Below the pieces are notes generated by a model that did not search any database, was not told the origin of the DNA, and saw only the letters and a program-made list of their open reading frames with translations. A program made the position numbers and the translations under genes. Of a stretch of 64,000 bases of DNA, positions 1-64,000 are shown piece by piece (position 1 is the stretch's first letter; each line of letters opens with the position of its first letter). Location: positions 62,001 to 126,000 of IMG/VR virus record IMGVR_UViG_3300034101_006325; one strand, given 5' to 3'. This stretch comes from a virus.

Positions 1-318
1 AAGAAGAGTTATTAGCTGATGCTTTCTATTCTCTTCGGATTCAGGGATATCGTCGCCATAAAAACGATTGAGCTTCTCTGGACGTCTTCCGAGTTTATAC
101 TCTGAAAATATTTTTCTTCTACGAAGCGATCCTCCTCCTTCCCATGCCACGATGACTCGAGAAGGACAAATTTCAGTCACTATTCTCTTGAGCGTCTTCA
201 AGAAGCCAATGCAACCTCCCATTTGATAACCATGCGAGGACATTTGTGGATAAGCGGCCCAAGATCTAATGAATAAGTTTTGGCCATCGACTATGAGCAC
301 GGGTCTTTCTGAAGACAT
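1..318 (-). CDS. 5'-3' exonuclease (PIN/FEN-like), 5' part only; gene runs off the left edge
   Basis: Reading from ATG at 318 gives 106 open codons to the window edge, so the gene is cut at its 3' end. The N-terminus has the 5'-nuclease pattern seen in the Pol I N-terminal domain and T4 RNase H: a metal-binding strand LIVDGQNLFIRSW, a G-rich helix GGCIGFLKTL, a strand VIVAWEGGGS, and an arch-like RRRKIFSEYKLGRRP. Such enzymes remove RNA primers and 5' flaps at the replication fork. The gene diverges from the kinase-like gene at 384. The window's family-A polymerase has no 5'-nuclease domain, so this gene probably supplies that activity separately. The family assignment is strong; the remaining length cannot be known here. 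Confidence 0.85.
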   Translation of the reverse strand, partial: MSSERPVLIVDGQNLFIRSWAAYPQMSSHGYQMGGCIGFLKTLKRIVTEICPSRVIVAWEGGGSLRRRKIFSEYKLGRRPEKLNRFYGDDIPESEENRKHQLITLL

Positions 319-383
319 AAGGACCTTATATAACACCTACAATAAACCAGTACAACTTAAAATTTTAACAATAATTACAAGAC
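319..383. promoter_or_regulatory. AT-rich divergent intergenic region, probable promoters
   Basis: This 65-bp AT-rich gap separates the exonuclease (minus) from the kinase-like gene (plus), so it should hold the promoter of at least one of them. TTATATAAC near 327 is a possible -10 type element. No clear -35 box or Shine-Dalgarno sequence precedes the ATG at 384. Confidence 0.35.
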
Positions 384-1091
384 ATGAGTCAAACGCTGCT
401 GCGTGAATATCTTGATCTGATGCTTGAAAAAATTCGATCAAAAAAGAAAGTAAAGACAAAATTTGGAAAACCAAATTTTGATCTTGAAGAATTTAAATCT
501 CTACCGAATGAAGCAATCATGAGAGCGTATGCGATGAATTATTTGGATCCCTTAGGACAAGGAAGCTCAAGAATTGCATTCGTTTTATCTGGCAATAGAC
601 AGAAAGTGTTGAAGATAGCTCTCAATGAAAAAGGTCTTGCACAAAATAAAGCTGAACTAGAGGTATATACAGACCCTGCTACTGCCGACATGGCGGCAAA
701 AATATACGATACAGACGAGAACAATCGTTGGGTAATCGCTGATATCGTCAGACCTCTAACGAACCCAATGGAATTTAAAAAGTTAACGGGAACGGATTGG
801 GATCAATTTGTGCAAGACATGATGTCGTCTGTTTCTCAGGCTGCAAGAAGAAGAGATATGAAGTTAAGGGATGACGCGCCTGAATTTACAAAAAAGGTCT
901 ATAGAATGGCTGAAAAAGGAAGCAATAAACTTCGTCAAGGCGACTTGACAGTTTTAGACCATTGGGGTAAAACAGCGGATGGCAGGGTCGTAATACTTGA
1001 TTATGGCTTCACAGTAGATGTTGGAGAAAAATACTACGACAAAAAGCCACAAAAAGTCGCGGTTCAAGACGATATTCCTACTGGCCGGTAG
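384..1091 (+). CDS. Protein-kinase-fold-like protein with capsid-tag-like N-terminus (235 aa)
   Basis: The protein has a glycine-rich loop and lysine strand like a kinase N-lobe: LGQGSSRIAFVL followed by VLKIALNEKGLAQNKAE. Near the C-terminus VVILDYGF sits where a DFG-type metal motif would be. I see no HRD-like catalytic loop, so activity is uncertain. The same two signatures occur in the 420-aa protein at 43422, so the two are paralogues. The N-terminus SQTLLREYLDLMLEK resembles the amphipathic leader found on several small proteins here. It is one of few plus-strand genes, and its last 14 bp overlap the convergent dUTPase. It could be an ATP-grasp or other nucleotide-binding fold, but the paralogy and loop favour a kinase-like fold. 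Confidence 0.6.
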   Translation: MSQTLLREYLDLMLEKIRSKKKVKTKFGKPNFDLEEFKSLPNEAIMRAYAMNYLDPLGQGSSRIAFVLSGNRQKVLKIALNEKGLAQNKAELEVYTDPATADMAAKIYDTDENNRWVIADIVRPLTNPMEFKKLTGTDWDQFVQDMMSSVSQAARRRDMKLRDDAPEFTKKVYRMAEKGSNKLRQGDLTVLDHWGKTADGRVVILDYGFTVDVGEKYYDKKPQKVAVQDDIPTGR

Positions 1092-1515
1092 AGCCAAAGC
1101 CTCCTGAGCCTCTGTCGGTCTTGGTTAAGCTCTCTGTCACCTGGAATATCCCACGAAAAACTCTTGAAAATATCATCTGAGCAATCCTATCGCCTTTATT
1201 GACAATAAATTCCTCGTCACCTGTATTCAACAGAATGACCTTGATTTCTCCTCTAAAATCTTCATCAACTGTTCCCGGTGTGTTCAGTACTGTGATGCCA
1301 TACTTGGCAGCCAGACCGGACCTAGGACGAACCTGTGCCTCAAAACCTGGTGGCAGTTCGATCTTTAAACCTGTCGACACCATTGCACGGCGACCAGGTC
1401 TAATGATCAAATTTTCATTTGCGTAAAGATCACAACCGGCTGATCCTTGTGTTTGATACTTTGGAACAAGACTGTTGTCATCTACCTCACAACGAATCCA
1501 AAATATATCACTCAT
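1078..1515 (-). CDS. dut: dUTP diphosphatase (dUTPase)
   Basis: This 145-aa protein has all five trimeric dUTPase motifs in order: GSAGCDLYA (I), RPRSGLA (II, with the catalytic-site serine), a motif III stretch around NTPGTVDEDFRGEI whose D/Y region normally binds the uracil (here a valine replaces the usual isoleucine of GVID), GDRIAQMIF (IV), and the glycine-rich RGSGGFGSTG tail (V) that closes over the phosphates. It hydrolyses dUTP to dUMP and pyrophosphate, keeping uracil out of phage DNA and feeding dTMP synthesis. The length is typical. Its start overlaps the end of uvsX by 8 bp, so the two are translationally coupled. Confidence 0.96.
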   Translation of the reverse strand: MSDIFWIRCEVDDNSLVPKYQTQGSAGCDLYANENLIIRPGRRAMVSTGLKIELPPGFEAQVRPRSGLAAKYGITVLNTPGTVDEDFRGEIKVILLNTGDEEFIVNKGDRIAQMIFSRVFRGIFQVTESLTKTDRGSGGFGSTGQ

Positions 1516-2695
1516 CTGTCATTCCTCCTTCTCCATCACCCTCCCCAGAAGGATCTCCTCCTGTGGTCACAAGTGCTGAGTCAATAACTGTCAAAAGATA
1601 GTTTCTGTATTTCTCATCCTTCAGCATTTCACCAAATTCCGACTTATAAAACTTCTTTTCCAATACAACTTCGCCTGTCTTTGCATTGACGACTGAAAGC
1701 TCTTTCCAAGCACCCTCTCCGCTGAGATTGATCTCAAGACCGTCTCGTTTCACAGGACCGTTGGCCTTGCAGTGAGCACGAGACTCATCGAAAAGATATT
1801 CGTCTTCGACGATGCCTTTGCCAAAGATGATGTCAAATTCGCACTTTCTAAATGGTGCTGCAACCTTGTTCTTTTTAATTGTGACCGTTGTATGAATACC
1901 GATGGTATTGCCGGCCTTGTCCTTTACCTGATTTCCGCTACCGAGTCGAATGCGAACCGACGAATGAAATGGAATAGCCTTCCCACCGGGTGTCACTGCT
2001 GGGTCTCCATGCATTACACCGATGTTGTCGCGGAGCTGATTGATGCAGAGCAACGTCACGTTGTTCTGGCCAATGACACCCGTAATCTTGCGCATGCCTT
2101 TGGAGATCGCTCGAGCCTGAAGACCGATGGAGTTTTGGTCATAATCGCCATCCAGTTCTGCCTTTGGAGAAGTTGCAGCTACTGAATCCCAGATGACAAG
2201 GATAGGAATGTTCTTTTCAAGAATTTGCTTTGCCTTGGTGATTGTGGACTCAATGATCGAGAAAACCTCTTCAGTACAGTGCGAGTCACAATAGACAAAA
2301 CGCTTGCGAACATCTACACCCATGTCAGCCAATTTGGCAACAGGCGTGGCATTTTCTGTATCAATGTAGACAACCAATCCTCCCATCTGTTGGACAACGG
2401 CTGCTGCATGATAGGCAAGATGTGACTTTCCGCTTGAAGGAAGTCCACTGATCTCAATGATTCGTCCTTCAGGATAGCCGCCATCCATCGCATTTCTGAT
2501 AGCATAATTTAATTGAATTGATCCCGTGTCGATCCATCGCTTTACGACAGTCGGTGCATCCATCTCAGAAAGATTATAAGCAATTCTTTGACCAAATTCC
2601 TTGTTGATGGAGGTAATGAGATCCTTCATCATGCTGTCGACTTCGGACTTTTTTGAAACTGTTTCGACGTCTTCAAACTTTTCTTTTCTTGCCAT
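1508..2695 (-). CDS. uvsX: RecA/UvsX-family recombinase
   Basis: This is the strand-exchange ATPase of phage recombination and recombination-dependent replication. With the start at 2695 it is 395 aa, with Walker A GLPSSGKS at residues 84-91, Walker B ILVIWD ending at D170, an L2-region segment INQLRDNIG, and an acidic tail (DPSGEGDGEGGMTDE). An in-frame reading extends to a TTG at 2731, but that codon lies inside a strong hairpin. The ATG at 2695 has AAGGA about 10 nt upstream, so I prefer it. It lies downstream of the gp32-like gene and overlaps dut, as expected for a replication/recombination operon. No intein or intron is visible. Confidence 0.93.
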   Translation of the reverse strand: MARKEKFEDVETVSKKSEVDSMMKDLITSINKEFGQRIAYNLSEMDAPTVVKRWIDTGSIQLNYAIRNAMDGGYPEGRIIEISGLPSSGKSHLAYHAAAVVQQMGGLVVYIDTENATPVAKLADMGVDVRKRFVYCDSHCTEEVFSIIESTITKAKQILEKNIPILVIWDSVAATSPKAELDGDYDQNSIGLQARAISKGMRKITGVIGQNNVTLLCINQLRDNIGVMHGDPAVTPGGKAIPFHSSVRIRLGSGNQVKDKAGNTIGIHTTVTIKKNKVAAPFRKCEFDIIFGKGIVEDEYLFDESRAHCKANGPVKRDGLEINLSGEGAWKELSVVNAKTGEVVLEKKFYKSEFGEMLKDEKYRNYLLTVIDSALVTTGGDPSGEGDGEGGMTDE

Positions 2696-2726
2696 GTTCC
2701 CATTATCCTTCATCAGCATAAAATAG

Positions 2727-2756
2727 TTCAAGCGCCGGTGTTACCCAGCGCTTGAA
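2727..2756 (-). promoter_or_regulatory. 12-bp stem hairpin between gp32-like gene and uvsX
   Basis: The arms 2727-2738 and 2745-2756 are complementary except for one G-U pair (transcript sense), with a 6-nt loop. The hairpin sits 15 nt after the gp32-like stop codon and just upstream of uvsX. Only a weak U stretch (CUAUUUUAU) follows, so it may be a leaky terminator, an mRNA-stability stem or a processing site that sets gp32:UvsX ratios. Confidence 0.55.
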
Positions 2757-2771
2757 TTTAAGAGATTAACT

Positions 2772-3617
2772 TCAATCGTCGCCCATTAGATCGGCGAAGG
2801 CATCGTCCAGAGACTGTTTCTTGGGAGAATCATCGTCTGCCTTCTTTGCCTTCTTTGGCTTCTCAGGAGCAGCTGCCTTTACCTCAGCGACGAGGTCGTC
2901 CAAGGCATCAACAGGAGTAGGTCCACGAGTCGTCTCAGGAGTCGATGCAACTTCTTCAGTTGTACCGCCATTCAGCCAGTTGTTAAGAACTGCCTCGATC
3001 TCTTGCGTCGACTTGAGACGATACATGTCGTCAATGTTAGGCACATGCTCGAGCCAATTTGCCATGACCTTTTGATCATCGTGAAGCTTGGATGGACGCC
3101 TTGCTGGATCCACCATCGTGTCATTGAACTGCTTGCCTGGTGCCTTGGAGATTGTCACCTTGAGGTCGAATCCGCTGTTAGGATCAAGAATATCACCGAC
3201 CTCCTCGTCGAGGAAGAATCCAAGCATGCGCTGGTATACGATCTTGCCGAATGACCAGACCTGAACTCCCTTGTCCTCCTCACCTCGAACCACGACAGGT
3301 GCATAGCAGCGCATCTTCGGAGCAAGCTTCTTGGCAAGGACTCGATCGTCAGGCTTGCCACTGCTGTACAGCTTGCGAATTAAATCGTTGATGGGATCAG
3401 GCTTTCCAAACTGATTTGGCGAAAGAATTGCGGCATTCTCTCCAATGTAGTAGAACCAACGCTCCATGAAAGGTTGCCCCTCAGCAGCATTCTTCCAAGG
3501 CAAACATCGAACCTTGTACTCACCGACCGTGGGCTTCCACATCTGGACAGCCGAGGTCTTCTTCACACCGCTGAGCTCTGCAACACGACGCTTAATTGCT
3601 TCAAGATCAATAGCCAT
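2772..3617 (-). CDS. 32: Single-stranded DNA-binding protein, gp32-like
   Basis: This 281-aa protein matches the layout of T4 gp32: a basic N-terminal region (IKRRVAELSG) for cooperative binding, an OB-type core beginning KPTVGEYKVRCLPW, and a Lys/Ala linker ending in an acidic tail (SLDDAFADLMGDD) used to recruit partner proteins. It coats ssDNA at forks and recombination intermediates and works with UvsX next door. I do not see the His/Cys zinc ligands of T4 gp32, so this version is probably zinc-free, as in several distant relatives. Assignment rests on the core pattern, the acidic C-terminus and adjacency to uvsX. Confidence 0.85.
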   Translation of the reverse strand: MAIDLEAIKRRVAELSGVKKTSAVQMWKPTVGEYKVRCLPWKNAAEGQPFMERWFYYIGENAAILSPNQFGKPDPINDLIRKLYSSGKPDDRVLAKKLAPKMRCYAPVVVRGEEDKGVQVWSFGKIVYQRMLGFFLDEEVGDILDPNSGFDLKVTISKAPGKQFNDTMVDPARRPSKLHDDQKVMANWLEHVPNIDDMYRLKSTQEIEAVLNNWLNGGTTEEVASTPETTRGPTPVDALDDLVAEVKAAAPEKPKKAKKADDDSPKKQSLDDAFADLMGDD

Positions 3618-3659
3618 TTTATTTTCCTATTCCTTTTCCTCTTTCGATATCAAATTTCG

Positions 3660-3920
3660 ATGTCACGACACCGTGTCGTGAGCCACCGAGCATATCAATC
3701 TAAGTCTTTGTCAACCTATCATGCAACGAAAGAGTTGTATCAACTTAACATTCGTCGTTGGATCTTTGCACAATGCCTTTTCAAGGCAGAACAAATGTGG
3801 TTTCATGATGCACTTCCTGTCCCTCTTCCGTTTCCGCATCGATCTAGGTCGATATTATTAAATATCGACAAACCAAAAATTATGCCGCCATCATTGCGAC
3901 GCCGATCAGAGAAACAATGA
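3660..3920 (+). CDS. Candidate small basic protein (86 aa), low certainty
   Basis: The 262-bp gap between the gp32-like gene and the DMT-like gene contains a plus-strand frame starting ATG at 3660. It encodes a basic peptide (contains KELYQLNIRRWIFAQC and ends PPSLRRRSEKQ). It overlaps the end of the convergent DMT-like gene by 41 bp. There is no recognisable Shine-Dalgarno sequence, and a dyad symmetry lies directly after the ATG. It may therefore be chance coding in a regulatory gap. I do not recognise the protein. Confidence 0.25.
   Translation: MSRHRVVSHRAYQSKSLSTYHATKELYQLNIRRWIFAQCLFKAEQMWFHDALPVPLPFPHRSRSILLNIDKPKIMPPSLRRRSEKQ
3664..3680. promoter_or_regulatory. Perfect inverted repeat upstream of gp32-like gene (operator-like)
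   Basis: CACGACAC-C-GTGTCGTG has two 8-bp perfect arms with a 1-nt centre, 47-63 bp upstream of the gp32-like start codon. This geometry is typical of a dimeric DNA-binding protein site. Nothing downstream makes it a terminator. It may control the gp32-uvsX-dut unit. Confidence 0.4.
3848..3869 (-). promoter_or_regulatory. 9-bp stem hairpin downstream of the DMT-like gene
   Basis: GTCGATATT / AATATCGAC with a 4-nt loop begins 11 nt after the stop codon of the DMT-like gene in transcript sense. No U tract follows, so a 3'-end stabilising stem is more likely than an intrinsic terminator. Confidence 0.4.
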
Positions 3921-4188
3921 AGCCTGCAAGTTGAAGCGGAGTCAGGCGGTCGCCGAGGAGGAAGAACCCAAAGACGAATGCCGCTGTATAGATCACGTCC
4001 ACAAGAACTGACATGAGGCTGAGATTGTGGGATCTTTTTGATATCAGACCCCACAGGATACCACTGACGATGGAAGGCCCGACAGGCGCCCAAATGGGGA
4101 GCAATTCTGCCTGAACTTTTTTTGTGACAAAAGCACCGATCACGCCCGTCGCGAAGAGGGCGATGTAAGGAATTATTAAGTTTTTCAT
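3880..4188 (-). CDS. Small four-helix membrane protein, DMT/EamA- or SMR-like
   Basis: This 102-aa protein is almost entirely hydrophobic, with about four membrane helices (NLIIPYIALFATGVIGAF; the WAPVGPSIVSGILWGL region; LVDVIYTAAFVFGFFLL; LAGFIVSLIGVAMMA). The junction GDRLTPLQLAGFIVSLIGV is the hallmark end of a drug/metabolite transporter half-unit. Length and topology suit a small single-domain transporter that would act as a dimer in the host inner membrane. A substrate cannot be inferred. Its ATG begins 1 nt after the stop of the 75-aa gene, so it is the last gene of the HD / 75-aa / DMT unit. Confidence 0.6.
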   Translation of the reverse strand: MKNLIIPYIALFATGVIGAFVTKKVQAELLPIWAPVGPSIVSGILWGLISKRSHNLSLMSVLVDVIYTAAFVFGFFLLGDRLTPLQLAGFIVSLIGVAMMAA

Positions 4189-4189
4189 T

Positions 4190-4417
4190 TCACTTCCAGC
4201 CGGGTTTCTTCTTTTTTCCTGGCGTTTTTGCGCCGAGGGGAAGTGTGGGTCCGACGATGTTTGCTGTTACACTCATCTCGTCTACTTCGTTATCATCTCG
4301 CTCTTTTTTATCTTCGTCCTTGGGAGAATCGGTGCTCATGAGTTGGTTTCCTACGCGAGGATTCCTTTTGACTTCCAAGATCATCTCCTGTATATACTGA
4401 CGAAGCACGTCGGACAT
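4190..4417 (-). CDS. Small protein with capsid-tag-like N-terminus (75 aa)
   Basis: I do not recognise a family. The first 15 residues, SDVLRQYIQEMILEV, form the same type of amphipathic leader with [IL]-x-E sites (IQE, ILE) seen on other proteins of this phage. The middle is highly charged (DEDKKERDDNEVDE) and the C-terminus is basic and Gly/Pro-rich (KTPGKKKKPGWK). It lies between the HD hydrolase and the DMT-like gene in one transcription direction. A packaged internal head protein is one possibility (inference). Confidence 0.6.
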   Translation of the reverse strand: MSDVLRQYIQEMILEVKRNPRVGNQLMSTDSPKDEDKKERDDNEVDEMSVTANIVGPTLPLGAKTPGKKKKPGWK

Positions 4418-4428
4418 ACACTTAAGTA

Positions 4429-5025
4429 TTACTTAACGAGCAATTCTTTTTCCTGCTTTGTAGAGATAATGTCTGCCATGTGAACAATATCAGCCAAACG
4501 TGGTTCCTTCATCTTATAAGGGGCATTCACCTCGTCGTATTGACCATCATTTAGGACGATCGAAAGCCACTCTTCCTGAGTAAGCTTCAAGCCAAAGTGT
4601 TGACACAACCACACGCCTCGGTGAGGAACGGTCATGTACTGCATATCCTTGTTGTGTTTGTACATCTCTCCAAGCTTCTCACGATGCCAGTCAGAGTCCT
4701 GCGGGACATAGTAGTCCTTCTCGTGGTCTCCTGCCTTGCCTAAATCATGGAAGAGGCATCCAATGATCAGCGACTCCTTGGAAACCTCCCAGCCAAAAGT
4801 CTTGCATAGCTTCATGGCATTTGTAAGGACTCGCAAGGAATGATCGACCAAACCTCCTGGAATTGCATGGTGAAAATCCTTGCGTGATGATGCAGGACAC
4901 AATGCCAACCTCTCCCCCAAATGGTCGACCAATGCCAAAGCTGATTCCGATCTATCATTTAGACGCTCACACAGCGAACGAAACTTGTCAAAATTTGATG
5001 CAATATCTTCTGGACTTAGACTCAT
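4429..5025 (-). CDS. HD-domain metal-dependent phosphohydrolase
   Basis: This 198-aa protein has the HD-superfamily ligand order: H62 in GGLVDHSLRV, the H93-D94 doublet in CLFHDLGKAGD, a later histidine in TVPHRGVWL, and a late Asp in VHMADIIST. Such proteins hydrolyse phosphate esters in nucleotides, often dNMP/dNTP or cyclic/alarmone nucleotides. Its position between the polymerase and the gp32/uvsX block suggests nucleotide metabolism, but the substrate cannot be read from the sequence. The stop lies 11 nt before the start of the 75-aa gene, so they are cotranscribed. Confidence 0.85.
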   Translation of the reverse strand: MSLSPEDIASNFDKFRSLCERLNDRSESALALVDHLGERLALCPASSRKDFHHAIPGGLVDHSLRVLTNAMKLCKTFGWEVSKESLIIGCLFHDLGKAGDHEKDYYVPQDSDWHREKLGEMYKHNKDMQYMTVPHRGVWLCQHFGLKLTQEEWLSIVLNDGQYDEVNAPYKMKEPRLADIVHMADIISTKQEKELLVK

Positions 5026-5050
5026 GCAACGACATTATCTTGTTTGCGCT

Positions 5051-6262
5051 TCAATGTTCATGCAATGTTTCCACTTTGAGTGGGAAGGGCGCAGTGTAAC
5101 CCGGCACTTCGATCGACGACACGCATTCGACGTCCTTTATCCTGTCGTTCCGCACGTCGAGTATCAGTGCATCATGGAGGACGAAGAGGGGACGAATGCC
5201 GTCGGTCCCGAGTCGGTCAAGAATTGCCTTGAATCCCAACAGAGAAACGTCGACACCGGTGCTCTGTGCATAGGTGTTGACGAATAGATGCTCGGAAGAA
5301 GAATCATCGACAGTCAGCGGCCGCCCATACTTGTTGTGTATGAAGCCTGTGGAGGATAGATCCTCAGCAATGCGGCGCCGTAGATCGGGCGTGCGGAAGT
5401 AGGATCGAATCCTGTCGATAAATTTATCCAACTGCTCGCCCGACATGTCGAGGCGTCTAGAGATGAGCCCTTTCGATGCACCGTATAGTTCAGCAAGGAC
5501 GGCCACCTTCACGGCTGCTCGGTCGATCGACCCGTCAAAGAGCTCCTTCGAAATATGTCCGTAGACATCAGCAGAGGGTGCATGGACGTCAGCCTCGTGC
5601 AGGATGATCCTCGCCTCGAGGGAGGAAAAATCCAGCGACACAACCTTGCCATCGGGAAAGTGCGACCTGATCATCCCACGATGTTCTCTCTTCAGAGTCA
5701 ATATGTTGGGACCTGACTCTACGACGAGGCGGCCCGTCCTCGTGCCGAATCGATCATAGACGACTGGCGGCGAGTATCCCCCTGCACCGGGTCGAAATGA
5801 TTCCAATGCTCCGTTGCCCGTGCCGCACTCTTCGATCAGCGCACGAAATCTAGATGAATCAACCTTCGCAGGACGCAAGGAATCCAGGACCTCACCGCAG
5901 GGAATCCACGTTTCATTAAAATATTCCACGGGAAGTCGATCGAAGCTTCCAATGACCTTTTTTAGAATATTTTTTATGTGTGCTTTGTATTGACTCGGAG
6001 CCATCACTTGCGACCATGGGACGTCCGATTCCAGACCCACGGTTCTCATCGCAAGCCTCCATTTTTCTGAGGGCATGACGTCGACAGGAGAACCTCCTAG
6101 CCTGAGCAATGAATCTAGGCAAGGAGAACCAGAGTTTCGAAACCTGCCCGTGAGCAGCAAAGTCCCAGGAGGAACTCGAGAAATGCTGCTAAAACCTTCG
6201 GAGTGCACGAGGAGGTGTGCCTCGGCGCCGAGAACAGTTTTGTCCACACAAAAATTCTGCAA
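5051..6262 (-). CDS. Compact family-A DNA polymerase (PolA palm/fingers)
   Basis: This 403-aa protein has all polymerase-A core motifs: RTGRL near 174-179 with GPNILTL after it; motif A VVSLDFSSLEARIILHEA with D211; O-helix (motif B) R248-xxx-K252-xxx-L256-xxx-Y260-G; and motif C LFVLHDALILDV with H363-D364. I see no 3'-5' proofreading domain and only about 170 residues before the core, so it is much shorter than Klenow or T7 gp5. The O-helix position equal to E. coli F762 is Leu. No ATG start is in frame; TTG at 6262 or GTG at 6247 must start translation. The 5' nuclease is a separate gene at the left edge. It is probably the replicative polymerase, or a repair paralogue if another lies outside the window. 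Confidence 0.88.
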   Translation of the reverse strand: MQNFCVDKTVLGAEAHLLVHSEGFSSISRVPPGTLLLTGRFRNSGSPCLDSLLRLGGSPVDVMPSEKWRLAMRTVGLESDVPWSQVMAPSQYKAHIKNILKKVIGSFDRLPVEYFNETWIPCGEVLDSLRPAKVDSSRFRALIEECGTGNGALESFRPGAGGYSPPVVYDRFGTRTGRLVVESGPNILTLKREHRGMIRSHFPDGKVVSLDFSSLEARIILHEADVHAPSADVYGHISKELFDGSIDRAAVKVAVLAELYGASKGLISRRLDMSGEQLDKFIDRIRSYFRTPDLRRRIAEDLSSTGFIHNKYGRPLTVDDSSSEHLFVNTYAQSTGVDVSLLGFKAILDRLGTDGIRPLFVLHDALILDVRNDRIKDVECVSSIEVPGYTAPFPLKVETLHEH

Positions 6263-6320
6263 TTTAAAAAATATTAAACAAAAAATAAAAATTTTACAAC
6301 AAATAACACCTTATTTTTTG

Positions 6321-9300
6321 CTAACCTCCTGTACGATTAAAAATTTCTTCTCTTTGGGCGTCAGTTACTGCGCCGGGACTATTTGTCCCTGAGGTGCCCG
6401 CTGCTTCAGTAGGAGTAGTAGTAGAAGAAAAAGGAGAAAACGCAGATTTCACCAGAGACGCTCCTGCTCCGGCGAACGTCTGCGGGCCCGGGGAAGACGT
6501 CGTTGCTTTTTCTATCTGTCTCTCGAGGTCGTTCATGTAGGAGATGACGCGTGCGTAGCCGTCGATGGGAGTGAACGTGAGAGACGTGTCGAACTTTCCA
6601 AGGGAGATGTTGTGGGTGACCTGTATGACGGAGTACACGTTGTCGATCGAGGTGCCCGTGTCGAAGTCGACGAGGTATTCCTGGTAAGGCTCTATCAACG
6701 GGCAACCCTTCACGTTCATGGACAGCTGGGCTGGAAGCACGCGGATCGGCAGGTTGTATTCCTCCATCTGCAGACCGTTGGGCGCAAGAGTGCTTCTCGT
6801 CTTGAAGCTTCCTGCCTGCATGTGGGCGGTCGACAGCAAACTGTCGGTCTTCGACGCGAGCTGGACGTTGTAGATCAACGATCCGTTGGTGTTGATGTGG
6901 AGGCGACCTGTCCTCGGCTCGACGAACTTTTCGAGGACCTTCAGGCCACCGTACTTTTCAAAAGTTTCGGTCTGTAGGTTTCCTCCCGAGGCTGTAAATC
7001 CAAGCGCCACCTTGTCCTTGCCCTTTTCTTCGACGGTCGTATAGGCGGGCGGCTTGCGCTGCATGATGACCTCGTTTGTCTTGCCACCTTTCACACCCTT
7101 CGTGACAGTAACCGTCTTTGGCTCGAGCGTCGCATTGGAATCGAGAAGACCGCTGGGCGTCAACTTGGCATGCTGCGCAGATGCCGCTGTGTCGTAGATG
7201 TCGATCCGCATGACAATCGATTTGCCTTTATAATTTGTCTTGATTTCGCTGTTCGTAAGATTCAAGCGAAACTTTTCAGATAAATTTTCGACGATTGGGT
7301 CGCCCTCGGGCATTGTATCAACACGCATCGCAATCCCGGGGATCTTCAGGTTGCCCCACTTGGTGAACCAATCTCCAATCGCGTTCGCGAACTTCCAGCG
7401 CTTGGCATCGGCGGTCTCCGCAGCAGCAGCGGCCGCGCCGGCCGCGGCCCGTGACTTGGCGTCCTCGGCCTTCTTCTTCTTGGAATTCTTTTCGTACCAT
7501 TCAGCGCTCGGTAGAGAGAAAGCCACATTCGTCGTCGAGGCGGGAGGCGGATTCGGAGGCGGTGGCTGGCCTTTTGAATCGGGAGTATCTGCAGGCTGTG
7601 TTGGGTCTTTTAGAAGGTCTATCAGGATGCCCTGTTCCGTCTCATTTAATTTATTAAATTCTGTCAACTGATCTTTCGAAGGTTGAGTCGAGGGAGAAAC
7701 GAAAGCGAATGCCTTGTACATTGTCACTGAGCTCTCGACCTGGGAATAAGCATAAGTACTAGTTTTGGTCAGCTTTGCCCGAGCGTCTTGCCTCGCATTG
7801 TTTTCTTCTTGTTGTTTTTTTGCATCAGCAGCACCTGCAGCAGCTTGCTGCGTGGCGAGGAAGTCTTTGCGCATCATGGTGCGAACTTTCGTTCCTATGA
7901 ATATCAAGTCAGCGTCACGATCGGCTTGGGGCCGAGTCGTATCGAAGACTTTGTCTTCGCCTCCGCGGGCGTCGAGGGCATCGTTGTAAGCATCATTATA
8001 TTTTAATTCTGTAAAAATGGGTGAAGGCTGCGGCGCGCCTTTTTCGTCGTTTACCTTAAACTCAACGGAAATTGTGTCTTTGCCTTGCAGCACTGAATTA
8101 AAAAGCTTCTTAAGACTCTGGTTTTTAGGGTCGTTATCGTCTAGTTTGTTGTTTACGTGAAAATTAACAATAGATTCGGCTTGAACTCTGGAATTTTTGG
8201 GATCTGGCTTTGTTTCTAAATACCTCTGTAATTTGGCTATTTTGTCGGCTTTGGGGTCGTCGAACACGAGCGGCGGGCCGCCAAACAAAGACGAGTAATC
8301 TGCGTTGATTAATTTCCACATTGCAGGGTTATAACTTGTAGCTAAAAGTATTCCACCAGACTTTGTCAAATAATGTTTGATGTACATCTGTACTGCTTCG
8401 TCTTTTTTAAGTGGAGACTCGGCCCACATCTGCAGTTCAGCGTTCAGCCCCTGCGGCTGTGGGCCGCCGCCGCCTCCACCCCCGCCGCCGCCTTGGGGCT
8501 TGACCTGTTCGTCTGGGCGCTGGGTGAGCTGGGGTCGGACGGGGGAGTAGGGGAGGTAGTATTCCGACATGGCGTAGCCGGGGGATCTGCGGTCGGCGAA
8601 CTGGGTCTCGGCGACGAAGGACATGAATTCCTCGAGGGTCATCGCCTCGCCGCCTCGCTTCGCGACGAAGTCGGCGAACTGTCCGAGGAACATGTCCATG
8701 TCGATCGGGAACTCAGAGATGTTGATGCCGCTCATCGGGCCGCAGGACTCGTTCATCTGGAAGAAGTTGATCTTGACGCTGTCGATGTCCTCGTCCTTGG
8801 CGATCCTGAGGATGGCGGGCAGGGCGAAGACGCTGAACACCTTGCCGAATGAAACGACGCGGCGTCGGTCGCCCTTCCGCTTGTCTGCTTCGATCTTCGC
8901 GTCGAGGGCCTTTTGCTCCTCTGCGGAAAGCTGGGCGATCGGAGGCTGCTCCCAGTAGTATTTGTCGTCGGAACGCATGGCCTGCGAGCTTTGAACCTTG
9001 TCGATCGCCTTGATTAGATCGGGATGGAAGCCGTTGAAGTTGACGAGCTCGTTCTTGAGCGCCTCATTTTTGTTGGCCGTGGGCAAAAAAGGATCAGGAG
9101 AATTTGCATCGAGGCACTTCTCAAATTTGCTGTAGGCGAAAGATTTCCCTTCAAGCCTGGCTTCAGTCCTCAGCGACTGACTTGACGCGAAGTATTTTTC
9201 GACGTCATCTAGGAGATCTATCGCAGCAAGCCTCTCCTCTTGGTTGGCTCGTTGATCGATGAATTCTCTTGCCTTTTTAAGCAGCAATTCTCTCTCTTTT

Positions 9301-10988
9301 TTCGGAATGCTGCTCTTGAGGCTTGAACTGTCGCCCTGCAGAGGCTCATCGAGTATTTGAAATATCCTGATGTCTCCCTCGAATCCTTCGGGCTTGTTGC
9401 CAAAGGCCGGCCTATTTTGCTTAATTTTATCCAGCAATTCTTGAAGCCGACGGGAGGCGGCGGCAACCCTAGGAGAGTCTGAATCGTTCATGGTGTCCAT
9501 CTTGATCGAAGCCATTCCTTTTGACACGAGTTCGACCTTTATTAGGACTTGCCCCACGGCATCGAATGAAAAGGAGGAGTTCATCACGGTGAAGTCTCGC
9601 TGAACCATCATCGTTTGATTGATGAAGTCGTAGTAGTGATTGGAACGATTTGACACGCCACCAATTCGGTCATCTGCTTGGTTAGGAGCGACCCAACCGT
9701 ACGTGAGCCTCACGAACATCCTCTTGGTGCCGGAGTGACCACGCAGGAATTCTGCGAATTCCCCTATCCTGTTCTTATCGTGTAATTTGATGTCGAGTGT
9801 TGCTGTCGTGTGAATAGTGGCGCCTGCTCCTGCATTTTTGAAGGTTATGGCTGCAGCGACTATCGAAGCAGGCGGCAAAAATGGTTTTGAATCTATGAGT
9901 TTTGAAGCACCGTTCGCCTGCAGAGTGTCCATATTGATGAGAGTCTGAGGAGAGGTGAAAAATTCCATGCCTGTCGTGTACAAGGCACCAGGCGATTCAG
10001 GTCCATAAAATTTGGGGGTATTTGAGGTGCCCGAAGACGCAGCAGGCGCAGGTGATCCTGTGCCCGGGGATGCGGGCGATGTTGACACAGCTGCAGATTT
10101 TTTTGCACCAGGTGCTGAAGCTGTCGTGGCAGGTGCGGTGGTCACGGGATCATCAACTTTGTTGAGTGCCCTTGTGTCGCTAAAATTTTTGCTCGTTTGA
10201 GTCAGAGATGCATCTGCAGGATGCAAACTTTTTCTGTCGACCTCGATCGATCCTTGCAAGAACCTGAGGAGCGAAGGAGTGCCGAGGAACCTTCTGTATT
10301 TTTCATCGGAAGCATTCCTGTCGTCGCCCGTGATGAACTCATCGTCGAGCTGCGGCATGATGAACTCCACGTTAAAATGCGGCATCATGTTGCTGGCGAC
10401 GAGAGGCGGCAAATGATTGACAAAGGTCTCGACCGGGACAACATGTCTGGCCGACAGTGATATCAGTGGAGACCTAATGATGGTCATTATGAACTCTCTT
10501 GCCGGGGCTTGATCTCGCGGGGCGCACACCGAGGCATAAAAATTATCAATGGAGACGGCAGCAGGCGGAGGAGAACCGGAAGGCTTGCCAGGCTTGCCAG
10601 GGGCAGGTGGAGCTACGGGGGCAACTTTTGCGCTTGCAGCTGCAGGAGACCAATAGCTCTTACCCGGTGTTGTCCCTTTTTGCTTGTATGATGGTGTATA
10701 ATCTGATTCAAGACCGTCCTGTGCTTGATAGACTGCGCTGATAATGCCTGTTGCAACTACGTCGTTGTTGATACCACCGGGCATGACCCCGTTGAGATCC
10801 CCCGCTGTGTAAACATGCTTAGATTCAGTCTCAAGATCATAGTCAAGAACAAATGCTGACATTGACTTGAGATTATCGTCATCAATTATGCCTCGACCAA
10901 GTCCGGGCCTTATTCTTCCAATTTGGTCTCGGGGGCCGATAAAATTATAAAATCGATCCAGCTCGCTGAAATCACTTGGGTCACTCAT
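6321..10988 (-). CDS. Giant baseplate/hub-type virion protein (1555 aa)
   Basis: The C-terminal ~250 residues look like a contractile-tail hub domain: a long beta-rich stretch with VNVKGCP-like barrel strands, then NVYSVIQVTHNISLGKFDTS and SLTFTPIDGYARVI, a pattern common in gpD/gp27-type hub proteins. The rest is mosaic: low-complexity Pro/Ala/Ser linkers near the N-terminus, a run of about ten glycines near residue 830, and an Ala-rich helix near 1180-1195. Between them lie folded domains I cannot name. It starts 1 nt after the LysM-like gene and sits downstream of the tape measure, as expected for baseplate genes. Baseplate role is likely; the exact T4 counterpart is not determinable by eye. 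Confidence 0.65.
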   Translation of the reverse strand: MSDPSDFSELDRFYNFIGPRDQIGRIRPGLGRGIIDDDNLKSMSAFVLDYDLETESKHVYTAGDLNGVMPGGINNDVVATGIISAVYQAQDGLESDYTPSYKQKGTTPGKSYWSPAAASAKVAPVAPPAPGKPGKPSGSPPPAAVSIDNFYASVCAPRDQAPAREFIMTIIRSPLISLSARHVVPVETFVNHLPPLVASNMMPHFNVEFIMPQLDDEFITGDDRNASDEKYRRFLGTPSLLRFLQGSIEVDRKSLHPADASLTQTSKNFSDTRALNKVDDPVTTAPATTASAPGAKKSAAVSTSPASPGTGSPAPAASSGTSNTPKFYGPESPGALYTTGMEFFTSPQTLINMDTLQANGASKLIDSKPFLPPASIVAAAITFKNAGAGATIHTTATLDIKLHDKNRIGEFAEFLRGHSGTKRMFVRLTYGWVAPNQADDRIGGVSNRSNHYYDFINQTMMVQRDFTVMNSSFSFDAVGQVLIKVELVSKGMASIKMDTMNDSDSPRVAAASRRLQELLDKIKQNRPAFGNKPEGFEGDIRIFQILDEPLQGDSSSLKSSIPKKERELLLKKAREFIDQRANQEERLAAIDLLDDVEKYFASSQSLRTEARLEGKSFAYSKFEKCLDANSPDPFLPTANKNEALKNELVNFNGFHPDLIKAIDKVQSSQAMRSDDKYYWEQPPIAQLSAEEQKALDAKIEADKRKGDRRRVVSFGKVFSVFALPAILRIAKDEDIDSVKINFFQMNESCGPMSGINISEFPIDMDMFLGQFADFVAKRGGEAMTLEEFMSFVAETQFADRRSPGYAMSEYYLPYSPVRPQLTQRPDEQVKPQGGGGGGGGGGPQPQGLNAELQMWAESPLKKDEAVQMYIKHYLTKSGGILLATSYNPAMWKLINADYSSLFGGPPLVFDDPKADKIAKLQRYLETKPDPKNSRVQAESIVNFHVNNKLDDNDPKNQSLKKLFNSVLQGKDTISVEFKVNDEKGAPQPSPIFTELKYNDAYNDALDARGGEDKVFDTTRPQADRDADLIFIGTKVRTMMRKDFLATQQAAAGAADAKKQQEENNARQDARAKLTKTSTYAYSQVESSVTMYKAFAFVSPSTQPSKDQLTEFNKLNETEQGILIDLLKDPTQPADTPDSKGQPPPPNPPPASTTNVAFSLPSAEWYEKNSKKKKAEDAKSRAAAGAAAAAAETADAKRWKFANAIGDWFTKWGNLKIPGIAMRVDTMPEGDPIVENLSEKFRLNLTNSEIKTNYKGKSIVMRIDIYDTAASAQHAKLTPSGLLDSNATLEPKTVTVTKGVKGGKTNEVIMQRKPPAYTTVEEKGKDKVALGFTASGGNLQTETFEKYGGLKVLEKFVEPRTGRLHINTNGSLIYNVQLASKTDSLLSTAHMQAGSFKTRSTLAPNGLQMEEYNLPIRVLPAQLSMNVKGCPLIEPYQEYLVDFDTGTSIDNVYSVIQVTHNISLGKFDTSLTFTPIDGYARVISYMNDLERQIEKATTSSPGPQTFAGAGASLVKSAFSPFSSTTTPTEAAGTSGTNSPGAVTDAQREEIFNRTGG

Positions 10989-10989
10989 T

Positions 10990-11289
10990 TTAACCTACCA
11001 ACGATCTGACGTCCTCGAGGCTCGGGACGTTAATTAGAGTGTTGGGTGGAACCTGAAGTCCCCAGCCGATGCCGCTCGCAGCTGCGAGGACCCACCATAG
11101 GCTGGCGTCACCATATAGGACTCCTGCGAGTGTGTCGAGTCGATCGAGCTCGGTGGTCACGATTGTTCGCTGAATCCTCAGATTTCCATTCCGAAGAGCA
11201 TTCCTCAGATAAAAAACCGCGCCAGGAGAAGCCAATCCTTTCCTGTCGTCGGCAAAATTATCCCTCTTGTACCTGCTAAAAGATGCCAT
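10990..11289 (-). CDS. LysM-like baseplate protein (T4 gp53-type)
   Basis: This 99-aa protein ends in a LysM-type fold signature: LDRLDTLAGVLYGDASLWWV, an LAAASGI segment, and VPPNTLINVP. Small LysM-like proteins with the YGD..LWWVLA pattern occur in baseplates of contractile tails; T4 gp53 is the wedge example. The N-terminus (FSRYKRDNFADDRKG) is basic. It is sandwiched between two giant baseplate genes with gaps of 1 and 14 bp. The fold is confident; the gp53 equivalence is by analogy. Confidence 0.75.
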   Translation of the reverse strand: MASFSRYKRDNFADDRKGLASPGAVFYLRNALRNGNLRIQRTIVTTELDRLDTLAGVLYGDASLWWVLAAASGIGWGLQVPPNTLINVPSLEDVRSLVG

Positions 11290-11303
11290 TTTAATTACAA
11301 TGT

Positions 11304-14300
11304 TTATAGATGATCATCAGGATTATAACCTGGAATTTCTCTATCCAAGTCTTTTCCTATTACTAACTTAGCACCGAAGCCCCCTAGTCCTGCTATGGGC
11401 TGGTCGCCAACTGAGGCTACTTCACGAGAATATCTATTTGTGCTACTTACTTCTTCTACATGTGACCCAACTTTTTTACTAGGCGGCGGCAATACAGGTC
11501 CTCTTGGAACTCTTGCGTCGACTCCGACAGGATATACTGGTGCTCTATTATGACCCATGCTGTCGAGACCTGGTGTGATATCGTGGATTGGGCTGAAATT
11601 GATGGAGACCTTGCACATTTTAGGTGCCTTTCGATTGGTGTCAGTATCCCATGTCGTGCCGCTCAACCAATCAAAATTGATGGAATCTATAAAACCTGCA
11701 AGACCTTTGCCGCTCATCGTTTTGAAGGATCTAACTATTGCATTGGTTTTGTTTTCTTCTGAAGAAGTTTCAGAAGCAAGGAAATTATTCATTTCATCGT
11801 AATACATTTTTGCTTTGTTGTAGTGAGCAAGGCTTTGTTTTTTAGCAAATTCTGCAGTTAATAATCTTTCAGAGATTACTTCAAGCGAATTTATCAGATC
11901 TTCTTTTTTAAATTTTAATCTAAAATCAAAATTAGAGTATTTGTTTCGATTAGAATTTAGTATTAATTCTGTTAACTGTTGTTCGACAGCTTTATCTGTA
12001 GCCTTATCTGGAGATTTTTCATTTTTCAAAGCATCCGCTTGATATTCAATTAAAATTTTTCTTGCAAGCTTTCTTCTGGCTGCTTCGTCGGTTTCGACAT
12101 TCATGATCATTTCAGCTTCAGTGCTGTTTAATACTTTTTTTATAGCTTTGCGAATTTTTTTTAATTTTTCAACTTCATCAGTATCACTTTTTACTTGATT
12201 AAAAAGATCAATATTGCTGTCATATTTTTGATTATTTAATTTTGCATCATTAGGATCAAAGAGACCAAATATACCTGCAAGGTTGAACTTTGAATAATTG
12301 CTGGCGACGACGTTGCCAATCCTCAACCTGATCATTGGCGCACCCATTGGAGACTGTGTGAATGGTTTTTCGAATCTGTACCCGTCGTTATCAGGATTGA
12401 CGTAGGGTTTTCCCTTCCCAAATTGTGGATAGACCATCGACACCAGCTTGTTGATTTTAAGCCACATGGATTCGAAGTCATGTCTGTCGGTCGAGGCAAT
12501 TATAAAACTAAACGTCAACTTGCGTAAAGTATTTTTGTAGACCTTGACGGGCTCAATTCTGCCGATGCCTTCAGTGGACTCATAATTTGCAGAGTAATCG
12601 TCTGTCAACGTGTTGAGAAAGGCATGAAAGCCCAAGATTTCGTTCGTCCTAAGATCGTGAAAGTAAAAGGGAACATATTCTGAATCAAATTGTCTTTCAA
12701 TCTTTTCTCTCAAGGCAGTCGGAATCCTGTTCTTGCCTTCAGAGATTGCAAATTTAGTTTTTTGCAGCGGGTCGTCGGTGATAAGGCGCCCGGACATCAA
12801 TTTTTCATCAACAGCTGCCAAATTGAACTTAGACTTGGGGATCAAAAATAGGTCGGGAGTCCTATTCGTCGACCATGCCAGCTTTGTGATAGTGTCTTTG
12901 CCGGTGCCCAATCGACTCTTAACGTGAGTCGCGGCGGGATCATTATCGTACATTGCATCTATTGTGGAAATTTTCATGCCAGCGTCGAGATTTGCAACTG
13001 TAACATTCTGTAGATGCACAGTAGAAGTGGGAGATCCTTCGATGGACCCAGCACTAACCTGAGCAGTTGTTGCATCCATTACGAGTCGATCACCGAGTCG
13101 AGCGAAGAGTGCGATTGCTGCAATAAGCCTGGAGTTTCTAATCGTCTCGATGATTTCCACGAGCTGCACGATTGAGCTGATGATGCCGCCCGTTGCGGCT
13201 GCAGCGCCTGCCGAAGGTGCCTTTGTCACGGCACCTGCAATAATTTCGCCGAGCTCCTGGAAAGCCATCGTAATTTTTACAGTCGACCTGACCACTGCTC
13301 GTGCCAATATCGCATAAAATCCTGGATTTTGCAGTGCTGGTGTCGTATTGTTTGAGTTGCCATCACTCAAGGGATTCATCTGGGCAGTCACAGACTCAGC
13401 AACTCCCGGTGTTGCTGTAGTAGGTGTTGCGAGGCCGACAATGTCCTGCGCTCCAAAGAACACTGCCGTGCCTGCGGTCACAGCCTGGGTGAAGTTGCTG
13501 ACAGTGGGTGTGATTCCAAAGAATCTAAGAATTTTCTTGCCGCCCGACTCGTCCACTCCTGGCATGAACATGCTGATAATGTCGTTGGCAGCCATTGATA
13601 TCGGCATGCCGCCCTGATACGAACCTATTCCGTGGCGTCCCTTGTAATATTTTTGATCCACCTTCGCAGGCTTTCCAAAGAACCAGTTCTGCGCTTCCTC
13701 ATCCTGTGCTGCACCTAAAAGTGCAGCTATTCCTGTGATGGCGGCGATTATCACGACGACGAGAGATGCTGACAAGGCGATCATTCCAAATGCCGTGAAG
13801 CCTGAAAACTTCTCGTAGACGCTGTTGACGACGCCCTCGAACGATGAGTTCGGATCGATGTATTGATTCTCAGGCACGGGATTTTTCGTCAAATTCTTCA
13901 GGAGTTCACCGACGTCAAGATCCGTTATCGAACGGGGTATTCCTAGCTGACCAATTCCCGGGAGAAGAGTCCCTGCCTCTGCTGTGGCCGTTGGATCAGC
14001 ACTGCCGCCGTCGACCATGCCTGACAGGTCGCCAGTTGCTCGAAGTTGCAGGAGAGTGCCGAGCTGTGCAAGTCGATCAAAATTAAATGTTCGAGGCGTC
14101 TCAGAATCTGTTCCTGGCGACACGCCAAATTTTAGCCTGTCGGGGGCGACGAAAGTGTCGTAGGGTACGCCTGTGGGTGAAGGTCTATCGAGTCCGGCTG
14201 CTAGTCCCTGGGCAAGGAGGCCAGTCGTTGCAGTATTGCCTCTCAGACCCTGAGAAGTAATGATTGATACTGCTGCCCTGATTGCTTCTGGGTCTTGCAG

Positions 14301-15500
14301 GTTATTTGCATTAAATCGATTCTTCTTCAACACAGCTGATGTGTACTTGTCTACAACATTGTCAGTTCTCTTAACGGTTTTAATGAACTCTTCGCTTTGA
14401 GGAGCTCTAACGGCGACGTTGGGAAGAAGGGTGTGACCGTCCGGTCCTGCGTTGGAAGATTTGCCGCGTCTAATTGCAGAATTTAACTGAACTTCTTTGG
14501 CGACATCAGAGTAGGATGAAGGCAAAACAAATCCAGGCGCAAATTTATAGCTCTGCAGGGTATTTGGGTCCTCAAAGCCCGCCACAAATACCTCTGAACT
14601 CTGATCGTTAGTTGGAGAACGCGGATAGCCTTTTTCATCAACTATGCTGACATCCTTGAACAGAGGATCTGTTTCTCCCTCTATATTTTGATTTGCCGTA
14701 AGCCCTGGATTATACCTGTTGGGTATCGATCCGGGGACGTTGACCTTGCCTTCGATTTGACTCTTGGCATGCGACAGGAATGTTTCCTTCTTTAACTCCC
14801 TCGATGTGGGAGACGAGATGACTTGATCGAACGTTCCCTTGTCCTGTCCTCCAATCCTCACGGCATTTTCGTCGAGGAGTGCTGTGGAATGCAAAGAGTC
14901 TGTGCCGAAAAATTGACCCTTCTCAGCCACAGCCGGATCGTCAAACTTGTTCGTCACGTCGTTGTACAAATTTTTGCTCAACGCCTTGTCTGTATAGCTC
15001 TTGACAGGCTCGTTCAAGCCGATTGCATTCTTTATATAAGGACCGCCTGCTGTGCCGGGGGTCGCTGCATTTGGCAGGAGAGTGTTGCCGTCGTCTCCTT
15101 GACCGCTAGCTATACCTCTTTTGATGCCAGGAGGAGCAGGAGCGCCTATATTCAACTTCTTGAAGAATTTTTCATTGGATGTCTCGCCGAGGGGCATCGG
15201 AGTGCCGTCGGGAGCCGAGAGAGAAATGTTGCTGATGGAAGTCGTCTCACCAGTGCCGACAGGATACACGTTGGGATGGGTCGAGGAGCCGACCTGCGCC
15301 AGCGTAGACTTGCTTAAATACCTTGCGAAAGTCTCCTTGGTGGGCTTTGTGATGTCCTTGACCGAGTTGTCGACATTGATGTTGCCAGGAGACCACGGTC
15401 CTTGGCTGCCGCCCTGAGAATCGGGCAGGCCAACGTCCATAGAATAGACCTTTCCATCGATTTCTATTCCGCCTGTGCCCGTGTCGTTGCTGTTGGCCAT
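11304..15500 (-). CDS. Giant baseplate-associated virion protein with hydrophobic segment (1398 aa)
   Basis: The N-terminal ~550 residues are low in hydrophobics and rich in Gly/Pro/Asn/Ser and look extended. Around residues 565-595 is a strongly hydrophobic stretch (MIALSASLVVVIIAAITGIA) followed by more apolar helices to about 850. A folded domain near residues 900-1080 contains VPFYFHDLRTNEILGFHAFL and a segment with LRKLTFSFIIASTDRHDFE, a pattern I associate with large structural proteins of marine myoviruses. The C-terminal third is charged and helical and ends in a Gly-rich tail. Position between tape measure and baseplate hub genes supports a baseplate role. Membrane contact during injection is an inference. 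Confidence 0.6.
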   Translation of the reverse strand: MANSNDTGTGGIEIDGKVYSMDVGLPDSQGGSQGPWSPGNINVDNSVKDITKPTKETFARYLSKSTLAQVGSSTHPNVYPVGTGETTSISNISLSAPDGTPMPLGETSNEKFFKKLNIGAPAPPGIKRGIASGQGDDGNTLLPNAATPGTAGGPYIKNAIGLNEPVKSYTDKALSKNLYNDVTNKFDDPAVAEKGQFFGTDSLHSTALLDENAVRIGGQDKGTFDQVISSPTSRELKKETFLSHAKSQIEGKVNVPGSIPNRYNPGLTANQNIEGETDPLFKDVSIVDEKGYPRSPTNDQSSEVFVAGFEDPNTLQSYKFAPGFVLPSSYSDVAKEVQLNSAIRRGKSSNAGPDGHTLLPNVAVRAPQSEEFIKTVKRTDNVVDKYTSAVLKKNRFNANNLQDPEAIRAAVSIITSQGLRGNTATTGLLAQGLAAGLDRPSPTGVPYDTFVAPDRLKFGVSPGTDSETPRTFNFDRLAQLGTLLQLRATGDLSGMVDGGSADPTATAEAGTLLPGIGQLGIPRSITDLDVGELLKNLTKNPVPENQYIDPNSSFEGVVNSVYEKFSGFTAFGMIALSASLVVVIIAAITGIAALLGAAQDEEAQNWFFGKPAKVDQKYYKGRHGIGSYQGGMPISMAANDIISMFMPGVDESGGKKILRFFGITPTVSNFTQAVTAGTAVFFGAQDIVGLATPTTATPGVAESVTAQMNPLSDGNSNNTTPALQNPGFYAILARAVVRSTVKITMAFQELGEIIAGAVTKAPSAGAAAATGGIISSIVQLVEIIETIRNSRLIAAIALFARLGDRLVMDATTAQVSAGSIEGSPTSTVHLQNVTVANLDAGMKISTIDAMYDNDPAATHVKSRLGTGKDTITKLAWSTNRTPDLFLIPKSKFNLAAVDEKLMSGRLITDDPLQKTKFAISEGKNRIPTALREKIERQFDSEYVPFYFHDLRTNEILGFHAFLNTLTDDYSANYESTEGIGRIEPVKVYKNTLRKLTFSFIIASTDRHDFESMWLKINKLVSMVYPQFGKGKPYVNPDNDGYRFEKPFTQSPMGAPMIRLRIGNVVASNYSKFNLAGIFGLFDPNDAKLNNQKYDSNIDLFNQVKSDTDEVEKLKKIRKAIKKVLNSTEAEMIMNVETDEAARRKLARKILIEYQADALKNEKSPDKATDKAVEQQLTELILNSNRNKYSNFDFRLKFKKEDLINSLEVISERLLTAEFAKKQSLAHYNKAKMYYDEMNNFLASETSSEENKTNAIVRSFKTMSGKGLAGFIDSINFDWLSGTTWDTDTNRKAPKMCKVSINFSPIHDITPGLDSMGHNRAPVYPVGVDARVPRGPVLPPPSKKVGSHVEEVSSTNRYSREVASVGDQPIAGLGGFGAKLVIGKDLDREIPGYNPDDHL

Positions 15501-15516
15501 GTTGATTTAAACTTCT

Positions 15517-15741
15517 CTATTTAGATATCTTTTTATCCAAAAGTTCGGCCACCTTTTCTGGATTTTCTTGCACTATTTTCTGGGCGTTGAAAAAACCTTG
15601 CACCAACGTCATATAAAACTCTTCCGTAAAAGTTTTTATCTTCTTCCTCTCGCCTTCGTCCTTGACCTTGGACAATATGGCGCCGTACGCATCGTTTGCA
15701 GCCAGATATTTTTCGAATTTTTCTTTTAAGTCTTTATCCAT
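15517..15741 (-). CDS. Small helical protein between tape measure and baseplate genes (74 aa)
   Basis: This is a charged, fully helical small protein (contains LKEKFEKYLAANDAYGAI and ends VAELLDKKISK). A clear Shine-Dalgarno GGAG lies 8 nt before the ATG. No family is recognised. Its location right after the tape measure gene suggests a tail or baseplate assembly helper. Confidence 0.6.
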   Translation of the reverse strand: MDKDLKEKFEKYLAANDAYGAILSKVKDEGERKKIKTFTEEFYMTLVQGFFNAQKIVQENPEKVAELLDKKISK

Positions 15742-15762
15742 CGAATTATCTCCAATTAAACG

Positions 15763-18700
15763 TCAGTAATCGTAGGTCGCATAATCCAAAGGTATAATGT
15801 TGGTCCTCAACCTTGCGCCTTCGCGGTCGGATGCAAGGAGGCCTGTCGCATCTCCACCTGTTGACTTCGGCATTGCATTAATCAGCATGTTGAGGCGCTG
15901 CTTGATGATGGACTTGGGGTTGGTTACTATGATCTTCTCGAGCTCGCCGCCGTCGATTGCGATCCTAAAATTAACATTAATATTGACGTCTTTGGCCTGC
16001 ACCTTGTATGCTGCCTGCGAACCCATTGTTTTGCCGAACTTCGATGTGAATGTTTTGAGCTTTGTGTCGATGTCAAACCTGAGGCCTTTGTCCAACGCAC
16101 TGTTCAATCGGCCGGCGGCCTCAACCATCATCTCGACAGCCTCAACTGCAGGAATTAATCCTTCTGCCATGGTAGCTTTGGCATACAAAGCTTTGTCTGT
16201 TATGTTCTGGAACAGGTCGGCATGCTTGGCAAAAGCATTCATGAACAATTCTATATTTCCAAAGGCGGGCTCGGCCGCGCCGATGTTGCTCAAATCTTGA
16301 CCTGCTAGACTGGTGAGGGCCGCGTTGATGCCTGGTGCATTTGTGCTCAGCGAATTCATGAAATTTTTCGTGGCTTCAATGGTTTCAATCATGTAACCCA
16401 CATTGCTTGCCGATAAAATGCCGCCTACTTTTATTATTCCTTCAAAAATCTCTCCTGATAATTCTGGTGTTGCGAGGCGGACAAACAATTGACCAATTGC
16501 CCTAAATTGTTCGATTATTGTGTTGATGTCATCAACTGCGATGCCTCCGCTCTTATAATCTTTGAGTGCAGTCGCAGCCCACGCAGCCGCTGTAATAACA
16601 TTGAATGCACCAATCGTAACTTCCAGCTTTTTACTTATGTCGCCGATGCCAGCAAACTTCGTCCCAATAACGTCGACGGCCGTCAAGAAAGCCTGAAAAT
16701 CATTCGTTGTTATAAAATCTTTGTTGAGTACATCCAGGACTCTCGCGACCTTTTTGACGCTTTCAATTAAGCTCATTATGGCATCTTGATCAACTGACGC
16801 CATCTGGCGAGGCATGTCAAAAGTCATCGTACCCACCTGCGACATCAATGCGAAGATGTTGCGAAGAGTATTGATATTTAAATCAAATTTACCGCCAGGC
16901 AATTGACTGATAGCAGCAATTGCAGGTCCCAAGCTTTTTATTATCGATGGAAGCACTTCGCCTAGCGATTTTAAGATCTCTGTTACTACGCCACTGATGT
17001 CTTTTATGAATTTAAGTGCAGATTGAGCAGCAGCATCGTCGGGTGTTTTGCCCGACAACGTCGTGTCGATTAGTTTAAAAATAAATTCAAACACTGAGCT
17101 TAAGACGTTCGTGACAGCAGACAGCGCCTGAATCGCAGAAGAATCAACGTAAGTCACAGAAGAAATTATTTTTTTAATCTGATTGCCTGCAACATCGAGG
17201 ATGCCGCCGGGGCGACCTAGCTCTTGTATTACGCCTGTCGTGTAACGATTCATCGCATCAATCACTTTAGGCAATTTCTCAAAGTCGCTCTTGTCTATTT
17301 TCTCAAAAGCTTTGACAAGGCCCGGCGCCGATGCTGCTGTGATGATTGACGCGAGGCCCGACAGCATAGAACCGAATGCGGTGATCACCTGAGGATTTCC
17401 ACTGAAATCTTTTATTTTTGGGTCGTTGATAATGTCGACAATTTCTTTTACAAATTCTTTCAGAATGTCCTTCATTTGCCTGAAGTTTCTGGTTACTTGC
17501 TCGACGATGCTGATAACATATGGTGCACTGTCGGCATCCACACCCTTAAGACTGACGGCGGCGCCCGAGGTGAAGGCCTGAGCCACCTTGGCAGCAGTAT
17601 CGAGCGCCTTGGAAAGAACATCTACGCCTTTGGCAACTTCAGGATTATACCCAACCTTAATTGCCAGATCGACGACCAATTTTATCAAAGTCTCCAATTT
17701 GTTGAACGTGTCCTTTATGATTCCGTTGACAGTCTCGAGAAGTTTCTGTCTTGTGCCGCCGTCGTCGATGTCCTCGAGATTGAGTGCTGTGAACATCCCG
17801 GGAAAGGCTGAAGTCAACTTGGCAATATTACCAAGCATGTTGCTGAGTGCATCGACCTTCTGTTCAGTTCCATCGGGTATTTTCTTTGCTTCATTGACTA
17901 TAATCTCTGCCAAGCCAACCAAGTCTTCAAGAGCCCCTTCGACTGTTTCAATGCCTACTTCGAGCGCAATGTAAGCCGCGCCAAATGTTCCTATCATGAC
18001 AGCGCCAACTGCTATGAATGCAAGAAGTGACATCATGGCAACAATCATCGTTGCGGCTATGAGACCGAGGGCGAATGCAGAATTTTTTATTTCTTCAGGC
18101 GTAAACTTAGCCTTTTTGACTTCGTCGACGAGCAACCTGCCCAGCTCAACAAGTGCGATGATGGTGAGACCTAATGCCACTAAGCCAGCTGCCAAGGCCG
18201 CAAGGCCCGCGCCGCCTGTGAAAATTAAAATGGCGCCGACAGCCATGAGACCAATCATGGCAATAGACGCAACAATGGCGGCGGCGGCGATGGCAGCGAT
18301 TACTGCTGCTCCTATGAGAAGCTTCGCTGGATCTGCGGCACTAACAAGGGCACCAATCAGGAAGCCTATTCCAACGAGAGCGACCATTCCTAAGCCTAAC
18401 GCGAGAAGTCCTGCCGCCAAACCTGCAGGATCCACCTTTATCTTCGAGATAATCCACATTGCTCCGGCGCCGATCACCATAGCACCCATGATTGCCAACA
18501 TCACTGCAGCTCCGGCAAGCACAGTCTGTGGTTCATACTGACTGGCAATTGCAACGATTGCTGCGAATGCCAAAGTTCCTACTGCCATGAACATCGCAAA
18601 GCCTGCAACAAATTTTAAGATTGTAGACCAACTGACCTTTATCTCAAGATTTTTAAGAGCATCACCTGTGCCGCTGCCGATGTCAGGAATAATAGATCTT

Positions 18701-21186
18701 CTGCGGCCGAGGGGAGTCCTCGGCTGCGGTATTGAAGAAGATTTGCCCATTATTCCGCCTAGAGTGCCAGCAAGCTTTTGCAATACTCCGCCTAAGCCGC
18801 CTCCGGCTGCCATCGCTGCGGTCCTTGTTGCTGCCATCGCGATGCCTTGCGACATTATTGTCACCATCGCGCCGGCAAAGGCACCCACCATAGATTGAAT
18901 TAGAGCAGGCCCGAACAATATCGCGGCAATGACAGGATAGTATGGCTCAATTAGGGGCAATGCCTTCGTCATGAACCAATTTCCTAAAGATTCAAACGCC
19001 AATGTCATCAGGTCGCTGAACGCACTAGCAAAGGCAGGCCACGACTCTCTAAAAGCCTCGGATATAGGTGTTATAAATGTCACTGCAGCAGCGCCAATGT
19101 CACCAACACCTGGCACTTGCGTGGGATTTTTAATAAAACTGACAACGTCTCTGAGGAATTGAGTCAATGTCTCCAGCGCCCAGCTCAGTCCCTGTGCTAG
19201 TATCGTGGAAAATGCGATTCCAAATGTCTTCAGCCCTTCGAGAAACTGTCTGCCGCCTGGGGCGCTTTTGTCAAAGAAATTAAAAAATTTATCCTTTAAT
19301 CGCTGCATGAGGGCTGGGAATGATGCCTTGCCGCTCTCAAGATCATGAAAAAATTCGAGTATAATATTGGTGACGCCGTTGGCAAGATTGCTAAAATGCT
19401 TGGGATTAAAAATTGCAGTGAGGCCGTCGACGATCTTCTTCATCCCCGGGAAGGACTCAATAAACAACAATCCAAGCCTCCGGCCTGCCCAATAGACGTT
19501 GATCAGGGACATCTTGATGTTTGCAAGAAGCTCCCTGAAATCCTTTGAGTATTGGATGCCATCCGTGAAACCTTCGAGGAATTTATCGAAAAATCCTCCT
19601 TCCTTGGCTTCCATGGATTTTAAGAATTTATCCATGCCGTCGGCGAGTTTCACCAATGCCTCTTCCTGAGTCATCGTCTTCGCCTCGTTCTCGTCGGCGG
19701 CCTTGCTGACGTCGCTGAGCGAGTTTGCATAATTACTAGTTGAGAATGCTGCGATCTGCGTGGCGTCGTCCCATCCCATCGTCTGTTGTATGAGACCTCT
19801 ATGGACGCGCGTCAATTTTTCTCCTTGAATGCCGACCTTCGCGAGTTCTTTGCGAACCATCTCCATCTGCTGCATTGGAGTCTCTGCGTTCATCATCTCC
19901 ATGGCATCGACGGATGTACCGAACACCTCGTTAAATTTCGATACGTTCTCTGCTGCCTGATCAAACGTCTGGAAATTATCGAGAGAGGCAGTCACCTTAT
20001 CAAGTGAAATTCCTAACCTCTCCGCCTGAACAGCTGCTGCAGCAATTGCCTTGTCCGAGACGTTGCCAAAGGCTCGAGCATCTGACATTGCTTTTGCCAT
20101 TGATTTTGAAATGGTCTTGACGTCGATGTTGAACTGCCTTCCCATCTCTGCAGCCTGCTTTGTGACATTTGATAAAACTCTGGTGAGCGGCAAACCCGAT
20201 GCCACAGCCCTGGTTGCAAGTGCACCTAATTCTTCGTTCGAGAGACCAAGACCTTTCTGCAGACCTAAAATTGCGCCGCCGGCTTCGTCAAACTCTTTTC
20301 CAAATTTTCGAACAGCCGGGCCGCCCTGAGTCATGACCTCAGTCATGAGCTTCGTTCTATCGGCGAGATCGCCGAAAATCGAAAAGGCTCTAAGGCCAGA
20401 ATCTGCAAAACCTGCCATGCTTTTGGCTGTACCTTGGATTGTTGAAGCAATTGGTCCTGCCAAAGAACCGAATTCTTTTCGTATGTTGTTGATCGCCTCC
20501 TGCAGAGGTGTGATCTGATTCATGTACTTGTTCGCCATGTCGATGAGCTTATCGAACATCTTGAACGGAAGAGAAAGAATCGAGAATCCTATGTCAGCAA
20601 TGGTAGAGGCAACTGTGCCGAGGAATCCAAGTATACTGGATCCCATCGCTATGAAATTTTCAAAACCTTTCTTCAGCCCGCTGAGGGCTCCAGTGACTGC
20701 TCCAATTGCGGGTGCAAATACTGTTTTTAAATGCTTTGAAACTCTTTGAATCTTATCGTCAAACTTTTCTGTTCCTTGACGACCTTGATTGATCCGAGTC
20801 GTCAGATCCCTAACAGCATTGGGTTTTACATTGCCAAGGGCCTGCCCTATTCTTCCAACACCTGCTGAAATACCATTCGTGGCGGACGCTGCCTTGCCTC
20901 CTTCGCTGATTATAACGGCAAAAATACCTTGAAAAGCTGAAGAAAGCTGTTGCACTGCGTCAGCGATCAACTTTAGTGTCTCATTTATTTGAGTGAGCTG
21001 CTCGGCTGCAGGTGAGCTCTTCAGTTCTGACATTGCATCCACCATTTTTCTGGTGGACTCTGCCTGGCTTTCAAGAGAACGCTCGAGGGCAGCAGAGGAC
21101 GATGCCATGCTGTCGAACAGACTTTTCAGCTTGGCTGCTATCTCTACTTGATCAGGAGATGGTCCGCTGCCGGTAGGTGGTGCCAT
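15763..21186 (-). CDS. Tail tape measure protein (1807 aa)
   Basis: This is the largest tail gene. It has an N-terminal coiled-coil region (SMASSSAALERSLESQAEST), long helical stretches, and a block of many apolar helices at about residues 760-1080 made of repeated Gly/Ala/Ile/Val segments, then further amphipathic helices. This is the typical plan of a tape measure protein, which sets tail length and is ejected ahead of DNA. If about 0.15 nm per residue holds, the tail would be near 270 nm, much longer than T4's. AGGAG precedes the ATG. The gene lies between two small genes and the gp26-like gene upstream and the baseplate genes downstream. Confidence 0.85.
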   Translation of the reverse strand: MAPPTGSGPSPDQVEIAAKLKSLFDSMASSSAALERSLESQAESTRKMVDAMSELKSSPAAEQLTQINETLKLIADAVQQLSSAFQGIFAVIISEGGKAASATNGISAGVGRIGQALGNVKPNAVRDLTTRINQGRQGTEKFDDKIQRVSKHLKTVFAPAIGAVTGALSGLKKGFENFIAMGSSILGFLGTVASTIADIGFSILSLPFKMFDKLIDMANKYMNQITPLQEAINNIRKEFGSLAGPIASTIQGTAKSMAGFADSGLRAFSIFGDLADRTKLMTEVMTQGGPAVRKFGKEFDEAGGAILGLQKGLGLSNEELGALATRAVASGLPLTRVLSNVTKQAAEMGRQFNIDVKTISKSMAKAMSDARAFGNVSDKAIAAAAVQAERLGISLDKVTASLDNFQTFDQAAENVSKFNEVFGTSVDAMEMMNAETPMQQMEMVRKELAKVGIQGEKLTRVHRGLIQQTMGWDDATQIAAFSTSNYANSLSDVSKAADENEAKTMTQEEALVKLADGMDKFLKSMEAKEGGFFDKFLEGFTDGIQYSKDFRELLANIKMSLINVYWAGRRLGLLFIESFPGMKKIVDGLTAIFNPKHFSNLANGVTNIILEFFHDLESGKASFPALMQRLKDKFFNFFDKSAPGGRQFLEGLKTFGIAFSTILAQGLSWALETLTQFLRDVVSFIKNPTQVPGVGDIGAAAVTFITPISEAFRESWPAFASAFSDLMTLAFESLGNWFMTKALPLIEPYYPVIAAILFGPALIQSMVGAFAGAMVTIMSQGIAMAATRTAAMAAGGGLGGVLQKLAGTLGGIMGKSSSIPQPRTPLGRRRSIIPDIGSGTGDALKNLEIKVSWSTILKFVAGFAMFMAVGTLAFAAIVAIASQYEPQTVLAGAAVMLAIMGAMVIGAGAMWIISKIKVDPAGLAAGLLALGLGMVALVGIGFLIGALVSAADPAKLLIGAAVIAAIAAAAIVASIAMIGLMAVGAILIFTGGAGLAALAAGLVALGLTIIALVELGRLLVDEVKKAKFTPEEIKNSAFALGLIAATMIVAMMSLLAFIAVGAVMIGTFGAAYIALEVGIETVEGALEDLVGLAEIIVNEAKKIPDGTEQKVDALSNMLGNIAKLTSAFPGMFTALNLEDIDDGGTRQKLLETVNGIIKDTFNKLETLIKLVVDLAIKVGYNPEVAKGVDVLSKALDTAAKVAQAFTSGAAVSLKGVDADSAPYVISIVEQVTRNFRQMKDILKEFVKEIVDIINDPKIKDFSGNPQVITAFGSMLSGLASIITAASAPGLVKAFEKIDKSDFEKLPKVIDAMNRYTTGVIQELGRPGGILDVAGNQIKKIISSVTYVDSSAIQALSAVTNVLSSVFEFIFKLIDTTLSGKTPDDAAAQSALKFIKDISGVVTEILKSLGEVLPSIIKSLGPAIAAISQLPGGKFDLNINTLRNIFALMSQVGTMTFDMPRQMASVDQDAIMSLIESVKKVARVLDVLNKDFITTNDFQAFLTAVDVIGTKFAGIGDISKKLEVTIGAFNVITAAAWAATALKDYKSGGIAVDDINTIIEQFRAIGQLFVRLATPELSGEIFEGIIKVGGILSASNVGYMIETIEATKNFMNSLSTNAPGINAALTSLAGQDLSNIGAAEPAFGNIELFMNAFAKHADLFQNITDKALYAKATMAEGLIPAVEAVEMMVEAAGRLNSALDKGLRFDIDTKLKTFTSKFGKTMGSQAAYKVQAKDVNINVNFRIAIDGGELEKIIVTNPKSIIKQRLNMLINAMPKSTGGDATGLLASDREGARLRTNIIPLDYATYDY

Positions 21187-21205
21187 TGTGAACTCCTAAA
21201 ACAAA

Positions 21206-21490
21206 TCAGAGGGGCCAACTTACATCGAATAATCTCTCAAATTTCTGGGCAGCGACGTGCTTCTCTCCAAGCAGTCGCATGATCTCACTCAGCTGCGAGT
21301 TGCCTCCAACGACAGCATTGTGAAAATTCATTGTAGACGCGTAGGCCTCGGTGAGAGCCTCGATCTGCTCTTTGCTGCCTTTGAGGCTCACGTCGAAATT
21401 CTCACCGACCAACCACGCGCACAATGTCGAATAAAAGTTCCCGTCGTTAAGGTCCACCACAGCGCCAATTTTGCCGTCCATTTTATCCAC
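21206..21490 (-). CDS. Small protein upstream of the tape measure gene (94 aa)
   Basis: No family is recognised. The position immediately upstream of the tape measure gene (20-bp gap) is where tail-assembly chaperones usually lie. The start is probably GTG at 21490, because AGAGG lies 6 nt upstream; an ATG at 21481 is an alternative. The sequence is mixed helical (GSKEQIEALTEAYASTMNFH). I see no frameshift slippery site linking it to the next small gene. Confidence 0.55.
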   Translation of the reverse strand: MDKMDGKIGAVVDLNDGNFYSTLCAWLVGENFDVSLKGSKEQIEALTEAYASTMNFHNAVVGGNSQLSEIMRLLGEKHVAAQKFERLFDVSWPL

Positions 21491-21556
21491 GATGCCTCTT
21501 AAAAAATCTTAAAACGTTATCCCTAATTATAGGCACCCAATAAAAAACAACATTTT

Positions 21557-21769
21557 TTAAGTAAAACGTCGTAGCCTTGAAGGCGTCTGAGCGCGAGCCT
21601 TGTTCTGCATTGCCCTGACATCGGGAGAATTCTGGTGCAATGCACGGGATTGCGTCGAGCCTGCATCGTTCGACTGCTTGAGCTCCTTACTTATCCGCTC
21701 AATGAACCAACGCTTGTAAGAAACAGGAAGATTATAAGTCTCCCGCCACAGGAACCCGCCATAATACAT
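21557..21769 (-). CDS. Small conserved-looking tail gene (70 aa)
   Basis: The protein begins MYYGGFLWRETYNLPVSYKR, an aromatic-rich start I have seen in small proteins next to gp26-type baseplate genes in T4-like marine phages. The C-terminal half is polar and basic (QTPSRLRRFT). It follows the gp26-like gene by 34 bp. It may act with gp26 in baseplate assembly; there is no direct evidence. Confidence 0.55.
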   Translation of the reverse strand: MYYGGFLWRETYNLPVSYKRWFIERISKELKQSNDAGSTQSRALHQNSPDVRAMQNKARAQTPSRLRRFT

Positions 21770-21803
21770 CAGTAAAAAGGCGGGCTCCAGTATGACTGCA
21801 GGC

Positions 21804-22685
21804 TTATCTTCCGGATGAAGGCCAAAGAAAGTTGGCTCCGAGCGGCATGTTCACCTCCTCGGAATGTCCACAGGATGGACATGACGTCTCCTGCTTCATA
21901 ATTACACCCGGCTCGTGGTCCTTAATATAGTTCCTTAGAGCCAAAGAATCCCTGGCTGGCATGTGCTTGATGAAATTGGCGATCTTCGACCGATCCTCGA
22001 CTCCATCGACTGACACGATCGAATGCATGAGATTCGTCGTCACGTTGGACTCTCCGCTGAGACCCAACTTCTTCTGCTTCTCGGACAATGCAAGGAGCTC
22101 TTCCTCGTCCCTGCCTGTGAGGAACCTAAACTTAACGTTCTTCTTGCTAAAAGGCAACATAAACTGGAACAGATTTGTTCCATTCATGACGGGTGTCAGC
22201 TCGAGCCTCCTGATCGGCAACTCTGCCAAATTGAACTCGTGCTGTGTCTTTGTGCTACATGCCTGACATTCGATCTCGGCATTGTAATCCGGACCATATC
22301 CTGTAATCCTGATCGCAACCATCAGAGCATTTCGATCTCCACCAAGGAGATCAGCTGGGTTGACGCTCTTGTCAACAAGACACGACCTGAGGAGCTCAGT
22401 AATAACTGTACCCTTCTTCAACAAAGCCCTGCTGGTCAAAATATCCTCTTCTCTTGCGGTCATTGGTCGAATCTCGACGGCCTCCATCGCATGCAGCGAC
22501 GAATCAGGCGAATATACCTTGCCATTCGACGGCAACGGGACGACCTCAAGAGGTATATCTAAACCAAACTCTGCCTTCACCTTGTCTGCGGCCGACATCG
22601 ACGGCATCCGTGGATCAACACCCGGTGGGAGGTGAGAACCAGCTGAAAACACTGCATTACGTTGATCGCGATCTTCTGTGCTCAT
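21804..22685 (-). CDS. Baseplate protein, T4 gp26-type, with CxxC zinc pairs
   Basis: This 293-aa protein has the gp26-type pattern: VPLPSNGKVYSPDSSLHAME, then EIRPMTAREEDILTSRALLK, GGDRNALMVAIRITGYG, and two cysteine pairs, CQACSTKTQHE near the middle and CPSCGH near the C-terminus, which probably bind one zinc ion. gp26-type proteins act in assembly of the baseplate hub. GAGGA precedes the ATG at 22685. In T4-like marine phages this gene lies near the tail tube, as here, apart from the inserted HNH gene upstream. Confidence 0.75.
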   Translation of the reverse strand: MSTEDRDQRNAVFSAGSHLPPGVDPRMPSMSAADKVKAEFGLDIPLEVVPLPSNGKVYSPDSSLHAMEAVEIRPMTAREEDILTSRALLKKGTVITELLRSCLVDKSVNPADLLGGDRNALMVAIRITGYGPDYNAEIECQACSTKTQHEFNLAELPIRRLELTPVMNGTNLFQFMLPFSKKNVKFRFLTGRDEEELLALSEKQKKLGLSGESNVTTNLMHSIVSVDGVEDRSKIANFIKHMPARDSLALRNYIKDHEPGVIMKQETSCPSCGHSEEVNMPLGANFLWPSSGR

Positions 22686-22811
22686 TTATTTTTTCCTCAA
22701 ATTACAAGAAGCTGATGTATCGTAAACACCAGCGGCGACGCGTAAATAAACGAAACACAAAATTATGGACCAAATTATAAAATGCAGCAAATCAATCAAA
22801 ATATGCTTTGC

Positions 22812-23600
22812 TCATGTCTCGTGCTCGGCATCGTGACACGAAGAACACAGCACCCTGCCACTGACGTCGGCCTCCGCGTGGTACCACAGCACCCAGTCGA
22901 CGAAGCAGGTCTTGCGGTCAAAGTCGTCCCCAGGCTCGCCGAGGGTCTCGATGCCCTTCTGGAGGATCTCTGAGAACCTCTCCCCGTCGTGGTGCACCTC
23001 GAGGTCCCGCGTGGCTCCGCAGGCCGTGCACTTGAATCCTGCAGCCTTCATCTTCGGGAACGACCACTCACGATAGAGGCGGGATCGGCACATGGCACTG
23101 AGGGCGGAGGTGCCGCCGCGCCACTGTGAATGAGCTGATCCAGTCAGAGGAGTGATTAAACCTTTCTCCCACGAAGTCTTCATCGTTTTTGATCTTGCTT
23201 GACGAAAAGAATCTGACCCATAAGCTTTATTCGAAATTTCCCGAAAGACCTCGTTATTTTCTTTTGTCTTCCCGCGATTCCATGGATCTCTGCTCCACAG
23301 CCCTTCTTCTCTTCTCTTCTTGAGGCTCTTCTCTTTAGCAGATTCATTGTGTCCCCAGTTGTTGTTCACTCTGGCGGAATGGCCGCGAACGAACTTGGCA
23401 AATCCCCGCTGGAGTGACCAGAACTTCGGTGTCTGACCGCAGCCACATGCACACTTGACGTCTTTGCCGTCAAGAAACAGCTGACTATAAAGTTCGATAG
23501 AAGAGAGCTGATGCTTCTTTTGACAGTGAATTCTGATAGAATCAAGATCAGTTGATTGATATTCCTTACATGAAGGACAGGTAAATGTAGAAAGGTCCAT
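22812..23600 (-). CDS. Free-standing HNH homing endonuclease
   Basis: From ATG at 23600 the protein is 262 aa. It has an N-terminal C2H2-like finger (FTCPSCKEYQS...HCQKKH), a second Cys cluster (VKCACGCGQTPKFW), a basic linker (NRGKTKENNEV) like homing-endonuclease DNA-binding repeats, and a C-terminal HNH nuclease: CTACGATRDLEVHHDGE ... RVLCSSCHDAEH. The reading frame continues upstream into the tail tube gene, but the ATG 80 bp after the tail tube stop is the sensible start. It sits between tail tube and gp26-like genes as a selfish insertion and probably cuts the same locus in endonuclease-free relatives. Confidence 0.88.
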   Translation of the reverse strand: MDLSTFTCPSCKEYQSTDLDSIRIHCQKKHQLSSIELYSQLFLDGKDVKCACGCGQTPKFWSLQRGFAKFVRGHSARVNNNWGHNESAKEKSLKKRREEGLWSRDPWNRGKTKENNEVFREISNKAYGSDSFRQARSKTMKTSWEKGLITPLTGSAHSQWRGGTSALSAMCRSRLYREWSFPKMKAAGFKCTACGATRDLEVHHDGERFSEILQKGIETLGEPGDDFDRKTCFVDWVLWYHAEADVSGRVLCSSCHDAEHET

Positions 23601-23604
23601 GGTA

Positions 23605-23612
23605 ATAAGTAT
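23605..23612 (-). promoter_or_regulatory. ATACTTAT motif, candidate late-promoter element
   Basis: The minus-strand octamer ATACTTAT lies in the 79-bp gap between tail tube and HNH genes. The same or a one-base-different octamer precedes the tail tube, sheath 2 and neck genes. It resembles a T4-type late promoter in being AT-rich and lacking a -35 box. Here it is so close to the ATG that translation from a downstream start, or chance, is possible. Confidence 0.25.
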
Positions 23613-23679
23613 ACCATGAACCTCTTTACTTGTATATTTGATTGCTGCTTTTGTTCTTCTTTTTTGTCGAATGTTAACG

Positions 23680-24171
23680 TCAAAATTGCAGCACACAATT
23701 GTCAAAGCGAAGTGTCATGCTGATTTCCATTGGACCGCCGTCCTCGTATGTGACCTCGCCGAAGTTTGCTTCTGTGATGAATGCGCCCTTGATGTCCCAG
23801 AGTTCGACGACGGTGCCGACGGGATCGAGCATTTTGAGTTGGATGTCGCGCTTGTAGAAGTCTGCGTAGCCTGCGCGGCCCGAGACCGATTCGAAGTGGG
23901 TGCGGACCCATTCCATCACCTGTTGCGCGCCCGAGGGAGCGATTGGGTCGTGGAGGGTGACCGAGATCGTGTTGAAGGTTGTTTTTCCTGCGAGGTAGCG
24001 TCTGCTGTTGATGAAGGGCACCTCGACCTCTTCTGTGGCGATCGTTGGTCGAGCCGCGGTCTTGATGATGTAGGCGTCGATGCCTTCGATCATGAGGATC
24101 CATCGGTTCTTGCGCTTCGGCTCGAACTTGTTAGGAATCATCGATGTAACGTCAAGTGTCTCTGCGGCCAT
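23680..24171 (-). CDS. 19: Tail tube protein (gp19-like)
   Basis: This 163-aa protein is the same length as T4 gp19. It has the tube-protein beta-barrel pattern: an N-terminal FEPKRKNRWILMIEGIDAYI strand pair, the KTAARPTIATEEVEVPFIN loop, TISVTLHDPIAPSGAQQVME, and a closing strand ISMTLRFDNCVL. It forms the inner tube through which DNA passes. AGGAG lies 8 nt before the ATG. It follows the two sheath genes, the same sheath-then-tube order as T4 18-19. Confidence 0.92.
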   Translation of the reverse strand: MAAETLDVTSMIPNKFEPKRKNRWILMIEGIDAYIIKTAARPTIATEEVEVPFINSRRYLAGKTTFNTISVTLHDPIAPSGAQQVMEWVRTHFESVSGRAGYADFYKRDIQLKMLDPVGTVVELWDIKGAFITEANFGEVTYEDGGPMEISMTLRFDNCVLQF

Positions 24172-24195
24172 GTTTTAATCTCCTGTTATCCTTTT

Positions 24196-24203
24196 GTAAG
24201 TAT
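24196..24203 (-). promoter_or_regulatory. ATACTTAC motif upstream of tail tube gene, candidate late-promoter element
   Basis: This lies 25-32 bp upstream of the tail tube ATG and ahead of its Shine-Dalgarno sequence. It differs by one base from the octamers upstream of sheath 2 (30639) and the neck gene (33798). A strong independent promoter for the highly expressed tube protein is plausible. Confidence 0.35.
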
Positions 24204-24299
24204 GCACAATTTTCGAAATTTTCGAGGGATTTTTAGTTTCTGTGAATTTGTCGCCCTCGAGGTCGACGTGTTTGAAGAGTAATTATTGAATATTGGTGA

Positions 24300-24344
24300 G
24301 GAGTTATCAGTTTATAATTTTTATCGAATTATTCTGATAACTCC
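24300..24344 (-). promoter_or_regulatory. 11-bp stem hairpin just downstream of sheath 1
   Basis: GGAGTTATCAG and its perfect complement flank a 23-nt AT-rich loop, starting 12 nt after the sheath 1 stop codon. No U tract follows. It may be a transcript-end stabiliser or an attenuator between sheath and tube genes. Apart from this hairpin and the motif at 24196, the 185-bp gap shows nothing further. Confidence 0.45.
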
Positions 24345-24356
24345 TGCGAACCGCCG

Positions 24357-27300
24357 TCACTGCACCTGTTGTAGGTTGTTGGCCACCACGAAGTCGAGGC
24401 TGACGAACTCGATGCTCTTGGTGGGTTGGACGTAGATCTTTCCGCGGACCGTGTTGTTCTCGATGTCGACCTGCGTCGTGGTCGAGGAGTCGATGATGAC
24501 GCGGAATCTCTCGAGGCCGCTGAGTGCCTGGATCCTCTGGAGCCTTGGTGTGACCGCGGCCGAGAAGCGAGCGAGTGTCGCCTCGCGGTTGGGCTCGAAG
24601 ATGATCGTCTGCGCGATCTCGCGGACCTGACGCCTGATCTCGATGAGGAGGCGGCGGACGTTGACGCGATCGAGAGCCGATGCTGCGAGCTGTAGTGTCT
24701 TCTGACCCCAAATCACGAGGCCTGATGCAGGATTTGTTCCGCTCTTTGGCGATCCGACGAAGGCGATGAGTGGGTTGAGTCTCTCGTTGTAAAGCACGTC
24801 GAGGTCCTCTTCCTTGAGCTTCGTCCTCGCCTCGAGAGCTGCTGTTGGAAGAGCACCACGTGTGAAGCCTGCAGGAGCGAACCATGGGTGTCCGACAGCA
24901 TCGTTGAGCGAGAGTGCTCCCATCACGAGGACCGACGGTGGAACGAACACGTTGTTGCCATCGGGAGCCGAGTAGAGGACGTCTGGGAAGTAGGCCGATG
25001 CGAAGCTCGAGTCGATCGATCGATCCTTGAAGCTCGTCACAGTGTTGTTGACGGAGACGATTTGATCGTCGCTCTTGACCTCGTAGTCGGAGTCAATTCC
25101 TTCGTCGGTGTACTGCTCTACGTCCATGATGTAGAGAGCATCGAACCTATCCTCGACTGCGACTGTTGCGTAATCTGTCACCACTGGGTGACGAATGCCT
25201 GGGATGGCAAGGAGCTGGATGTCGATATTTGATGTATTTCTCATGATATCGACGGCCTTGAGGTATGCCTTTACGTTTGGTCCATTGTTGAGGAGACGAC
25301 CATTCGAAGCGATCATGTCCTCACTGATGGCGGCGTTGCTGAGCGTGAACTCATCCTGATCGAAGATGTTGACGCCGTTGAATCCGCCTTGGACGAAGAA
25401 CGTGAACTTTGAGTAGGTCCTGTTGACTGTCTCTCTCAAGTCCTTGACCTGAAGTGCTCTAGTCTTGTTGGCATTGTCCACACCGACCACGCCGCTTCTT
25501 ACGTAGACTGCGTCGTCCCACTTAAGTGTGTCTGCCAGACCAGATGATCCTGTGACGACCTGCACGTGCTCGAGGCTGAACATGTTGTTGCAGAACCTAT
25601 CGGCGTCGAGGATTCCATGGGTTGCCGTGTCTGCAACGCCATCGTTGTCACCCACAATGAATGGCATGAACGATGTGTGGAAATCTGGGAAGTACTTAGC
25701 ATAGCTCTTCATTGAGTCATTTGCAAGAACTGACGCATTTGGCTTTGTAATATTCTCGACGTGTTCAAACTGTGATCCCCAGTAGAATTTGTTGTTCGGT
25801 GCTTCTGCTTCTGTTCCAATGATACCGTCGGTGATCTTAAGGCGGTAAGGAACGGGTGGTACAACTGACTTTTGCAGGACGCTGAGATTGGGTATTCCAT
25901 TGATGCCGCCAAGGACAGGGTCTGAACTGTTTCCAAACTGTGGAAAGATCACACTTCCTGACGTCACAAGATGCGCAGGTCCTCTAAAGCCCATTGGAAT
26001 TGCTGTCGCGTCGACGAATCCATTTTCCACATCTGGGTGGACTTCAACCCTGACATATTTCGATCTGTTAGGATAGCTTCCATCGATAACGATCTTTTGT
26101 TCTTCGTCGTCGCGATCAAAGTCAAAGTAGGAGTTAATGTTTCCGATGATTTTTGCAATGTAGCGAGGAGATGTTGGATTGAGATCAACAGTAAAGCTTT
26201 CGCCAGTCGTGATAAGCGACTGTTTCTGGTCTCTATCGTTCCATTGTCTGATCTTTATTGTAAAGCTGCCGTATCTATTGACAGGATCTATTGAAGGTGT
26301 GATATTCTCAATTGAAATCTTGTAAAGAGTCGAGATATCCTGTCCTGCGTCGAGCGAGTGAAGTCTAAAGAGATTCACAGGCTTTCCACCGAACTTTTGA
26401 GAAATCACCCACGGTGACTTTGCATACCTGAATCTATCTTCAAAGTTCTCATAGTTTGGAACGTCAGCACTGCCAGTATTTCTATCTACCGAAGACGTTA
26501 GGATGAATGCTGAAGTTTCAGTTCCTGGCTTTGCCACGTGAGAAGTGGCTCCAGCTCCGTGTGTGCCCGAGAGAATTCCTGAGCCTGTAACGACTGCCAA
26601 AGAGCTGTGGATGTCCCAGTTTGCGTATAGATAATGACCTTTTTCTTGAATCTTAAGAGGATCTCTGTTGAGAACTTTTGCGAAGTATCCATTAGATGAC
26701 ACATCGAACGATGCTGTAATCGTGTTAGGATTATTTGCATCTCCTTTGTGCCCGTTCAAAAAGAGAACAAAGTCCTTCTTTGAGATGCTGTTCTCTGTGA
26801 AAACAACGGAACCAATTGTGGTGCCGTGAAGGCTTGGATCTCCTAGAGCACCTACAGTATTTGTGCCTAACTCTCCGCCAAAATTGGTGCCGCCGAGACC
26901 TGATGAAAGGGCCAAGAGAACGCCCGAGGGCGCCATTAGAACGCCTCTAACGATTGGAGTAGCAACATTTTGTCCTTTAACCTGCAAGCCAGCATCAGAA
27001 AGATAATTTGATCCTGCCGATTCTGACATAAAGCAGCCGAGGAAGTATGTCCTTCCCATCTCGCCGTCGTCGTTAGCGTATGGATTTTTATCGAGGGCCC
27101 CGAGCGTTCCACTTGGTTGCTCCTCACCGACGACGAATCCTGCATTTGTTACAGCACCTGGATTGGCTCCATTGCCATCCTGACGTTCAAGACCATCGCC
27201 GACGCCTAGGACACGTAGATAAGTGACTGCCTGTGCATTTCTTAGCCACTCAAGAACTGCCATTGGTCCAAAGTGTTTACTATCAACATTTCCGAATCTT

Positions 27301-27467
27301 GACTGGAAATCTGATAATAAACCCACCGTTACGGGAACGAATGCTGGTCCCTTGGCCGCAGTTCCGATGATGCCGGCAGGTATTCCTACTGGCTGAATCG
27401 CTACTGGTCCTGAGATGTCTATCTCGTTAGCTGTTACTCCTGCTGCTCCTAATTTTAGCTGTGCCAT
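24357..27467 (-). CDS. 18: Tail sheath protein 1 (gp18-like, 1036 aa)
   Basis: The N-terminal signature PAGIIGTAAKGPAFVPVTV and a later FGPMAVLEWLRN are sheath-family features that also occur in its neighbour. The C-terminal domain has the conserved sheath core: GHPWFAPAGFTRGALPTA, a VLYNERLNPLIAF segment, GLVIWGQKTLQ, and RVNVRRLLIEIRRQV, the strands that connect subunits. At 1036 aa it is far larger than T4 gp18 (659 aa); the extra length lies in central surface-exposed domains. The sheath contracts to drive the tube through the host envelope. GGGAG lies 7 nt before the ATG. It is a paralogue of the gene at 27516. Confidence 0.93.
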   Translation of the reverse strand: MAQLKLGAAGVTANEIDISGPVAIQPVGIPAGIIGTAAKGPAFVPVTVGLLSDFQSRFGNVDSKHFGPMAVLEWLRNAQAVTYLRVLGVGDGLERQDGNGANPGAVTNAGFVVGEEQPSGTLGALDKNPYANDDGEMGRTYFLGCFMSESAGSNYLSDAGLQVKGQNVATPIVRGVLMAPSGVLLALSSGLGGTNFGGELGTNTVGALGDPSLHGTTIGSVVFTENSISKKDFVLFLNGHKGDANNPNTITASFDVSSNGYFAKVLNRDPLKIQEKGHYLYANWDIHSSLAVVTGSGILSGTHGAGATSHVAKPGTETSAFILTSSVDRNTGSADVPNYENFEDRFRYAKSPWVISQKFGGKPVNLFRLHSLDAGQDISTLYKISIENITPSIDPVNRYGSFTIKIRQWNDRDQKQSLITTGESFTVDLNPTSPRYIAKIIGNINSYFDFDRDDEEQKIVIDGSYPNRSKYVRVEVHPDVENGFVDATAIPMGFRGPAHLVTSGSVIFPQFGNSSDPVLGGINGIPNLSVLQKSVVPPVPYRLKITDGIIGTEAEAPNNKFYWGSQFEHVENITKPNASVLANDSMKSYAKYFPDFHTSFMPFIVGDNDGVADTATHGILDADRFCNNMFSLEHVQVVTGSSGLADTLKWDDAVYVRSGVVGVDNANKTRALQVKDLRETVNRTYSKFTFFVQGGFNGVNIFDQDEFTLSNAAISEDMIASNGRLLNNGPNVKAYLKAVDIMRNTSNIDIQLLAIPGIRHPVVTDYATVAVEDRFDALYIMDVEQYTDEGIDSDYEVKSDDQIVSVNNTVTSFKDRSIDSSFASAYFPDVLYSAPDGNNVFVPPSVLVMGALSLNDAVGHPWFAPAGFTRGALPTAALEARTKLKEEDLDVLYNERLNPLIAFVGSPKSGTNPASGLVIWGQKTLQLAASALDRVNVRRLLIEIRRQVREIAQTIIFEPNREATLARFSAAVTPRLQRIQALSGLERFRVIIDSSTTTQVDIENNTVRGKIYVQPTKSIEFVSLDFVVANNLQQVQ

Positions 27468-27515
27468 CTATGACTCCCGATCTACATGCTAACTATTCTG
27501 TTAGTTTCAAATTTC

Positions 27516-30500
27516 TCAAACGAACTGCACGCCAGCGTTGGTTACGATGAAATCTATCGCAATGTATTCAATTGCTCTTGTCGGTACGACGACAATTCTT
27601 CCATTGAGACGATTGAGATCAACGTCAACCTGCGTGTTGTTTGTCTCGTTCATCACGACCTGGAAGGCCTCGATGCCTGCCTGGGTTTGGATGAGAGACA
27701 GTTGGAAAACTGCATCCGAAACGAATCTATTGCGAACAGCGGGCGTGTTCTGCTCAAACACGATCTTGTTTGCAATTCCGATGATGATCCTCTTGACCTC
27801 GAGGAGCAGGCGTCGGACATTGACTCGGTCAAGTGCTGATTTATTGATTTGAAGCGTCTTTTGTCCGTATATTACGAAGCCAAGACGTGGGAACGTTGCA
27901 ATTGGATTAATTCTTGAATCATAAAGAACGTCTCTATCTGCAACGCTCAATCGAACTGCTACGTTGGAAACAAAGTCAAGAGCTGCTCTGTTGAATCCTG
28001 CAGGAGCAAACCACGGGTATGACACACGATCATTAAAACCTAGGGCTCCAAGTGCAGCAACAGACGCGGGCACCTTGACTCGTCTCACGTTTCTTGTATC
28101 GTCGATGTATACATCAGGGAAGTAAGTTGCCGCATAGTTGTTGTCTATGACCCTGTTGTCAAAAGCGGAAGTTGTTTCCTTGACGTTCGGTCTAACAGCA
28201 GAATCATCATATATTCTTCTGCCTCCATCGTCATATGCAGGAATATCCATGACGTGCATTGCTAATCCATAATCACGAACTTTCTTTGAAGTTCTATCCA
28301 TAATGTAGGGTTCTCTAATACCAGGTATCGCGAGAATATTGACGCCTGCTGTGTACGGATCAGTCATTATTTCGACTGCTGTCATATATGAAGAAACGCC
28401 GTTGTTTTCCTTGCCTGTTCCTGAGACATTAGCACTAAATCCATCAGGGACATAGTTTGTCGAAGCGCCACCAATCGAAAGCGTATCAGCATCGAATGAA
28501 ACAGACTTATCATTGAGACGGCGAGCGTCGCGATCAAGATAATTTGTCCCATCGAAACCACCGTACATGAAGGTAGTAAACTTGGCAAAAGGTGAGAATC
28601 GATTGAAAACTGCCGGAGTAGCTTTTGAAAGAAGCGTAGCAAATGTTATTCTGTCTGTGATGGTTCCGTCAGAAACAGTGTAATTGCTTGAATCTGGTGT
28701 TGCATTCCTGAGATACGCTGCTTCCTTCATGTGTGTCGAAGCAGAACCAGTTAGATCGTTGACCGAACTGTTGTAGAATGCGACCTTGGCCAGAGTAAAC
28801 TTGTTATTGTTGAATTGATCTGCGCCTGAGCCTGTATGCAAGACGTCAAGCTTTTCAATTCCCATGAACTTAGTTAATGAACCAAGCAGAGAATTCTTTT
28901 CATTTATGACGTTGTTGTTTAAAACTTCTGATTCCTTGCTCAAGGCATTTCTTTCAAACTTAACGCCCCAGTAAAGTGCAGGGAGAGCAACTGATTTTGG
29001 TCCAGGCAATCCTGCAACTGTTGTGTTAGTATTGATTTCTCCTCTAGTCACCTTGTAACGATAAGGAATTGGAGGAAGCACAGATCCTGTGAGAATATTA
29101 CTGGGTGTAATCGATGGATTTGTTAAGGAACCTGAGAAGTAGGCGCCTAGTCTCGCGCTTCCCGTTGGAAGAATATCAAAAACATTGCCGTTATCATTTG
29201 TTTTAAGTAATGATGGTCCTCTAAAACCGAATGGCAAAGATTCATTCGGAACGAGCTTCTTAGCAACCAAGTCGGAGATTACTACTCTAACGTACTTTGA
29301 TCTATTTGGGTACTTACCAGAAGCAATCAGTCTTCTTTCTCGCGGGTCAACGGCATCGAAGTAGTAAGAAACTTTTCTATCTCCGATTAGCTTGCCAATA
29401 TAATTTGAAGAATCTGGATTTAGATCACAATTTGTGAATTGCTCTATAATGACGGGATTTGTGTCTGTATCGTTCCAATCACGTATCTGCACGTTGAACG
29501 TTCCAAATTTATCGGCATCGTCCGGCGAAGCCTTTATTGTTGCAATTGAAATCTTATAGAGTTGATTTGCATATTCGCCGTCGTCAAGTGCTTCGAGCTT
29601 AAAGAGATCGTACTCTGTTGTTCCAAAGGGTTGCGAAATAAACCAGGGTGTGACAGGTGCTTTAAACCTTGTGTCGTATCTTCCGAAAATTTCTCTAAAC
29701 TGCAGCGAAGGATCGCTTGCAGCAGAATTGTTTGATCCTGAAAGAACGGCAACCCAGCTGGCGGCCTCAACAGAAGCAATTTGATCATCGACAGCAAAAT
29801 CACCAAGCAGATAATGCTGATGTTCATTGAACCTATCGGGATCTGTGTTGAGTATCTTCGCAAAATAATTTTCAGCTGTCGGATCAAACGATGCCGAATA
29901 GATTCTTAGGCCTGGATTTCCGTCGTCGGCTGCAAACGACGCACCTAACGAAGAAGATATTCCTATCTTCACTATCGAAGAACCATTGACGCTGGCTGTT
30001 TTTCCTGCCTCGTCCTCGTGTGTAACTGAGCTTGTGATTGCCTGATCACCATTGAAGACTACCAAACGCGAGCCAGAAGGAACCATGACTAGCCCACGGA
30101 TGAGCGGTATTTTTGTGCCAGCAAATCCTGTGAACGTATCGTTGTCGCTAAACATCGGCATGCCATAAACTTCGTAATTTGAAGCCGTGTGTTCAGCGGC
30201 AAGGAATTGAACGACTGCTGTGTGTCTATTGAGTGCATTCGCATCAACTAGACCAGGCAAAGAGAAACCTGCGTTAGTAACAGTTCCACGTGTCAGAGTC
30301 TCATTGATATCATCAATTGTGTTGTTTGACCCTGCTCCGAGGACCCTCATGAATGTAAGTGAGTTTCTGTTCTTGAGGAACTCATTGACAGCATATGGAC
30401 CAAAGTATTTCGGATCAAGATTACCAAAGACTTCAACGAACTCATTGAAGTTTGCAACAGTGACCGGCACGAACGCAGGACCTTTATTGGCGGGTCCAAT

Positions 30501-30599
30501 AACACCAGCTGGCGTTCCTATTGGCCCTCCCTGTGCTGGGACCGACAGGTCTATTTCGCGCTCATAAAAGTTTGGTGACCTAAAAATCTGCTCGGACAT
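27516..30599 (-). CDS. 18: Tail sheath protein 2 (gp18-like paralogue, 1027 aa)
   Basis: It has the same architecture as sheath 1: PAGVIGPANKGPAFVPVTV, FGPYAVNEFLKN, then a C-terminal SYPWFAPAGFNRAALDF, VLYDSRINPIATF, GFVIYGQKTLQIN and RVNVRRLLLEVKRII. The two proteins are clearly homologous along their length but diverged, so this is an old tandem duplication. GAAGGAG lies 8 nt before the ATG and an ATACTTAT octamer lies about 40 bp upstream. It lies between the gp15-like gene and sheath 1. Whether both are used in one sheath cannot be told from sequence. Confidence 0.93.
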   Translation of the reverse strand: MSEQIFRSPNFYEREIDLSVPAQGGPIGTPAGVIGPANKGPAFVPVTVANFNEFVEVFGNLDPKYFGPYAVNEFLKNRNSLTFMRVLGAGSNNTIDDINETLTRGTVTNAGFSLPGLVDANALNRHTAVVQFLAAEHTASNYEVYGMPMFSDNDTFTGFAGTKIPLIRGLVMVPSGSRLVVFNGDQAITSSVTHEDEAGKTASVNGSSIVKIGISSSLGASFAADDGNPGLRIYSASFDPTAENYFAKILNTDPDRFNEHQHYLLGDFAVDDQIASVEAASWVAVLSGSNNSAASDPSLQFREIFGRYDTRFKAPVTPWFISQPFGTTEYDLFKLEALDDGEYANQLYKISIATIKASPDDADKFGTFNVQIRDWNDTDTNPVIIEQFTNCDLNPDSSNYIGKLIGDRKVSYYFDAVDPRERRLIASGKYPNRSKYVRVVISDLVAKKLVPNESLPFGFRGPSLLKTNDNGNVFDILPTGSARLGAYFSGSLTNPSITPSNILTGSVLPPIPYRYKVTRGEINTNTTVAGLPGPKSVALPALYWGVKFERNALSKESEVLNNNVINEKNSLLGSLTKFMGIEKLDVLHTGSGADQFNNNKFTLAKVAFYNSSVNDLTGSASTHMKEAAYLRNATPDSSNYTVSDGTITDRITFATLLSKATPAVFNRFSPFAKFTTFMYGGFDGTNYLDRDARRLNDKSVSFDADTLSIGGASTNYVPDGFSANVSGTGKENNGVSSYMTAVEIMTDPYTAGVNILAIPGIREPYIMDRTSKKVRDYGLAMHVMDIPAYDDGGRRIYDDSAVRPNVKETTSAFDNRVIDNNYAATYFPDVYIDDTRNVRRVKVPASVAALGALGFNDRVSYPWFAPAGFNRAALDFVSNVAVRLSVADRDVLYDSRINPIATFPRLGFVIYGQKTLQINKSALDRVNVRRLLLEVKRIIIGIANKIVFEQNTPAVRNRFVSDAVFQLSLIQTQAGIEAFQVVMNETNNTQVDVDLNRLNGRIVVVPTRAIEYIAIDFIVTNAGVQFV

Positions 30600-30638
30600 T
30601 ACATTTCTCCTTCAGGATACACGCTCAATGCTTGAAGC

Positions 30639-30646
30639 ATAAGTAT
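30639..30646 (-). promoter_or_regulatory. ATACTTAT motif upstream of sheath 2, candidate late-promoter element
   Basis: The octamer lies 40-47 bp upstream of the sheath 2 ATG in the 83-bp gap after the gp15-like gene. Identical octamers occur at 23605 and 33798 on the same strand, in intergenic positions. Confidence 0.35.
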
Positions 30647-30682
30647 CATTGAAAAATCGATAATTTATATTTGTAGCAAAAC

Positions 30683-31927
30683 TTACATTTTATCTACGGG
30701 AATTAAGAAGATACCGTCTGTGATATCTGTAAGTGTATAGACTGTTTCACCATTCTTTAATTTTTTCGGTGTTCGTCCTCTTGGTATTGTTGTAAGTGCT
30801 GGGTCATTTTGGTCAACAGCATCTTCAGCATTTGACGGCTGCACTTTTTGTATACGCCAGCCGGGCCGACGCTGGTCGTCTCGAACATTTCCTCTATCAT
30901 CCAACGGAAGCGTTGGATCATCACTGCCTAGCACGTAGTTGTCGTACTTGACGCTCTCTTCTTGCGGGTTTTCGAGGCCGTTCCTCTCGGTTCCGACGTC
31001 GAAAGAAATAATTGGAGAAGAAATATATCTCTTGACAGGCACAGGAGAACCAGGAGATCGTGTGGCCCAGACATAAGCAGGAACCTTCACCATGAATTTT
31101 TGTTTAATAAATCTCTCGGAAGTTGACATGTCATCGAAATTTGTCTCCATAGAAAAGCTGCCATTTTCTACCATGGCTGTAAACCAATAACCTTTGGGAG
31201 TAGTAATCTTCCAAGATTGAGCTTGAGGCAAAAGCGAAGCAAGCAATTTTTCCATAATTTGATTCATGTGCTGTGTATATTGCGTCCAAATCATCACCTC
31301 GTACGTTGCCGTATAAAATTGAGGTGAAGGCACAACGATAGTTTCAAATATATTGTTTTTCAAATTACTTTTAAGCAACGCACCTTCTTGAACAGAATTA
31401 ACATCTCGAAGAATGCCTACTTCTCTGTCGGTGGTCAGCTGATTTGCGACCTGTTGTGTTGAGGACCCTACAGCAACATTCTGTTGATTTTGAATAAACA
31501 ATCTATTGATGAGATTCTGATAACTTCTATCGGTCTTGTCTAGACGCCTCCTGACGACAAGCTCACCTGTCTGTTGATTTATTCCTCGGCCAACAATATC
31601 ACTGCTGTCTTGAGATATTTCTGTTCTCATTACAGTTATTATTGGCAAGATGAGCGTGTTGCTCCTGTCACGAATAGGCTTGCCTTTTTTAAGAAGCGCC
31701 CATTTTTCTCCAGCAGCAAATATAACTGGTACTTTCTTGACCTCGGTCGAATCCTGCCCACCCACCATTACCTGAATTTCTTTATCAAAAAGGTTGAATA
31801 GAGCTATGTCGACGTCCTCTATTCCGCAGGGCGGAATATAAAGATCACTCTTAAGACCGTCATACCCAGATTTTATTCCTGGGACAGAATAATTTACTTG
31901 ATCTTTAGCGTCAAATCTTGTTGTCAT
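30683..31927 (-). CDS. Tail terminator/sheath-completion protein, gp15-like
   Basis: From ATG at 31927 (GAGGA 9 nt upstream) the protein is 414 aa; a TTG at 31936 is an inferior start. The segments YEVMIWTQYTQHMNQIMEKL and WKITTPKGYWFTAMVENGSF resemble the central fold of T4 gp15-type tail completion proteins, which cap the sheath/tube and join the neck. Position between the gp14-like gene and sheath 2 matches T4 order 13-14-15-18. It is longer than T4 gp15 (272 aa), with a C-terminal extension of charged, Pro-rich sequence. Confidence 0.65.
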   Translation of the reverse strand: MTTRFDAKDQVNYSVPGIKSGYDGLKSDLYIPPCGIEDVDIALFNLFDKEIQVMVGGQDSTEVKKVPVIFAAGEKWALLKKGKPIRDRSNTLILPIITVMRTEISQDSSDIVGRGINQQTGELVVRRRLDKTDRSYQNLINRLFIQNQQNVAVGSSTQQVANQLTTDREVGILRDVNSVQEGALLKSNLKNNIFETIVVPSPQFYTATYEVMIWTQYTQHMNQIMEKLLASLLPQAQSWKITTPKGYWFTAMVENGSFSMETNFDDMSTSERFIKQKFMVKVPAYVWATRSPGSPVPVKRYISSPIISFDVGTERNGLENPQEESVKYDNYVLGSDDPTLPLDDRGNVRDDQRRPGWRIQKVQPSNAEDAVDQNDPALTTIPRGRTPKKLKNGETVYTLTDITDGIFLIPVDKM

Positions 31928-31932
31928 AGGCT

Positions 31933-32601
31933 TCAATCCTCATCGTAGAAAGAAGAACCGGCACCAGTTTGATCTCCTTTTTCAGAGACTTCTTTTGGTC
32001 CTGTGATAGGTGAGTCGAGGACTCCATTTTTTACAAGGTCTCGGACGTCACCATTGGGATTGTTTGGATCTTCATCAATGCCGCGCTGTTGTGTAAAATT
32101 CTTTTGAACAGCATCCGCGTCTGTGTAAGAAATGTCTGTTGGGCCAATGATTGGCGCATCAAATTGAGCCTGACGAGACTTGGTGCCAACAATTCTAACA
32201 CCGTCTTTGTGTTCAGGCATGCCGTAGATATTTCTCATAAAATTGCGTTCGGTGATCTCATAAAAAATATCGGAAAAAGAAAAGAAATCTCCTATGTTAA
32301 CGTTTATTCCTTTTTCAACAAGATCTCTATGTTGGATGTATACCTCTATTTTATATTGTGCGTCAATTCCAAATTTGTCTATTCTGGTGTCTGTTTGAAA
32401 GTTGTTGTCAACAAGTGCGTCAAGAATAATAGGATTATCCCAGACCTTTTTTACTGCTTCGTTGTAAACACCGTGTGTTTTTGTTTTTATTTCAGATATA
32501 GGATAGTAAATGATTTTTTGACCAATTACATCTTTGACTATCTCTTTGGTGATGTCCGATATAAAATTAACTTCTCGTGGGGTGATGAATAGTCTAGCCA
32601 T
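31933..32601 (-). CDS. Neck protein, gp14-like
   Basis: This 222-aa protein contains IIYYPISEIKTKTHGVYNEA, VNIGDFFSFSDIFYEIT and a polar C-terminal tail. These features and its place between a gp13-like and a gp15-like gene fit T4 gp14, which with gp13 closes the filled head and receives the tail. It starts 7 nt after the gp13-like stop and ends 5 nt before the gp15-like ATG, so the three are one translational unit. Confidence 0.65.
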   Translation of the reverse strand: MARLFITPREVNFISDITKEIVKDVIGQKIIYYPISEIKTKTHGVYNEAVKKVWDNPIILDALVDNNFQTDTRIDKFGIDAQYKIEVYIQHRDLVEKGINVNIGDFFSFSDIFYEITERNFMRNIYGMPEHKDGVRIVGTKSRQAQFDAPIIGPTDISYTDADAVQKNFTQQRGIDEDPNNPNGDVRDLVKNGVLDSPITGPKEVSEKGDQTGAGSSFYDED

Positions 32602-32608
32602 AATTGCC

Positions 32609-33784
32609 TTAGCCGATTGTTATAGATTTTCCAAGCGGCATTGGAATGTATTTTAATTGTTTTTGAAGATTTTCGGCAGCCAATGCATCATTCTCAAGCA
32701 TCTTTTGATGCGTCAAATTCTCAAGGAACTCCTTCATTTGCGTCACAAGCTTTTCTTTGTCCTCACGACCTTGTGAAACAAGGGCCTCGCCGTTGAGTTG
32801 AAGCTCAGCATTAGGAATAGGAATATTCTGAAATTTTGACCTAATCAAACCTAACAGTTCTTTGCACAGTGCAAGTGTGTACTGTCTAATCCATTGCCGA
32901 CCAGGTTGATTAATCGAAGTGAAAGGTATGTTTCCTAGCGGGAAATTGCTCGGACCAGACACACCGCTGATAGAATCGTCCTTGTATGCTGGATTGTATG
33001 GATCTTTTGGTGGCATGACTTTTATGTACAGCCTACCTGTCTGAAGATCTGTCGTGGGTATTGGGAATATTCTAAGCTTTGTTCCTAACACCTCATAGCT
33101 GTAATTAGATCTTCTCACCCTGAATGCTGATTCAAGCATGCTTCTTCTCAAAACATCCTCAAAAATTGGCAGCACATAAAAAACCGTTGAATTGACATAG
33201 GACTCATAATTAAAATTGGTTGCCAAAAAATTTGTAATGTTAGAAGCATTCAAAAGAAAAGTCTGCGCTGCAAGAGGCTCAAAGTGAAATATTTCAACAA
33301 TTTTCATCTTGCCTTGTGAGCCCGATGGAAGCGAATTGAAAACATTGGATCCAGAGACTGCATCCTTTAGTTCTGTATAGATGTCATAATCTTGACGGCC
33401 GCTCACCAAGTCAAGATATCCAAGAGTCGCATTCTGAGAGCCTCCAACAAATGCCTCAGTGGCATATGCTTCCGCTTTGCGAAGAAGAAATTCAAGCGAC
33501 TGTCTCGCGTATTTATTTGTATAGTCAGCGGATCCAGTGGGAAGACCCAAGACGGTCGTCATTTCTGATCTTATCTTTGTCTCGTGCAAGAGTCGGCTGT
33601 ATTCACAGGCAGCTTCCTCAAAACAAGCCCATATTTCTTTCTTCGTCAACTCGACAGACAAAACATCGTCTCCGAGCTTTCTTTTGACGAAAGTTACCAT
33701 GGCGTCCGCCTCTGTCTGAAAAGCTGCGTCGCTATCAAAAAATGCAAAAGGTGTAGGGTTGACGATATCGTTGAAGCCTGGCAT
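32609..33784 (-). CDS. Neck protein, gp13-like
   Basis: This 391-aa protein begins with a helical block that reads FFDSDAAFQTEADAMVTFVK then KRKLGDDVLSVELTKKEI and CFEEAACEYSRLLHE, an N-terminal pattern I know from gp13-type neck proteins of T4-like marine phages. It is the first gene of the neck trio and is preceded by GGAG and an ATACTTAT octamer. The role is connecting the packaged head to the tail. Assignment rests on pattern memory and gene order. Confidence 0.65.
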   Translation of the reverse strand: MPGFNDIVNPTPFAFFDSDAAFQTEADAMVTFVKRKLGDDVLSVELTKKEIWACFEEAACEYSRLLHETKIRSEMTTVLGLPTGSADYTNKYARQSLEFLLRKAEAYATEAFVGGSQNATLGYLDLVSGRQDYDIYTELKDAVSGSNVFNSLPSGSQGKMKIVEIFHFEPLAAQTFLLNASNITNFLATNFNYESYVNSTVFYVLPIFEDVLRRSMLESAFRVRRSNYSYEVLGTKLRIFPIPTTDLQTGRLYIKVMPPKDPYNPAYKDDSISGVSGPSNFPLGNIPFTSINQPGRQWIRQYTLALCKELLGLIRSKFQNIPIPNAELQLNGEALVSQGREDKEKLVTQMKEFLENLTHQKMLENDALAAENLQKQLKYIPMPLGKSITIG

Positions 33785-33797
33785 TTCTACTCCAACT

Positions 33798-33805
33798 ATA
33801 AGTAT
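33798..33805 (-). promoter_or_regulatory. ATACTTAT motif upstream of the neck operon, candidate late-promoter element
   Basis: The octamer lies 14-21 bp upstream of the gp13-like ATG in a 39-bp gap, followed by a GGAG ribosome site. It could start the 13-14-15 transcript. It shares sequence with the motifs at 23605, 24196 and 30639. Confidence 0.35.
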
Positions 33806-33823
33806 CGATCAATTCATCTACAA

Positions 33824-34225
33824 TTATTTTAAACGTCCAATTGCCTGACAAAGATCCGCACTTACCTCATAATTTGGCGACATTTTTTTTGAATCCCACG
33901 ACACAACGGTGGAATTCTCGTCAGGCAATACGACATAAGGAACAGGGTCGGCATGCAAATCCTTTGTCCTGAGAGCTGCCGTGCAGCCCGACAAATAATC
34001 GGAATAATTGTCCTCTAGATAACCATAAAAATTTGGAAAAGTTTTTTTAATGTCATCCATGGACGATTTTTTCATGCCAGAGATGTAGATTCCAACGATT
34101 TGCTCTCTAATAAAAAGACGCAGACCCTCCTCAACATTGACTTTTTCCTCGTCAAGATCTTCAGGATTGTCTGCGTTGGTCAAAGTTTTGCGCGAGGCAA
34201 AAGGCTTGTAACCTGTCATCGTCAT
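33824..34225 (-). CDS. Unrecognised small virion-region protein (133 aa)
   Basis: No family is recognised. It is a soluble, mixed protein with an N-terminal acidic helix (EDLDEEKVNVEEGLRLFIRE) and a core containing NFYGYLEDNYSDYLSGC. Its ATG overlaps the stop of the 190-aa gene by ATGA, so the two are coupled. Location between neck genes and small structural genes suggests a neck, whisker or connector component. Confidence 0.6.
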   Translation of the reverse strand: MTMTGYKPFASRKTLTNADNPEDLDEEKVNVEEGLRLFIREQIVGIYISGMKKSSMDDIKKTFPNFYGYLEDNYSDYLSGCTAALRTKDLHADPVPYVVLPDENSTVVSWDSKKMSPNYEVSADLCQAIGRLK

Positions 34226-34794
34226 TTCTGGAATTTTTCTTTGAGCGATGAGTATTTTTCTCTCAACATCGATTCTGTGGACTTCTTCTTGTCCTTGTTG
34301 CCCTGATCATTCTGAAGGGTCTTGACAGTTTGTGTCTGTTGAACTTGGCGAACAACAGGCTTCTCTTCAGGAGCCTCAATAACTACAGGTCTTGGCTCGG
34401 GACGAGTTGCCTGAACGACTCTTATTGGTGCAGCAGTCACTCTCACATCAAACTTAGGTGCTGCTGGGGCAACCTGGATGGATTCTGCGAATACCTTCAC
34501 GGGCTTCTTAAAATTTAATTGAAACTGCACGGGAGAAAAGTATCTATTCTCTATTAGGACTTCCACGCGAGCAGAATATGTTCCTTCGTCAATTTTGTCC
34601 TTCATCTGAGGAATGACGAACTGCACAACGCCCTCTTCGCCTGTCCCTCTGCCCGAGAACATATACGACACATCATTGCTCTCGCAAATTAGTCGAACCT
34701 TCGCAGGAGAATTGGCGCCTTCAACTTTGATCTTAAAGGCCAGCTCATTGGCCTCTTCCATGTCAAGTGTAACTGTTTCTGTAAGCTGTTCCAT
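34222..34794 (-). CDS. Beta-sandwich-like conserved virion-region protein (190 aa)
   Basis: The first ~100 residues form a beta-rich domain (ANELAFKIKVEGANSPAKVR; an ICESNDVSYMFSG strand pair; EGTYSARVEVLIENRYFSP). A Pro/Val-rich linker and a basic helical tail (SMLREKYSSLKEKFQK) follow. I have seen similar N-terminal domains in T4-like marine phages but know no function. It is coupled to the 133-aa gene by an ATGA overlap. Confidence 0.6.
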   Translation of the reverse strand: MEQLTETVTLDMEEANELAFKIKVEGANSPAKVRLICESNDVSYMFSGRGTGEEGVVQFVIPQMKDKIDEGTYSARVEVLIENRYFSPVQFQLNFKKPVKVFAESIQVAPAAPKFDVRVTAAPIRVVQATRPEPRPVVIEAPEEKPVVRQVQQTQTVKTLQNDQGNKDKKKSTESMLREKYSSLKEKFQK

Positions 34795-34806
34795 CGGTCT
34801 TAATTA

Positions 34807-35175
34807 TTACTTAATTCTGCTAATTGTGATTTTTATATCATTAAAAATATTGCGAACTTTTGAAGAAATGCTGCCAGCAAGTGTAACGGCAATTCTCTTT
34901 GCCTTGTCTATGCCGATTTTTACGTAACCTTGGACATTTTGTTGAGGACGCTGATCATTAACTCTAATAAGTTTGGCCCAAACAATTACTTCTTCTAGCC
35001 CATCTTTAATGTACTTGGCGCCGTCGCCAGCTTTTTGCTTTATAAGCTGAATGAATTTTCTAAATCCGCCGCCGCCGGATGCAACAAGCCTCATATTTGG
35101 ACCCATTCCTCGTGTAAGAGTCCTATGAATTACCCTGGGCTGGCCCGGTTTAGGTATCAGCTGTGGGTTGGACAT
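34807..35175 (-). CDS. Small basic virion-region protein (122 aa)
   Basis: No family is recognised. It has a Pro-rich start (PQLIPKPGQPRVIHR), a Gly-rich hinge (ASGGGGFRKF) and basic amphipathic helices (KAKRIAVTLAGSISSKVRN). The ATG overlaps the stop of the 176-aa gene by one base (TAATG), indicating coupled translation. It could be a connector or minor structural protein. Confidence 0.55.
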   Translation of the reverse strand: MSNPQLIPKPGQPRVIHRTLTRGMGPNMRLVASGGGGFRKFIQLIKQKAGDGAKYIKDGLEEVIVWAKLIRVNDQRPQQNVQGYVKIGIDKAKRIAVTLAGSISSKVRNIFNDIKITISRIK

Positions 35176-35705
35176 TAGATGACCTTACGTCTATCGAAGA
35201 CAGCATCCATCGATGGATCGCCATTTTCATCGAATAGATCGAATCGACAAATTTCTGTCAAATTGTCATCCTTATAAAATATCATCTGATAATTTTCAAT
35301 CTTCCAGCGGCCGGCGGACATCTGGAATGTATCGTCTAATTTGTCCAAGATTAAGTCTATCTTGTTGTTGAGCGATCCTGCAACGATGGTATTTTCAATC
35401 GTGTTGAGTTTATCATAAATTGTATCGGGCAAATTCTCTTCAGTATTATGCTGCTCCGATGCATAATAAGTCTCTGCAAAAGTCGACCCTGTATCCCACA
35501 AAATTTGTCCTCTAAACTCATCCGGAAATGTAATATATGCGGCATATATTCCAGGAGCAGTTTGGTGGACTCCTAAAGTAGTTCGAGCAGTTACAACACT
35601 ACCCTCGTAATTTAAAAGTTGATATCCCACACCCGCAGAACCCGTGGCATTCAATTTAGATCTACCGAAATTAACAATTCTAAGTTGCTGAAAAGTTGCA
35701 GTCAT
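35175..35705 (-). CDS. Small beta-rich virion protein (176 aa)
   Basis: The upstream in-frame TTG at 35729 is a poor start; ATG at 35705 gives a protein beginning MTATFQQLRIVNFGRSKL. The N-terminal half looks like an immunoglobulin or carbohydrate-binding type sandwich (GSAGVGYQLLNYEGSVVTAR, GIYAAYITFPDEFRGQILW). A helix and a second small beta domain with FYKDDNLTEICRFDLFDENG follow. The last motif is common in phage virion proteins. It is the first gene of a coupled set 176-122-190-133 aa and has an AT-rich, structured leader. Confidence 0.6.
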   Translation of the reverse strand: MTATFQQLRIVNFGRSKLNATGSAGVGYQLLNYEGSVVTARTTLGVHQTAPGIYAAYITFPDEFRGQILWDTGSTFAETYYASEQHNTEENLPDTIYDKLNTIENTIVAGSLNNKIDLILDKLDDTFQMSAGRWKIENYQMIFYKDDNLTEICRFDLFDENGDPSMDAVFDRRKVI

Positions 35706-35758
35706 GGGAATTAATATAAAATTATACAATTATAAGAATTTGTTCAGACAAAATTATT

Positions 35759-35915
35759 GTTTCAAATATGAAACCTTATGTTTAATTAATTCAAATTATT
35801 GCAATAGTTATCTTTGAGGGTATTTACAAATTCCTCAAAACATGCAATAATGAAAATGTTACTAGCCATAACAATCGCCGGCTGAGGGAATAAACAATAT
35901 TCCCTCAGCTTTTTT
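35759..35915 (+). ncRNA. Candidate plus-strand small RNA ending in an intrinsic terminator
   Basis: The ~210-bp gap between two minus-strand genes contains three structures. They are a small hairpin GTTTCA-AATA-TGAAAC (35759-35774), a two-tier stem with outer arms 35798-35803/35843-35848 and inner arms 35813-35819/35833-35839, and a perfect terminator at 35881-35915 whose U tract is on the plus strand. No plus-strand gene needs that terminator. A short structured plus-strand RNA is the simplest reading. The alternative is a structured 5' leader for the minus-strand 176-aa gene. No strong plus-strand promoter is visible. Confidence 0.4.
35881..35915 (+). terminator. Rho-independent terminator (plus strand)
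   Basis: GCTGAGGGAAT and its perfect 11-bp complement flank a 7-nt loop and are followed directly by six T. On the minus strand no U tract follows, so it works only for plus-strand transcription. The T tract overlaps the stop codon of the minus-strand gene at 35915. Confidence 0.8.
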
Positions 35916-36508
35916 CATTTGGCTGACTTCTTTTTTCTATTTTCCTTGAGCCTCTGCACTGTCTTGGCTAAAGGACCGACTTCATCGGGGCGAGGTTTTC
36001 TACCTCTTTTTGTTTTTTTGTCTTCTGTTTCCTTAACAACATCTGTGGGTGGAACAGTAAAAGACTCTACTTTTTCCTCGACGGGAGTCAATAGATTTAG
36101 CAAGTTTTGCTTCTCAATCTCGGTTTTTTTGAAGGAATACATGTCTTGCTGCAGCTTTAATAATTTTATTGAGTTATCGATCGCAGATAGCTCTCCTATC
36201 TTCACATTAAGCTGCGCAGTTTTGTCCGACGTAAATTTTTTCAAGACTTCCTGAGATTTCTGTAACCAATTCCAAACATACTTGACTACTGCGTCAGAAA
36301 CCTGTCCCTTCTTGACTTCTTCAGCTAATTCATCCCTTGACTTTGTCATGAAGCTGTTAAAATTTTCTTGAGACTCTTTCGCAGAAGACGCCGCTCCCGA
36401 CAACAATATTCTTTCATTTTTTTTGTTGACAAGCATTTCTTCAAATTTAGCGCCGACTTCTTTTAATGTCAAAAGTGATTGATCTAATTTTTCTATTTCT
36501 TTGCTCAT
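35915..36508 (-). CDS. Helical charged protein with basic tail (197 aa), unrecognised
   Basis: ATG at 36508 is chosen because the longer frame (to 36571) runs back through the terminator hairpin of the upstream fibre gene. The protein is mainly coiled-coil-like helices (EIEKLDQSLLTLKEVGAKFE; IDNSIKLLKLQQDMYSFKK) and ends in a Lys/Arg-rich tail with an AT-hook-like RGRKPRP. It might bind DNA or be a structural rod. No family is recognised. Confidence 0.6.
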   Translation of the reverse strand: MSKEIEKLDQSLLTLKEVGAKFEEMLVNKKNERILLSGAASSAKESQENFNSFMTKSRDELAEEVKKGQVSDAVVKYVWNWLQKSQEVLKKFTSDKTAQLNVKIGELSAIDNSIKLLKLQQDMYSFKKTEIEKQNLLNLLTPVEEKVESFTVPPTDVVKETEDKKTKRGRKPRPDEVGPLAKTVQRLKENRKKKSAK

Positions 36509-36530
36509 AGGCTTTAAGGTAAATATCAAT

Positions 36531-36563
36531 AAAAAAGGCGTGGACCTTAAAAAGGTCCACGCC
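36531..36563 (-). terminator. Rho-independent terminator after the 736-aa fibre gene
   Basis: In minus-strand sense, GGCGTGGACCTT and its perfect 12-bp complement enclose a 3-nt loop and are followed by six U. It lies 26 nt after the stop codon of the 736-aa gene. Confidence 0.92.
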
Positions 36564-36588
36564 CACCTCAAATTAATTTAATTTAATT

Positions 36589-38799
36589 TCAGGGATTTGG
36601 GTCTGCGTTGTGAATGACCACTGTGAGGCGGTCGTCTGCCATTGTGGAGACCTCGAGGTCGAGCTCTGTCACGCTGGTGATCTCGTAGTCGTCGCCGTAT
36701 GCAAGGCGCACGCCGTTGAGATAGACGTCCATTGCAACCTTCTTTGCAGCTGCGTCAGCAATTGATGCTGTGCGAAGTGTTCCAACAGAGCTGAAGTCGA
36801 TTGCAACGCCAGCAGCTACAACTCCTGGGAGGAATGAATCCTGCTTGAAGTTGCCGCCGCCGCCTGCTGCGACGATTGCCTGGACGAGCGTCATGCCGGG
36901 GAACTGAGCGTCGAAATCTGCCCAATCGCCCGATTCCATGAAGCTGATTCCTGTCTCGCCGTCGGCTGCAAGGAAGAGCTCTCCACCAGAAGAACCTGCC
37001 TGGAGGATGAGGTCCTTGCCGCTTTCTGCTGAAAGTTTTGCGCCTGATGCATCAGCTGCGAATGAACCGCTCTGTGCACCCTCGAGGGCGCCGACCTTGA
37101 TCTCTGACATCCATGCTGGGACGAGTTCTGCGCCGTTGACGCCAACGCTGTTGTCGCCATCGACGTCAGCGTGGTCTGGTGATGTGTGTGCGAGCTTGGC
37201 GAAGACGAACTCACCAGCTCCGCCGTCCTGAGCAAGCATTAGGTCTGCCGAAGCGCCTGCACCGCCGTGGAGGACGATACCGGAGTTTTCAGCGCCTGTG
37301 CTACCAGTTGCGAGGTGGATGAATGCATCTTGCACCTTGAGGTTTGTTGTCTCGATGTAGGTCATTGCGCCCTTGACATAGAGATCACCAGCAACGTGGA
37401 CGTCACTCTTGAAGAATGCGTCGTCGCCGTTGAGCTCGAGGACGACGTTTCCTGCCGATGACTTGAGTTCGTTGCCCATCAACTTGAGGTCGCCAGCGAT
37501 TGTGACGTCGCCACCGCTCTCGAGGGTGATGTTGAGGCCAGCCGAACCCGAGATGTCGTTGCCAGCAACCTTGAGGTCGCCGCTTGCTTCAACGATATCG
37601 CCAGTGAGAAGTAGCGTTCCTGCTGTTGCGCTGGAGATCGACATGCTGTTCGAGAGAGTGATGTCTCCGCCCTTGACTTCGAGGTCAGACTGAAGCTCGA
37701 GTGAACCCGACACGTAGAGGAGCGACTGGTCGAACCAGAGCTTGGCTTCGTCCTTGATTGATCCATCTTCGTCGACAATGTAGAGACGCTTAGCAACGTC
37801 GTTGTCGATCGAGACCTTCTTTACAGTGAGGTCGCCGTCGACGTCGAGGTCGCCGGTGAACGAACCGCTCACTGCTGAGAGGTCGCCGGTGAGTGTCACG
37901 TTGACTGCGTCGATGTCCTGAGCAACTGTGAGTGAGCCGCTGACGCCGAGGTTAGCTGCCATGAAGACGTCTGACTGGAAGTCTGCAACGCCGTCGACGT
38001 TGAGCGTGCTGTCGAAGTCAACAGCCTGTGTCACTCCCATTGTTCCTGAGACCTCGAGGCGATCTCCTGCAACTGTGAGGCCTTGAGCAACTTCCATTGC
38101 GCCGCTGACGTAAAGGTCAGCTGCCATATAGACGTCTGCAGCGAAGTCAGAAACTCCGTTTACAGCGAGTGTACCGCTGAGTCCTGTTGCGCCTGCCACG
38201 TAAAGAGCACCGAGGTCGGCGGTGCCTGATACGTCGAGGGCTCCAGTGATGTCGAGCGAGTCATTGCTGAAGATTAGTTTTCCTTCTTCAGCGATTTCGC
38301 CTGCTCCACCGACGAGGTAGAGGGCGCCTGCTGGGGCGTCGCCATCGATCTTGATGACCGAAGCTGAGAGCGTGCCATCCACATCGACGATTGCTCCTGT
38401 GAAATGTGCGTCGCCGCCGACATCGAGTGTGCTCTGGAGGTTGACTGCACCCTGGAAGTCAGCTGAGCTGTTGACATCGAGATCGCCACCGAGCTGCATG
38501 CCTGCTGAGCCTGTGATGGCTGCATCGAATGTTGCAACGCCTGTGACGTCGAGTGTTCCTTGGAAGTCTGCATTTGCACCGGACATGTGCACTGCTGCAT
38601 AGATGTCTGCGAGGTCCTGTGAACCGCTGAGTGCATCGTACCAGTTTGTTCCACCGATGATCTTGTTGATCTGTGAACGGAGGGCGTCGAGGTCGCCTAC
38701 GAGTGTCTGCTTGTATGCAAGGCTGGAGCCTGCTGCCAATGTATCATTAAATTCTAATGAACCACTAATTTGTGATTGCTGAACAAATGTCTTTGCCAT
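36589..38799 (-). CDS. Repetitive beta-structured fibre protein (736 aa)
   Basis: Most of the protein is a degenerate repeat of about 22-28 residues with the pattern L-x-V-x-G-x-x-x-F (for example ALDVSGTADLGALYVAG, SLTVAQDIDAVNVTL, DVTIAGDLKLMGNEL). This is typical of trimeric beta-helical or triple-beta tail fibres. The N-terminus (AKTFVQQSQISGSLEFNDTL) is the likely attachment end. The C-terminal ~100 residues (ending DDRLTVVIHNADPNP) are non-repetitive and could be a tip or trimerisation domain. The codons are GC-richer than the neighbouring fibre genes, suggesting high expression. It is flanked by a structured leader and a strong terminator, so it is a single-gene transcript. The likely role is receptor binding or fibre shaft. 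Confidence 0.7.
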   Translation of the reverse strand: MAKTFVQQSQISGSLEFNDTLAAGSSLAYKQTLVGDLDALRSQINKIIGGTNWYDALSGSQDLADIYAAVHMSGANADFQGTLDVTGVATFDAAITGSAGMQLGGDLDVNSSADFQGAVNLQSTLDVGGDAHFTGAIVDVDGTLSASVIKIDGDAPAGALYLVGGAGEIAEEGKLIFSNDSLDITGALDVSGTADLGALYVAGATGLSGTLAVNGVSDFAADVYMAADLYVSGAMEVAQGLTVAGDRLEVSGTMGVTQAVDFDSTLNVDGVADFQSDVFMAANLGVSGSLTVAQDIDAVNVTLTGDLSAVSGSFTGDLDVDGDLTVKKVSIDNDVAKRLYIVDEDGSIKDEAKLWFDQSLLYVSGSLELQSDLEVKGGDITLSNSMSISSATAGTLLLTGDIVEASGDLKVAGNDISGSAGLNITLESGGDVTIAGDLKLMGNELKSSAGNVVLELNGDDAFFKSDVHVAGDLYVKGAMTYIETTNLKVQDAFIHLATGSTGAENSGIVLHGGAGASADLMLAQDGGAGEFVFAKLAHTSPDHADVDGDNSVGVNGAELVPAWMSEIKVGALEGAQSGSFAADASGAKLSAESGKDLILQAGSSGGELFLAADGETGISFMESGDWADFDAQFPGMTLVQAIVAAGGGGNFKQDSFLPGVVAAGVAIDFSSVGTLRTASIADAAAKKVAMDVYLNGVRLAYGDDYEITSVTELDLEVSTMADDRLTVVIHNADPNP

Positions 38800-38820
38800 A
38801 ACTTTATCATCCTTTGTTGC

Positions 38821-38869
38821 GGGGACTTAATCCCCTGTCTGTACGTACTTGGGAAGCTCATCTTCCCAA
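38821..38869 (-). promoter_or_regulatory. Two leader hairpins upstream of the 736-aa fibre gene
   Basis: In transcript sense, TTGGGAAG-loop-CTTCCCAA is followed by GGGG-loop-CCCC and then by an AAAGGA ribosome site before the ATG at 38799. Paired leader stems next to a highly expressed structural gene may protect the 5' end or mark a processing site. The 150-bp gap also has an AT-rich stretch near 38870-38930 that could hold the promoter. Confidence 0.45.
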
Positions 38870-38949
38870 ATTGTAAATATACTTGATGATAAAAATAAAC
38901 GATTAAATTTTTAAATTTCATTGACGATCTATGCAAAATATAATTTTAT

Positions 38950-39939
38950 TTAGTAAGGATAAGTCGCCGATAAATTGCTTCCTTCCACAGGAGCAGTTTT
39001 GAGTATTACGGTGTTGCTAGAAGCCAAAAAGTCGTAATTTTCTCCTTGGATCTGTAGAATTCCGTTGACATAGAACATCAGACCGCTCAATGGATAAGGA
39101 GAGTGTTGCAAAGTAAAGACAACGTTGGCACCATCAATATCTCCTACTGGTGTTTCAGCCCACGACACATATTTGCCAGGCGTAGAAGCAGGCTGATATG
39201 TGTAAGTGGCTGTTAAATTGCTACCTTGATTGGGTGCATTTAAAAGCGCGACAGTGTTGTCTGTCAACGTATAATCATAACTATTACCTTGCTTTTGCAG
39301 CACTCCATTGACAAAAAACATTAAAGAAGTTACTGGAACTGGGGAGGCAGAAAGCTCAAATACCATATTAATTCCATCAATATCACCCGATGGTGTTTCC
39401 ATCCATGCGATGTCTGTATTCTGAACAGGCGGAGTCGGAGGCGAAGGATCTATTGTAGATGATATTGTTATCTGGCCGTTGGATCCTGTCGTTATAGAAA
39501 TATTTTGTCCGGCGACGAGGTAAGGTGATCCATCTGAAAGGGTTGTAAGAGATCCTGATACATTTGTTACTGTCAGTGTTGATGTGTTTTTATTAAAAAC
39601 AAAATTGGTATTTCCACCAAAGTAACCGCCGTCGTTAAATTGTACGTGAGTATTTGATCCTCCTGGGTCAGTTGATCCGCTGCCTCCGCCGCCAGCAACA
39701 AATTCAACAAGATCAGAATCATCAATGCCGTCTCTGTACCAGAATTTCCTTGAAACACCGTTGACAATGAGACGAACCTCCATCGACTGAAATCTAATGG
39801 CGGCTGGAATTGCGGAATTGGCATCGGAAACAGCAGTTGCAACATCAACAGCAGAAAATGGACCCGACCATGAGTCAACGGGTGCCGGATTGACCGGCTG
39901 AATTCCAAAAGGAAGCTGTAATCCTGTAATTACCGACAT
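38950..39939 (-). CDS. Fibre-tip-like protein with a duplicated C-terminal domain (329 aa)
   Basis: The N-terminal part has a Gly-rich hinge (VAGGGGSGSTDPGGSN) and a beta-strand segment (HVQFNDGGYFGGNTNF) common in phage fibre proteins. The last ~150 residues are two tandem copies of one ~70-residue domain. Copy 1 contains ETPSGDIDGINMVFEL and MFFVNGVLQKQGNSYDY; copy 2 contains ETPVGDIDGANVVFTL and MFYVNGILQIQGENYDF. The sequence VNGxLQxQGxxYDY is a frequent adhesin-like module in phage tail proteins. It is adjacent to the 455-aa gene (7-bp gap), so they are cotranscribed. Confidence 0.65.
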   Translation of the reverse strand: MSVITGLQLPFGIQPVNPAPVDSWSGPFSAVDVATAVSDANSAIPAAIRFQSMEVRLIVNGVSRKFWYRDGIDDSDLVEFVAGGGGSGSTDPGGSNTHVQFNDGGYFGGNTNFVFNKNTSTLTVTNVSGSLTTLSDGSPYLVAGQNISITTGSNGQITISSTIDPSPPTPPVQNTDIAWMETPSGDIDGINMVFELSASPVPVTSLMFFVNGVLQKQGNSYDYTLTDNTVALLNAPNQGSNLTATYTYQPASTPGKYVSWAETPVGDIDGANVVFTLQHSPYPLSGLMFYVNGILQIQGENYDFLASSNTVILKTAPVEGSNLSATYPY

Positions 39940-39946
39940 TTTCTAC

Positions 39947-41314
39947 TCATGCTCTCGTGACTCTATGACGATGATTGGAAGTATATGGAATGGCATTTGT
40001 CATGATATAGACATCGTAAGAAATTAATGTTCCTCCGCCATCTTCCACATTAAAAGTATTGAGCACATAGTTGTCAGTAATATTGGCATTCAAAGCGTCA
40101 AGATCAATCACCTCAGTTATGGAAAGAGAACTAGGCATAGCAACCGCAAAATTATTATAAACAGTGCCAGTATTTAAATTAAAAGGATTAGAAGAATCAG
40201 TAAAAACTTTTGATCCAAGACTTCTAACATCAGCCGAAGATGTCGGAGAATTAGAAGCAGGTCCATGAAAAATAACATTTAAAAAGTTAATTGTTGTCGT
40301 TGAAGAATTTGTTGTTTGATATTCATCAGTCACTCTAATTCTATAATATAGAGCAGAATAGGTTTTAAGGGAAGCATCATTATGTGAAGTAGATGGAATT
40401 GGAACAGACGAAGGATTGCCCGACACTACGACATTTGATAATCCCGGTACGTCGGACCACACTGATCCATTAGTCGAATATTGCACAGAATAACCCGTTA
40501 TTGGGACATTTACTCTTTGTCGTGTTATTGTTCCTGTGATGGTGGAGCCAACATTTCCTTTTTCACGCTTCGTGTTAGTTTCTCCTGATACTCCTGATGC
40601 TGAACTAGTCGCAATTGACAGAGAAAATGTAGGTGATGCATAAGCTTGAGGTGTCAAATTAAGCGTTGCTGTGGACAATGCGCCTTGTGTATCTTCGACT
40701 ATGTAACGATAGTTGAGTACTTGCGTAAAAAAAGGTGCAACATTAAAAGTATGGTCGTAATTAAGCGGTGAAGCTGTAGATGTCGTTAAATTCGTCCAGT
40801 CTCCTGCATTTCCTGTCCTAAACTGAAGTGTTGCAGAAGAAATTGAAGCACCTGCGCTATTAATAACATAGGAACCGAGTATGGATGTTGTGACATCGCC
40901 AGTAGTGTTGAATGCTGTTGTTAAAATATTATTTCCCGACAAATTAACAGTGGGATCTATCGGCTCAGCGATCGCCATAAGAATGACTTCAGCAGGCGTC
41001 TTACCTAATGCAGGAATTGTCTCACCAGAGCCATACCTACCAAAGGTCTTTCCTCCTGGCAAAGAAACAGTGAGATTATCTTCAAAAACAAACTCTTCGC
41101 CCGCATTTATGACAAGTTCATTACCCGGCCCATTATCTACGAGAGAAACTCCTGTGCCTGCAGTTAATAATCTTGCATTGGCGGGAATTTCGCCAAGTGA
41201 TCCTGACGGTACAACAAAAGGTGTTGTATTGACATGTGTATCGAGCTGATCATGTGTAAGACTGCCTACATTGTCTAGCTCTTTATGATCATCTACAACC
41301 CTAATCGCAGTCAT
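39947..41314 (-). CDS. Fibre/adhesin-like structural protein (455 aa)
   Basis: The N-terminus (RVVDDHKELDNVGSLTHDQL) resembles the attachment region of phage fibre proteins, where HDxLxxHV segments join a partner. The body is Ser/Thr-rich and beta-structured, with Ig-like repeats (VPITGYSVQYSTNGSVWSDV, ALYYRIRVTDEYQTT). It is AT-richer than the capsid or 736-aa gene. It is the first gene of the unit with the duplicated-domain protein. The role is probably host recognition or virion surface decoration; the exact structure is not identified. Confidence 0.6.
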   Translation of the reverse strand: MTAIRVVDDHKELDNVGSLTHDQLDTHVNTTPFVVPSGSLGEIPANARLLTAGTGVSLVDNGPGNELVINAGEEFVFEDNLTVSLPGGKTFGRYGSGETIPALGKTPAEVILMAIAEPIDPTVNLSGNNILTTAFNTTGDVTTSILGSYVINSAGASISSATLQFRTGNAGDWTNLTTSTASPLNYDHTFNVAPFFTQVLNYRYIVEDTQGALSTATLNLTPQAYASPTFSLSIATSSASGVSGETNTKREKGNVGSTITGTITRQRVNVPITGYSVQYSTNGSVWSDVPGLSNVVVSGNPSSVPIPSTSHNDASLKTYSALYYRIRVTDEYQTTNSSTTTINFLNVIFHGPASNSPTSSADVRSLGSKVFTDSSNPFNLNTGTVYNNFAVAMPSSLSITEVIDLDALNANITDNYVLNTFNVEDGGGTLISYDVYIMTNAIPYTSNHRHRVTRA

Positions 41315-41375
41315 TTCTTAATTCCTTTACGCAAATATACAAATCAATATTTAAAAAGTTTTACAAAGGCAAATA

Positions 41376-41409
41376 AAAAGACCTCTAATGCTATTGCATG
41401 AGGTCTTTC
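41376..41409 (-). terminator. Rho-independent terminator after the 73-aa gene
   Basis: In minus-strand sense, AAAGACCTC and its complement form a 9-bp stem extended by an ATGC/GCAT inner stem, followed by TTTTT. It ends the tmRNA-containing small-gene unit upstream of the fibre genes. Confidence 0.85.
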
Positions 41410-41450
41410 TGACCAAACAAAACTTTAGCGGGAATTAAATATAATTGTGA

Positions 41451-41672
41451 TTACATTCCTGTAACAATAGCCTGCACTGCAGTTTTAACTCTTTCCTGAA
41501 GTTCTTTTGGAAGCGCAGACAGCAGGACATAATCTTCTATTTTTTTTGAATTTGCAGGAATTCCTCCTGCAAACATTTCAGCAGTCGTTGTGACTACTGT
41601 CCTAAGAACGAGAGGCGCTGGTCCTACTCTATTTGACTCTAAAGGTTGATATAAGTCTACTTTTGGATTCAT
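41451..41672 (-). CDS. Small unrecognised protein (73 aa)
   Basis: No family is recognised. The sequence includes a Pro-rich start (NPKVDLYQPLESNRVGPAP) and a C-terminal helix (LPKELQERVKTAVQAIVTGM). It begins 1 nt after the 59-aa gene and is followed by a strong terminator. It is probably a late accessory protein. Confidence 0.6.
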   Translation of the reverse strand: MNPKVDLYQPLESNRVGPAPLVLRTVVTTTAEMFAGGIPANSKKIEDYVLLSALPKELQERVKTAVQAIVTGM

Positions 41673-41673
41673 T

Positions 41674-41853
41674 TTAGCCTTTTAAAATTTGTTTATTTTC
41701 GTTCAATGCCTTTGAAGCGCTAAAAAGCTTTTCCTGTAGAAGCGTCAACTTTTTACGAAGATCTTCACAATTTTCGCCTTTAATTTCTTTTGCAGCAATT
41801 AAAATTTTTAGCTCTTCAACTTGTTCCATCAATGCTTCAGTTGTAGCTGACAT
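41674..41853 (-). CDS. Small helical protein (59 aa) directly after the tmRNA
   Basis: ATG at 41853 has AGAGG about 5 nt upstream. The same frame stays open back to 41934, but that part is the 3' end of the tmRNA and is not coding. The protein is one long charged helix or coiled coil (MEQVEELKILIAAKEIKGEN, TLLQEKLFSASKALNENK). Its function is unknown. It lies 24 nt after the tmRNA 3' end. Confidence 0.7.
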   Translation of the reverse strand: MSATTEALMEQVEELKILIAAKEIKGENCEDLRKKLTLLQEKLFSASKALNENKQILKG

Positions 41854-41877
41854 AATAACCTCTATTATACTATATAG

Positions 41878-42249
41878 TGGAGTCAACCGGTACTGCCCCG
41901 GTGTCCGAAATTTCTTTTTAATTAACTTCTTCACAGACTTGGAATGATTTTATCGACGTCATCCTAGTCTATTCAATCTGACCTCTTTTACGACCGGTCG
42001 GATCAAAACCCGTTAGTCGTCTTCCGGAACCACCTTCCGAGAGAAACCCACCTCATACAGTGAGGATAACCATTGGTTGTGACTTTCTGTTTCTAGGTTG
42101 TCACAAAACCAACCAGTCAGGCCGCTAGGTTGACTGGGACATAGCCGTTATCGTTGGCAATTGTACGTCACTTGGATTTTTACCAGGTTCCTCGTGCACC
42201 TGGGTCTGCATTAATTAATCAAAAACTCCGTCGAAACTATATTGACCCC
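41878..42249 (-). ncRNA. ssrA: tmRNA (transfer-messenger RNA), tag ANDNGYVPVNLAA
   Basis: Read on the minus strand, the 5' end GGGGTCA pairs with 3' TGACTCC to form a 7-bp acceptor stem with a G3-U70 wobble, the alanyl-tRNA synthetase identity element. The 5' part has the tmRNA-conserved GTTTCGACGGAG and AGGTGCACGAGG...GGTAAAAATCC; the 3' part has AATTTCGGACACC. After ACAATT the resume frame reads GCC AAC GAT AAC GGC TAT GTC CCA GTC AAC CTA GCG GCC TGA, giving ANDNGYVPVNLAA, with A at position -4. This compares with E. coli ANDENYALAA. CTCTCGGAAGG in the pseudoknot region is also typical. The T-arm ACCGG-GGCAGTA-CCGGT has a non-canonical loop. CCA is not encoded (ACTA follows). The 5' end is 2 nt after a stop codon, so RNase P must process it from the operon transcript. 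It would rescue stalled ribosomes and tag proteins for Clp-type proteolysis. Confidence 0.94.
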
Positions 42250-42250
42250 T

Positions 42251-42592
42251 TTATTGCTTATTTTTCTTAGGCCTACCTATTTTAACAGGCATATCTTTTT
42301 TAACTGGTTTAAACTTGTTAACTAGCACTTCTTGAGGTATTGATTCCTTTATTTTGTCTAATTCCGTCTGAAGTCCTTGGATCTTGTTTGTTTCGGACTT
42401 TATCCATTTGTCAAAACCAGTAGAAAGCTCCTTCAATTCAAGGCTCTCGAATGCGCCTACAATAGCGTCTTCCATTGCCTTTTTCACGCTTTTATAAGTC
42501 TCTTCTTCTTCCATGTCTCGAAAAGAATTTTCGTTATTTTTAATACAATTGTAAAGAAGAAGAAACTGCTTTGGTTGAAAATTTAAGATCAT
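42251..42592 (-). CDS. Small unrecognised protein directly upstream of the tmRNA (113 aa)
   Basis: No family is recognised. It is charged and helical (KKAMEDAIVGAFESLELKEL; KIQGLQTELDKIKESIPQE) with a basic AT-hook-like end (VKIGRPKKNKQ). Its stop codon lies one base before the tmRNA 5' end, so one transcript carries both. The AT-hook-like end resembles that of the 197-aa protein at 35915. Confidence 0.65.
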   Translation of the reverse strand: MILNFQPKQFLLLYNCIKNNENSFRDMEEEETYKSVKKAMEDAIVGAFESLELKELSTGFDKWIKSETNKIQGLQTELDKIKESIPQEVLVNKFKPVKKDMPVKIGRPKKNKQ

Positions 42593-42601
42593 CTTTCCTC
42601 C

Positions 42602-42638
42602 AAAATTAAAACTGGGCTGAAAGTTTATCTTTCAGCCC
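42602..42638 (-). terminator. Rho-independent terminator after the 92-aa gene
   Basis: In minus-strand sense, GGGCTGAAAG and its perfect 10-bp complement with a 5-nt loop are followed by AGTTTTAATTTT. It lies 20 nt after the 92-aa gene and upstream of the tmRNA unit. Confidence 0.8.
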
Positions 42639-42657
42639 CCCATAATTTATCTAATTG

Positions 42658-42936
42658 TCAATATGACTTATTTGAAGTTTGATAATGCTTTTGAAGAAGC
42701 CTATAAAGTGTTCGGGCCTGACGACCGTCAAACTTTACATAAGTTTGATCAGGAAAATCTACAAATAAGCTTGTCGAATCATTCTTTGGATTTGTGCTCA
42801 CTGCTGCCGTAAACGAATCATCATCTCGTCGAATTGTCTCAGTTCGAAGATTGCCTCTTCGATCCTCACGTGTTCTAATTGTTGCATTGCGATTCTGAGG
42901 AACATACTTACGATTGCTTCGTGAACGAGTTGTCAT
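42658..42936 (-). CDS. Small basic protein (92 aa), unrecognised
   Basis: The N-terminal half is Arg-rich and polar (TTRSRSNRKYVPQNRNAT, REDRRGNLRTETIRRDDD), and the C-terminal half is a compact domain (STSLFVDFPDQTYVKFDGRQ, ARTLYRLLQKHYQ). No family is recognised. It ends at a strong terminator. Confidence 0.6.
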   Translation of the reverse strand: MTTRSRSNRKYVPQNRNATIRTREDRRGNLRTETIRRDDDSFTAAVSTNPKNDSTSLFVDFPDQTYVKFDGRQARTLYRLLQKHYQTSNKSY

Positions 42937-43014
42937 TGTTTTTCTCCAATTTAGAGGATTTAATTCCTCTGTAATATGAAGAAATATTAGACTGTAATCA
43001 GTGCGTTGTTCAAA

Positions 43015-43338
43015 TTACTTTTTATCTGCTGGTGGTGCACTCTTTTTAACACTTTGAAGATAGTCACGAAATGCTGCCATCATTACACTTGCATCTACGT
43101 CAGCAAGGGGACCAAGAAGACCTGCCATTGTATCTTTGACTAAATTTTTCTTTTTATCAAGATCTTTAATTTGATCTAGTTTTTGTAAAACTGCTTGTAT
43201 CGGTGCTGATTTGTCCATAGCTGACGCAAATTTAGTTCCTAATGTTCCCATTTTTACAGGAGTTTCAGGATTTTCAGAGAGTGATTTGGAAAGTTCTTCA
43301 CGAATTATTTTTCGAAGCATGGATTCTGTAATTTTCAT
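43015..43338 (-). CDS. Small protein with capsid-tag-like N-terminus (107 aa)
   Basis: It begins KITESMLRKIIREELSKSLS, followed by E: the clearest example here of the amphipathic leader, with IRE and LSE sites matching the T4 gp21 cleavage consensus. The rest is helical (AVLQKLDQIKDLDKKKNLVK; ADVDASVMMAAFRDYLQSV). No known family. It diverges from the 420-aa kinase-like gene. It may be an internal head protein (inference). Confidence 0.65.
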   Translation of the reverse strand: MKITESMLRKIIREELSKSLSENPETPVKMGTLGTKFASAMDKSAPIQAVLQKLDQIKDLDKKKNLVKDTMAGLLGPLADVDASVMMAAFRDYLQSVKKSAPPADKK

Positions 43339-43421
43339 ATTTCCTCAGTTATCAAAAACAAAACAACAGTTCATATTTATGTCTCTAAATTAAAAAATAT
43401 TTTTATAATTATGAGAAAATT

Positions 43422-44684
43422 ATGTCAAGTCATAAAAAATCACCAGTCAGCATGTTGCTGAAAAATTTCATAAATGAAGCAAAAACAGGCACGCTGCGGT
43501 TGTTCGACAGCATCTATCAGATGATAGAAGACAAAAAAGAATATTCATCGGACTCTGAAAAGTTCAAAATTTTTATAAATGAACTCATGCCACATTTAAA
43601 TTTATCGGGGAAGAGTTTGAAAAAAGGTTCTTCAAGGATAGTGTTTATGCTTGAAGATAAACAGGTTTTGAAGGTAGCTTTAAACGAGGCAGGTTTTGCA
43701 CAAAATGGAATGGAAGCAACAATTGGAATGGACGATTCTGTCAGTGAAGTTGTTGCTCCTGTGTTGGACACAAGTGATATTGTCGACTACAACGGCTTTT
43801 TATGGATTGTTTCGCAAAAAGTAGAACCGTTAACTGATGATTTAGTTGAAAGAAGTTGGCCTGAATTTTCTGATCTTCTTCGAAAGGCTGCAACAACAAA
43901 TGAAAAAATTGTCGGCATAAAGATGGGTGTAGGCGGCGGTGTGGGTCCTAGGTCTCCTAGCGATGAGAAAACAGTTGTCCCTGGTGAAGAAACAAAAGTA
44001 GAAATTCCACGGGCCGCGGCCAAAAAAATAAAAAGCAAAAATGAAAAAGCAAAATTATCTGCCGAAGCAGAAAAATTACTAAAAAGTCTAGATGAAAACT
44101 TCTTTGAAGCTTTTAGAACTTTCACTAGAAAATATAGAGGAGCTACAACAGCCGACCTTTTGAAGCCAGACTCATGGGGCATCGATAGAGGTAAGTTAAA
44201 GCTTCTAGATTATGGGTATACGAGAAGAATAGCAGAGGATTTCTATGTCAGCGGTCGTCCTACAGGAACCGAAAAAGCAAAAGAAAGCATGATTGCGAGA
44301 AATCAAGAGAGAATACAGAACATTAAATCCACAGTGGCCGACAATATTGATACAATAGAAAATACGAAGAATATTCCTCCAATGGTATCGCTGCTTCTGC
44401 TGGTTCGTGGCGTAGTGGCAGGAATACCTCTCAATATAGAAACATTTGCGGTCGGTAATCCTCTTAAGCCCCTGACGGAAACAGAGAAAGCTACAGCAGC
44501 AGAAGCAATCAGATCCAATCAAGGAAAAGTCGAGAGAATTATTGACATGGTTACTGACTCGTCATTAAAAAATAAATTATATGATGAGCTGGATGATATT
44601 CTCTTAACAACTGGGTCGTTAGGAAAGAAATCACAGAAAGAATCTTTGATTAGAAAATTCGTTCTAGAGTACCTTAAAAATTGA
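43422..44684 (+). CDS. Protein-kinase-fold-like protein with capsid-tag-like N-terminus (420 aa)
   Basis: This is a paralogue of the 235-aa protein at 384. The shared N-lobe motifs are KKGSSRIVFMLEDKQVLKVA and LNEAGFAQN; the shared C-terminal motif is DSWGIDRGKLKLLDYGY. Between them lies a Lys/Ala-rich linker (AAAKKIKSKNEKAKLSAEAE) and after them a ~130-residue helical domain. The leader SMLLKNFINEAKTG closely resembles the T4 internal-protein signal ending FIxEA, cut after the E by gp21. The very C-terminus (ESLIRKFVLEYLKN) again looks like the leader motif. No HRD loop is evident. It is a plus-strand gene whose stop abuts the convergent kinase-like gene. Confidence 0.62.
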   Translation: MSSHKKSPVSMLLKNFINEAKTGTLRLFDSIYQMIEDKKEYSSDSEKFKIFINELMPHLNLSGKSLKKGSSRIVFMLEDKQVLKVALNEAGFAQNGMEATIGMDDSVSEVVAPVLDTSDIVDYNGFLWIVSQKVEPLTDDLVERSWPEFSDLLRKAATTNEKIVGIKMGVGGGVGPRSPSDEKTVVPGEETKVEIPRAAAKKIKSKNEKAKLSAEAEKLLKSLDENFFEAFRTFTRKYRGATTADLLKPDSWGIDRGKLKLLDYGYTRRIAEDFYVSGRPTGTEKAKESMIARNQERIQNIKSTVADNIDTIENTKNIPPMVSLLLLVRGVVAGIPLNIETFAVGNPLKPLTETEKATAAEAIRSNQGKVERIIDMVTDSSLKNKLYDELDDILLTTGSLGKKSQKESLIRKFVLEYLKN

Positions 44685-45590
44685 TCAGACTGTTGGTTCC
44701 CATTTCTTGATGTCTCTTCGCTTGGCGGAAGCGGCATCAAAGAATATAATTTCGCCTTCTCCCCCTCGAACTCGTCGGACGCCCATGTTGTCCGGCTTGA
44801 AATCGACCATTCCAAGCCTGTAATGATTTTGAATACCTTTAATGAATTTTGTGAACCAATCAGGTGACAATCTGTAGCGTTCTTCAACTACTGCCATCGT
44901 ATCTTTTGGCAGCATTTGTATAAGCTTTGCTACGATGTCTGCAGTCCTTCTGTCAGCAAACTTTGTCGGCACAGCACCCGGCAAGCCCTGATCAGCAGCA
45001 TATGTCGTCATCGCAGTAATCTCTTGAGGAGACATGCCTTGTTTCTTTAGCTTTTTTTCGTAGTCCTTTATTGACTTCTGCTCTTCGGACACAATCTTTG
45101 CTATACCTTCGGAGATCAAACGCCACAAAACTTTCCAATCAGGATCTTCGCCAATTTTATCAGCATCCTGCACCTTCTCAGAGATCGACCATCCGATATT
45201 TCCGATATTGCTCTTGAAGATGCCTGTGGCCAAGACGCCAGGAAGTCCTCCTCCGACGTCAGATCCTGAATATAAGGCATCTTCTATCTCTGATGCCCTT
45301 GAAGCACCAGGCTCAAGCTTTAAGACTTTATCAGAACCCAGAGAAAATGCGCTACCTTGACGTCCAGACCCCAAGTATTTTATGGATCCTTGAGAAAAAA
45401 TTTTTTTCCAATCATCAAAATTGTCTTGTAAAATAGAAAATTCGTCGACATCGAGACCTAACGATCTAAAGACCCTAGATTTTCTAAGTTCATCTCTTAT
45501 TGCTCCCATTTGTAGCTCAGAAAGCTCAGGAGAGTTTGATGTCATCTCAGTCAAGATTGTTCTAATATAACGACGCAATAATTCTGTCAT
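44685..45590 (-). CDS. Protein-kinase-like protein with HRD/DFG-type motifs and capsid-tag-like N-terminus (301 aa)
   Basis: It has the most complete kinase signature of the three: glycine loop YLGSGRQGSAFSL, lysine strand DKVLKLEPG, catalytic-loop-like YRLGMVDFKPDNMGV (D-x-K-P-x-N as in HRDxKxxN) and metal-motif-like IIFFDAASAK. The N-terminus TELLRRYIRTILTEM is the common leader with an LTE site. It may phosphorylate host proteins or act on small molecules such as aminoglycosides. Its stop codon abuts that of the convergent 420-aa gene. TTATTGTCAGCGT directly precedes its ATG, and the same 13-mer precedes the HNH gene at 46427. Confidence 0.7.
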   Translation of the reverse strand: MTELLRRYIRTILTEMTSNSPELSELQMGAIRDELRKSRVFRSLGLDVDEFSILQDNFDDWKKIFSQGSIKYLGSGRQGSAFSLGSDKVLKLEPGASRASEIEDALYSGSDVGGGLPGVLATGIFKSNIGNIGWSISEKVQDADKIGEDPDWKVLWRLISEGIAKIVSEEQKSIKDYEKKLKKQGMSPQEITAMTTYAADQGLPGAVPTKFADRRTADIVAKLIQMLPKDTMAVVEERYRLSPDWFTKFIKGIQNHYRLGMVDFKPDNMGVRRVRGGEGEIIFFDAASAKRRDIKKWEPTV

Positions 45591-45646
45591 AACGCTGACA
45601 ATAAAATATCTAATACAATTAGAACTAGAAATCTAATTTTCTTTAA

Positions 45647-46129
45647 ATGAACATCTTTGTACTCAACGAAGATCCTGTACAAGCTGCAAAAGATCAATGC
45701 GACAAACACGTCGTAAAAATGATACTTGAAAGTGGACAAATGTTGTGTGCTGCACACGAACCAGGACTATCGCCATGGAAGAGAACACACTACAATCATC
45801 CTTGCACTATTTGGACTAGATCATCGAAAGAAAACTATCGATGGTTGGCAGTGCACGGTCTTGAACTTTGTGCTGAATACACCCGACGCTACGGGCGGAG
45901 ACACAAGGCCGAGGATGTTTTGATCTGGTGTGCTGAAAATGTTCCTGAAAGTGTGCCCGATGTGCCTCAAACTCCCTTTACAGTAGCAATTAAAAATCCA
46001 GATTATCATAAGGACAATGCTGTCGACTCTTACAGGGCATATTACCTAGGTGAAAAAATTAGATTCGCTAAGTGGAAGTATTGTCCCCCGCCGAAGTGGT
46101 GGATCGATGCGCTTTCTTCCGCAAAATAA
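45647..46129 (+). CDS. Conserved phage protein of the MNIFVLxEDPV type (160 aa), function unknown
   Basis: The N-terminus MNIFVLNEDPVQAAKDQCDK, then HVVKMILESGQMLCAA and THYNHPCTIWTRSSKENY, form a pattern I recognise from many large phage genomes where it is annotated as hypothetical. The DK...KM..E..Q and NHP..xW layout recalls a family linked to pyrimidine-dimer glycosylases, but this is only a loose resemblance. It is a single plus-strand gene whose last 62 bp overlap the convergent HNH gene. The protein is complete and Trp/His-rich. Confidence 0.7.
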   Translation: MNIFVLNEDPVQAAKDQCDKHVVKMILESGQMLCAAHEPGLSPWKRTHYNHPCTIWTRSSKENYRWLAVHGLELCAEYTRRYGRRHKAEDVLIWCAENVPESVPDVPQTPFTVAIKNPDYHKDNAVDSYRAYYLGEKIRFAKWKYCPPPKWWIDALSSAK

Positions 46130-46427
46130 GGGGATTTTCCTTAATTTTCCAAAATTGTTGCTCAAGAGGAGGAATTTCACCTCTCCTAAAAAACATCAGC
46201 TTTCTGCCATTTGTAGAATCATAGACGCCTATGATCGTAATCTCACCAGCATGTATTAGATCATGGCAAATATGACAGACTATACTTAAATTATGATTAT
46301 CATTGGTGCATCTAGGATCGCACCGAGGAATAATGTGATGAATGTTGAGAGCGGAAGGATTGTCATAACCGCAAATTTCACATTTGTCTTTTTTAAGTTT
46401 TGTCTGTTGACTATGACGTCTCTTCAC
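46068..46427 (-). CDS. Small HNH endonuclease (119 aa)
   Basis: It has the full HNH pattern: KCEICGYDNPSALNIHHIIP, then DNHNLSIVCHICHDLIHAGE, with two zinc-binding CxxC pairs and the catalytic His pair. The start is GTG at 46427, preceded by TTATTGTCAGCGT. It overlaps the end of the convergent plus-strand gene by 62 bp. The C-terminal tail is poorly conserved-looking. It is probably a mobile endonuclease; a packaging-linked HNH role is possible but it lies far from the terminase. Confidence 0.85.
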   Translation of the reverse strand: MKRRHSQQTKLKKDKCEICGYDNPSALNIHHIIPRCDPRCTNDNHNLSIVCHICHDLIHAGEITIIGVYDSTNGRKLMFFRRGEIPPLEQQFWKIKENPLILRKKAHRSTTSAGDNTST

Positions 46428-46459
46428 GCTGACAATAATACAGCATCAAAATATCTTCA

Positions 46460-47017
46460 TCACAAAATTCTCAATATTTCGTGACACTTATCCTGAATAC
46501 TCTTGGGAAGCATCCTGGAAAACATTTCCACATCATTTAATGCAATAAATCTTCTCATGTCCGTTCCGGACACATTAGGTGTTTTAGATCCCCTCTTTAT
46601 TCCCATTCTTATTATTTGCCCGCTGTCGAAAAGCTTAGGTGCCTGTTTTCGCAAATTGACAGGAGTGAATCTAGAAATATCCTCAGAGTCTGAGTAAATT
46701 GTATGCACATCGTATGAGTAATTTTTCTCAGCTCGATTCAACGTATTAAAAACCATGGTCACAGGAGTGACTGGTGGGTCAGCATAAATTACTTCAACAT
46801 TGCCGAGCAGCCTTAAAGACGGCTTTACAAACTTTTCCATAACAATTCTCATCTTGTCACCCTGAATCGACAGCTCTCCTTTTCGAGGCCTGTCTGCTGT
46901 GGAGGCAAAAACAAGGACCTCGTCATTTTCAGAAGAAGCTAGACGAACAAGAGCATCATGACCTGCATGGTAAGGTTTGAAACTTCCAGGAATCAATCCA
47001 ATTCTTTTTGAGTTCAT
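46460..47017 (-). CDS. Cytidylyltransferase-fold nucleotidyltransferase
   Basis: From ATG at 47017 the protein is 185 aa; a GTG at 47065 would overlap the upstream gene. The first motif GLIPGSFKPYHAGHDALV holds the HxGH nucleotide-binding signature, and VSGTDMRRFI corresponds to the ISxTxxR motif near the C-terminus. The family transfers a nucleotidyl group to a phosphate (NMN, pantetheine-phosphate, FMN, glycerol-phosphate). NMN adenylyltransferase would fit known phage NAD salvage, but the substrate is not shown. It follows the Tat protein by 11 bp and is probably on the same transcript as the exported-protein cassette. Confidence 0.82.
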   Translation of the reverse strand: MNSKRIGLIPGSFKPYHAGHDALVRLASSENDEVLVFASTADRPRKGELSIQGDKMRIVMEKFVKPSLRLLGNVEVIYADPPVTPVTMVFNTLNRAEKNYSYDVHTIYSDSEDISRFTPVNLRKQAPKLFDSGQIIRMGIKRGSKTPNVSGTDMRRFIALNDVEMFSRMLPKSIQDKCHEILRIL

Positions 47018-47028
47018 TATTAAATAAA

Positions 47029-48408
47029 TCAAACTGGGCTTTGGTTCACAATGCCAGAAATCCACTGGCCTGAATAAAATTCCTCGACTCTTAGACGGTC
47101 ACCTTTTGAAACTGCAAATGCCACTGCTGCTCCGGCTGCTGCAGAAGTAGAATTTGCAGACTGTCCAGGTACATCATTGCCAGTCGCTGGATCGAATCCT
47201 ACAACAGATCCATCTGATTTTACACCACCAAACCATCCTGTCTTTGTGTAGCCATTACCCATCACATATATCCAATTTGAATTTCCAGGCGTTCCATCAG
47301 GCCAGCCAGACCTTTCCAGCGGTGTCTTGGGTGTGTCGCCATGGACTGTAAAGACTAAATTATCTGCGAGAGTCTTGTTGGAACATGTCGGATCAGAGAT
47401 TCCTGATAAATCACTCATAAACATGTCTAAAATCAATCCTAAATGATCGACAGTCTGCAAGAGGCTGCCCATGTCGGCAAAAGCACCGTGCGGATCATCT
47501 CTAAAAACAGGCGCAATTACACAGGAAGTTAAACCAAGCTTGAATGCCTTTGACGTGGTAATTAAAGTCTTTGCTAGCTCTCTGAGCTTATTAGGTGTAG
47601 AAACTGTAACACCATAACGGGACAGATCATCCTGGGATGGTTCTAATAATGCCGCCAAATTCTTTCCTAGGAAATTAGCACTCTTTTTTCCAATATTTAA
47701 CGGTCGCTGCACAGTGGATCTAGTCGAAGCAGAGTTTAGTCCAAGGAACGCCTTGTAGTATGCTTCAAAAAGTTTGGAATCCTGTTCGACTTCGAGTATT
47801 GAACGACTGGCAGCACTGTTGAACAGCTGAACCATTCCATCAGCATTTCCTACAGTTGTAAGTTGAGGAGAACCGGGCGCAGTGCCAAAGGCAACAGGGG
47901 TAATTCCAATGACAGGAATTAAGGTCGGATTTGCCCTTTGTATCGACGAACAGACGGCCATCATGCTTTGTCCTGCTCCGACGGTTGCAGAAGAACCAGG
48001 CGTCGGTGTGTGAGTCTGGTTTACTCCTGCCATGAAAGCCGATATTCTTTTTGTCCTGTCTTTGTTTTTCCAAGGAGATTGTGGGACATGATACAAGGTT
48101 TTGTCAGCATCGTCTGCCTTGACCTGCTGACCCTGAGCATGAAATGCAAAATTGGAATTTGTGGAAGTTGCAACTTCATTGTGAGGCCAAAGTAGCTGGA
48201 ACCATGCAAAGCCTCCATCACCGGCGACCAAATGGACGGATCTAAGAGTTGTAGAACAAGTGGCTTCGTCGGCCAATGCTGTTCCTGCTGTATCATTAAT
48301 TACGTTGAGAACCTGAGATCTATCAAGAGCCAATGCTGCGCCGGCTGCTGCAGTCCATCTCAAAAATTTTCTTCTAGATTCACCTCGTAAATTCTTTAGA
48401 TCCGACAT
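47029..48408 (-). CDS. Tat-exported DUF1501-like protein (459 aa)
   Basis: The N-terminus has a twin-arginine signal: SRRKFLRW with R12-R13, then a hydrophobic AAAGAALAL stretch. The mature part follows the plan of DUF1501-type (alkaline-phosphatase-like) proteins: an early LVAGDGGFAWFQLLWPHN, a central AKTLITTSKAFKLGL then TSCVIAPVFRDDPHGAF, a long helix VDHLGLILDMFMSDL, and LADNLVFTVHGDTPKTPLER followed by NWIYVMGNGY. It would fold in the cytoplasm and be secreted to the periplasm. Its neighbour encodes a cytochrome-type lipoprotein, the usual partner of DUF1501 in Planctomycetes and Myxococcota. Its molecular activity is unknown. AAGGAAAG precedes the ATG. No sign of decay is seen. Confidence 0.72.
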   Translation of the reverse strand: MSDLKNLRGESRRKFLRWTAAAGAALALDRSQVLNVINDTAGTALADEATCSTTLRSVHLVAGDGGFAWFQLLWPHNEVATSTNSNFAFHAQGQQVKADDADKTLYHVPQSPWKNKDRTKRISAFMAGVNQTHTPTPGSSATVGAGQSMMAVCSSIQRANPTLIPVIGITPVAFGTAPGSPQLTTVGNADGMVQLFNSAASRSILEVEQDSKLFEAYYKAFLGLNSASTRSTVQRPLNIGKKSANFLGKNLAALLEPSQDDLSRYGVTVSTPNKLRELAKTLITTSKAFKLGLTSCVIAPVFRDDPHGAFADMGSLLQTVDHLGLILDMFMSDLSGISDPTCSNKTLADNLVFTVHGDTPKTPLERSGWPDGTPGNSNWIYVMGNGYTKTGWFGGVKSDGSVVGFDPATGNDVPGQSANSTSAAAGAAVAFAVSKGDRLRVEEFYSGQWISGIVNQSPV

Positions 48409-48426
48409 AATTCTTTCCTTTCAATA

Positions 48427-49152
48427 TCACTCGCAAGAATGTGCGGCCGACAATATGACAGCAACAGCTATTGACTTGCCTTTTTCAGGTGTTGAAGCAC
48501 TATTCACAATATCTGTACAAATTGCAAGATGCTGAGAAGTAGCAGGTCTGCCAAGAAGACATGTGACAGCAGGCTCGGTGCACCAATCATTTTGGTCAAA
48601 TACAGAAGTGCCAACACCATCTTCTTGACACTGTTGCAGACCAGGCATGGCTGTAATTATCTCTGATGATGCTTGAACAAAAATATCAAACTGTTTTGCT
48701 GCACCTGAGGACGTCCAAACGATTGACTCTCCCACGCGAGCATCATAAACAGCACCTCCGAGAGCTGCTGATCCTTCAGAAAAAAGCTGTCCTGCAGTTG
48801 GTGGATCTGCTGTTAATGTCATGTTCACACCAAATTCTTCCAGAATATTTCGAAGTGTCGCCACAGGAATCTTCTGACAGGAATGAAGTCTAGTCCTAAT
48901 CTCTGGTGGTCCTTCCTCCTGCCGCTGGGCCAATACTGTCATAGGATCCTTGCTGCCATCTTCACCCAAGCCGGACATATGATCAAATGTATTGTCTTCA
49001 TCACCTGTATAATCATCATCAGGAGGAGGATCTTCAGGGCTATCGACAGGTGGATCTTCCTTTGGTGGAATTAAACCGTTTGGTGGATCAATTCCACAGG
49101 ATGCATTAAGGAAAACCAATGGGAGGATCAAAAATAATCTTTTGTAATTCAT
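48427..49152 (-). CDS. Exported lipoprotein with acidic/Pro-rich stalk (241 aa)
   Basis: The signal peptide MNYKRLFLILPLVFLNASC has a lipobox (LNAS-C), so it is a predicted lipoprotein. A Pro/Asp-rich stalk (PPKEDPPVDSPEDPPPDDD) links it to a Cys-rich domain (SCQKIPVATLRNILEEFGVN; LQQCQEDGVGTSVF; WCTEPAVTCLLGRPATSQ) whose six or so cysteines could form disulfides in the periplasm. No family is recognised. It sits between the cytochrome-like and Tat genes with gaps of 15 and 18 bp, so the three probably work together. Confidence 0.7.
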   Translation of the reverse strand: MNYKRLFLILPLVFLNASCGIDPPNGLIPPKEDPPVDSPEDPPPDDDYTGDEDNTFDHMSGLGEDGSKDPMTVLAQRQEEGPPEIRTRLHSCQKIPVATLRNILEEFGVNMTLTADPPTAGQLFSEGSAALGGAVYDARVGESIVWTSSGAAKQFDIFVQASSEIITAMPGLQQCQEDGVGTSVFDQNDWCTEPAVTCLLGRPATSQHLAICTDIVNSASTPEKGKSIAVAVILSAAHSCE

Positions 49153-49167
49153 ACTGTTTTACCTGCA

Positions 49168-50334
49168 TCAGAAATTTACGAAATCTTCATGCTTAAACAT
49201 AAAACGAAGTGTCTCCTTGACGTCCATGCCAGATGACTCGTACTTTTTAACGAGAGGATCTAGCACGGAAGGCGGGATTGTCGCAAGGTCATTGACAACG
49301 TCTTCCTTTGACATCACCATGTTCCACAAACGAGTGACCACGCAATCTGAGACAAGAGGATCGTCTGCAATTGCTGCACCTAAGGCAGGAAGATCATTTG
49401 CTTCAATTCCAAACCTCCACGCAGTCTTTTCTCCACCATTCAACCAATGACTCATCTCAGACTTAATAGGATCTGGCAGGACGGGTGTGTTGACCTGACT
49501 TTGGCTCGTCCACATGCCATTTTCATCAAAATTAGCAAACAATGGCGCAATATGGTTCATAGTCGCGTGACAATTGGCACAAACAACGGACTGTGTGTCT
49601 CTAAAATCAATAGGAGAATTAGAAATTGATTCGAACGACCAAGGAGAAATATAATCCTTTCCTTCTATTTTCTGAGGATCTTTTGTGGATTCTGCAGGAA
49701 ACTTTTGACACATAAACACCTCCTGCATCCAACGGACTCTTCTAAATGCCATGTTGCTGTAAAACTGCTTCATCGAACCAGGATTGGTCAAAACACCTGA
49801 ATGAACTTCGACGCCATTATCACAATCCCCATCCACGAAGGCTCCATCTGAAAAGCTGGGACAAGTTCCCTGTGTTGCAGTGAAAATATCTGTAAAAGGC
49901 CGCCCTTCAACGGAAACTCTAGCAACAAATACAGGAGAAAAATCTAATTCTTGGGAACCACCTTGACGAAGAGTATCTCTCCAAAATTTTACCATCCGAC
50001 CAGCAAAGCGAGGATCGTCCAGCAAAGAATCTACTTCTAGTTCATATGCAGCCTTTTTGTCGTCAGCATTTTGAACACGTCTAATTTGACTCAAAGGAGG
50101 AAGTGTCCTGACCAGCTTTAAAGATGCTGTTCTCAATGCAGCATTATAATCCAAAATTCTGTCATCCAAAACGGACGACTTAGCAGACTCACCTCCGACG
50201 CCCGAAGCTGTAGAAGATTCGTCTGCGGTTCCTCCGGGGTCGCCTCCGTAGCTTCCTGTCCCAAATCCTGACGGTTCTTCGGTGCAGGCTGATAAAACCA
50301 AAAAAGACGCCAAATATTTGCATAACCTCTTCAT
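49168..50334 (-). CDS. Lipoprotein c-type cytochrome, DUF1549/PSCyt-like (388 aa)
   Basis: The signal peptide MKRLCKYLASFLVLSAC has a lipobox ending at C17, followed by a Gly/Ser-rich linker. The N-terminal domain (ASLKLVRTLPPLSQIRRVQN; YELEVDSLLDDPRFAGRMVK; FWRDTLRQGG) resembles the DUF1549-type domain of Planctomycete surface cytochromes. A covalent-heme motif CANCH lies near residues 253-257, followed by NHIAPLFANFDENGMW. The C-terminal half is like the DUF1553-type partner domain (DCVVTRLWNMVMSKEDVV; VKETLRFMFKHEDF). This would be a membrane-anchored, heme-binding periplasmic protein. It is the first gene of the exported cassette. No degradation is visible. Confidence 0.72.
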   Translation of the reverse strand: MKRLCKYLASFLVLSACTEEPSGFGTGSYGGDPGGTADESSTASGVGGESAKSSVLDDRILDYNAALRTASLKLVRTLPPLSQIRRVQNADDKKAAYELEVDSLLDDPRFAGRMVKFWRDTLRQGGSQELDFSPVFVARVSVEGRPFTDIFTATQGTCPSFSDGAFVDGDCDNGVEVHSGVLTNPGSMKQFYSNMAFRRVRWMQEVFMCQKFPAESTKDPQKIEGKDYISPWSFESISNSPIDFRDTQSVVCANCHATMNHIAPLFANFDENGMWTSQSQVNTPVLPDPIKSEMSHWLNGGEKTAWRFGIEANDLPALGAAIADDPLVSDCVVTRLWNMVMSKEDVVNDLATIPPSVLDPLVKKYESSGMDVKETLRFMFKHEDFVNF

Positions 50335-50397
50335 AACAACATACTACATATGCCCAAAGAAAAGGTACAATATTTATTTAATTCAAATAGGAATAAG

Positions 50398-50799
50398 TCA
50401 ACCTGTGCTGTCGGTATAAGAGCCTGGTGGATCAGTGACTCTCCGCTGAGTTTCAGTCGCAGGCCCTTTGTAGGTCTCTAGCATACGTCTCAGAGTCTTC
50501 ACGATGGCATCGTAACCAACTACAGAAACTCCACCAGATGTTGTATAGGCGAGAATTGATCCAGCCAATGTCTCGCCAAATGCCTTTGGAACAGGCAGAC
50601 CATACTTGAAACCAACAATGCCAGTCAATGCGCCAACAATCAGCGCATGCAATGGCAAAGTTGCCCAGTAAATTCTTCGCCAGCCAACATGTGCATCAGT
50701 TTCTCTTCGTCTATTACCTAGGATCAAATTACGAACAACCTGCCCACACATACCTATGATGAATGGAACTACTCCAAGTATGATCAGCCAATCCTGCAT
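50398..50799 (-). CDS. Small membrane protein, holin-like in size (133 aa)
   Basis: It has three likely membrane helices: DWLIILGVVPFIIGMCGQVV, LPLHALIVGALTGIVGF, and a weaker LAGSILAYTTSGGVSVVGY. A basic loop (GNRRRETDAHVGWRRIYW) lies between the first two and a polar C-tail follows. Size and topology would suit a holin, but no lysis gene is beside it. I know no defined family. Confidence 0.55.
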   Translation of the reverse strand: MQDWLIILGVVPFIIGMCGQVVRNLILGNRRRETDAHVGWRRIYWATLPLHALIVGALTGIVGFKYGLPVPKAFGETLAGSILAYTTSGGVSVVGYDAIVKTLRRMLETYKGPATETQRRVTDPPGSYTDSTG

Positions 50800-50846
50800 A
50801 CTTTGTAATTATCAACTGCAAATCTAAAGCTTTAGATAATTCGATC

Positions 50847-51065
50847 CTACTTCTTCTTTTTCATCGTCTTCTTAGCATCAGCTGTTCCGTGCTTCACGGC
50901 GTCTGCTCTAGGCTCTCCAGAGGCAATTCTTCTGGCAATCATCACGTCTGCAAAATCATTCTTACCGTCTTTATTGAGGTCATCCTTGCCTTCAGCCTCT
51001 GACATCTCAACCTCAGTGACTACCTCTCTAATAATTCTTCTTAATTCGCTTATGCTGATCTTCAT
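50847..51065 (-). CDS. Small protein with capsid-tag-like N-terminus and EF-hand-like loop (72 aa)
   Basis: It begins KISISELRRIIREVVTEVEM, the shared leader with an IRE site. The centre contains DLNKDGKNDFAD, which matches a calcium-binding loop (Asp, Asn, Asp, Gly, Asp, Asp at loop positions 1, 3, 5, 6, 9, 12), followed by VMIARRIASG. The end is Lys-rich. I have seen the NKDGxxDFxDVMxAR pattern in many marine phage proteins, without known function. Confidence 0.65.
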   Translation of the reverse strand: MKISISELRRIIREVVTEVEMSEAEGKDDLNKDGKNDFADVMIARRIASGEPRADAVKHGTADAKKTMKKKK

Positions 51066-51088
51066 GTGATTTAATTATTAATTAAATT

Positions 51089-52522
51089 TTATTCTTTTAG
51101 ACTAATAAGCATAATTGACGAACCACAGCCATAGATGCGTGAAACTCCGGCAGAAAATGCCACTTGTTTTTCAGACTTTCCGTCAGAAGCCCTAAATTTA
51201 AATCTGTCATACCTTAATTCATTATCAGTGTACCAGTAATCAGGGCCGGTCGATCCAACTAGTTCAAAACCAGCAGATAGATAACCCTTTCCTGTGCCAA
51301 TTCTCCTGTCGACGTAGGTCATAATACTAACAAAACCATTAATCTTGGCCCATGTCTTTGCTGTCTTTAAAAGCTTTGAAAGTGCACCAGGAACTGAAAT
51401 TCCAGGTAGGTTACTGAAACGAGCAATCTCGATAGAATTTTCATACTTTGTTGCGTGACGAGGAACCCTGAGCGACAATGCTGAAACGACGTCTCCTCTT
51501 CTATCTTTCAAACCCCAGCATATTTTAGCAGGTGTATAACCTGATACATGGGATATATTAAAGAAACTTCGCTGTTCATCTGATCCCAGCTCAACGACAC
51601 GTGTGGACCAAGTTTTACATTTCTTTGAATGAAGTCCAAGACGGTGCTGAATCATAGATTCGACAATTGGTCTTTTGTCTCTCCACTCATCCTCAAAAAT
51701 TTGGAATAAATCTATATTTTTTTCCTCAGCAAGTCTGGCTTTCAGCTGATGAGAACTTTTGTCAAATTCATCTTCTGGTTTTCCTGCCTCACTATGCCAA
51801 TACAAACCATGACATTCTATTCCAAATTTTTTGGTAGGCACATACACGTCAATTTCTTTTGGTGACAAGGCAGATCGATCTCCGCTTATTGCATCCTTCG
51901 ATATTGACTTTACATAGTTGTACACATCTAATTCCCAATTAGATTTTCCGACAGGATAACACTTGTAGCATCTACTTCCTCGCTCGAATGCTTGCAATGT
52001 TTTTGGTTGACTTTCACCGCATTTGACGCATTCAAATAACAAATACTGCTGTTGACGTGATCTATACTCGTCAAGAGGCGTCAATAATTTAAATTCTCCT
52101 GACCTCTGAATAATTCTTTCTTCAATCGAAGTAGTTGCCAAGGTTTTGCTTGTTGATATTTTCTGTAATGTCTCCTGGGTATGCCTACGGCCGTAAAAAT
52201 GATTCCCACTGCCCGACATTTTGAATGCCTGCAAAGCTATTCTTTCATCGGTAGTTTTGTCCTTTCCTTTGTTCCAAGCTTCTGCATGACCACCTATGGC
52301 ACCCCCTTCTTTCATTGCCAATCTTGAATGGTCCTTGCAATACTTCTTGAAGGTGAATGAAACATATCTAACTTGATTGCCGCATTCAGCGCAAGTTGGT
52401 TTAATGTCATCATGTAAGACTTTAATTGTGTATTCTTCAGAACTTAAACCGTGAGAAGTCTTGACATGGTCAGAGAATCTCTTTAAATCATCGTTATGAT
52501 AACTACACAGCTTACAATCCAT
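51089..52522 (-). CDS. Homing endonuclease with NUMOD-type and Vsr-like nuclease domains (477 aa)
   Basis: The N-terminal finger (CKLCSYHNDDLKRFSDHVKT) and CAECGNQVRY zinc pair are followed by NUMOD3-like motifs (AEAWNKGKDKTTDERI; GSGNHFYGRRHTQETLQKI). The nuclease core SNWELDVYNYVKSI, PKEIDVYVPTKKFGIECHGL, YWHSE and LFQIFEDEWRDKRPIVESMI is the EDxHD/Vsr-like pattern of I-Bth0305I-type enzymes. The C-terminal ~180 residues resemble a phage-specific extension (ICWGLKDRRGDVVSALSLRV). It sits right after the major capsid terminator, a frequent homing target region. It is expected to cut at a related locus and copy itself by recombination. Confidence 0.82.
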   Translation of the reverse strand: MDCKLCSYHNDDLKRFSDHVKTSHGLSSEEYTIKVLHDDIKPTCAECGNQVRYVSFTFKKYCKDHSRLAMKEGGAIGGHAEAWNKGKDKTTDERIALQAFKMSGSGNHFYGRRHTQETLQKISTSKTLATTSIEERIIQRSGEFKLLTPLDEYRSRQQQYLLFECVKCGESQPKTLQAFERGSRCYKCYPVGKSNWELDVYNYVKSISKDAISGDRSALSPKEIDVYVPTKKFGIECHGLYWHSEAGKPEDEFDKSSHQLKARLAEEKNIDLFQIFEDEWRDKRPIVESMIQHRLGLHSKKCKTWSTRVVELGSDEQRSFFNISHVSGYTPAKICWGLKDRRGDVVSALSLRVPRHATKYENSIEIARFSNLPGISVPGALSKLLKTAKTWAKINGFVSIMTYVDRRIGTGKGYLSAGFELVGSTGPDYWYTDNELRYDRFKFRASDGKSEKQVAFSAGVSRIYGCGSSIMLISLKE

Positions 52523-52569
52523 ACTTATTACTGCCTTGCATGGATTATAATTAAAGACATGACAAATGT

Positions 52570-52605
52570 AAAAAAGTCAAAAGCCGCCTCACGGCGGCTT
52601 TTGAC
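52570..52605 (-). terminator. Rho-independent terminator after the major capsid gene
   Basis: In minus-strand sense, GTCAAAAGCCGCC and its perfect 13-bp complement enclose a GUGA tetraloop and are followed by six U. It lies 29 nt after the capsid stop codon, so the capsid transcript ends here and the homing endonuclease must be expressed separately or by readthrough. Confidence 0.95.
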
Positions 52606-52634
52606 GAACGATCTGTTCAGTTAATATTCAACTA

Positions 52635-54527
52635 TCAGATGATGTTCATGTCAAGCACAGTCACAGTTCCGTAGAAGTCGCTACGAACTGTCTTCTTACC
52701 GTAGCGAGTCATCACGCCCTTACGTGGTGTGAAATCTTCAGGTGCGAAGATTGTTGGTGTCACGATGAGTGGAACGTATGGTGCGTACACGTAGCCTGTC
52801 TCGAGGTAGCTGCCGCCCTTGTAGCCAACGAGGATCTTGTTACGAACGAAGTAGGGATCCTTGTAGACCGTGAAGCGGTTGCTGATTGTGCCGATTGCCT
52901 CTGCACCGATTGTGAATGGTGAAGCAACCTGACCCTCGCCGTCGATCGAGAACTTGGGCTTGTAGAGGACCGAGCTCTCGAGGATTGTTGCAACGTCTGG
53001 GCCTGTGACGAGGAAGTTCGCCGAGCCGCGGAGTGTCTTGCGGTGGATTGTGTTGGCGACGTCGATGATTGTCTCGACGAGTGTCTCGTACCACTCACGG
53101 ACTGTACCTGTGAAGGCTGGGCCGATTGAGAGGGCCGAGGCGAGCGAGACCGATTGACCTGTTGTCTTGTTCACGAATTTGCCGGGAGCGCGTGACCAGT
53201 AGTAGTTGGCGCCGTTGGCCTGTGTGACGAGGTCGTTGAGGATCTCGCGATCGATCTCGAGGGCGATCTGCTCCGAGAGGATCGAGGTGAGCTCAACCTC
53301 TGCGTCCATCGAGTGATAGGCGTTGAGGTCCTGTGCGAGCTCTGGTGACCAGCGAGCACGGAGCTTGCGGGTCTCGGCTGTGATTGCAATCGACTCGATC
53401 TTGATGTCGATCTCGGGGATTGCAGGAGCAGGTGTTGAACCAAAGTCCGACTCGAACGATGGAACTGTGACTGTTGCTCCGCTGTTCTGATCAACAGTGA
53501 GACCTGTTGAGATGGCGAACGAGAGCTTTGCGGTCGCTGTTGTTGGAAGGTTTGTGGCTCCATTTGCGCCCTTGAGGAGGAACTGGAGGTAGTTGCCGTT
53601 GAGTGCGTCTGGGACGAACTTGAGGCTTGCACCTGTTCCTGTGAGTGTTCCGCGCTTGTTTGCGCGGCGGAGGTTGAGCACACCTGTTCCACCTTGGTAA
53701 CTGTCTCCCCATGCTGTTGCATTTGTCACCGCGCCGTTGAAGAGCGAGAACTGCTGAACTGCAGTGAGGTCAGCTGCTGGCTCTGCTGCAACAACAACTG
53801 ATGTTGGCACGTAGAGGAAGAGAACGTCGAGGTCGTTGTTTGTGAGGGCTGTCTCGACCTGAGCATCGAAGTCCACCAAGCGAGCGTTTGATCCACTGAA
53901 TGATGTTCCGAGTCCAAGCACCGTGCCATCCGACCATGTTGTTCCATCTGCACCGAGGTATGAACCCGAGTAGACTGTTCCTACTGTGAGGTCGAGTGGC
54001 GAAACCGAACCTGTGACGCGTGAGTAACCTGTGCCAACGAGATCGTACATACCGCCTGTTGCGAGCGATCCGCTCTGCACGCCTTTGCCGCGTGGATTGT
54101 TATAGATCGAATCACCGCGTGTGTATGTCGAGTTGGTGTCGCCTGCAACCTGACCAACATTGCTGCCGTATGTATAGTCGAGGTAGAAGATGAGTCCTGA
54201 GGGGAGGCTCATTGGCTGGATCGAAACGAGCTCGTTGGCAACGAGGCCACCGAACACGCGGCGAACGATTGGGAAGGCGATGTTGCTGAAGCCTTGAATC
54301 TGTCCGCTGCCAACGATGTTGCCGCCGCCGGTCGAGAGAGCATTGCTCTCCTTAAGGACCTGTGCTGCCTGGTTCTCGAGGAGCTGTGCCATTGTCTCGC
54401 GGCGTGAGCCGTCGAGGCCACGGAGGAGGCCTGTGCGGCTCCACTTCTCTGTCAAACGGGCGCGCTCAGCACCGACGTGCTTCTCGCGGATGCCCTGTGC
54501 TAACTGATCTAATGTAAAGTTCTTCAT
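52635..54527 (-). CDS. 23: Major capsid protein (gp23-like, 630 aa)
   Basis: The N-terminus FTLDQLAQGIREKHVGAERA then RLTEKWSRTGLLRGL resembles gp23-type precursor proteins, with LTE followed by K as a possible gp21 cleavage site. The core has the HK97-fold capsid pattern in a T4-type gene context: FPIVRRVFGGLVANELVSIQ, PMSLPSGLIFYLDYTYG, ARWSPELAQDLNAYHSMDAE, VELTSILSEQIALEIDREIL, and a C-terminal APYVPLIVTPTIFAPEDFTP. At 630 aa it exceeds T4 gp23 (521 aa), the extra length being a central insertion. AGGAG precedes the ATG. Codons are GC-richer than neighbours, as expected for the most abundant virion protein. A strong terminator follows. Confidence 0.93.
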   Translation of the reverse strand: MKNFTLDQLAQGIREKHVGAERARLTEKWSRTGLLRGLDGSRRETMAQLLENQAAQVLKESNALSTGGGNIVGSGQIQGFSNIAFPIVRRVFGGLVANELVSIQPMSLPSGLIFYLDYTYGSNVGQVAGDTNSTYTRGDSIYNNPRGKGVQSGSLATGGMYDLVGTGYSRVTGSVSPLDLTVGTVYSGSYLGADGTTWSDGTVLGLGTSFSGSNARLVDFDAQVETALTNNDLDVLFLYVPTSVVVAAEPAADLTAVQQFSLFNGAVTNATAWGDSYQGGTGVLNLRRANKRGTLTGTGASLKFVPDALNGNYLQFLLKGANGATNLPTTATAKLSFAISTGLTVDQNSGATVTVPSFESDFGSTPAPAIPEIDIKIESIAITAETRKLRARWSPELAQDLNAYHSMDAEVELTSILSEQIALEIDREILNDLVTQANGANYYWSRAPGKFVNKTTGQSVSLASALSIGPAFTGTVREWYETLVETIIDVANTIHRKTLRGSANFLVTGPDVATILESSVLYKPKFSIDGEGQVASPFTIGAEAIGTISNRFTVYKDPYFVRNKILVGYKGGSYLETGYVYAPYVPLIVTPTIFAPEDFTPRKGVMTRYGKKTVRSDFYGTVTVLDMNII

Positions 54528-54583
54528 TTTAAAAAAATCTCCTAAAGTTGGGTTATAAAAAATTAATACGAATTATCAAACAA

Positions 54584-56491
54584 TCACTTGAGTCCAGCAA
54601 GCTTGGCCCAGCGATCAGCCTCGAAGCCCTCGTTGAGGACTGTTGAAGCAGCGCGGGTTGGGGCTGATGATGATCCAACCACTCGATTCTTTGATCCTTC
54701 TGAGAGAGAAGCGCGTGAGGATCCGGCGAGCGTCTTGACGAGGCTCTCATAAACGAGCTTAACTTCTCTTTCGGTCTTTGCTTCATCGAGGCGTTCGATC
54801 ACATCTGCCTTCTGGCGCTTTGTGAGCGACTCGTTCTGGAGTAGCTTGTTGGTGTACAGCAATTTCATGTTGAACAGATTCGTTTCCGCCAACTTCTTGC
54901 GGAGATTATCGGAGTCTCCAGCTTCCCGCTTCTGGTTGCCATTAAGGCTTTCACCACTGCGCTTGTTTGTTTCAGCAAGCATTGTCTGAAGCTTAGCAAT
55001 GCGTCGGACCGACTCATTGTATTGAGAAGCGAAGTGATTATATGCCTCATGCATTTTATCCTTCTTCTTCTTTGCTTCAGCTTTTTCTTTCACGGATTTA
55101 GCAGCCTTTTCATCCTTGGCAGCCTTCTCCTTAAGCTTCTTGGCCTTCATTGCCTTGTCCTTAGCAGCCTTCTTCTTCTTGGCTTCTGCTACGAGTTTTG
55201 CCTCGAGCGTCTCCTTGACAGGCTGGCGGGCTTGACCATTTGACTGGTCTAGATCTCTTCCATGGTTTCCGCCGTATTCTGCAACGTCATCGGCTTCTTC
55301 CATGTCGCCTGCATGATCGGCTTCTTCCATGTCGCCTGCATAATCAGATTCTGACATATCGTCGCCTTCACCCATGTCTTCACCTTCTGTAGTGAGGTCG
55401 ACCTCGAGCGCATCCATCTCTTCTTCTGAAAAATCATCAGAAACCTCGCCAGCTCCGTGGCCCCACGACTGCACGTCATCTGCAGCCTCGCGAAGCATCT
55501 TCATGCGGCTAATTTCTCTCTTGAGCATTTTCTCGTCAATTTCAACAATGACGTCGTCGCTGAGTCTAAGTGACTCTTTGACACCAGGGACTGAAGGCAT
55601 TGACATTTCTTCAACTTCCTCTTCACCTTCTTCGTCATCGCCTTCATCTTCCTCTTCGCCTGCAGGAGCTTCTTCTTCTCCTTCTTCAGCGTCAAGGTCG
55701 AGATCGCCTTCGCCCTCGTCACCTTCAGCAGATTCTTCTCCTTCATCAGGAACTATTTCGAGATCTGCTTTTGCGAGTGCATCAGTAATTGCGTCGACGG
55801 CTTCTTCGGGAAGATCGTCGCCAAGATCGAGTTTAAATGTTAATCCGGTTTCTGTCAATCTGTTTTTCATATTTTGCTCCGTGAGCTGGTTGAGGTCCTT
55901 GTATAATTTTTCTAACTTATTTTCGTACAGTCCTTTGGAGTCTTCATCAACGACAGTCTCCTGAAGGGTCTGATAGAGGTTCTCGACCTCCGAGACCATC
56001 TCGGAGACGATTTTATTGTAGGATGGAGTCTGTCTGAGGGATTTTGATGCCTCAAGCAGTTCTCCTAATTTAGTCTCAATAGCTGAGACATTTAAAGAAA
56101 TTCTAGAAATTGCCGATTCCTTAATCTTATCGACGAGGGGTTTGAGCAATTTCTTAGACTCCATGCTAACAACAAATTCATTGTCACCCGTTGGTTGAAC
56201 GCATGGTTCCATGTCACTAGGTTGCTGATCATAGACTGATTGTATTTCGCTTCCTGCGTCCAAAGATTCTGTGGGATCATATCCAAATAAAAGTTTTTCA
56301 TCTTTACCTTCAGCATCACCCACAGATTCTTCGGTGTCTCCTTCTTCAACCTCACGAAGAAGCTCAGCCTCAATTAAATCTTTAATGCGAGGTGCAACGG
56401 CTTCGATTAATGCTTTTTTTGCATTATCTTCCGCAATCTCTTTGATCTTCTTTACGTCGGCTAAAGCTTCTTCGTATAGTTGCTTAGTCAT
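54584..56491 (-). CDS. 22: Prohead core scaffold (gp22-like, 635 aa)
   Basis: The protein is almost wholly charged helices. A Glu/Asp-rich centre (DLDLDAEEGEEEAPAGEEED) precedes a Lys-rich coiled coil (KKKKAAKDKAMKAKKLKEKA), and the C-terminal segment is TNKLLQNESLTKRQKADVIE then RLDEAKTEREVKLVYESLVK. The placement between gp21-like and gp23-like genes and the acidic helical composition fit the assembly core that is degraded by the prohead protease. It is longer than T4 gp22 (269 aa). Tandem acidic repeats (DMEEADHAGDMEEADD) suggest length variation. Confidence 0.8.
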   Translation of the reverse strand: MTKQLYEEALADVKKIKEIAEDNAKKALIEAVAPRIKDLIEAELLREVEEGDTEESVGDAEGKDEKLLFGYDPTESLDAGSEIQSVYDQQPSDMEPCVQPTGDNEFVVSMESKKLLKPLVDKIKESAISRISLNVSAIETKLGELLEASKSLRQTPSYNKIVSEMVSEVENLYQTLQETVVDEDSKGLYENKLEKLYKDLNQLTEQNMKNRLTETGLTFKLDLGDDLPEEAVDAITDALAKADLEIVPDEGEESAEGDEGEGDLDLDAEEGEEEAPAGEEEDEGDDEEGEEEVEEMSMPSVPGVKESLRLSDDVIVEIDEKMLKREISRMKMLREAADDVQSWGHGAGEVSDDFSEEEMDALEVDLTTEGEDMGEGDDMSESDYAGDMEEADHAGDMEEADDVAEYGGNHGRDLDQSNGQARQPVKETLEAKLVAEAKKKKAAKDKAMKAKKLKEKAAKDEKAAKSVKEKAEAKKKKDKMHEAYNHFASQYNESVRRIAKLQTMLAETNKRSGESLNGNQKREAGDSDNLRKKLAETNLFNMKLLYTNKLLQNESLTKRQKADVIERLDEAKTEREVKLVYESLVKTLAGSSRASLSEGSKNRVVGSSSAPTRAASTVLNEGFEADRWAKLAGLK

Positions 56492-56536
56492 TTTTACAAA
56501 ACCTCTTTTATCTTTTAACTATTGGCCAAATTCAAA

Positions 56537-57025
56537 CTATACTGCAGAACTTTTGCCAGGTGTAAGATTTTCTCCAAACGACATTGTACCAAGTCTTGGT
56601 GATGTTGTGTCTGGGGATGTCGTATTTACAGATGGATTTGCAGGATCGAAGTTTGGTTTGATGTCTGTTGTTTCGATCTTTGGGTCGGCATCCTTGTCTG
56701 TTCCATCAGTCTTGCCAGGTCCAGGCGAAGAAATATCAGGAACATATGGATTTGCAGGATCACCTGCTTGACTCCACTTAACTTTTGTTGTATCAGGAGC
56801 TTCTCCGTAACCAAATTTAACGCCAGATGGAAACATATCAGCGTCTCCAATACCAGCATTAAAAAGTCCCAATGCTTTTTGTGAAGTTTTCACGGCAGCA
56901 TCGGCGTTATTATCGCTCTCGTAAATGTTGGTCGCACCAAATTTAAAAAGTCTGTACAAAAGATCATATTTTTTGCTTTTACTCGGCATATACTTTGTGT
57001 ATCTGCCACTTCCTGGTGTTCCCAT
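56537..57025 (-). CDS. Pro/Asp-rich head-region protein (162 aa), unrecognised
   Basis: The basic N-terminus GTPGSGRYTKYMPSKSKKYD then LLYRLFKFGATNIYESDNNA is followed by a disordered, Pro/Asp/Thr-rich tail (GPGKTDGTDKDADPKIETTD). No family is recognised. It lies in the head-core module between an 81-aa gene and gp22-like, so it may be a prohead component. Confidence 0.55.
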   Translation of the reverse strand: MGTPGSGRYTKYMPSKSKKYDLLYRLFKFGATNIYESDNNADAAVKTSQKALGLFNAGIGDADMFPSGVKFGYGEAPDTTKVKWSQAGDPANPYVPDISSPGPGKTDGTDKDADPKIETTDIKPNFDPANPSVNTTSPDTTSPRLGTMSFGENLTPGKSSAV

Positions 57026-57068
57026 AAAAACTCACTTTCACGGCATTGTCTGCCACAGATAATATCTA

Positions 57069-57314
57069 TCAAAGACTACGAGCAACTCTCTTGCGAGTTT
57101 CAACAACTTTTTCAAGTCTACGACGAAGTCTGCCTTCTTCGATCTTGAGAGCCTTCATATAATCCAACTTCTTCTCAAGCGACTTATCTGAACCAAATTC
57201 ATCGGCATCAACTTCTTCTGCGTCTTTTGCACGATCCTCAGTCGATTCCATGTCTCCGAACTTAGCAACTTCTTCCATTATTATCTGCTTGAGCAATTGA
57301 CTTGTTAATTTCAT
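57069..57314 (-). CDS. Small core-type protein with capsid-tag-like N-terminus (81 aa)
   Basis: ATG at 57314 has GGAG upstream; an in-frame upstream start at 57335 lacks one. It begins KLTSQLLKQIIMEEVAKFGD, with IME as an [LI]-x-E site. The rest is acidic then basic helix (EDRAKDAEEVDADEFGSDKS; LRRRLEKVVETRKRVARSL), reminiscent of small prohead core proteins such as T4 gp67/gp68. It lies in the head-core module. Confidence 0.65.
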   Translation of the reverse strand: MKLTSQLLKQIIMEEVAKFGDMESTEDRAKDAEEVDADEFGSDKSLEKKLDYMKALKIEEGRLRRRLEKVVETRKRVARSL

Positions 57315-57397
57315 TGTTAAAAATCTCCGTAACAACTTTTGTAATTATCAGCCACACCGAAAAAAAAATAAAAAATTTATATTTGATAACTCAGAAA

Positions 57398-57856
57398 CTA
57401 CTTTTTTATAGGATCCATGAAAGCCAAAGCAGCCCATTTTGAAGCAGCCTCTTCGCCAAAAAGTTGATCTGGGGTGGCCGCAGCAACAAGTCTTTCGACA
57501 GTTCCTGTGGGAGGCAATGGCGATGTTTTAGAACGATCACTTTCTAACATTGTTTGAAGTGTATTAGACGCAGTATCAGCAAGTATATCGGCCATTACGC
57601 TGTTTCCACCTGCTTCTCTTTTTATTGCTTCTTTTATAGCATCTTGCGACAAGTTGCTGGGTGCCAATTTTGTTCTTGACGCTGACTGCTGCAAAACTGT
57701 TGAAATTGAAGGCTGCATTGCTTTGGTCGAGGACGACCTTTGTGTTTTTTTCAAAGTTTCATTAAGAGCTGCTGCATTTTGACCAATTCCTTCGGCAAGA
57801 ATTTCAACCAGACATTCTTTTACAATTAACTTTAATTGATTTTTTGTAATTCCCAT
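57398..57856 (-). CDS. Head-module protein with capsid-tag-like N-terminus (152 aa)
   Basis: From ATG at 57856 it begins GITKNQLKLIVKECLVEILA followed by E and G, the leader with LVE and LAE sites. The remainder is Ala/Ser/Thr-rich helix (AALNETLKKTQRSSSTKAMQ) with a C-terminal segment DQLFGEEAASKWAALAFMDP. No family is known. It follows the 135-aa gene with a 2-bp gap in the prohead module, supporting an internal head role. Confidence 0.65.
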   Translation of the reverse strand: MGITKNQLKLIVKECLVEILAEGIGQNAAALNETLKKTQRSSSTKAMQPSISTVLQQSASRTKLAPSNLSQDAIKEAIKREAGGNSVMADILADTASNTLQTMLESDRSKTSPLPPTGTVERLVAAATPDQLFGEEAASKWAALAFMDPIKK

Positions 57857-57858
57857 TG

Positions 57859-58266
57859 TCAACCTACGCCTTCCCAGAATGTTGCTCCACCAATAGAGCC
57901 AGTCAATGTTGGCATTTGATCTGAATCTATTCCAATGAGCTCTGCATAAATGCTGAACGGTGGATTGTCAGCAGCATCGTCAGCCCTAACAAATACTTCT
58001 TTTACTCGGGCATCAAATTCAAATGTCTGTCCTGCATCAACGAGAAAATAATTAGAATTTTCTACGCCATTTTTTGTAAATCCTACTCGGATATGCTTGC
58101 CAGCAGACGTATCGTGATTCCAGACACTAAGTCTCTTGGTAATTTTTTGAAATGAGTAGTTATAAGTTGTGCCTCCTAAAGCAACAGAAGACGTAACCCA
58201 TGGAAGTCCAGATCCCATGAATTCTGTAACAGAATTATATCCTATTCTTGGATCTCTTAGTCCCAT
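57859..58266 (-). CDS. Beta-sandwich head-region protein (135 aa)
   Basis: The sequence is beta-rich: MGLRDPRIGYNSVTEFMGSG, then KRLSVWNHDTSAGKHIRVGF, FLVDAGQTFEFDARVKEVFV, and PFSIYAELIGID. I have seen proteins starting MGLRDPRIGYNS in head modules of marine T4-like phages, without a confirmed function. It could decorate or cap the head. It lies 6 nt after the protease gene. Confidence 0.6.
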   Translation of the reverse strand: MGLRDPRIGYNSVTEFMGSGLPWVTSSVALGGTTYNYSFQKITKRLSVWNHDTSAGKHIRVGFTKNGVENSNYFLVDAGQTFEFDARVKEVFVRADDAADNPPFSIYAELIGIDSDQMPTLTGSIGGATFWEGVG

Positions 58267-58272
58267 TGTTGC

Positions 58273-58887
58273 TCAGTCCTTTCCTTTAGAAGAAATAATA
58301 TCATTTAATATTCTGTCTATCCTGTCAGACTTATTAAAAACTTTTCTAAGCTCATCTGAGCCTATTTTCTTGCCTTCAGGAAGCATAAAAGCTCCAGGGG
58401 TCGATGGTTCAGAAACATAGTCCCAACAAATTAGCTGAAAGTCGTCTTGGACTACAAAATAATCTCCTTGTTTTTTTGTCGAACCCACACCTCTCGATGA
58501 AATTCCTAATTTGACGCCACTTTCAACAAGAGACTGTAGAATTTTACCAGAAGGTGTATCAAGAAGTTCAACGGTGCCATACACGACGCCACTATCTAAA
58601 TAAGCTTCTTTGACAATATGAGAGACATTTTTAAGATTGACGACAGAGGAGTCGGGATGATCAAGTTCTCCCAAAGCTCTATTTTCAACAATAAATTTTT
58701 GATAATTTCTTACTTCTCTTTGAAGAACATCAAGTGGGTAAATTCTTCCATTCTGATTTAAAGTATCTGCTTTTTGCAGTATACCTTTCATTATAACTTT
58801 ACCGTTATTTTTCTCTCTAGACTCCTTAATCATTTCAGGAGTATAGTCAAAAACTTCATATGAATTTAAAAGTCTTAAATCTTTCAT
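58273..58887 (-). CDS. 21: Prohead core protease (gp21-like)
   Basis: This 204-aa serine protease has the family motifs: a GRIYP segment near residue 47, ALGELDHPDSS with catalytic H77, GVKLGISSRGVGS with catalytic serine S130 or S131, and a CWDYVSEPSTPGAFM segment. It resembles T4 gp21 (212 aa) in length. It matures the prohead by cutting after [LI]-x-E, removing scaffold and the capsid propeptide. It is coupled by ATGA overlap to the 289-aa gene. Confidence 0.92.
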   Translation of the reverse strand: MKDLRLLNSYEVFDYTPEMIKESREKNNGKVIMKGILQKADTLNQNGRIYPLDVLQREVRNYQKFIVENRALGELDHPDSSVVNLKNVSHIVKEAYLDSGVVYGTVELLDTPSGKILQSLVESGVKLGISSRGVGSTKKQGDYFVVQDDFQLICWDYVSEPSTPGAFMLPEGKKIGSDELRKVFNKSDRIDRILNDIISSKGKD

Positions 58888-59753
58888 TGTTTGTCTCCTT
58901 CATCTCCTGAAAGTTCTTGTTTCAATGATGAGTAAAGCATGAACCTTGACACAGAAGAATCATCAATGACATCAAGAGACTCAGAAAGCATCTGTGATTT
59001 TGCCATATTTAACTTCTGAATAACGTAAGTATTTTCTGGATTTGATGAAATGTAAGAATCCATTGAATTTAACAAGTCTATTCTAATCTCTTCCAGTTTC
59101 TTCTTTATTGTTGTTTGATCGTCATTTGCTGTAGAAAATGCATATGAACGAATTATTTCTTTTTGATCGGAATTCAATGAATTTGAATATTTTTCATTGA
59201 GCTTTTTCATCATGACTTTCATCAACAATCTAGACGTTCCTGGGGAATCATCGTTTACCGAAAGATCTACCGACTTTTTCTCTGACAACAGCCAAATTCT
59301 AAGTTGATCTTCATATTTTCCTAGTGCTGCAATGTCGGCACTGCCCGGTGTTTTTCTCCACTCATTCAACAGAGTTTGTATTGAAGCATACATTTTATAT
59401 TCAGCAATCGGCTGATCATAAAAATTATCGTCCTTAATCATGTGATTTATGCTTCTTATCAACAAAGATTTTTCTCTGTCTAGCTCTGTTAAGTTGGCAG
59501 AAGAAGCAGCAGCTCTAGCCTCATTAATTATTGTTGATGAAACAGAGTCGGAAGAAACTGTCGTTTTCAACAATGCATTAAAAAGTCTAAATTCCTTATA
59601 AAGTTGCGTGCCAGGCTTATAATATTTTTTCAGTATCCTAAGCGCTGTAGATGACTTTTTCTTGTCGCCCTCCACCAGGGCAGCCGAAATTGTCCTTACT
59701 AAGAACTCGTATAGCAGCGCAGTATTACGCTTCTTATTGTGGGATTTTGACAT
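58884..59753 (-). CDS. Helical head-core-type protein between portal and protease (289 aa)
   Basis: It is a fully helical, charged protein starting SKSHNKKRNTALLYEFLVRT then ISAALVEGDKKK; LVE is an [LI]-x-E site. Further helices include LNEKYSNSLNSDQKEIIRSY and KLNMAKSQMLSESLDVIDDS. In T4 this place between genes 20 and 21 holds prohead core genes 67 and 68, but I see no direct match. It is conserved in my memory of marine T4-like phages as hypothetical. It is coupled to gp21-like by ATGA overlap. Confidence 0.65.
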   Translation of the reverse strand: MSKSHNKKRNTALLYEFLVRTISAALVEGDKKKSSTALRILKKYYKPGTQLYKEFRLFNALLKTTVSSDSVSSTIINEARAAASSANLTELDREKSLLIRSINHMIKDDNFYDQPIAEYKMYASIQTLLNEWRKTPGSADIAALGKYEDQLRIWLLSEKKSVDLSVNDDSPGTSRLLMKVMMKKLNEKYSNSLNSDQKEIIRSYAFSTANDDQTTIKKKLEEIRIDLLNSMDSYISSNPENTYVIQKLNMAKSQMLSESLDVIDDSSVSRFMLYSSLKQELSGDEGDKQ

Positions 59754-59758
59754 CTTTT

Positions 59759-61828
59759 TTACCTCTCGAATTCACTATTATTAATTAAGTTTCTGATAGA
59801 ATCAATACTGTCATCTTGCGTTAAATTTTCTTCATTTTCACTTAGAATTTTTTTATCATTTTTTTGAATATCAATCTTTGTAGATAAATTTCTTAGAGCT
59901 GACATCACATCTGGCGGTAAAGAAGTTTTTGTTCTGCTAGAATATGAGTTTGATTCTTTGAGCGGATTTTTAGCAACTGACTTCAAATAATCGGCTCCTA
60001 TAGGATCTTGTCTTTGCAAAGATTTAATGCCTGTCATATCGACAAAGTCAGGCATGTGGGTTTCTCTAGAACCCCCTCTTCCTAAAGTTCTTCTTCTTGC
60101 CCTGTTTCTTTTATTCTTAAATAATTGATTTGTTGCCTTAACTGGTGCATCATCTTTTTCGTACAATGGTGCAATAAAATCTTCATCGTCAGGATTGTCA
60201 GCTGACATTAAAAGCTCTAGATCACTTTCATTTGGATCGTCTGCTGGATCATCGGATGCGAATAGATCTTCTTCGCCTCCTTTTTCTCCTTCTTTTCCTG
60301 CTGGTTTCTCTTCTTTTTCAGTCTCTTCGCCTCCGCCGCCTCCACCGAATAAATCTTCTTCTCCTTCACCTCCAGAAGATTCACCACCTTCAGCAGAACC
60401 TGACTCACTGCCAATAGCATTTTCAATTTCTTGATCAATGAGTTTTTCTTTGTATCTTTGCGCGTCGATTTCTTCAATTTCTTCGTCTGTAAGTCCCCAG
60501 ATCTTCTTACGAACAAATTGTTTGCTTCCCATTCCCTCTGGGACTGATCCAGCAATTTCAAACTTGGCTCTCCAAAGTTCAAGCTTCTGCTGTTGTGCTA
60601 CTGTTGATGGATTAGAGAGGTGCAGGGTAAAGTTCTGTAAATCTTCAGAATCAAAGCCATTGGAATATAGATGGATTATTGCAAGTTTATTTAATTCAGC
60701 AAGAAGAACCTTCTGAATAACGTTGATGGTTCTGGAAAAACGAATATCTTCTTGGGCTAAAGTAGCCTTGGATGAAAGCATTTCGTCGTAGCCAAGATAT
60801 GCCCTTGGTATCTTTAAAGCTGCGAAAAGCTTTTTTTGAATGTAAGCAACGTCTTCGACGGCAGCAGCATTTTGACCTCCGGCCAGAGTATCAATTTTCG
60901 TACCGCTATCACCGCCTCGAACAGGAATAAAATAATCATCCTCTATCGAAAGCGGAGCATATCGAAGATCAAGTCTACCTGTTGCCCTATCGACAACCTG
61001 GTTAGTCCTTAGATTCTTTCTCTGTTCTTCAACATACATTGGAACGTTTTCAGGTGGTATGTTGGCAACATCAATATAAAAGACTCTACGTTCAGGAGCA
61101 CGTACTACACGATATACCAACATAGCGTCCTCAATAAGGATCAATTGTCGCCAGATGCGGCGAGCTGGTTCGATTACTGATGATCCATAAGGAAGAAACA
61201 TATCATTGCCAAGAAGTCTAAAGTGTGTAACTTCCCAGTTTTCAAGTGTTCTATTACCAAGAGTAACCCATCGATAACGAACTGCAAAAGGATCATTAGG
61301 GTCATAGTTCTCCTCCCGCTCTATTTCATTTACAGGTATTGGGAAAGCATTTACGACGCCATACTGCGGGGAAACGTCATTGTAGAGAAAGAAATCTCCA
61401 TATTTGACGAGATTGCGTGCCCATGAGCGGAGATTAAACTCAACATTGAGCGTATTATAGAAGAGATCTTCGAGTATTTCTTTAATCTTTTCGTTATCAG
61501 AATAGACATGAAGGACACGCCCTTTGTCATCCTGCGCGACAGTTTCATCTGCGTAGATATCCATTGCAGCAGCAATTTCAGGAGTATACTCCATCTCTGC
61601 GAAATCCTGATATCTCATCAAACGTTCTGATAAGTTATAAGCATTTGCTGTTATTGTTGCGTATGTCGGTGCAAGAGACTTTTGAAAAAGTAAGGCGCCG
61701 CTGCTTTTGGTTTTATCAGCAACAGCAACTGCTGTATCCAAAGTTCGTATTTTTCTCTTTACGACTGGTCCGCTTCTAAAAAGCTTGGTTAATCTTTGGA
61801 ACAGCGACTGTGGTTCTTTTTTGGACAT
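59759..61828 (-). CDS. 20: Portal protein (gp20-like, 689 aa)
   Basis: The first ~470 residues match T4-type portals: RYQDFAEMEYTPEIAAAMDI and YADETVAQD (clip/wing), EVTHFRLLGNDMFLPYGSSV, IEPARRIWRQLILIEDAMLV, YRVVRAPERRVFYIDVANIP, and AYLGYDEMLSSKATLAQEDI then RFSRTI. The dodecameric portal is the head entry for DNA and starts prohead assembly. The C-terminal ~200 residues are low-complexity acidic and Gly-rich (GGEEDLFASDDPADDPNESD) then basic, an extension that T4 gp20 (524 aa) lacks. It is 5 nt upstream of the 289-aa gene. Confidence 0.93.
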   Translation of the reverse strand: MSKKEPQSLFQRLTKLFRSGPVVKRKIRTLDTAVAVADKTKSSGALLFQKSLAPTYATITANAYNLSERLMRYQDFAEMEYTPEIAAAMDIYADETVAQDDKGRVLHVYSDNEKIKEILEDLFYNTLNVEFNLRSWARNLVKYGDFFLYNDVSPQYGVVNAFPIPVNEIEREENYDPNDPFAVRYRWVTLGNRTLENWEVTHFRLLGNDMFLPYGSSVIEPARRIWRQLILIEDAMLVYRVVRAPERRVFYIDVANIPPENVPMYVEEQRKNLRTNQVVDRATGRLDLRYAPLSIEDDYFIPVRGGDSGTKIDTLAGGQNAAAVEDVAYIQKKLFAALKIPRAYLGYDEMLSSKATLAQEDIRFSRTINVIQKVLLAELNKLAIIHLYSNGFDSEDLQNFTLHLSNPSTVAQQQKLELWRAKFEIAGSVPEGMGSKQFVRKKIWGLTDEEIEEIDAQRYKEKLIDQEIENAIGSESGSAEGGESSGGEGEEDLFGGGGGGEETEKEEKPAGKEGEKGGEEDLFASDDPADDPNESDLELLMSADNPDDEDFIAPLYEKDDAPVKATNQLFKNKRNRARRRTLGRGGSRETHMPDFVDMTGIKSLQRQDPIGADYLKSVAKNPLKESNSYSSRTKTSLPPDVMSALRNLSTKIDIQKNDKKILSENEENLTQDDSIDSIRNLINNSEFER

Positions 61829-61896
61829 GTTATTTGCTCGCCTATTTAAGGACAGCTCTTTAAATACTAAATTAAAAATTCAATTTGTTATAATTT

Positions 61897-62238
61897 CTAC
61901 ACAACTTTCTTGCTTGGCTTCACAAGAATTTTTTTGGCAGCTGGTTTAACTTCTGGTTTTTGCTCTACTTTAATAAATGAATCAGACGTATCGGCAACTT
62001 TTTTTACCTCGTCGACGACGTCTTGAAGAAGTTTAGGAAGAGTTGTCTTTGATTCATCAAATGACATTAATTCATCCTTTAAAACATTGTTTTGAAAGTC
62101 TTCAACGGCCTTCAACAACCCTGCCAAGGAAACTTTTAATTGTCCTGATGCTTTGAGTGCTGTAGCATTATTTTCATTTAGCTTTTTAAATTCTTCAGCA
62201 ATCAATGTTTCTAAAAGTTTTTTTGTTAGCTTTGGCAT
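61897..62238 (-). CDS. Small helical protein with capsid-tag-like N-terminus between terminase and portal (113 aa)
   Basis: It starts PKLTKKLLETLIAEEFKKLN, the leader with an IAE site. The body is acidic helix (ALKASGQLKVSLAGLLKAVE; KTTLPKLLQDVVDEVKKVAD) and the end is basic (KPAAKKILVKPSKKVV). GAGGT lies 9 nt before the ATG. No family. The location in the packaging module is consistent with an internal head or core protein. Confidence 0.65.
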   Translation of the reverse strand: MPKLTKKLLETLIAEEFKKLNENNATALKASGQLKVSLAGLLKAVEDFQNNVLKDELMSFDESKTTLPKLLQDVVDEVKKVADTSDSFIKVEQKPEVKPAAKKILVKPSKKVV

Positions 62239-62278
62239 TTGATCGAACCTCTTAGTTTCAATACATATTCACTACATA

Positions 62279-63880
62279 TCAACGATAAAGCCAAGAAAAA
62301 TCAGAAACATCAACATGTTTTATCTGAGAAGGATCTCTTGGCTTGTGCACATCTCTGGCATTAGGAATAAGTCCTTTAATGGCGGGATTTGTTAAAGGTC
62401 TTGCAGATGACAAGTCTCCTGGCATATTTTCATTTCTATGCACTTTGGTGGCTTTCAACATTGCCATCGCGACAGCCATGGCTTGATCATTATTGTTTGA
62501 CTCTCCTGCAACGAGCCAAGATCCAATAGCCAGACTCATTATTAGATCATCATGAGCATCTTTGGCAGCTTGAGCTCTATTACCGTTCCAAATAAATGCC
62601 TGCAATTGATCGTATAATCTTTGTGAATACACCTTGACAATAGAATTTCTTATCAGCTCTTCAAGTTTTGCAAGAATTTGAGTTCTTGATTTTTGCTGTG
62701 TAGAAAAACCAGGAATGGCATCTGGATTACTCGATCTAAACTCAAATAAATCTCCTGTTGCTCCCTGATAATACAATCTTGGATAACCTTCGTCTCTTAA
62801 TTTTACACATGTAAAATATCCAAAGGTATTTTGTTCGGGACATAGAAGTGCATCATTGTATTTTTTACCCCATTCAAACAAAAGATCTGCAAATTTATCT
62901 GGGGGTAATTTGCCCATAAATTCTGCAACAACTTCGCAATTTTCATTATCTATGACATGAAAAGCTGAGAAATCTCCTGCATCGCCGCGGGCGACGTCTG
63001 CAGAAATTACATATTTTTTACCTGATTCAGGCCGGCGCCACACCCAAACTCCGCTTTGAGGCCCAGCTTTTTCTATTGGATTTTTTATTGATTCTCTTAT
63101 GCTCTCTAAATCTTTTGATTGCAAAAAAGTATCGCCAGAAGATATAAAATCACAAAGAAACTCTTGAGAAATACTTCTCTTAGAAAGATTTCTTGTTTCT
63201 TTTACAAACCATTCTTCGTCGTGCTCTGGGTGCACATACCATGGTAATTTTATGGTATTGAACTCATTTTGTTTTGTTTCGCCCTCCATCCACAAGCGGT
63301 AATATTGACCACCCACACCATTTGGTGTTGAAATAATAATAGCATTACCTCCAGTAGACAGAGTAGGATACAAACCTGTCCAAATATCTTCAAAGTCTCT
63401 AATGAATGCAGCCTCATCGACTATTAGAAGTGAAAGAGCTTCAGAACGACCTGCATCTGGGGACGTTGGAATGGCTGTTATATTTGAACCATTGTGAAAT
63501 CTTATGGACTGTTTTGTGGGTTCATATTTGGTAAGAAGCAGCCAGTTGGGCAATCCTTCAAGCATGATCTTTACCTTTTTGATAAAGTTCATTGCTGTCT
63601 GAAGCTTGGTAGCAATTACCAAGATATTTTTATCTTTTTTAAAGATTGCAAACCATGTTGCATAAGCTGCAGTAACAGTTGATAAACCTAGCTGACGAGA
63701 TTTAAGCACTATATTAAAACGATTTTTCTCAAATGAAGCTACACATTCATCCTGAAAATCATAAGTTTCAAATGGAATTAGACCCCGCAGCATGTGCTGG
63801 ATCTTCACGTATTTCTTCATGAAGTAGACGGGGTCTTTGCCACACCGAAGTATTTCGGCAATTTGTTCTTTTTTTGTCAT
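62279..63880 (-). CDS. 17: Terminase large subunit (gp17-like)
   Basis: This 533-aa packaging motor ATPase and nuclease has a deviant Walker A NIVLKSRQLGLST (residues 57-68) with lysine K60 before SRQ and Leu instead of the usual K66. Walker B is LLIVDE (151-156) and the coupling motif is STPNG (184-188). The RNase H-like nuclease has D295 in VISADVARGDAGDFSAFHVI, acidic residues in LLCPEQNTFGY, and HDDLIMSLAIG near 455. It translocates DNA into proheads and cuts headful ends. The ATG overlaps the stop of the upstream partial gene (ATGA). Confidence 0.95.
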   Translation of the reverse strand: MTKKEQIAEILRCGKDPVYFMKKYVKIQHMLRGLIPFETYDFQDECVASFEKNRFNIVLKSRQLGLSTVTAAYATWFAIFKKDKNILVIATKLQTAMNFIKKVKIMLEGLPNWLLLTKYEPTKQSIRFHNGSNITAIPTSPDAGRSEALSLLIVDEAAFIRDFEDIWTGLYPTLSTGGNAIIISTPNGVGGQYYRLWMEGETKQNEFNTIKLPWYVHPEHDEEWFVKETRNLSKRSISQEFLCDFISSGDTFLQSKDLESIRESIKNPIEKAGPQSGVWVWRRPESGKKYVISADVARGDAGDFSAFHVIDNENCEVVAEFMGKLPPDKFADLLFEWGKKYNDALLCPEQNTFGYFTCVKLRDEGYPRLYYQGATGDLFEFRSSNPDAIPGFSTQQKSRTQILAKLEELIRNSIVKVYSQRLYDQLQAFIWNGNRAQAAKDAHDDLIMSLAIGSWLVAGESNNNDQAMAVAMAMLKATKVHRNENMPGDLSSARPLTNPAIKGLIPNARDVHKPRDPSQIKHVDVSDFSWLYR

Positions 63881-64000
63881 GCTAATTCAAATGCAGTTTT
63901 TCTTCGATAGTAAGCCGTTCTTTTTGGATTGTGTACTGCAAATCCAATTATCTCTAAAGAATCGCTGGTGGAATATTCCTTTGACTTCAGTGTTTTTCCT
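63877..64000 (-). CDS. C-terminal end of a gene upstream of the terminase (partial)
   Basis: The last 40 codons of a gene enter from the right edge. The sequence contains KEYSTSDSLEIIGFAVHNPK then RTAYYRRKTAFELA and ends in TGA, overlapping the terminase ATG by ATGA. The position is where a small terminase subunit or another packaging gene would be expected, but nothing in this fragment identifies it. Confidence 0.6.
   Translation of the reverse strand, partial: GKTLKSKEYSTSDSLEIIGFAVHNPKRTAYYRRKTAFELA

Follow-up and report, generated by a model that had tools for sequence, protein, structure and literature searches.

The window analysed here, a stretch of 64,000 nts corresponding to bases 62001-126000 of a 200,303-bp IMG/VR virus record, contains one RNA-family match in its entire 64 kb. 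This is a full-length one-piece tmRNA gene at 42249-41875 on the minus strand, which Infernal aligns to positions 1-374 of the 374 in the Rfam model RF00023 with a score of 73.7 bits (E=8.8e-27), the gathering score of the model being 47 bits. A preliminary description, made from the letters alone, had proposed a complete phage-borne tmRNA within an operon and had recommended running ARAGORN or Infernal on this strand. The covariance-model score bears out the proposal, and the location is also as described, the gene being in a same-strand run that leads into tail genes (Table 1). ARAGORN, however, gives no match in the window. The T-loop, GGCAGTA instead of UUCRANN, accounts for the miss, as homologues with the canonical elbow are all detected.

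Table 1. The tmRNA gene, its parts and its neighbours, in window coordinates
Feature	Position	Strand	Basis
One-piece tmRNA (ssrA) gene, including encoded CUA tail	41875..42249	-	RF00023; 19 further distinct homologues; ARAGORN negative
Acceptor stem, 5′ strand GGGGUCA, with G3 of G3.U70	42243..42249	-	Sequence; both-side changes in alignment pairs
Reduced D-loop AUAUAGUUUCGAC, A at the G18 position, G19 retained	42230..42242	-	Sequence; homologue alignment
Pseudoknot 1 (PK1), first half: stem CCAGG.., loop ACGAGGA able to pair with UCCAAGU	42189..42203	-	Rfam alignment
Tag reading frame ANDNGYVPVNLAA-stop (TGA), 13 codons, resume codon GCC	42117..42158	-	Sequence; ARAGORN calls the homologous frame in canonical-elbow relatives
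Post-tag hairpin UUGUGAC(AACCUAGAAACAGAAA)GUCACAA with RGNAACAGAA core	42077..42106	-	Sequence; shared with alphaproteobacterial permuted tmRNAs
T-arm ACCGG-GGCAGUA-CCGGU; T-loop (41897-41891) without U54, U55, A58	41886..41902	-	Sequence
Acceptor stem, 3′ strand UGACUCC (U70); discriminator A at 41878	41879..41885	-	Sequence
113-aa gene, function not assigned, upstream of tmRNA; stop 1 nt before G1	42251..42592	-	Sequence; gene calls
59-aa gene (MSATTEAL...), downstream of tmRNA	41674..41853	-	Sequence
455-aa gene, syntenic with tmRNA in L115, L116 and L117	39947..41314	-	Synteny
Gene matching tail-fibre and virion families, next after the 455-aa gene	38950-39939	-	Family matches
Gene with tail-fibre or virion-family match	36589-38799	-	Family matches
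Tail sheath gene	27516-30599	-	Homologue search
Intrinsic-terminator-like hairpin, upstream of the 113-aa gene	42614..42638	-	Consensus match only

The 7-bp acceptor, GGGGUCA/UGACUCC with G3.U70, and the discriminator A are those of a standard tmRNA. The acceptor had been read correctly in the preliminary description, with coordinates that are right as far as the discriminator at 41878, and so had the stop codon just before the 5′ end (a TAA that ends at 42251, with 1 nt between it and G1 at 42249). The tail encoded past the discriminator is CUA rather than CCA, from which it follows that CCA would be added by the host. The tag frame, also reported before as LAA-ending and closing in TGA, reads GCC AAC GAT AAC GGC TAT GTC CCA GTC AAC CTA GCG GCC TGA from 42158 to 42117. 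The mRNA-like domain is full, unlike that of TLD-only RNAs of the DS6A type, and the fold is 2.4 standard deviations better than that of shuffles. What had been overlooked is the elbow. The D-loop, AUAUAG-UUUCGAC, has A for the first of two conserved Gs, and the T-loop is GGCAGUA instead of the canonical UUCRANN, which is usual though not universal. Such a noncanonical T-loop does not exclude membership, as alphaproteobacterial tmRNA normally has this loop.

Promoter-like sites in the window are no commoner than in shuffles, and it has no T4-type late promoter (TATAAATA). Cotranscription with the tail genes followed by excision by host tRNA-processing enzymes would be the simplest inference from the arrangement. 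In several relatives the tmRNA is followed by a gene beginning ATGTCAGC or ATGTCGGC. A short element, TATATAGTATAAT, at 41864-41876 on the minus strand abuts or overlaps the CUA tail and recurs in L400; it may serve the downstream gene as a promoter-like element and partly explain why CCA is unencoded, though chance alone should yield about one match per window when 2 mismatches are allowed. A sub-clade of relatives (L131, L457, L460, L461, L468 and L476) has a TTGACA-type motif, often TTTGACA, shortly upstream of G1 of the tmRNA, hinting at a promoter of its own; in the window, by contrast, a gene ends 1 nt before G1. Kissing CUAG loops near the tag were considered and dropped as they are not conserved.

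In the 200,303-bp record, which is possibly incomplete, no tRNA gene and no integrase (PF00589) were found. SmpB was found neither in this record nor in 12 other phage records of up to 309 kb, whereas all eight bacterial comparison genomes have it. Elsewhere in the window, a three-gene run at 47029-50334 on the minus strand encodes a twin-arginine-signal protein that by eye is DUF1501-like, a putative lipoprotein and a DUF1549/DUF1588 lipoprotein-like protein. Of 22 related phage records, 8 have the DUF1501-like gene at approximately 40% identity, and it was found in none of 299 Pseudomonadota genomes; the run may give a clue to the host group or to a virion function. The otherwise unrelated proteins of 43015-43338, 43422-44684, 44685-45590 and 50847-51065 have in common a short N- or C-terminal peptide of the LRxIIREEL/LLRRYIRTIL type, which might serve all of them as a signal for targeting or packaging.

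Homologues in large phages

With the window's gene included, 20 distinct full-length one-piece tmRNAs are known to us from large phages, all metagenomic. They come from a pattern scan on the tag alone, which is blind to the elbow, together with loci found earlier. All have 13-codon ANDN...LAA tags with the frame intact. The search pattern itself specified the tag ends, so that nothing can be concluded from their being constant. For 11 relatives ARAGORN independently calls the same tag frame. CCA is not encoded in 17 of the 20.

RNAalifold on 19 of these sequences gives 69 pairs, 46 of which have compensatory changes (at least one sequence with both sides altered and the pair kept), including pairs of the acceptor, T-stem, PK1 and long helix. 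In the PK1 stem, columns 48-50/66-68, 9, 3 and 11 sequences are changed on both sides with pairing retained; the second PK1 stem was assessed by eye alone. The T-stem pairs show 9, 7 and 7 such changes, and compensatory changes are also present in the helices that join the halves of the tmRNA (columns 42-47/327-332 and 20-27/353-360). The Infernal match and the 19 further homologues with their compensatory changes exclude a chance resemblance. On this comparative evidence the gene is a genuine tmRNA, as the preliminary description had it.

The 455-aa neighbour gene led to L115, L116 and L117, each of which has a tmRNA just upstream of that gene, and whole-record searches gave further RF00023 matches on records of up to 309 kb. 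In IMG/VR, 154 relatives of the window's tail-sheath gene were confirmed. Among 50,697 deposited phage genomes there is no tail-sheath relative covering 80% of the gene, and no match to the tmRNA DNA; 398 Pseudomonadota genomes likewise contain no close DNA match to the tmRNA.

Two coupled states of the elbow

Positions 18 and 55 (numbered, like 19, 54 and 56-58, by alignment to tRNA) are G and U in 11 of the 20 tmRNAs, and A and G in 9, including the window's. In the same 11, positions 54 and 58 are U and A, and in the same 9 they are G and G. No mixed elbows occur among the 20, and 19-56 is G-C in every one. The Fisher p for the coupling is 6e-6, a value that ignores the relatedness of the sequences. 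On a maximum-likelihood tree built without the acceptor, D-loop and T-arm columns, the elbow changes type at least five times, with the D-loop and T-loop changing jointly every time. All four independent pairs on well-supported branches agree, a number too small for p<0.05 (sign test p=0.125). The nearest contrast is between L115 and L116, sisters by the tmRNA body whose tags are the same and whose elbows are of opposite type. Between L131 and L457 the acceptor 5′ strand and the T-stem do not differ at all while the loops are opposite, which argues for changes in the loops and not for import of a whole foreign tRNA-like domain. A wider scan of IMG/VR by the A18 D-loop only found G55 in 36 of the 37 tmRNAs with a recognisable T-arm, whether one-piece or permuted; the lone exception has an imperfect acceptor match.

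The elbow is coupled, and it has switched repeatedly. It would be held in the variant members by a second self-consistent set of contacts, with A18-G55 and G54-G58 replacing G18-U55 and U54-A58, and G19-C56 kept. We infer that the coupling reflects direct contact of the D-loop and T-loop. Exchanges of one set for the other, of which there have been several within this phage family, have always been complete. Having no U54 or U55, the variant members lack the modifications at T54 and pseudouridine 55.

SmpB grips tmRNA at the contact of the D-loop and T-loop. The joint switching of these loops, several times within one RNA family, provides ready matched and mismatched pairs for probing the role of the elbow in SmpB binding and in host fit. 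The interaction of the two loops is reported to be necessary for SmpB binding (Barends 2002, as cited in PMC3968760).

The variant also has a practical consequence. ARAGORN detects 11 of the 11 canonical-elbow members and none of the 9 A18/G55 variants; Infernal detects members of both types above its cut-off wherever this was tested. The preliminary description had called phage-borne ssrA rare. That stands in a relative sense, with 2.3% of 18,146 phage genomes having it by ARAGORN (PMC9004378) and huge phages being known carriers of tmRNA and SmpB (PMC7162821). As both surveys relied on ARAGORN, which finds 0 of 9 one-piece tmRNAs with this elbow, the counts of phage tmRNA are too low.

Elbow, tag and hairpin in bacteria

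A degenerate pattern for the variant T-arm gave at least 118 matches in 84,980 species genomes. Among those listed, 109 are by title from the class Alphaproteobacteria; 106 of the 118 listed have the permuted two-piece order, and a few come from Saccharibacteria-type genomes, where the gene is in one piece. The elbow is typical in bacterial genomes of the alphaproteobacterial permuted tmRNA, and the notion that it is an oddity of phages was rejected for this reason. In the best 30 standard-form tmRNAs from a Pseudomonadota sample, G18 G19 and U54 U55 are present in all 30. A Saccharibacteria host was dropped as a candidate, since two supposed one-piece genome entries with the tag ANDNGYAPAALAA are the phage loci L395/L396, and two low-scoring Pseudomonadota matches considered as possible missing links proved to have N-masked stretches.

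The tag of the window had been described as having an unusual insert. This is not supported, as relatives have tags of the ANDN(G/D)xAPxALAA type and those of alphaproteobacterial two-piece tmRNAs (ANDNRAPVALAA, ANDNFAPVAVAA and similar) are alike; the window's is an ordinary tag of alphaproteobacterial type. The hairpin after the tag with its RGNAACAGAA loop, strictly defined, is present in 15 of the 20 phage tmRNAs and in 101 of 107 alphaproteobacterial permuted ones, and in none of the 30 top-scoring Pseudomonadota or 20 Patescibacteria standard-form tmRNAs. It was considered as a mark of alphaproteobacteria only. That was rejected, because its core is in 4 of 4 ANDEHYAP-tagged one-piece tmRNAs of a Pseudomonadota group (one genome of which is presumably that of Magnetococcus marinus MC-1), and for the same reason the hairpin is no proof of descent from a permuted tmRNA. 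A tree on the TLD-reduced body, unrooted and with long branches, places the phages as their own clade outside the alphaproteobacteria plus the ANDEHYAP group. With the phage clade separate and on a long branch, re-fusion of an alphaproteobacterial gene is unsupported as its origin; the phage tmRNA may be related to the alphaproteobacterial lineage as an older, unpermuted form.

Function and alternatives

The reading that we prefer, with a probability of about 0.82, is that this is a selected one-piece tmRNA of a large tailed phage, made in a tail-gene transcript and serving rescue through host machinery, with a second set of elbow contacts that is switched as a unit. Gene order and the one terminator-like site suggest that it would be transcribed within the tail-gene transcript. 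Given the acceptor stem, host RNase P would cut at G1, host 3′ trimming and CCA addition would form the 3′ end, and host alanyl-tRNA synthetase would charge the product through G3.U70/A73, a route of alanylation established for tmRNA generally (PMC3968760). Host SmpB and EF-Tu would bind the alternative-contact elbow and bring the tmRNA to stalled ribosomes. The frame itself is clear; activity is predicted, with translation resuming at GCC and ANDNGYVPVNLAA being added, and its LAA end suggests that the tagged products would be degraded by host ClpXP-type proteases. Transcription, processing, charging and tagging are all deduced from sequence features.

Genes for tmRNA are frequent integration sites and fragments of them are left in prophages (PMC9004378, PMC11915505), so that the gene might be a functionless passenger, a copy of ssrA left by integration or excision at the host gene. 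This is very improbable: the gene is full length and not fragmentary, there is no integrase (PF00589) in the record, L115, L116 and L117 have it in the same place, strong compensatory evolution and intact tags extend across the 20 sequences, and there is no close DNA match in the 398 Pseudomonadota genomes. The RNA could instead be a decoy that titrates host SmpB or the tmRNA pathway, as is thought for the TLD-only RNA of phage DS6A. TLD-only elements in other phages (DS6A, PMC4131195, and L188 and L181, described below) lend this some substance, and a deviant elbow could alter handling by SmpB. However, the tag frame, PK1 and downstream helices, which a decoy does not need, are all conserved, and we consider a decoy improbable. 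Somewhat better placed, though still unlikely, is a tmRNA that mainly steers proteolysis, its tag picking or avoiding host adaptors or proteases instead of serving general rescue. The tag is unlike that of E. coli, and phage tags vary in mid-sequence. Against this, the ANDN...LAA ends are ordinary (and were required by the search pattern), the tags resemble host-type alphaproteobacterial ones, and the record has no SmpB. As SmpB is missing from the record and the tag is host-like, we favour plain rescue through host machinery over tag-directed proteolysis as the probable role.

Why the elbow should switch is a separate matter, and host matching is our first guess. By this account the A18/G55 members infect Alphaproteobacteria or other hosts with a like elbow, and the loops switch when the host changes, which is compatible with a functional tmRNA as the best explanation of the gene. 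At least 110 of the 118 T-arm matches listed are Pseudomonadota by title, nearly all Alphaproteobacteria, and the 30 top-scoring standard-form tmRNAs from other Pseudomonadota are all G18/U55. The DUF1501-like gene of several family members is, however, in 0 of 299 Pseudomonadota genomes, and some Saccharibacteria-type one-piece tmRNAs have the same elbow; host matching is a real possibility that falls short of being probable. The second guess is escape, GGCRGTA removing the T-loop target of group I introns, integrases or T-loop-modifying enzymes (with no U54/U55 for TrmA/TruB). Group I introns of tmRNA do sit in the T-loop and require a preceding U (PMC11915505), and tmRNA normally has m5U and pseudouridine in its T-loop (PMC3968760), but escape alone accounts neither for the coupled change in the D-loop nor for the apparent reversals, and is unlikely to be the reason. 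A broader proposal is tentative, and less likely than not to be right: that the elbow has two self-consistent states which flip as a unit, that large phages alternate between these states so as to suit the translation apparatus and SmpB of changing hosts, that part of the phage tmRNAs is consequently invisible to ARAGORN, and that an unpermuted relative of the alphaproteobacterial lineage may survive in the phage clade.

Comparison with known systems

The window's gene is like the standard one-piece tmRNA of RF00023 in gene order, G3.U70, A73, PK1, resume codon, tag and stop, and in length (375 versus 374 positions). It differs in having A18/G54 G55/G58 rather than G18/U54 U55/A58 at the elbow, in its unencoded CCA and in being invisible to ARAGORN. 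With the alphaproteobacterial two-piece tmRNA (RF01849, alpha_tmRNA; RF04321, tmRNA_permuted) it shares the A18 G19/GGCRGUA elbow, a tag of the ANDN...APVALAA type and the RGNAACAGAA hairpin. However, it is unpermuted, the 5′ half preceding the 3′ half in one 375-nt gene, and additional helices separate the post-tag hairpin of the phage tmRNA from its 3′ half. The ANDEHYAP-tagged tmRNA of Pseudomonadota is, like the window's, one-piece with a 13-residue tag and the RGNAACAGAA core, whereas its elbow is canonical (TTCGACT/TTCAACT; G18), its tag is ANDEHYAPxxAAA and it groups with alphaproteobacterial tmRNAs rather than with the phages.

Phage tmRNAs have been described from Bxz1-type mycobacteriophages and phage G (PMC4131195), from huge phages, there with SmpB (PMC7162821), and as a two-piece ssrA from Melnitz and pelagimyophages (PMC9004378). 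Like that of the window, these are complete ssrA genes in lytic or large phages, and that of Melnitz is also of alphaproteobacterial type, though in two pieces where the window's is in one; the accessible parts of these accounts do not describe switching of the D-loop and T-loop. A further phage example, unannotated, is in Rhodobacter phage RcRudolph (OP009285.1, L477:1228-1642, plus strand), a permuted alphaproteobacterial-type tmRNA with tag ANDNVRMDAQALAA that is overlain by the called hypothetical protein RCRUDOLPH_61. Two TLD-only tmRNA look-alikes of ~70-80 nts, L188:21-101 on the minus strand of IMGVR_UViG_3300032290_000250 and L181:3612-3682 on the plus strand of IMGVR_UViG_3300025896_000050, have an acceptor, an A18-type D-loop and a GGCAGTA T-arm with no tag part, a plan resembling that of the DS6A inhibitory RNA; at the gathering score, Rfam calls neither of them.

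For the T-loop there are precedents: GG replaces U54 U55 in R. americana mitochondrial tmRNA, and G replaces U55 in that of Caulobacter (PMC1168896). These are single sequences from two-part tmRNAs, and the available part of that report does not discuss a paired change in the D-loop. No description of a coupled D-loop change or of elbow switching was found in the literature searched, mostly outside subscription journals. Phage tmRNA is thus already known, and it is the coupled switching of the elbow that is new, together with the one-piece form invisible to ARAGORN. Eukaryotic tRNA-Ala provides the nearest parallel outside tmRNA (PMC7566577). There the pairs are A54/A58 with R15/A48, in eukaryotes only and with 18-55 uninvolved, but it too is an alanine acceptor in which a purine-purine 54-58 changes along with a second tertiary pair.
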